From Heterotrichella gracilis (Eukaryota > Sar > Xanthophyceae > Tribonematales > Xanthonemataceae), in assembly GCA_032358255.1 (NCBI GenBank), contig JAULBX010028759.1:1-26861 (forward strand): DNA of 26,861 nt, given 5' to 3'. Below are positions 1 through 26,861 of this stretch, in pieces. The position numbers and the translations under genes were made by a program. Every line of letters starts with the position of its first letter. The stretch's first letter is position 1. A model generated the notes under the pieces. The model was not told the DNA's origin. It saw only the letters and a program-made list of their open reading frames with translations, and made no database searches.

Positions 1-755
1 GGCCTGCAAACCATAACAATACCCTAGGCAAACCCTAGGCGAAAGAAGAACGACGGCGAAAGACATATGTCACGACAGGGAGTCCTGTAGGGATCGAGAG
101 ACCCAAAGTGTGTTGGTGGCGCCACAGCTGTTGCTCATCAATCAACCTGTAACGTGGCACCGTGGGTACATTCTTGGATGTGTGTAAGGGAAATCCTGCA
201 GGAAGTGAATCTCGAACTGGCTAAATGTGTGCTGCACACCATACCCAACTCTGTGCAACCTCGTCAAGAACAGTTGGGGAAAGCATGTGCGGATGTTTTG
301 CAAGTAAAATGCCTGAATTCCAAAATGGGCAAATTAAAGGTGGTGGCATTGCAACTGGCAATTGAATGCATGCGTCAATAGGAACTCCACCTGCCCAAAA
401 GAATGCAAAATTGAAGAATAATCACAAGGAAACCTTCCCAAGTTGGTGTCCCAGGGACCCCTCCACCAGCCCACCTCCCCAAGATGTGCTTCCCACCTTT
501 CCCGCGTTAACCAGTGGCTTTCAAACGAGCTAAAATACGTTCGTTCTCACCCGCAGCAAGTACTTGTGCTGCCAGTGCAGTCGTTTTTGGGTATTCAAGG
601 GTCAAGAGTCTGTCCGTGGGCCTTGTACTCTGGCTTTCCCGCATTGCACTCTGGCCCATAGCATCTTGTAAACTGGGTCATGCCAGCAAGCGATTGAAAC
701 ACGCCCACAATGCTGACGGGCTGATCAACTCAATACCCACTTCTGTATTTGCGTC
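1..755. other. Upstream region, no supported gene
   Basis: I see no recognisable gene here. Short open frames exist (for example 154-381, 75 codons) but resemble no family I know and have no convincing splice context. Positions 21-50 hold telomere-like CCCTAGG/CCCTAGGC units like those in the introns further on. The part nearest 756 probably contains the promoter and 5' UTR of the ARC6-like gene, but no clear TATA element decides this. Confidence 0.5.
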
Positions 756-3700
756 GTGTTCAATATGATGCAGTCAGTAACCCAGTCTCGGCCGTTTGGT
801 GGCCCAAGGCTGCTGACGGGCCCTCGCAACCCATGTCACCCACCCCACCCCACCCACCATCACAGGCAGCCTCTCCTCAGGCGCTCGCCGCCCCAATCAG
901 CCCCGCCAACCACAGCACGCGCAGCAGCAGACGCCCTGGAGCCCAGCGTCACCCTCCCCGTGAACTTCTACCGCATCCTTCGGGTCAACCAGGTGGCATC
1001 CAGCACCACCTGCCTCAGAAAGCTGGATGAGCTGCTGGCCAACCCTCCAGAAGGGTTCAGCGAGGACGCCCTGCTCGCCAGGGCAGGGGTCCTCCAGAAG
1101 GCCGTCAACATCCTCGTAACGCCAGCTGATCGCCGCTACTACAACGAGCAGGTCAACTCTGGGGACGAGTTCCTGGACATCACCAAGGATGAGGCACTGG
1201 GTGCACTGCTGCTGCTGCACGAAACGGGGGAGTTCTCCACAGTGGTAAAGTACGGTGGCGAGCTGCTGGCAGACACCCACAAGAAGGACCCGTTTGCAAA
1301 GGACCTGGCGCTTGCTATTGCTCTGTCCTACTGCGATGCTGCTGGGGACCTGCTGGAAGGGGGGGGTGATGTGGGCACTGCTTGCCAGCAGCTGGGCAGT
1401 GGAGTGGCCCTGCTGAAGGAATACAGCGTGGATAAGGCCCTCGAGAGTGACATCAACCAGAGCTTGGAGGTGGGTGTAGCAAAGGCCTGAGAGGGCAGGC
1501 TAGAAATGGGCAGTTGATTGTTGGTCAATGGGAGCATGGTGTGTCAAACCAACGAGTATCGCGCACAGACCCACATTGTGTTTGCAACCAATACCACCTA
1601 GGAGAGTGATCCCTTCGGGCCACTCATAGATCAGGGATTAGGCTTCAGGTATAGGGTGTGCAAAGCTGAACCAAGACCAAAAGCAGCAGCACCCCAAGCT
1701 CATGCACCTTCCTGTACTGCAATCACTGCCCATACAGAAGCCCACCCATGGTTTTGAGCACTGGCTACCTCCCATGTCTCCCTCTCATGTTCAGCCTCAC
1801 CTCGCATCCCGCCACCCATATCCTGCTCTGCCTGGTGAATTTGCCGCCTGGGCTTGTGTCCTTCTTAAACACGTCATCTAGTAATATTGTTGCTGTCGAA
1901 GTCAGGGAAGACTTGCACGTATCACTGCATAACGCGAGACATTAAGGTCCTCCCATCAACGCTACATATCCATACAAAATTATATATATATAATTAAATC
2001 CCTAACAACGCCCCCCCTCCTCCACTCCCAGGAGTTGCGCCCCCAGCTTGCCCTCCGCCAGCTGCGTGCTCCCCTGGACGCCACCGCCACCAGGGCCCAG
2101 GGCATGGCCGCACTCAAGCGCCTGCTGGGGGACCAGGGGAGGGACCAGGGGGAGAGGGCAGACCTGCTGGCAAAAGCACAGCAGGTGCTGACCAGCGCAG
2201 AGCAGGTAGGTGCACAGAATATTTGTCCTTTGAGGTGCAAAGAATACTTGTACCCATAGAAAACCAGATGCTCGTATTTAACCATTAGGGACCCTGTCAA
2301 TGCTCATTCTGCACCGCTATGCTCTACAGCAAGTCCCAGCGGGGGTTGTGCTCCAAAGGAATTTCTTGCAACAAAGTATAAGACTTCACATTCTTATACT
2401 TCCGTAGCGCCCTCCTCTCCTCCTCCTCCTGCCCCCTTCCCCCCAGGTGGCCCTGCACCGCGCCCTCCCCTCCTCCCCGCTCTACTCCTCCCCCGATGCC
2501 CTCTACGCCCTGGCCACAGCCCAGCTCGTGGAGTCCTTCAACAACAAAAACCCTTGGGGGGTGCAGGCGGCGCTCGCCAAATTCCGCCAGGTGGCCGACC
2601 TCCCCGCCTCCCTCGCATCTGATTCCTCCCAAGGCGAGGAAAAGGAGGGTGATGGGGATGCCCGCGGGGAGGACGCCGAGGAGCTGTTTTTGGACACCAG
2701 CCTGGAGCAAGGGGTGTGCAGCCTGCTGCTGGGGAGGCCCGATGAGGCGGAGGAGGTGCTAGGGTTGGGGCCAAACCCTAGGGTGAAGGCGGAGCGCGAG
2801 GTGGAGCGCTTTGTCAAGGTGGGTAGCGCTGGGTGGAGGACAGGGGAGGAATTGCTACTCGCACTCTACATCCTTTTGACTGGTGCTGGGTGTTTGTCAA
2901 ACGCCTCGCTTAGCTTTTAAACAACCAAGATGTGATATTGGCGGCTCCAATATCTGATAGGATGTAGTGTAGCATGGGCTTTGAGCTACGGGACCAATCG
3001 TTGGTGCAGAGATGGTGTACGGTACTCATTGCCAGGGCTCAATCCCCACCCACATCCCCTCCTGCAGGACAACTCCTCCAGCCAGGATGACCTGCTGCCT
3101 GGTCTGTACACGTTGGCTGGCCAGTGGCTGCAGCTGGTGGGATTCTCAAGCTTCAGGGATACCGCCAGCGGCCGTGCATCCCTGGACGAATGGTTTGCAT
3201 CCCGGAGGGTGCGCACGGCACTTCAGGTGGGGATGCAAGCTAGCCACATGCGTTTCCATCCACCACTTCTGAAGTCTTAGTAGATGGCTGCGGCAAACTT
3301 TTGGACGATGAGCTATGCTGCTTGGGACATTGGCACATTATCACTTTAGGTGTTGCACCAACACTTTGCAAACCATGTCGGCAACAGGTTTTGTTGGAGA
3401 TATGCATCTGCTGGAATGCACGCAACTGATGCCCCATTTGAAGGTGTATGATGCCAGGCGAGACCTAGGGCATAATCCCTGAAATGCATGGCATTGACCC
3501 TATTTTCTGACCCTGTGTGCAGCTGTATGATGCCAGCCGAACCGGGGGTTGCCCCTGCTCACCAACAGCATGCAAACAAATTTTGGGGCACACTGTGAAA
3601 TTGCATATTGTCCTATTATAAAAGCGATCATAGCTTTAATCACCGCCAAGGGCTGTATTCTAGGGGCATTCCATGCTGGAGTGCACTCAATTGAAAGCCC

Positions 3701-6700
3701 CATTTGACCCTGTGTGCAGCTGTATGATGCCAGCCGAGACCTGGGGGTGCCCTTGCTCACCAACAGCATGCAAGCAGTTTCGGGGGCAGCGCTCTCCCTC
3801 GTCTCCTCAGTGTTGCACCCCCTGGGACTGTTCAAAAAAGATGATGAGGAAGCTGCATCACCCCCAGTGGTCGAGGCCCCCCCACCACCACCGCCACCAC
3901 CACCACCACCGCCACAGCCGGTGCGCCAGCTGAGCGGCAGTGGTGCCACCAGCAGCGAGGGGGGCACTGTGGTGGTGGCGGTGGGGGGCGGGGGTGTGGG
4001 GGTGCGTGCTGCGCCCTGGGTGGATGATGCGCCACCGAGTGTGGTGGGGGAGAACGGTGCGTGTGGGTCGATGGGTTGAGGGAGGGTGGCAAGGAAGCCA
4101 GGTGGGCACCAGCGGGGAGTACATATGTCTGCTGATAAACCCTAAACCTAAAACAGCGGTGCTGCTGATGAGTATGGGCTGCACGTGTGCAAGCGCGCGG
4201 GGTTTCTGTGAGGCGGGTGCCGTGGCGGGTGGAGGGTGGGGTGTCTGTGAGGTGGGCGAGGAGGATACCACATGGGGTATCAGCCCTGTTTTGCCTCGCA
4301 TGCTTTGGCATCATGCATGGTTTGGCCTCGCCTGTGGTGTACGATTGGTCCCTGCCACCCACTTTTGATCCGTGTGTGATGTGGCCTCGCAGGGGGGCTG
4401 TATGAGGACGAGGAAGACCAGGAGGACTTTGTTTCCTTCACCACGCGCATCAGGCGCAGGGTGATGCCCGCCACGTGGGAGGAGGAGGGGGAGGAAGAGG
4501 AGGGGGAGGGGGTCATGGCAGCAATTTCACAGGTGGGGGGAGGGACTGCTCTTATATCACCAATGTTTTACTCGTTTTGTGTTGTAGTCCACATGCGGCA
4601 CTTTGCACATGAGGCTGTCAGCCCATATACCCCCATACCGTTGTTTGGCATGCACATGCTAGCATGGAACGTGGAGGGCTGAATGGAGCAATTCAAAAGG
4701 GTGATGGAGTGATAGTACATTCAGACTGTATTATCACTGCATCGCATGGTGCCGTGCCCCCATATCAACAGCATGAGCCTGTTGAAATGTGCTGAGCTGG
4801 TCGTTTGAGACTGCACCCGCACACCCCATTAGGGTCATGGATGGATGTTTCTGATACCCTACAAAAGGAGGCATTGCCCCAGGAGGAGTTTGATCACACA
4901 TATCACCATGGATCAACGATGTGTTAAAGTCCTGCTGATTACCCTAGTGTCAAACCCTCAATTCCTCCCCACTCCCGCAGGCCCAGTTGCTTGACCCCCT
5001 GCCCCCACCCACCTACCTGCGCCTGGAGGGGGAGGAAGCCATGTGGGGACTGAGGAGGAGGAGGAGGTCCCCACTGGTGGGGGGGTTGGCACTGGCGGCG
5101 CTGGCACTGGTGGGTGGGGGTGGGGGTGGGGGTGGGGGGGGTTGAACCAGCGTGCGAGTAGCGCCGCTTGTGTCAGGGCTGGTGCCGGTGGGATGTTTGA
5201 AGCAGACTATGGTGGTGGTTCAACTTATTACTGCCAGCGTCGTCCTGGTCAGTGTATCGTGGGTAGTATAGAGATCGCTTATATACATACACAACATGGG
5301 TTTCCTGGCACTGACCAGCCTCGCACCCAAAATTCAATGGTCTCTGATGTCAATTGGTCTGTTGCATCGTCGTTGGAGGCGCCGCTGCAGCCGACTCGTA
5401 CCCGGTGAAACGCCTTGTCAGCTTGCAAAGAGCTTTGTCCTCACCGTGGTGGGTTGCATCCTGCTGTAGTGGGAATCAAGCCCCCTTTGCCAACTGACAT
5501 GGTGTTGCACTGGGGATTGGTCCGGTTGCAGTGGTGTCCCCAAGAATAAATTCTCACCATCGCCAGGCAACAACTGCAGTATGTTGTCAATGGTAGCTGC
5601 CATCAGAGCCACCATCGCCTGAGTGCATCGCATGCGTACCGGCATCGGCAACGATGGTGTTGTCTCACCTTCGTATGAGCACAAATCATGTTGACGTGTG
5701 CTTGCTGGCGACCCATTCCCCCCACCCTCCACCAGATGGTCCATGCTAACTGCCTGGATGCATCACGCTGCAGGGTCAAATTCAAAGTATAGCAAATATA
5801 TACAAAGAATGTGTATTTAAACTATTTTTATATGTAATGTACAGCCTGATGCAGTACCGGCCACAGCATAAGCAGCATTGCCCGCATGTGCTGATGTGGC
5901 ACCGCATGTGCTGATGTGGCACCGCCACCCATGTGCCGACGTTCTACCCTCACCACCACCACCCATGAGCCGGCATTGCACCCTTGCACACCATGTGTTG
6001 ATGTGGCACCCACCTCCCCATGTATGCAGGCAGTGGTTGTCGCCAGCAGCAGTGAGCGCAGGGGGGCGCTGTCAAGGATGCTGCCGCCAGCGCTGGGGGG
6101 GAGGCAGGCGACCAGGCAACAGGTGGGTTCCAAAAGCAAAGGTCATTGGGAAGCACAGGTGGATGAGCGAGTCCCAAAGCAGAGGTCATGATCATGGAAA
6201 AACGCCGGGCTGGTTGGGTCTCTGGGTGCTTAGCTGCCTTCATGCGTCCCCACCATCACCCTCCATCCCCTCGCTCATACATTGTTTTGGGCTTCTCACT
6301 TTCCTTTCATATGCCGCCTCGTCTGCCTGGCATCCCTTCCTTCTTCATGTTCCTCACCTTGACCACCCACCACTCCAGCCCACCCCCCTCTGCACCACCC
6401 ACCGCAGGCAGATGCATCCACCCTGACCACCACCCAGGCGGAGGCCCTGCTGCGGCGCTGGCAGCACATCAAGGCGCAGGCGCTGGGGGCAGATCACGCC
6501 ACAGACAGGCTGGGCGAGGTGAGGGGTTACGCTGTTTAGGGTTTAGGGTTTTGGCCACGCTGCGCGAAGGGGGGTGGAAGAACAAAAAGGAGGAGGGAGG
6601 GGGTTACAAGGTTTTGCGCTGTTTCGGGTCTATGCTAACACAGCATGGCAAGGCACTGGCAGCAAGTCAAAGCGCAGGCGCTGGGGCCAGACCATGGCAC

Positions 6701-7714
6701 AGACAGTCTGGGGGAGGTGAGGCGATGCAGTGTCTAGGGTTCAGGGTGTTGGCCAGGCAGGGCCAGGCGAGGGACTGAACAGGAGAATGACCCCGGCATG
6801 TTGCCAAGCGCTCCTGGTTGATGCTTGAATGACTTAAGAGTACACGATAGCAGCCCAGTCCTGGCATCACCCTTACCCGCTGCCCCCCTCCCACCAGGTT
6901 CTTGATGGTAAGATGCTCTCCAAGTGGCAGGAGCGCGCGCGGGATGTGGAGGAGAACAACTGGTGAGGGGTGGAATCACAATCACGGTCACGGTCACAAT
7001 CACGATCACAAATTTGTAATGTAATCGGATATACTGAACGGTAATTGCAACTGCATTGCTGCAACCGGCGCTCTGCAGATCCTTAGCAGTTTCCAGGAGG
7101 ACTAGTTGTTAATCGCGTGATACCTTCCTGCAACTGCAAACCCCCCCTTCGTATGCCCATCCCCCAACTCCTCCCCCTTAGTATGCCCCACCCCCCAACT
7201 CCCCGTCGTATGCCCATCCCCCCCTTCCTGACCTTTGATATGCCTATCCCCTTTCCCCCCCCTCCTTCCCCAGGTACTGGAAGTACCACCTGAAGGACCT
7301 CAAGGTGGTGAGCATACAGCAGACGGAGGGGAGGAACCAGTACCGCGCGCAAGTGACCGCTCAGGTGGGCTGGGTGTGGGGTGCTGTGCGTGTGGTGTTC
7401 CTGCCCCGCTGCATTTAGGGCGTGTGTTGCTCATTGCATGCCTTGCCAGGATAGCGAATTGTTACACCCGTCAGCTGCCTATGCTTAGCACGAATTGTGG
7501 CGGGCTTTTCATCATCATCATTTTACTGCTTTTCTCATTTTATCTTATTTTGCAGGTGGAGGAGACTGCGCAGCTGATGGGGGGTGGGGTGAGTGTGGGG
7601 GGCAAGGGGCTCAAGGACTCGTATGTCAGTGGGTACTCCATCCAGTACGACCTCCAGCGAGCGGGTGGGGAGGATGGGGAGTGGAAGATCGTGGGGGGGA
7701 AGGTGCTGTACTGA
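756..7714 (+). CDS. ARC6: ARC6-like plastid division protein, 12 exons
   Basis: ARC6 spans the plastid inner envelope. It holds the FtsZ ring through its stromal part and PDV2 through its intermembrane-space part (family knowledge). Exons: 756-1469, 2032-2205, 2447-2818, 3068-3226, 3720-4056, 4393-4532, 4981-5109, 6030-6122, 6408-6518, 6898-6962, 7274-7364, 7556-7714. All phases join, giving 847 aa against about 800 in plants. Residues 1-65 are proline/serine/arginine-rich, like a transit peptide. A J-like domain follows (LPVNFYRILRV onward) and lacks HPD, as in ARC6. A poly-proline tract lies in exon 5. The membrane segment (LVGGLALAALAL then AVVVASS, about 662-682, after an RRRRR cluster) is assembled across the exon 7/8 junction, which supports that splice. 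The C-terminal IMS/DUF4101 domain starts at RRWQHIKAQALGADH, continues with VLDGKMLSKWQERA, and ends with YSIQYDL and WKIVGGKVLY. The start codon is uncertain: ATG 765 or an upstream exon is possible. Ten of eleven donors begin GTG. Confidence 0.92.
3444..3600 (+). pseudogene. Two relics of ARC6 exon 5 start in intron 4
   Basis: The live exon 5 begins at 3720 (LYDASRDLGVPLLTNSMQ). A near-identical copy begins at 3523, 197 bp upstream. It keeps the same GTGTGCAG acceptor context and the bases for LYDASR, then loses one base, so the frame breaks. An older fragment lies at about 3444-3470 (GTGTATGATGCCAGGCGAGA), 79 bp further up. Its flank at about 3414-3441 also matches the flank of the live exon at 3672-3707. 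The pattern is a local tandem duplication of intron end plus exon start, occurring twice. Confidence 0.85.
5878..6012 (+). repeat. Minisatellite before ARC6 exon 8 acceptor
   Basis: Intron 7 ends in a degenerate tandem array built on GCATGTGCTGATGTGGCACC. There are two near-perfect copies at about 5883-5923 and decayed copies at about 5929-5945 and 5990-6010. The exon 8 acceptor follows at 6029. The rest of this 920-bp intron (5110-5877) starts in a G-rich (GGGGGT)n run. I see nothing gene-like in it. Confidence 0.75.
6637..6760 (+). pseudogene. Duplicate of ARC6 exon 9 tail with donor
   Basis: The 3' part of exon 9 (live copy ending at 6518) is repeated with its end at 6716, 198 bp downstream, and still carries a GTGAGG donor. 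The copy is open over about 22 codons and reads RHWQQVKAQALGPDHGTDSLGE, against RRWQHIKAQALGADHATDRLGE in the live exon. The similarity continues into the intron: a TTTAGGG/CTAGGG-type run and TTGGCCA follow both donors. The putative acceptor before it (ACACAG, about 6643) has a different phase from the exon 9 acceptor, so a simple mutually exclusive exon swap is not supported. Confidence 0.8.
7141..7260 (+). repeat. Pyrimidine-rich minisatellite before ARC6 exon 11
   Basis: There are four imperfect copies of a unit of roughly 30-40 bp containing TATGCCCATCCCCC or a variant (7152, 7182, 7209, 7239). They form a very C-rich tract up to the acceptor at 7273. The array may act as an extended polypyrimidine tract, but that is inference. 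Confidence 0.7.
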
Positions 7715-8926
7715 GGGGGTTTGGGGGGTGGTGTGTGTGTGTGTGGCTTAGGATGGGGGTGCGCAAGCGCTGCAGCAACAGGTTTCCAATCTGCAATGGC
7801 ACTTTATACTTCCAGGAACTTCCCAGGACGGTCCCGGTAAACAGGAGTCAGTTTGGGCCAGAGATTGTGAGACAAGGAAATTTAATGCAAAAATGCATGG
7901 CACTGTGTATTGCATGTCAGCAGCCTTGGCTGATTGCCAAGAGTGGATCAAAGTGTGACATTTCACGTCACGCACTGTCAATATTTGCCAGGCTGTGTCT
8001 ATCATAGACCTAGTCGCAGTGACTGGGCTTGGCCGTGGGTCACAGTGGCGTAGACCTAGTGTACACGACCATACTGATCAGTCTGGCACCGTAGTGAATA
8101 TTTGCTCGAGAGCATCTGGATTCGTGTCATGTTTTTGCCACAGGACGTGTCGCATGTAGGTGTAGCCAATTTTGTTTCAAATATATGATAGGGTTTTATT
8201 GGATTCAGAACTCTGCTGCCAGTGGCTCGAACGCACATTTGTTACAATTACAAAATGACGTATGCCACCCATGGGCCGTTGGCCATTGGCCGTGCGATTT
8301 AACTGCCTGTAAGCCGATCACTGGAGAATAATAATTATTGGAGACCTTTACTGCAATCATGGGTGACCCGCTTGTGAATACTGTTGTGTCTCAACCCCTA
8401 TGTAGGGGTTTGGTCAATCCTATGATAAGGTCCCGCTCAAGGCTGCATTCAAGTCCTGATTAATCCACCCCCACCCCGGCTGAGCCACGCTGCCAGTCCC
8501 TTACAATAGGGTTCTCAGACTGCCCTCGCGGGCGCCCTGCCATCCCCTTGCTGCCCACTCCCGCTCCCCAACCTGGGTGCCGCCATCCTTAGATGACTGT
8601 TCTCCTGGTTGACAGCCAATGCAAGCTCGTCCAATGTAAATGCTAGAGGGGTGACTCCCGCAGCTGCCCTGCTCTTCCCCCTACCTCCCAGCTGACTCCC
8701 CTATCACGCTGACCGCCTAGTCCCCATGCTGAGTCAGCCACACTACTGCGTAAGCTGGGTCCAAATCCTACATTTTGCTTCCATGCGCTCGCACGCCTTG
8801 CGCATGCCTGCCAGCCCAAGATCCATTACCCCATGTGTAGGTTCCCGCGTCGCCTGCTGCACGTCTTGAGCATGTTTGACAGCCAACCCCGTCCCAGCTC
8901 AAATACCCTGTGTTAGGGTTCCGACA
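7715..8926. other. Convergent intergenic region, ARC6/ARL1 3' ends
   Basis: ARC6 ends at 7714 on the plus strand and ARL1 ends at 8927 on the minus strand, so this region holds both 3' UTRs. No gene is recognisable. A short TG run lies at about 7730-7745. A small hairpin (AACCCCT, loop ATGT, AGGGGTT) lies at about 8395-8412. The last 150 bp are copies of the ARL1 terminal exon edge (see separate entry). Confidence 0.6.
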
Positions 8927-8961
8927 TCACCTCCTACGTGTCTTGAGCATGTTTGACAGCC
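8785..8961 (-). repeat. 77-bp tandem copies of ARL1 exon 4 end
   Basis: The plus-strand 20-mer CTTGAGCATGTTTGACAGCC occurs at 8942 inside the last ARL1 coding exon and again, identical, at 8865, 77 bp away. A more decayed version (CTTGCGCATGCCTGCCAGCC) lies near 8797. The flanks also match (GTTCC, then CGC/CATC and CCTSCT). The duplicated part covers the end of the ARL1 coding region and the sequence just after its stop, so the 3' UTR seems to carry repeated copies of the C-terminal coding sequence. Confidence 0.75.
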
Positions 8962-10205
8962 AGTCCAGCCCCTCAAACAGCCCCTCGCCCTTGATGGCCG
9001 AGGTCTTGAAGATGGCCCAGTCGCGGTTCTTGATGGAGGGCAGGCCAAGGCCCTCAGCCACTGCAGCGTCGTCAAGCGCACCGGGCAAGTCCTGCGGGTG
9101 GGTGCACATATGCGTGGGTGCGGTGGTTGAAGTGTGCCCAAGGGATGGTGGTGTGTGCAGGTAGGTGGGTTTGGGTGGGTGCGGTGGTGGTGTGTGTGGT
9201 GGCGGGTGTGTGGGCAAGTGGATGGTAGCTCTCCAGCGCTCCAGGCAGGTCCTGTCTGTTTACTGCTACATGCATTAGCACTAAGAACCACTGCATATGT
9301 CTCATTGACAGACAATAACACGGTGCTGGCGCTCGGCACTTGACATCAAAGGAAGGAGGACAGGAGGACGTCCGGCAACCACTGGTGAATTCAGCCCCAC
9401 CAAGGCAACTGCCTGCTGTGCGCACCTGCTTGTTTGCAAAGATAAGCAGCAGTGCATCCTTCAGCTCGTCCTCCTCCAGGATGGCGTGGAACTCCTCCTT
9501 GGAGGTTGCTAGCCGGTCTGTGTCACTGCTGTCCACCACGTAGATGATGGCCTGGGTGTTAGGGTAGTAGCACCGCCAATAGGGCCGGATGCTGGTCTGA
9601 CCACCCAGGTCCCATACCTGGAACTTTATGTTCTTGTATGTCACCGTTTCCACGTTGAAGCCGATGGCTGTGGGGCAGGTGGACGGGGGAGCATGAGTGG
9701 GGTGTGGTGCACTGAGGTGTGGGTTACTAATATTCGGGACAGATCATACAGGGCAGGAGTGGCGTTTTGAAGGGGCTTGGAAAGCAGGACATATGGGATG
9801 TATGGGATGTTGTGGGTGTTGCGAGGGTGTGCCACCTGGGTTGCTACCAATGGGACAGCTTGAGAAGGATCATGCACTGGGCAAAAGGACAGAGCTTGGG
9901 GCTGCACAATGGACCACTTTGTCAGTATAACGAAGCAGATACTTACTTGGGATAGTTGAAACAACCTCGCCGACGTGCAACCGATCTGCAACAGGGGAGG
10001 TCTGCCGTGAGCAAAGCTGTCAAATAAAGGAGTTGGCAACAAGGACAGCAAGGACAGATCACATCACAGCTCGTCAACAATGCATGCAGAAGAGCAGGCA
10101 CGTACACAAGATGGTCGTTTTCCCTGCGTTGTCCAGACCAAGAACCAGAATGCGAGCCTCCTTTTCTCCAAACAAGTTGAGCAGTTTTGACACCCACAGC
10201 CCCAT
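8927..10205 (-). CDS. ARL1: ADP-ribosylation factor-like GTPase ARL1, 4 exons
   Basis: ARL1 is a small GTPase of the trans-Golgi network that recruits GRIP-domain golgins when GTP-bound (family knowledge). Exons on the minus strand: 10205-10106, 9985-9947, 9667-9426, 9091-8927. They join in phase to 181 aa, against about 182 in plant ARL1. Visible motifs are Gly2 in MGLWVSKLL (myristoylation), P-loop GLDNAGKT (23-30), switch [13 protein letters not shown] with Thr47, switch [22 protein letters not shown] (65 on), NKQD split by intron 3, and [20 protein letters not shown] near the C-terminus. [32 protein letters not shown] and the [14 protein letters not shown] tail fit ARL1 better than ARF1, which has LGLDAAGKT and WDVGGQDKIRPLW. 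Donors are GTACGT, GTAAGT and GTGCGC. Upstream and on the same strand I see no partner gene. Confidence 0.96.
9225..9254 (-). pseudogene. Relic of ARL1 exon 4 start in intron 3
   Basis: Reading the minus strand from 9254, CAG is followed by DLPGALESY, matching the live exon 4 start (DLPGALDDA at 9091). It lies 160 bp upstream in gene direction. Over the first seven codons there are five base differences, four of them silent (TTG/CTG, CCC/CCT, GGT/GGA, CTT/CTG). It retains an acceptor-like CAG. Confidence 0.75.
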
Positions 10206-11461
10206 TGCTGCGTGCCGCTCGGGAAGTTGGCAGGGGCTGGGTGGGACTGGAGGATAATGCTGGCAATAGATAGGTGGTTCTTGCTTATAACCAGTAATAA
10301 GAGGAGTTGTACTTGTGCAAACAACGCCGGTGGGCTTCCTCAACGCGGTTAGAACCAGCGAGGTGCATACATACAGCTGATCTGCAGTGACGCTGATTGC
10401 TGGAGACGTTGTTGACAGAGGGTAGCGTATGTGGCTGTGTTACAACACGATGGCAACTTGATTCTTCCCTAGATCGTGGCGGTTCACCAGCTTTAGCCCG
10501 GGCTTTAGCCTAACAAACCAAACCACCTCTAAAACGATTAATAAATTGATTTTATATTTCATCTCGTTGTCTACATTGATGTGGAATATCCCCCTTGGGA
10601 CACAACCTGCCGTTGCCAGCAGGCAGGTAGTGTGTAGGGCCCACGATGTATTATGGCAGGGACAGGGCATGGATAAATGCCGTCCTGGGGTGCCCTCACT
10701 GCAGGTGGACTGGTATGAAATGGCCCTGCCATTGAGTTGGATTCTGAGGATTATGGAATGAGTTTGTACAAGCCCTGGCCGGGCAGGCTATTTCCAAGAG
10801 TAGTGTGGTGTCAAAAGATACCGACTGTGCATTTCAGCACTACCTGTGCAGGCTGGGCTGATTTGCGGTGCTTAGTCTGCTAGGCGGCATGCTTTAGGGT
10901 CTCGGGAACCTTTGGTGTTAGGGTTCTGGGGCGTATGTGGCAAGTGGCAGGCAGCGACAGTAGCCCTAGAACAACAGATTACAGAAAACAGAATGATGTG
11001 AGAAAAGCGCCACTGGGCTCGCAAAGGTGCCTGTGCACACTCCCTGTGCATGAGTATTGCGATGCGCCCTCCTTGGCCCCACCCACCTGCTGGCACAGCA
11101 GGTAACCTACACCACAAGCCCTCATGCCTTCTTGGCCCCCTCCCGCCTGCTTCCATCTGCACAGCAGGTGTGCCACCACCACAATCACGTGTCCCCCACT
11201 GTACGCACTCAGGAGGTGGCGGCCGTAAACCCTAAACAGACCCACAACCCCAACATGGTCAGCCAGCCAGTCATATGGGATCAGCCACTCGCACGTTCTT
11301 GCGTGTGCTAGCACAGCAGAGGAGGAGTTCTGCAGGGATGTACGGTTCGTTCAAGAGCAAGTTACGGCATTGGGTCACTTTCTACTCTAGTATGGGGTCA
11401 GAACCAAGGGCACCACCAGCCCTGCCCCCATCCTGAAACCTGAGCCCCATGCACTATTTGC
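10206..11461. other. ARL1 upstream and intergenic region
   Basis: This should include the ARL1 promoter and 5' UTR on the minus strand. No gene is recognised. A small local duplication lies at about 11071-11170: two blocks of TTGGCCCC, a run of CCGCCTGCT type, and CACAGCAGGT, about 60 bp apart. The 10-bp palindrome AGCCCGGGCT lies near 10495. Confidence 0.45.
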
Positions 11462-11714
11462 GTGCCTATGAAGCCACGTTACACAAGGGTAAGTGTACCA
11501 AAACTGTCAATTCCAGCTGCCTTAGGTGCTGGCTTCAAAGGCCCAAGTCCGTTTGCAGCAGCTGGTGGAACTGGCCAGCTGGTGGAACTGGCCATGGTGC
11601 TACAGGGCACCGTACCTCGGAGGGTGGAGGCAGTGGAGGCACCGTACCTCGGAGGCAGCGTAGAACCCACTGCAGGCTTGCGTCACTTGGAGCCACTCCT
11701 TTTCTTCGTAAGTA
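11462..11714 (+). CDS. Possible unassigned exon
   Basis: An open stretch from ATG 11462 runs to a strong donor-like TTC|GTAAGT at 11709. It reads roughly KPRYTRVSVPKLSIPAALGAGFKGPSPFAAAGG onward. I recognise no family. It contains two small in-frame tandem duplications: an 18-bp unit near 11560-11595 (QLVELA-type) and a unit with ACCGTACCTCGGAGG at about 11610 and 11641. Its donor phase does not fit the next plausible exon at 12082, so I cannot link it to the gene downstream. Confidence 0.18.
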
Positions 11715-12081
11715 CAACGAAGTGCACCCTCCAAATGCCGGTCAGCTGTGGTGTATGCGCGCAAGTTACAATGCATGCATGCATCCCGAAACCGCGATAT
11801 ACGGTTGAAGGCTTCTTGGTACTGTCCCAGTTGGATGTCAGGTGCACCAGCCGGTTCTTGCTATGCGCCTTGCCCACAAGTATCGAGTGCTTCGCTGAAC
11901 CATACAAGCAATGGTACTGGGCATGTATTTTACATTCAAAAAACAATCTGTTTTCAAACGTAAATTGGCAGTTGCCTCTAGCTACAGTTTGAGAGGTCTT
12001 AGTCACTTAAAAACTCGACATAATCCCACTTGGGATGAACGCGGCGCCTCAATATAACGATCGTTTAGCGAAGCCATCAAG

Positions 12082-13265
12082 ATGCTTTGCAGGCTCTGGG
12101 CAAACTCTGCTGCCCAAGTCAGTGCGAGGAATGCACTGGCCAGCAGGCCAGCAAGCCCATCACTGGTTACGCTGCATACAAAGCCCTGTTCTTATCGTCG
12201 CAAAAGGTGCCAAGTTGCCATCAGGGCTGCACCTCTTCCTGCTAGCCCAGCAGGTGCACCTACTCCTGGCCAGAATACCTGGAAGGAAAACGTTATCCCA
12301 GCGGTACGACAACCTTGCTGCTGCTCTAGGACACAGACCATGGCCCTGGACTGGCAGTACCAAAACTAAAACTTGGTCATAGCTCCCCTTTGAACCAGCT
12401 GCGCCTGGTACACGCAGGTCAAGCAGTGGCCAGTAGTCAGGTGGTTCTATGACTGGCCAGTTGTCAGGTGGTACAAGGCTAACGAGTTCTGAATCCACTA
12501 CCTTGTGTCGCTATTGGCCATGTTTGGCATTGGTGGCTTGTTGGGCATATCTTTGCTCAGATGTGACATACCAACTGTGATAACGTGGATCCTCGACATT
12601 TTGAAAAAGTTGTTTGGCTTGTAGAGAGCAGGTGAGTAGGACACAGCCCGCGCCCCACGGCCTGGGACTGCCAGTTACAAAACTAAAACTTGGTCACCTC
12701 TCCCCTATGACCCAGCTGTCGTCTGATACACGCAGGTACAGAAGTGGCTGGTGGTCAGGTGGTTCTATGACTGGCCACTGGTCAGGTGGTACAAGGACAA
12801 CAAGCTCGAGATCCACTTCCTTTTGTATTTCTGGGTCATGTCTGTCATCGGTGGCCTGGTGCTGATATCTTTTCTCAGATGTGATATACCAGCTGTGATA
12901 ATGTGGATATTTAACTTTTTGAAAAGCAAATTTGGGCTGTAGAGTGCAGGTGAGGAGGACACAGCCCACGGCCCACGGCCCGGGACTTAGCAGATACAAA
13001 ACTAAACCTAGGTCACCTCTCCCCTACATCCCGGGAGCGCTATGACCCAGCTGCCGTCTGATACATGCAGGTCCAACAGTGGCCGGTGGTCAGGTGGTTC
13101 AACGACTGGCCACTGGTCAGGTGGTACAAGACCAACAAGCTTAAAATCCACTTCCTTTTGTATTTCTGGGCCATAGCTGGCATCGTTGGTCTGGTGGCCA
13201 TATCCTCGGTCAGATATTTCATACCACTTGCGATAGATGGGATCTTCGGCGTTTTCGGGCTGTAG
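12082..13265 (+). CDS. Tentative small membrane protein with triplicated last exon
   Basis: Family not recognised. The proposed first exon is 12082-12303 (MLCRLWANSAAQVSARNALA to ENVIPA, 74 aa). It is rich in Ala, Ser and Arg with few acidic residues, like an organelle-targeting peptide. A phase-0 donor (GCG|GTACGA) could join it to any of three tandem last coding exons at 12418, 12736 or 13071, each after ACRYGCAG and each phase 0. The second (12736-12942) encodes a Trp/Arg-rich stretch (VVRWFYDWPLVRWYK) followed by a hydrophobic segment (FLLYFWVMSVIGGLVLISF) and a short tail ending FGL. The third (13071-13265) encodes a 64-residue relative. The first has an in-frame TGA at 12490. All three are followed within about 12 bp of their stop by a CAG|GTGAG donor, so a 3' UTR exon is likely. 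Choice of exon and start is inference. Confidence 0.38.
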
Positions 13266-13276
13266 AGAGCAGGTGA
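12338..13276 (+). repeat. Three tandem copies, about 310-320 bp each
   Basis: The units start near 12338, 12656 and 12973. Each begins with a GGCCTGGGACT-like motif, then ACAAAACTAAA and GGTCA, then an acceptor, the exon, a stop codon and a CAGGTGAG donor. Unit 1 carries a premature TGA at 12490, yet its frame stays open to the shared terminal TAG at 12622, 68 codons from the exon start. Unit 3 has lost four codons relative to unit 2 and has an inserted CCCGGGAGCGC-containing stretch before its acceptor. Confidence 0.88.
12418..12624 (+). pseudogene. First copy of triplicated exon, with stop
   Basis: This copy reads VKQWPVVRWFYDWPVVRWYK, then ANEF and TGA at 12490-12492, where unit 2 has a glutamate codon (GAG). 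After the stop the frame continues without indels to TAG 12622. If spliced in, it would give a protein without the hydrophobic segment. It is either a decayed copy or a source of a soluble isoform. Confidence 0.55.
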
Positions 13277-14273
13277 GTGTGCACACAGCCTGCTGGTGGT
13301 TGTTGCTGCGATTGGTCACGATGTATTTTCCCCTGCAAAAAATATGTTTACTTTTGGTGCAGGGAGCATCGGGTGTGCTGCAGCGTGAAGTGCGCCGCAG
13401 ACCATGCACCCATAGATAACAGTGGAGCTGAAATCTGCAGCTCAAAAAATCCTTTGGAATGTATTGGCCAGCTGCCTGCTGGTGCGTGTACTTCAGAAGG
13501 GGATGCAGGCAGCCCGTTTTGGGTGGTTGGCACAAAGGCATTGCACATAATGACAGCAACCAGGCTGTCTGTAGGGAGGTTTCCTTCCGCAAATCTGCGG
13601 TCAGGGACTGTAACCGATGAAAGCTGATTAGAGTTCACCTTACATGGGAATACCACTCTGGGCAAAATGATGCATAGAGAACTTACCTTTATGGCTTGTG
13701 CACAAACCCAAGTCAAACCATCTGCCATTGATCCCCATTAATAATATTATTAATATTATTAATATTATTAATATTATTGGTATTATTTTTAACTGTCTCG
13801 CAGCAATATAATGAAATATCCCCCTGGTGGCAAATCCTGCTGTGCTGCCATGTCAGCATGCAGGCAGTCGAGTGAGCGCCCAAAACTTGTGTGGCGGTGC
13901 AAAGGATCGAGAGTTTTATGAGGAGGGGGGTGGATTCTATGTGGAATTGCGCAAGACAACGACCACAGTTGAATAAGAGAACATACTTGTTTGAACGTGT
14001 GCGGTAGTTACCTGCGCTTGCCAGTTCTAGAACGCACCGTCACTTTCTTGTGCGACACACCACCGAACCAAAGCAGCAAACACAACAACCACATACTACT
14101 GTCCCTGCAAACGTAAATATATCGGACACTATCTACCGCAGCCCTTACCGTACTGTACAAAGGGAGTTGTTCTACTTCAGAGGAAAACTGCCATCAGCTA
14201 TTCCCCACCACACCACACAAAAGCACCCACCACCAGAAGCAGCAAAGCACCACCACCACCCAGGCTGTCCACC
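13276..14273. other. Intergenic region upstream of SecA
   Basis: No gene is recognised. The part after 13363 (following TTGGTGCAG) could be a 3' UTR exon of the preceding gene. A 126-codon minus-strand frame (13348-13728) resembles nothing I know. The last few hundred bases should hold the SecA promoter and 5' UTR, and CA-rich sequence precedes the ATG at 14274. Confidence 0.45.
13737..13790. repeat. AT-rich 9-bp microsatellite
   Basis: A run of the 9-bp unit TAATATTAT with slight variation forms an AT island in GC-rich DNA. The sequence is nearly self-complementary and could unpair or form hairpins. Confidence 0.9.
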
Positions 14274-17200
14274 ATGTACAGCCTGAAAGGCAGCCACACC
14301 GCCACCAGCCTGACCAGACAACCATCCACCACCACCACCACCGCAGCAGGGCTCCCCCGCCCCCACACCCCACTCCCCACCCCCGCCTTCCATGGCGCCC
14401 CACTCCGCCACCCCACCCCCTCCGCCCGCCGCCCACCGACATGGGCCAAACCCCGCCGTGGTTTGACACCCACCACTGCACTCTTTGGGGGACTCGGCAA
14501 GCTATTCAGCAATGACCCTTCGGCCAAGGTGCGCACATATGTGGGGCTGGTGTTCGGCCAAACAGGGCTGGGTGGTTCAAAGCTGTGCAAGGGTGGCAGC
14601 TAACCTAGCTACAGGGTTGCGTAGTTGTGTTGTTGAGGGACTTGGGAGCGGCTTGCGACAGACAGAGTGGATGTGCACGGCATGTGGCTCCAGCGGGTGG
14701 GTGCGTGCATGGCACTGGCGCTTGGCAGGGGTGCGCAAGTCAAGCGTGCTGGTGGAACACACGAGTGCATGGGACTTGTGGCCACTACTGTTGGATGGGT
14801 GTCGGGGCATGGCACCTGGCAGTGGCGTGTGGAGGGCAGGGGTGCCTGTTTAGGGTTTTGGGCTTGTGTCGTTAACTGCCAGTGTCTCGGTGTAGGTGCG
14901 CCAAAAGTATTAAGCTAGGGTTTAGGTTTTATGGTTCAAGGTTTCGTGCTTGTTTCGTTGACTGCATGTGTCCCGGTGTAGGTGCGCCGAAAGTACCAGG
15001 CTAGGGTTCAGGCTTTAGGGTGTAGGGTCCGGGGTTTGTGTGGTGACGGACGCATGTCCCGGTGTAGGTGCGCCAAAAGTACCAAGCCAGGGTGGACCAG
15101 GTCAACGCCCTGGAGCCCGACATGCAAGGCCTTTTAGATGAGCAGCTTGCCGGGAAGACCCTTGAGCTGAAGGGGAGGTATGCCGCGGGGGAGTCGCTGG
15201 AGGAGCTGCTGGTGGAGGCCTTTGCGGTGCGTGGTGGTGGTGGTGGGTGGTGGTGTGGGGGGTAGCGGTGGTGGGGGGAGGTAGTGGTGGTGTGTGAGGG
15301 GGGGGGATTGAGCAGCGGTATGGCAACGACTTTATGGAGTACCACGTCTGGTTTCTCCCCCTGGCTTGTTGGGGGTTGGTACACGCTGTTACGTGCGGAA
15401 ACCACAATTACAATCCTAAACCCTAAACGTCGTGCACAGCAAACCACAAGCCCATTGCCGCAAACAACTACTTAAGCCGGAACTCGCCAGGCCTGCGAGC
15501 CTATGGCCACCCTCTTCGTTATACAGCTGGTCAGGCCTTGCGCCCGCCTTTCCAAACCCTAACCTAGGGTCTTTTCACCCTCGCAGGTGGTGCGCGAGGC
15601 CTCCAGCCGCGTGCTCGGCCTGCGCCCCTTCGATGTGCAACTCATCGGTGGCATGATCCTGCACGAGGGCCAGATTGCTGAGATGCGCACCGGGGAGGGC
15701 AAGACCCTGGTGGCGGTGCTGCCTGCCTACCTCAATGCACTGACCTCCAAGGGTGTGCATGTGGTGACTGTGAATGACTATTTGGCCAGGAGAGATTCGG
15801 AGTGGGTGGGGCAGGTGCACCGCTTCCTGGGGCTGGAGGTCGGCCTGGTGCAGCAGGGGCTGTCGGTGCGTGGGGGAATACCCTAGCGAACCCTAGCAAT
15901 ATCGTGATGGGAACGATATCGAAATCATGATGAAATGCTTGGCGGAAATCCTAGTGGTTACCCTTAGGGCAGGTGCACCGCCTCCTGGGGCTGGAGGTTG
16001 GCCTTGTGCAGCAGGGGCTGTCTGCGCGTGGGGTAAAACCCTAGCAAAGCCCTTCCCTTACACATGCAAATCCATGGACACTGTCCCACTGCATCTCTAT
16101 AGGAGCCAGAGCGCATGCGCAGCAGGCATGACCACGGCGGTGCACCGGTAGCGTTAATGGCGTCGCTCCGGATTCGGCGTGGCCTTGTGACCAGCCTTTA
16201 AACCTCCTGGCTCAACTACCTGCAAAGCCCTGAACCCTGAACCCTAAACCCTTGCTTCCGCAGGAGGAGGAGCGCAGGCGCGCGTACGCAGCCGACGTGA
16301 CCTACGTGACCAACAGCGAGCTAGGGTTTGACTACCTGAGGGATAACCTAGCGCAGCGCGCCGAGGACCTGGTGCTGCGCCCCTTCAACTTCTGTGTGAT
16401 TGATGAGGTGGACTCAATCCTGATCGATGAGGCGCGCACACCGCTGATCATATCAGGTGGGTGCTTGTGACAAAGAATTACTTTTTGTATTTTTTGTCAA
16501 AATGGGGCTAACCAGGTGTGGGGTTGGGGAGGGGGGCGTTTGGCTGGTACTGTGGGCATGTGTCCCATGGCGTTGTGCACACATGGGGGGCCATCTCTTG
16601 GGCACATGGTCGCATAACCACATGGTTGCATAAGCACCTGATCGGCTGGTCACTCTCCAATACAACCAGATGCCTCAACACCCACCCAAGCCAGCAAACA
16701 AAAAGGAAAGGTTGAAGGCAATTTCGACCGTACCCCCGCATCCCTCAGGACCCGCTGAGGGCCCCTTTAAGTGCTACTACAAGGCAGCCAAGTTGGTGCA
16801 TCTCTACCTCCACCCCACTCCACCCACAGTCACTTACAACAACGCAAACAAAACTCAAATACAACCCTCCAGGGGATTTATTTGCAACCACTACACCCCA
16901 AAAAGTAATTCCCAATCTCCCATCCCCCAGGCCCCGCTGAGCGCCCCTCAGACCGCTACTACAAGGCCGCCAAGCTGGCTGCCGCAATGGAGCGGGAGGT
17001 GCACTACACGGTTGATGAGAAGCAGCGCAGCGTGTTGGTGACTGAGGAGGGGTATGAGGCGGCGGAGAGCGTGCTGCAGGTGGGGTGGAGTCGTGCATGA
17101 GGAGGGTGGGTATGGGGCCGGGTGTTGGTGGGGTTTCGTAGGATTTTTGAGATGGTTTTGGAGCAAATGTGCAACTATATAGTGGATGAGAAGCAGCGCA

Positions 17201-20200
17201 GCATTCAGTGGCGGAGGAGGTGTACGAGGCGGCAGAGAGCGTGCTGCAGGTGGGGTGGGGTGGGGGCCGGGGTGGGTGGTGGTGGTTGGCGGGTGTTGAG
17301 GGGTATGTTGAAGGATTGTTTGGGTTGTTTGCGGAGCAAAATTCAGGTAAATAGATGATAGCCTCATGGTTAGATTTCCAAGTGGCAGTCACCCGTGAGC
17401 AGGTGACCTCCTACCTGCTCAGCGCACCTTGTCAAACCCTAGCAAACCCTAAACCAACCCTGCTCCCTGCTTCCCCAGGTGATCGACCTGTACGACCGTG
17501 AGCAGTGGGCCTCCTACCTGCTCAGCGCACCTCGTCAAACCCTAGCAAACCCTAACCCACCCTACCCATTACCCCGCAGGTGACGGACCTGTACGACCCG
17601 CGCGAGCAGTGGGCCTCCTACCTGCTCAATGCCCTCAAGGCCAAGGAGCTGTTCAAGAAGGATGTGAACTACATTGCAAAGAGCGACGAGGTGCGGCGCA
17701 GGGTTTGGGGTCAGGATTCACATTGGGGTTGTGATTACCCTTGAATGTTGGTGTGAAATCTCAGGATGGTTACTACGGAATTTTGGAGCGATCACTATGG
17801 AATGCCGGCCATGTGCTTCAAGGGTCGCAAGGGAGCAACTACCCAATTAATTAATTTGCTCTCACTCTAATGCCACGGTTGCACCCCAGGTGGTCATCGT
17901 TGATGAGTTCACCGGGTGCACCATGTCCGACAGGCACTGGGCTTTAGTCTGCACCAGGCAGGGAAGACCAACCAGGGGGTATTAGCACCCACCCTCCGCG
18001 ATCCCCTCGCCCCTGCGATCCTCGCCCCTTGACCCCCTCAGACCCCTCTAAACGTCTGAGCTCTTACCCTTCCCCCTCCCCCCAGGTGGTCATCGTTGAT
18101 GAGTTCACTGGGCGCACCATGCCCGGCAGGCGCTGGGGCGATGGGCTCCACCAGGCAGTGGAGGCAAAGGAGATGCTGCCCATTCAGAACGAGTCAATCA
18201 CCTTAGCATCAATCTCGTACCAGGTGGGTGGCGGCAGCGGTGGCGGCGGCGGCGGCGGTGGCGGTGGTGGTGGCGGTGGTGGCGATGGTGGCGGTGGTGG
18301 TGGCGGTGCCGGTGGTGGTGGCGTTGCCGGTGCCAGTGGCGTTGTTGTTGTTGTTGGTGGTGGTTTGGCAGATTGTTGGAGGAGAGGTATGGGCAGGTGA
18401 CAGCGCTACAGCAGTGAAGCTCCTTTGGTGGGAGTTGGATGGCAATGCTGCTGTGGTGCAGGGTGGCCTGAAAGATTGGCTCGGTTGATTCTAGTGCACC
18501 TTCCGGGTGGAAAGCGGCGGGTGTAGGTGCAGCATGGGGCGCCCCGTTGCAAGGAAATGGGGGGAAACTGCAATCACATTCAAGTTTTTGCATGGACTTC
18601 ATAAACCAAGCCGGGTCTCTACCATACGTGCACCCATGCGCCCATGCACCCATCTAACTGTAGCTGGCTAGACAGACACACATCCTGCACCTTGCACCCC
18701 CAATCATGAAACTTACAATGAACCATATGTTTCCTCCCCTGCAGAAATTTATTCCGCTCCTACCCCTAGCTGGCTGGCACAGATCGGCACAACCCTTACA
18801 CCCTAATACCATATCCACAAACCCTAAATTTCCTCCCCTGCAGAACTTCTTCCGCTCCTACCCCAAGCTGGCTGGCATGACCGGCACAGCCGCCACCGAG
18901 GTAGCTGAGTTCAGCAACATCTACAACCTCACGGTGGCCGTGGTGCCACCTAACAGGGTCATCAAGCGGACGGACAACCCAGACGTGGTGTTCAGGTGAG
19001 GGGCTGATTGTTGGTGCCTTGTGCAGGGTGTCTTGTAGGCTGTGTGCATGTATTTCCATAGGGGCTCGTGTTTACAGGGATCCATTTGTGGGGTTCATGG
19101 TTCATGTCAACAGCATTCCTTATTTAGGGTTTATACATGGTACGTATAGGGTTTCATGAACAGTTCTATGTAGGAATCCTTGAAGTGTGCCGCAGCTGCG
19201 CGCCACTTTGCACCCACCCACCTCAACCCTAAACCCTAGACCACCCATTCCAGGTCGGAGGTAGGCAAGTGGCGTGCGGTTGTGACTGAGATCCGGCGCA
19301 TGCACAAGGAGGGCAGGCCGGTGCTTGTGGGGACCACCAGTGTGGAGCGCAGTGAGCTGCTGGCGGATATGCTCAAGGAGGATGGCATACCCTACCAGGT
19401 GGGCGGCGGCGGTGGTGATGTGATGGCGGCAGTGGTGGAGGTGGTGGTGGTGACTCGCGATTTTGACCAGAGCGGTATGCATATATTCTTGGTCTATGCC
19501 ATGTATTATCTGTTCCTTTAATGTAATACCTGTATACTGGTTTGTTTGTTTAAGACTTATAATGAGTACCTGCCACGGCTTGAAACAAATCGTGGGCTGC
19601 AGCGGGTACTCATTGTTATTCTCATTCTATTATTTATGTATCCTTGGTTTTTGCAATCCCCAGGTGCTGAACGCCAAGCCCGAGAACGTGGAGCGTGAGT
19701 CTGAGATTGTGGCCCAGTCTGGTCGCGCGGGTGCTGTGACCATCGCCACCAACATGGCTGGCAGAGGTACAGACATCCTGCTGGGGGGCAACCCCGAGTA
19801 CATGGCAAGGCTCAAGGTCAGGGAGATGCTCATGCCACAGGTGAGAGTGGTGGTGGTGGTGAGGTAAAGGTTTCTTCAAGGGGTTGGGGTTTTGAGTGTA
19901 CCAGGTGAGGAGGCAGGGGAGGGGAGTTCAATTTTAGGGTATTGAAGGCACATGGTGCATGGGTGGCTTGTGAATGTGACACCTGTCACGGCTCTGAATG
20001 TGACATGCGTGGTGTGGTAATTTTGTGCAGTCGCGAGCCAGGTGGAGTAGGGCAATCCTAAAATACCGTTCTTTAACCCTGAACCCTAAGCTTGAAAGCC
20101 TGTCGCCATGCGTGTGTGTGTTGTGCAGGTTGTGAGCCAGGTGGAGGAGGGCAACCCACTAACCAAGGGCAAGAATGGGGCCATGAAGGTAGGGATGTAG

Positions 20201-23200
20201 GGTGTTGAGCCAGTAGGAGGATGGCAATCCACTGATTAACGGGGGAAATGGGGCCTTGAAGGTATCAGGGACCATCACTGCCGGAAAAGGCATGCAAGGG
20301 CACAGGCACACCCCGTGCACTTTATGCATTATGCAAGTATATCACGAAGCGTGCACCGCATGTACCGAGTTGTATTGTCCGCTGACCTCTTTCCATGCGA
20401 CCCATATCAGGAGGAAGTCCCTTTTTATGACAAGAATGCAGGCACAAAAGTGGTCAAAGGACAGGCTGTATTGTTACCATTACTTACATCGCCCTTTGCC
20501 CTGCCCGCAGCTCAAGACCTGGCAGGTGTCCGCCGACCTCTTCCCATGCGAGCTCACCCGAGAGACCAAGGCTCTGTGCAAGCAAGCGGTGGAGGCGGCG
20601 GTGGGTGCCTGGGGCACCCGCAAGATCACTGAGCTGGAGGCTGAGGACAGGCTGGCGGTGGCCTGCGAAAAGGCGCCCACCAGCGACCCAGTCATTGCAC
20701 AGGTGAGAGGGGTGGATCTGGCATGTGGGCTGGGTTGAAGATAGTGAGGTACCTGGGTGGTGGGGCACCCCCAAACCCCCCAACCTCAAGGTCACAGAGG
20801 CCGAGGACAGGCTGGCAGTGGCGTGTGAAAACGCACCCACCAGCAGCTCAGTGGTGTATGTAAGCGGGGTGGGATTGGACATGTTGTTGGAACGCAGCGA
20901 CAGAATACGTTAGAGAAGTTCCTCAGGGAATTTTGGGGATTGATCTCGTTTGTGATGAGGGTGAGCTTGTGGGGATGTTCCTACTCTGCCAAAAAGCTTT
21001 AAACCCCTTTCTTGGCCAGCAGCAACCACCTTGATACCTTGCAGAGCTCACACCCACAAACCCTAATACCCCTATCAAAACCCTAAACACTAGCTAAACC
21101 CTTCCTTCGTCCTGCAGCTGCGCACAGCCTTCCGGGCATGTGAATCTGAGTACAAGGCGGTGACTGAGAGCAGCAAGGCGGAGGTGGTGGCCCTGGGTGG
21201 CCTGCACGTGATTGGTACCGAGAGGCATGAGTCCAGGCGCATTGACAACCAGCTGCGGGGCCGATCGGGGAGGCAGGTAAGGGGAGAAACCCTAAGCCAG
21301 GGTTTGGGGTAAACCTTAAACCCTAATCCCGAGCTCAATGCCTACTGTGGGCGCTGTTCCTTGTTTTTGGCGCGTTGACAAGCTATCCTGCATCCAAGCT
21401 GCGCGCCTAAAAACCTACATCTTGACTACAAAACCCTAACCCTACCCCCAAAACCTCACCATAGGGCCACTTCGGCAGCACTACTTCCTGTCCATGTAGC
21501 CTGCCCTACTCCGCCCCAAAACCCCAGCCTGGAACCTAATACCCTAACTGGTGTACTGAAACCCTTCCGCAGGGTGACCCCGGCAGCACGCGCTACTTTT
21601 TGTCCCTGGAGGACAACCTGTTCCGCATTTTCGGTGGCGACCGCATCAAGGGCCTAATGTCGCTATTCCAAATTGAGGACCTGCCCATTGAGAGCCAAAT
21701 GCTGACAAATGCGCTGGATGAGGCACAGAGAAAGGTGGGGGGCTGTGGGAAGGGTTGGTGGTTGTGTTGTGGGTTGAGTTGTGTTGGTAGGGGGAGAATT
21801 GAGTAAGGGATTGTTTCGCTAGCTTTGTGTCACATACGAGTGCATTATGGACATTGCACCAACCATCTGATCTGCATGCTCATCCAATGTATATTAATGG
21901 AATATATCTGCCTTTGTGGGTTCCCTTTCATTCTTTTTACCTTTCTGATATGGTGCGGTCCCACCCCACCACACCTTGCCCACACCACAACGTCACATTG
22001 TTGTCCCTTTCTCATCCCCAGGTGGAGTCGTATTTCTTCGACATCCGTCGCCAGCTGTTTGAGTATGATCAGGTGATGAACACGCAGCGAGACACCGTGT
22101 ACAGGGAGAGGCGCAGGGCGCTCATGACCGACGACCTGGGCAACCAGGTGGGTGTCTTGAACCCTTAATCGTTACCCTAGGAGGAACCGTGTGTTACTCT
22201 CCAAGGAACCATTACCCTAGGAGGAATTATGCGTATTACTCTAGAAGGTACATAGTCCCAGGAGGAACTGTGGACCACGAGAGGCGCAGGGCGCGCATGT
22301 CCCACGAACACAGGTGAAAACCCTAGCAAACCCTAGGTCATGAACCCTATCAGGTACCCTAGGCAACAACCACCCAGCGCCCTGCACAGGATCTGTTAAT
22401 AGCCAGCTGACACAATGGACCCTGGCGAAAACCCTTGTTACCTAAAAGGCCCTGATTGAGGCCTTGCCATACCCACGCCTTGCCTGTAGTCCCTCACCCC
22501 GCCCCCGGCCCCTCCCCCGCAGATGATCGAGTATGCCGAAAAGACTGTGGACGACATTTTGGAGGCAAACGTGGACCCCTCCGCCTCCCCTGAGGATTGG
22601 AATTTGGATGCGCTGGCCACAAAGATGCGGCAATACTGCTATGTGCTCACCGACCTGACAGCAGGTAGGGCAAACTATAAGTAATACCCTAGCCGGAATC
22701 CTAGAAAACCCTAGAAAAGATGCGCCAGTACTGCTACATGCTCACCGACCTGACGGCAGGTGGGGCAAACCCTAGGCAATACCCTAGCCCGAACCCTAGA
22801 AAACCATAGACATGATGCAGCTGTATTCCTACAGGCGCACGTATCTTGCACACCTTTTAAAGAATTCGCCCACCCCTGCCAGGGGCATGCACACCTAATT
22901 AAGGTCTTATCCGCATCTGCACCAAACCCTAAACACCTTGCCAACCTACCTCGCCAACCACACATATGTTTTGCGGGCCGAGGGCGGATCCGACTACCAG
23001 CCTCTGCTCAAAACCCTCACATCAAAACCCGGAACCCTTAAATTCCACCCCTCATCCGCAGATGTGTTGCGGTCCGAGAGCGGGTCAGACTACGAGGCGC
23101 TGCGCGTGTACCTGAAACGGCGGGCGGTGGACGCCTACTGGGACAAGGCAAAGGAGATTGAGGCGCTGGAGGAGGGGCTGATGAAGGTAAGGGCGGATAC

Positions 23201-23804
23201 TAGGGTATTAGGTATAGGGGAGGGTTGTTAGGGTATTAATATTGAGGCGCTGGAGGAGGGGCTGATGATGATAGGGGAGGGTACTAGGGTATTAGGGTGT
23301 TAGGGGTGGAGGAGGGGCTGATGAAGACAGGGAAGGAGAGTGGGCCATGTGGGTTGAGGGGTTGGTGCAAGTGGGGGTTGGGGGTTGATATGAGGCTGGA
23401 GGAGGGGTGAATGCAGGACAGGTGGGGGCGGGGGAAAGGAGGATCTGCCTAGTTTACAGACCTCTAAAACCCTGCCATTATGCTGCCTGCAGGAGGCGCA
23501 GCGCTTCTTCATGCTGACCCAGATCGACAACCTGTGGAAGGAGCACCTGCAGGCCATGAAGTTCCTGCAAACAGCGGTGGGCCTGAGGGGCTACGCGCAG
23601 CGCGACCCCCTGGTGGACTTCAAGCTAGAGGGGTTCAACCTGTTTTTGGAGATGATGGCCCAGATTCGGCGCAACGTGATCTACAATGTCTACATGTTCA
23701 AGCCCAAGCAGGTGGAGGGGCAGGGGCAGGGGCAGGGGCAAGGGGGTGGGAAGAGCCAAGGAAAGAAGGTCAAGGCGGCAGCGGCGGCGGCTGGTGCAAA
23801 GTGA
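14274..23804 (+). CDS. SECA1: Plastid SecA preprotein translocase ATPase, 18 exons
   Basis: cpSecA is the stromal ATPase that pushes unfolded proteins through the thylakoid SecYE channel (family knowledge). Exons: 14274-14528, 15068-15226, 15587-15865, 16264-16456, 16931-17079, 17580-17690, 18086-18223, 18844-18995, 19254-19398, 19664-19840, 20129-20188, 20511-20702, 21118-21276, 21573-21734, 22022-22147, 22523-22664, 23062-23186, 23493-23804. Every junction keeps phase, giving 1011 aa, the usual plastid length. Residues 1-70 form a Ser/Thr/Pro/Arg-rich transit peptide. Then come [13 protein letters not shown], Walker A MRTGEGKT (171-178), [18 protein letters not shown], Walker [21 protein letters not shown] (276 on), [19 protein letters not shown], and the second helicase motif [22 protein letters not shown] across exons 13/14. 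The C-terminus is a (GQ)n linker and a Lys/Ala tail. The zinc-binding CxC motif of bacterial SecA is absent, as in plastid SecA. Fourteen of 17 introns are phase 0. Confidence 0.97.
14855..15067 (+). repeat. 86-bp tandem copies of SecA exon 2 acceptor
   Basis: Three acceptors of the form CGGTGTAG|GTGCGCC occur exactly 86 bp apart, with exon-like starts at 14896, 14982 and 15068. Only the last leads into the live exon 2. The first copy reads VRQKY then TAA. The second starts VRRKYQ and then diverges into CTAGGGTT-type intron sequence. Because 86 is not a multiple of 3, use of either upstream acceptor would break the frame. Confidence 0.9.
15227..15310 (+). repeat. GGT-rich tract at start of SecA intron 2
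   Basis: Directly after the exon 2 donor (GTGCGT) comes a (GGT)n/GGGG-rich run on the coding strand. Similar tracts begin introns 7, 9 and 10. No exon copy is convincing in the rest of intron 2. Confidence 0.8.
15967..16046 (+). pseudogene. Copy of SecA exon 3 tail in intron 3
   Basis: The copy repeats the live exon 3 end (15809-15865 plus intron start), shifted by 158 bp. It stays open as [16 protein letters not shown]. Over the 16 codons up to the splice point there are four base differences, three silent and one Phe-to-Leu. The donor has changed from GT to GC (TCT|GCGCGT), so it no longer has a canonical donor. Both copies then run into AACCCTAGC-type sequence. Confidence 0.88.
16103..16150 (+). 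pseudogene. Possible relic of SecA exon 4 start
   Basis: After CTATAG the sequence GAGCCAGAGCGCATGCGC resembles the live exon 4 start GAGGAGGAGCGCAGGCGC at 16264, 161 bp away. The match fades after about 25 bases, so this is weaker than the other copies. Confidence 0.4.
16735..16800 (+). pseudogene. Relic of SecA exon 5 start in intron 4
   Basis: An acceptor-like CCTCAG at 16743-16748 is followed by a copy of the exon 5 start, 182 bp before the live one at 16931. It reads [16 protein letters not shown] against [16 protein letters not shown]. It is open but has several amino-acid changes, including loss of the Ser-Asp pair. Confidence 0.85.
17161..17262 (+). pseudogene. Frameshifted copy of SecA exon 5 tail
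   Basis: A copy of 16990-17079 and the donor context (GTGCTGCAG|GTGGGGTGG) lies 170 bp downstream. It keeps DEKQRS but is one base shorter overall, so the frame is lost across the following [13 protein letters not shown] region. The donor GT is intact. Confidence 0.9.
17378..17579 (+). pseudogene. Two tandem relics of SecA exon 6 start
   Basis: Copy b starts at 17479 after CTTCCCCAG, 101 bp before live exon 6 (17580). It reads [17 protein letters not shown] against [18 protein letters not shown], with an in-frame loss of the Pro codon. It then passes into CCTAGCAAACCCTA-type sequence. Copy a, about 103 bp further up, keeps only the end (SYLLSA) and lacks a clear acceptor. The two copies share nearly identical flanks after SYLLSA. 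Confidence 0.9.
17890..17976 (+). pseudogene. Relic of SecA exon 7 start in intron 6
   Basis: After CACCCCAG the copy reads [18 protein letters not shown], against [18 protein letters not shown] in live exon 7 at 18086, 196 bp away. The first eleven codons after the acceptor are open. Most changes here are C-to-T or G-to-A, several at CG dinucleotides, as expected for decay by cytosine deamination. Confidence 0.88.
18224..18366 (+). repeat. GGC/GGT repeat opening SecA intron 7
   Basis: The donor GTGGGT of exon 7 runs directly into about 140 bp of (GGC/GGT)n and then (GTT)n. The tract is in frame with exon 7. If the intron were retained, a glycine-rich extension would be added before the stop at 18398-18400. 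The rest of the intron up to 18730 shows nothing gene-like. Confidence 0.92.
18730..18795 (+). pseudogene. Relic of SecA exon 8 start in intron 7
   Basis: The copy starts at 18745, 99 bp before live exon 8 (18844), after an identical TTTCCTCCCCTGCAG acceptor. Its sequence ATTCCGCTCCTACCCCTAGC parallels the live exon, but the frame is lost and the conserved GMTGT block is changed. Confidence 0.88.
19399..19460 (+). repeat. GGC/GGT tract opening SecA intron 9
   Basis: The donor GTGGGC of exon 9 leads into GGCGGCGGTGGTGATG and further GGT units. I see no exon copy in the remainder of intron 9 or in intron 8. Confidence 0.75.
20020..20060 (+). pseudogene. Relic of SecA exon 11 start in intron 10
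   Basis: After TTGTGCAG at 20030 the sequence GCGAGCCAGGTGGAGTAGGG copies live exon 11 (20129), 98 bp upstream. It reads SQVE, then an in-frame TAG, then GNP. Confidence 0.88.
20202..20261 (+). pseudogene. Relic of SecA exon 11 with donor
   Basis: A copy of nearly the whole 60-bp exon 11 lies 73 bp downstream, ending TTGAAG|GTATCA. It contains small indels and in-frame stops, including a TAG where the live exon reads through QVEEG. The donor GT is kept. Confidence 0.85.
20370..20412 (+). pseudogene. Relic of SecA exon 12 start region
   Basis: The stretch TGTCCGCTGACCTCTTTCCA, then TGCGA, copies the SADLFPCE coding region of live exon 12 (20527), 151 bp upstream. It keeps SADLFPCD in one frame and then diverges. 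Confidence 0.82.
20755..20865 (+). pseudogene. Copy of SecA exon 12 tail in intron 12
   Basis: A copy of the exon 12 end lies 160 bp downstream. It is open over [16 protein letters not shown], followed by a diverged end and a donor-like TAT|GTAAGC. Of six base differences in that 16-codon block, five are silent; the sixth is Lys-to-Asn. The upstream GAWGTRK coding region is also recognisable but decayed. Confidence 0.87.
21455..21505 (+). pseudogene. Relic of SecA exon 14 start in intron 13
   Basis: After CACCATAG at 21464 a copy of the exon 14 start lies 108 bp before the live one (21573). It has lost about four bases inside the GSTRYF coding region, and after CTGTCC reads ATG then TAG. Confidence 0.82.
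22165..22275 (+). repeat. Short tandem repeat in SecA intron 15
   Basis: Three degenerate copies of a unit of about 40 bp contain ACCCTAGGAGGAA or a variant (22173, 22213, 22253) followed by a GTGTTACTCT-like stretch. The array leads into the exon 15 tail relic. Confidence 0.75.
22269..22322 (+). pseudogene. Relic of SecA exon 15 tail with donor
   Basis: GAGAGGCGCAGGGCG at 22279 repeats the RERRRA coding region of live exon 15, about 173 bp downstream. It ends CACAG|GTGAAA, a usable-looking donor. The DDLGNQ part is shortened by seven bases. Confidence 0.82.
22715..22809 (+). pseudogene. 95-bp copy of SecA exon 16 tail and donor
   Basis: The last 14 codons of exon 16, its donor and about 50 bp of intron are repeated 95 bp downstream. 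The copy reads [14 protein letters not shown] against [14 protein letters not shown]. Of five exon differences, four are silent. The donor is GTGGGG instead of GTAGGG. The intron parts differ by about eight bases in 52, so exon and intron diverge at a similar overall rate. Confidence 0.9.
22960..23012 (+). pseudogene. Relic of SecA exon 17 start in intron 16
   Basis: The copy starts near 22966, 96 bp before live exon 17 (23062). It reads [15 protein letters not shown] against [15 protein letters not shown] if completed by the preceding base. It has no acceptor AG directly before it, so it should be unusable as an exon. Confidence 0.85.
23241..23430 (+). pseudogene. Up to three relics of SecA exon 17 tail
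   Basis: The end of exon 17 ([11 protein letters not shown], from 23157) recurs at 23241 (84 bp away, [10 protein letters not shown], donor lost), at about 23306 (VEEGLMK, donor lost) and more weakly at about 23392. The following intron sequence (TACTAGGGTATTAGG type) is repeated with the first copy. Confidence 0.85.
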
Positions 23805-24595
23805 GAGTCTCTCGGGAGGTAACATTTTGGGGGGCTTGTTGCTGTGCAGCAGCGGCTGATTTGGGGTTTCAGGGGTTTTGGGGTTTTGGGTGTGTGGGGG
23901 TGCGGCGGGGCTGTGGCAAAGAGGGATTAACAGGGTGGGAGGGATCGGATCGTTGGTTATCAGCAAAGGGGGCTTGGGTAGTGGGCCAGCCAGATAGGTG
24001 GAGGGTCGGCCGGGCTTTGCAAGAACCTAAACCCGTTTGGCAGGCGTCTGGCAGGGGTTCTGGTGGGGTGCAGATGTTGATGCGTACGCCATAGGCTATG
24101 GCTGTTACCTGCGATTGGATCAGACTGGGTGGCTGCCTGGCGTGTGCCAATTGGTCTGGCATTTTGATATGTGACTGGTTATTCATTGAAATTGAGGGTT
24201 TTGGTTCACACAGCAGATTCTGAGGTGAAATGGGTGGCGGTTGGGTGTCACCTCTGGAACCATTGCAACATGGTTGGTATGAGGTTCTTCTCAGGGTGGT
24301 CGTCACTCTCAAGATGTGAGCTGATGTGACATCAAAGCTGGCTATTTTGTGTAACTGACGTGATGATATTGTCAACCACTGACACAAGTTGTCACCTTGA
24401 GGCACTTGCTGTACAACGGCACGCAGATGTTGCCTGTATAGTGAGGCGCAGATGTTGCTTGGCCCAGCCTTAAGCGTTACCAACTAACAGATTGCAAAGC
24501 TTTTCAGCCCTACCCTTACCAAGCTGGGGGCAATACGGGCACCAAGGTGTCATTCTTGCATGATCAGCTTTTTACTGAGGCTTAATTCCAACACC
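23805..24595. other. SecA 3' flank, no gene seen
   Basis: The part nearest 23804 is the SecA 3' UTR, G-rich up to about 23940. Beyond it I recognise no gene. A minus-strand open frame (24483-23869) resembles no family. The short word CGCAGATGTTGC occurs twice (24422, 24447). A poly(A) signal cannot be fixed with confidence. Confidence 0.5.
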
Positions 24596-24603
24596 CTAAC
24601 CAA

Positions 24604-24923
24604 CAGGGTGCAGTGCGCGGCCGTTTTCAGGGCTGCGCAGGGCGCATCCCTTTGGTGCGCGGGCGCGCAGGGCTGCGCGCAGGATAATGGCATTTAATAA
24701 TTATATTCAATTTATTACACGAAATGACGTAGTTATCCACCCATTTACAAGGTTTATGTAATTAAAAATGATTTAAATAATCATTTAATATTATTTAATG
24801 TAATTAAAAATGATTTAAATTAAATTCCGTGCACCAAATATGGGACCCTGACGTGCGCACCCCTCTGCGCACCCCCGCGCACCGCGCACGCGCAGGGACC
24901 CGCGCACCGCACACTGCACCCTG
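24604..24923. mobile_element. Non-autonomous hAT-type MITE, 320 bp
   Basis: The element starts CAGGGTGCAGTG and ends with its exact reverse complement, CACTGCACCCTG, a 12-bp perfect terminal inverted repeat. It is flanked by the 8-bp direct repeat CTAACCAA at 24596-24603 and 24924-24931. An 8-bp target duplication with CAGGG-type ends is typical of the hAT superfamily. The sub-terminal regions are packed with GCGC/TGCGCR words, and the core is very AT-rich. There is no transposase frame, so movement would need an enzyme encoded elsewhere. The clean target duplication suggests a fairly recent insertion. Confidence 0.88.
24756..24820. repeat. Direct repeat inside the MITE core
   Basis: A 23-bp word beginning ATGTAATTAAAAATGATTTA occurs identically at 24756-24778 and 24798-24820. 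The 19 bp between them are also AT-rich. This may be an internal duplication of the element. Confidence 0.9.
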
Positions 24924-24931
24924 CTAACCAA

Positions 24932-25661
24932 GGACTTTTCGAAAACCCTTACTCAGGGTTTTGTTGGTGGGACATGTCGCCTTTTGGCAGTCGCTGAGCT
25001 TATTTTCGACTGCAGTTGAACACACTTGCTGTGACAAGAAAGGAAGCAGTTGCGTGACTGTGACATTGAAAACAAGTGAACCTGTCGTTGGTGGGCGGCG
25101 AAACTTACAACTGGTAGGTGCAGGCGATGGGACGAGTGTCAATCGGCGGCATGCAATGGCATGTAGTGACTGTCCGGAGCGTGGTCTCTGCCCGTTGGGC
25201 GTCATCGCACCTTCGCAGCGACCTTTGCGTTTTGATTCCACGTCCCAATATGCGACTTGGGTTGTTTCAAGGCAACGATTCGTTTTGGAGCAGTGGATAG
25301 CCCAGTAGTCTTTGGCAATGCAACGTTGTCCATTTTACGGGGGGTGAAACGGTGTGGGCACCGTGTTGGCTGTTGGTTATGGCGCAGTCCGAGCAATTTG
25401 CCTCATAATCAACCTATACGACAGGGCTGTAGTATATGACAACACATACTTGTGTTGGGCACGACCATAGAGTTGCAATGCATACATTCCTGTGAAGGTG
25501 CCCTGGGTTCTGGAATCGGGGGGTCTGGAAGCCCCAGTCTTACTTACGGGTATTAGAAGTTCTTCACATAGCCAGCTTCTCAACCAACTACATGATACCT
25601 TGTGCATATCTCAAAACATGGAGCATTCACTGGTTTGGTGACCGTTTGTGTTGATGTGCAG
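24932..25661. other. Region upstream of ankyrin gene exons
   Basis: The first recognised exon of the next gene begins at 25662 with a phase-2 acceptor, so at least one earlier exon is expected here or further up. A donor-like CTG|GTAGGT at 25109-25115 follows an open stretch, but its phase does not fit. I do not assign it. Confidence 0.4.
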
Positions 25662-26526
25662 GAGAGTGCTTTACAAGCAGTGGGTTGCTGAAGGTTCCAA
25701 GATGCCGTTCGATCTTGTGGTAAGTAGCGGCCAACATCGCCCGTTTCAACCTGCAAACACACTTTTGGTCTTCAAGTTGAACCCAGACTTGAAGCCCTAG
25801 TGGTGCCAGTATCCCCACAAGTGTGTTGTGTTGATGGCTGCACAATTCGTGGGCCCACCAACCACCAGTACCAGCAACATGGGTCCACAGAATACCTAAA
25901 AGTGATCTCCCTTTGCAGAGTGGTCGGTTCGTGCCCGAGAAGAGCAACATCTGGCGTGACTGCGTGGATGGCTACTATGACTGGGTGAAGGAGCACATCG
26001 AGGAGGTAAGAGCCACCCTTGTCTCAGTAACTCAGGAGGTCGACCCCTGTGTATTCTATCAGCTGAGGGTAAGCTGCTCAAGGGTTAAAAATAATCTTTG
26101 ATTCTCCTTGCATGGAAGCAACGTGGTGTCCTATAGAGCAACAGCATCACGCTGAACTTGGTAGTTGCAGCACCAAAGGTAAAAGAAGACATGCTTAAAA
26201 GAACACTACTATTGACCTTGCAGGGCGCCCCCATCAACGAGGCTGACCACTGCGGTGACCCACCTCTCATCCTGGCAGCTGGAAACGGTGAGCCACGCTA
26301 CTCGCACCCTGTTGCTTACATATTTGTACACCCACGTCCATTATATACTCAAGGTTGGCGCGTTCCATGCATTTTATTGCGCAGTTCACTTGAGGGCGGG
26401 CGGGCAATTAATTATGTGTTTATAATTTCCTCTGAATTTATTTGTTACTCGGTTGTGTCTGCAGGCCACCTGGCATGCGTCAAGCTCCTGCTGTCTGAAG
26501 GAGCGGACATTGAGCAGCGCAACGTG
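25662..26526 (+). CDS. Ankyrin-repeat protein, partial (5 internal exons)
   Basis: Exons: 25662-25719, 25919-26005, 26137-26178, 26224-26287, 26465-26526. Phases agree, and the gene continues beyond the window through a GTACGT donor at 26527. The last two exons encode an ankyrin repeat: GAPINEADHCGDPPLILAAGNG joined to GHLACVKLLLSEGADIEQRN, which has the A-GH--CVK-LL-GAD pattern. The earlier exons read VLYKQWVAEGSKMPFDLV and SGRFVPEKSNIWRDCVDGYYDWVKEHIEE, a charged Trp/Tyr-rich region I do not recognise. Ankyrin repeats bind other proteins, and the specific role is unknown. The short third exon (SNSITLNLVVAAPK) does not look like the expected preceding ankyrin helices and is the least certain. 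Donors here are mostly GTA, unlike SecA and ARC6. Both ends of the gene are missing. Confidence 0.72.
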
Positions 26527-26777
26527 GTACGTGATACTAACATCGATCCCAAACCCTAAACCCTAAACCCTCCTCTGCCCCCCAGCCACACCACCCACCA
26601 GCTGCAACGCCCATCAAGCAGTTGCATTGTGCCGTTACCCCAGCAAGGCTGTACACAAACAGTCAGTCACAAGTCTAGGCGGCGTCGGGAAATAAAGGAC
26701 GATAGGCGCAGTGTCTCTACCCAGCCTGCGTACTACCACCCAGCAACCATTCCTGTTCAGTACACACCCCACTACCG

Positions 26778-26785
<8 letters not shown>

Positions 26786-26861
<76 letters not shown>
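26786..26861. repeat. CA dinucleotide microsatellite, 38 units
   Basis: A perfect (CA)38 run continues to the window end, preceded by (CG)5 at 26776-26785. Alternating purine-pyrimidine DNA of this kind can adopt the Z form. It probably lies in an intron of the ankyrin gene, and it may be where the assembly breaks. Confidence 0.95.

Follow-up and report, generated by a model that had tools for sequence, protein, structure and literature searches.

Introns of a nuclear gene for chloroplast-type SecA (SecA1) in an alga carry copies of the edges of the exons that adjoin them. The copies are local direct duplications at offsets of 73-220 bp, lying mostly across a splice site; the same copies are found in other genes, so that they are a property of the sampled genome, of which SecA1 is an extreme case. 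Between some of the copies lie tracts of telomeric repeat, a feature overlooked in the initial annotation of this DNA. On the sequence evidence set out below, we favour, with some confidence, a reading of the copies as repair scars of staggered DNA breaks, sometimes with telomeric DNA included, that would have been tolerated by way of the outer splice junction.

The window (the whole stretch of 26,861 nucleotides that was analysed) corresponds to contig C623; the assembly it belongs to has 903 contigs and totals 68.5 Mb. The SecA1 gene model has 18 exons and encodes 1011 amino acids; all 17 of its introns are GT-AG. The closest proteins, with 77% identity, are from Coccomyxa and Micractinium, and a tree of the query with 29 of at least 120 SecA proteins among the matches listed groups it with Elliptochloris bilobata, two Coccomyxa proteins and one further protein (a five-row set with support 97/98). 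By this placement the host of the SecA1 window is likely a trebouxiophyte green alga. Upstream (5') of SecA1 the window also holds parts of two other genes, an ARC6-type plastid division gene with exons at 756-2920 (plus strand) and an Arf GTPase gene with exons at 9072-9653 (minus strand), and, at 12402-13235, a direct repeat in three copies of ~318-335 bp with 80-83% identity; the ORF at 13008-13592 (minus strand) is without a Pfam match. A perfect (CA)38 run (26786-26861) reaches the contig end. Phase-0 introns are in excess both in SecA1 (14/17) and among the 85 modelled introns of 25 other loci (50/85).

When the 18 exons were compared with the 17 introns by local alignment, 15 of the 34 adjacent exon-intron pairs scored higher than 34, which is the maximum of the 272 non-adjacent pairs. 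These pairs place an exon-edge copy in 12 introns (1, 3, 4, 5, 6, 7, 10, 11, 12, 15, 16 and 17; Table 1), as had been claimed from inspection of the sequence (at least 12 of 17). Fifteen of the 16 offsets that had been measured by hand are recovered (73, 84, 86, 95, 96, 98, 99, 101, 151, 158, 160, 170, 173, 182 and 196 bp); the remaining one, a copy in intron 13 at offset 108, scores 23, less than the 25 that marks the 95th percentile among controls, and is not confirmed. In the reverse-complement comparison the adjacent 34 pairs reach at most 31; over all cells of the 18 x 17 matrix the 95th percentile is 25.75 and the highest score 60. A repeat search found near direct repeats, 14 of them inside the window and 30 at the other loci, and no far-offset direct repeats in either. 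Since the copy offsets sum to 2008 of 6495 bp of SecA1 intron (~31%), the original description of the introns as "built from" copies is too strong.

Table 1. Exon-edge copies and telomere-like tracts in the SecA1 gene (positions in the window; strand given as that of the SecA1 gene; approximate positions marked "near")
Feature	Position	Strand	Source	Offset (bp)	Remarks
SecA1 gene	14274..23804	+			Gene model; homologues 77% identical; Pfam SecA_DEAD matches on exons
Intron 1, tandem array, acceptor + exon 2 start	14854..15093	+		86	2.8 copies of 86 bp; alignment, repeat search
Intron 1, telomere-like tracts between array copies	near 14915-14936 and 15002-15029	+
Intron 3, exon 3 end copy	15967..16022	+	15809-15864	158	53/56 identical; spaced
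Intron 4, exon 5 start copy	16751..16799	+	16933-16982	182	Own AG
Intron 5, exon 5 end copy	17169..17249	+	16999-17079	170	Own GT
Intron 5, exon 6 start copy	17479..17533	+	17580-17636	101	Own AG
Intron 5, additional partial exon 6 start copy upstream		+			Telomere-like tract between both copies, near 17442-17457
Intron 6, exon 7 start copy	17890..17964	+	18086-18162	196	Own AG; spaced, not abutting
Intron 7, exon 8 start copy	18746..18794	+	18844-18891	98	Acceptor exact over 14 nt
Intron 7, telomere-like tract between exon 8 start copies	near 18815-18828	+
Intron 10, exon 11 start copy	20035..20058	+	20134-20157	99
Intron 10, telomere-like tract between exon 11 start copies	near 20073-20091	+
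Intron 11, exon 11 end copy	20206..20261	+	20133-20188	73	Own GT
Intron 11, exon 12 start copy	20376..20400	+	20527-20551	151
Intron 12, exon 12 end copy	20797..20852	+	20637-20692	160
Intron 15, exon 15 end copy	22279..22307	+	22106-22134	173
Intron 16, exon 16 end copy	22716..22759	+	22621-22664	95	Own GT; full head-to-tail duplication, exon end + intron start
Intron 16, exon 17 start copy	22966..23007	+	23062-23103	96
Intron 16, telomere-like tract between exon 17 start copies	near 23025-23038	+
Intron 17, exon 17 end copy	23241..23268	+	23157-23184	84	28/28 identical
Intron 17, another short exon 17 end copy	ending at 23326	+

The copies were also said to carry splice sites of their own. 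Read from the alignments, this holds for four of the seven donor-side copies in SecA1, which retain GT at the homologous site, and for six of the eight acceptor-side copies, which retain AG there or at most one base away (intron 1 being read from its 86-bp array), but not for the others. Retention of GT or AG in part of the copies is what one might cite for a regulatory function that preserves them, whether as alternative exon edges or as decoys for the spliceosome. We regard such a role as very improbable: identity to the exon edge ranges from 76 to 100% over the matched part, with varied decay, and place and size of the copies vary between introns.

Copies of the same kind occur elsewhere in the genome. 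A first set of loci, found by Pfam matches (chaperonin, HSP70, aminoacyl-tRNA synthetase, DEAD helicase and a second SecA), yielded 85 introns that could be solved by splice-site score and reading frame from 106 exon pairs, and a replicate of 29 kinesin loci yielded 34 from 44; the 21 and 10 exon pairs for which no splice model was acceptable were left out before counting, and the sample is a part of the Pfam-matched loci, not the whole genome. With SecA1 included, 32 of 204 adjacent edge-intron pairs of the first set match, against 5 of 20,300 non-adjacent ones, and 28 of 102 introns bear copies; without SecA1 the figures are 17/170 pairs and 16/85 introns. For the kinesins they are 3 of 68 adjacent pairs, 2 of 2,164 non-adjacent pairs and 3 of 34 introns. 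Over all modelled introns of these sampled loci, then, exon-edge copies are present in 31/136, with 35 of 272 adjacent pairs matching as opposed to 7 of 22,464 non-adjacent pairs, which is far from the chance frequency that would have told against the initial annotation. A cause specific to SecA1 is ruled out by the copies in other loci, kinesins included. A dispersed family of the introner type is likewise ruled out, by the rarity of matches among the non-adjacent edge-intron pairs just given and among unrelated intron pairs (2/2974). Locus C85 has 9 local direct repeats and locus C96 has 5, with offsets from 62 to 269 bp; the majority do not belong to the exon-edge events that were resolved.

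The 13 loci at which copies are present are 13 of the 24 with telomere-like introns; there are none among the 16 loci without such introns, some of which have short introns and lower GC3. No telomere-like 8-mers were found on contigs C101, C13, C24, C59 and others with short introns. The assembly may thus include a second eukaryote, but no clean split into two putative eukaryotes is seen in codon use, and C189, at one time excluded on this account, has a telomeric tract between repeats. The assembly is in any case mixed: contigs C331, C111, C442, C222, C1 and C68 hold long intronless genes of bacterial look. Such mixing lends some colour to the notion that the copies are artefacts of assembly, haplotypes or repeats having been misjoined. 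We think this extremely improbable: the copies differ from their sources by substitutions and indels, they sit at splice borders with short and varied offsets, they are present at 13 loci, and the controls stand at 0/272 (SecA1) and 5/20,300.

The duplications, and the position of the live junction relative to them, are seen directly in the gene models. Twenty-seven of the 32 copies of the first set approach the exon edge to 5 bp or less, and the proposal that they straddle the splice site is upheld by the intronic flank, which is also duplicated (matching above other introns) in 18/32 by local score and in 13/32 by a stricter, junction-anchored score. The term "tandem" fits some of them loosely. 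By hand count on a permissive alignment the repeat extends over at least 0.75 of the offset in 25/32, and the units abut within 10 bp in 18/32; with tracts masked and a stricter alignment, a spacer of at least 10 bp separates the units in at least 59 of 73 repeat pairs. Clearly spaced copies are found at C395 and C56 and in SecA1 introns 3 and 6. Plain head-to-tail duplication does not account for all events; the spaced copies need later deletion or templated insertion as well.

Introns that bear copies are longer, as had been asserted, by ~150 bp (median 412.5 bp with copies, 261 bp without; p=2e-8); when the offsets are subtracted, the copy-bearing introns of loci with telomere-like introns come to 226 bp and the others to 265 bp. 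These lengths bear on the origin of the introns themselves. The initial annotation named a known model (that of Rogers) in which introns are born by tandem duplication of an AGGT-containing piece of exon; the copies would then be the remains of that birth. GT does start 35 of 102 exons, but the similarity that the model predicts is at control level over the 102 introns: intron starts match downstream exon starts with a mean of 1.63, own and control alike, intron ends match upstream exon ends with a mean of 2.39 (own) against 2.44 (control), and a score of at least 8 is reached in 1/102 introns, with 0.2 expected. With this main prediction failing, and with ~226 bp of copy-bearing intron left over once copies are subtracted, intron gain by AGGT duplication is rejected and the birth-remains reading as a whole is very unlikely. 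The signature being absent, it is probably existing introns that grew.

Duplications in blocks of exon-intron-exon are not spread evenly. Of 36 repeats (11 low-complexity hits excluded), 30 touch an exon, six are confined to the intron and none is between exon and exon, the last as expected if duplications of coding sequence are purged. A uniform neutral model puts 37-45% of repeats inside introns alone, against the observed 6/36 (P 0.0003-0.007); the simulation first used introns of at least 180 bp, and with residual lengths the exon-edge excess is weaker (P 0.006-0.007). Exon edges are thus about twofold over-represented relative to the neutral model, an excess that the break-repair explanation leaves uncovered and that tells against it; shorter ancestral introns or quicker decay of intron-only copies may be its source.

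The plant telomere repeat tops the list of enriched 10-mers in the introns, with TTAGGGTTTA found 9 times (0.08 expected). Among 8-mers, telomeric words hold the ranks from the second on (AAACCCTA, 39 against 2.5 expected), the first being GGACAGGC, with 6 copies. Telomere-like decamers cover 3.8% of the introns of the main contigs; coverage is 0.56% in a Markov control and 0.15% at exon edges. The telomeric heptamer class covers 2302 bp of 214 kb, where 19 other classes made of the same letters cover at most 278 bp. (Contigs C101, C152, C13, C189 and C849 were excluded from the word, coverage and junction tests as possibly belonging to a second eukaryote.) The telomere-type repeat is interstitial and beyond chance. 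On the sense strand TTTAGGG is more frequent near donors and CCCTAAA near acceptors; a plainer reading of this bias would be that TTTAGGG contains AG and is selected against near acceptors for that reason.

The tracts and the duplications go together, in a test devised post hoc, after inspection of the data. Thirteen of 31 duplication junctions lie within 20 bp of a tract; position-matched expectations are 4.4 in all introns (P=0.00016) and 7.4 in copy-bearing introns (P=0.02), and with windows of 10 and 30 bp the counts are 9/31 and 14/31 (P=0.07 and 0.05 against copy-bearing introns). In the kinesin replicate one of three junctions is near a telomeric tract. Viewed from the tracts, 28 of 99 in the 214 kb have a direct repeat within 150 bp on either side, compared with 150 of 1900 random places, exons included; with introns only, 14 of 44 tracts are repeat-flanked. 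For position-matched spots the count is 476 of 3205 (OR 2.7), and for spots drawn at random within those introns it is 217/1058. The repeats that flank tracts are ~25-120 bp long and often contain exon edges. Inside introns the association of telomeric tracts and copies is moderate.

Where a tract sits relative to its two units matters for how it came to be there. In the 59 direct-repeat pairs with a spacer of at least 10 bp, 603 of 5226 bp of spacer are telomeric and outer flanks of equal length hold 157 and 104 bp, a comparison that favours spacers to some extent since the outer flanks are partly exonic; tracts are in the spacer only in 16 pairs and in outer flanks only in 6 (left 4, right 1, both 1). 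The clearest arrangements are individual ones. In a kinesin intron on C131 an exon end is followed by gtaagggtttagg... and then by its own copy; telomere-like bases make up 51 of the 57 in the spacer. On C56, 48-bp exon-end copies (96% identical) flank a spacer of 39 bp, of which 24 bp are telomere-like; a second pair on that contig has 41 of 55 telomere-like spacer bases, and the intron begins GTAAGGGTTTTGGG. C189 shows an acceptor with exon start, a 44-bp spacer containing 38 bp of tract, and the acceptor with exon start again (the splice borders at these stretches of C56 and C189 having been read by eye). Two introns start with GTAAGGGTTT..., the tract being in register with the donor: the modelled one on C131 and one on C56 near 2018, whose donor was read by eye. 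The arrangement on C131, C56 and C189 is the one to be expected if the ends of a staggered break were filled in and telomeric DNA was added there.

Replication slippage or template switching at telomere-like or G-rich tracts that were already in place offers another account, in which a stalled fork jumps back and the upstream stretch is duplicated. It predicts a tract at the edge of both units, and such cases exist at C55, in SecA1 introns 1, 5 and 16, and at C902 and C902b (partly by eye, with one unit under the search threshold); these tracts probably predate the duplication. The clean cases on C131, C56 and C189 do not conform, the nearest tract is more than 20 bp from the junction, or absent, in 18 of 31 duplications, and spacer-only tracts outnumber those confined to outer flanks, although some of the 16 may be both-unit cases whose partner has decayed, as at C902b by eye. 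Slippage is accordingly a possible source of the copies, but one that we rate as doubtful.

Repair of staggered breaks, which we prefer, would proceed as follows. Short direct duplications, at the offsets of 73-220 bp already given, would be frequent in the nuclear genome of the alga. For most events, a staggered break with long overhangs would be filled in and its ends joined, leaving a direct duplication; in part of the events, telomeric DNA would be added or captured at the break, giving the order exon edge, telomeric tract, exon-edge copy. When such a duplication crosses a border, the outer junction (the upstream donor or the downstream acceptor) would still be used in vivo and the old mRNA restored. 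The inner copy of the exon edge would become intron and decay, and the intron would have gained one unit in length. The placement of copies on the intron side would need no special targeting and would follow from the established logic of splicing, because the old mRNA is regained only where splicing stays with the outer junction. The tracts present in both units, the 18 junctions that have no tract nearby and the many spaced repeat pairs weigh against this account.

In a bolder version, which we put forward tentatively and think unlikely, the introns store a record of DNA that was broken and then healed by telomerase. G-rich 3' ends would be exposed where a break falls close to a splice border; the donor (GTAAGGG or GTAGGG) would provide them on the sense strand and, at acceptors, the antisense complement of the C-rich sequence would do so. 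Telomerase or telomeric DNA would join these 3' ends, with the splice donor acting as primer, the staggered ends would be filled, and the resulting cassette would be hidden by splicing. If that were so, intron length would evolve as a repair-driven ratchet.

To our knowledge, intron lengthening without mobile elements is poorly documented. Here a single gene would preserve, in 12 of its 17 introns, a legible history of growth by steps, with a simple selection logic: a duplication survives while the outer junction is used. The copies also show how potential decoy splice sites build up, and the telomeric tracts between them link intron growth to a history of repair in a way that is testable in a small algal genome.

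The comparisons that follow are with excerpts of the cited papers. Small tandem duplications have been shown to arise, after breaks are induced in human and mouse cells, from CST-guided fill-in of 3' overhangs by Pol alpha (PMC8355091), without repeat or homology and from overhangs down to 43 bp (PMC8355091). The algal copies resemble these in being local and direct, and their units likewise measure from some tens of bp to a few hundred; telomeric tracts and splice borders, which mark the algal case, go unmentioned in the excerpt of that paper (PMC8355091). Interstitial telomeric insertions in the horse have been ascribed to break repair, and at a few of them the target is directly duplicated, which was put down to staggering of the break (PMC7215372). 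They share with the alga a telomeric repeat inside chromosomes; a duplicated target is suggested in the alga by the clean cases on C131, C56 and C189, but other algal tracts lie in both units. They differ in that the algal repeat is of plant type, lies in introns and has flanking repeats that often hold exon edges (PMC7215372). For plant telo boxes, Gaspin and colleagues proposed an origin from telomerase acting at free 3' ends (PMC3022908). In Arabidopsis and rice these are short plant telomere motifs near genes, as in the alga, but they prefer 5' flanking regions and 5' UTRs and are lower in Arabidopsis introns, whereas the algal introns are rich in such motifs and have tracts between duplications (PMC3022908).

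Tandem duplication is a known source of new introns (PMC4974935; PMC2891723). In the potato RdRp gene the duplicated unit is an intron end with an exon start, much like the algal acceptor-side copies, and that gene has a second duplication, of 83 bp, within its first intron (PMC4974935). The potato duplication adds an intron and a piece of exon, whereas in the algal gene models the outer junction is kept and an existing intron lengthens without gain of a new one, and this recurs across many introns of a single gene (PMC4974935). In Drosophila, novel intron positions arose by tandem duplication of a piece of exon with splice sites (PMC2891723), which is the likeness; the difference is that introns were gained there within coding exons, while in the alga existing introns would have grown (PMC2891723). 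The excerpts of the literature listed on border tandem duplication and intron growth contain no serial border-straddling duplications that lengthen introns throughout a gene, and those listed on telomeric repeats in introns or in chlorophytes contain no telomeric tracts between such duplications in algae. The kind of event is known, then; what sets the algal case apart is how densely such events occur in one gene, the part they would play in intron growth and their telomeric link.
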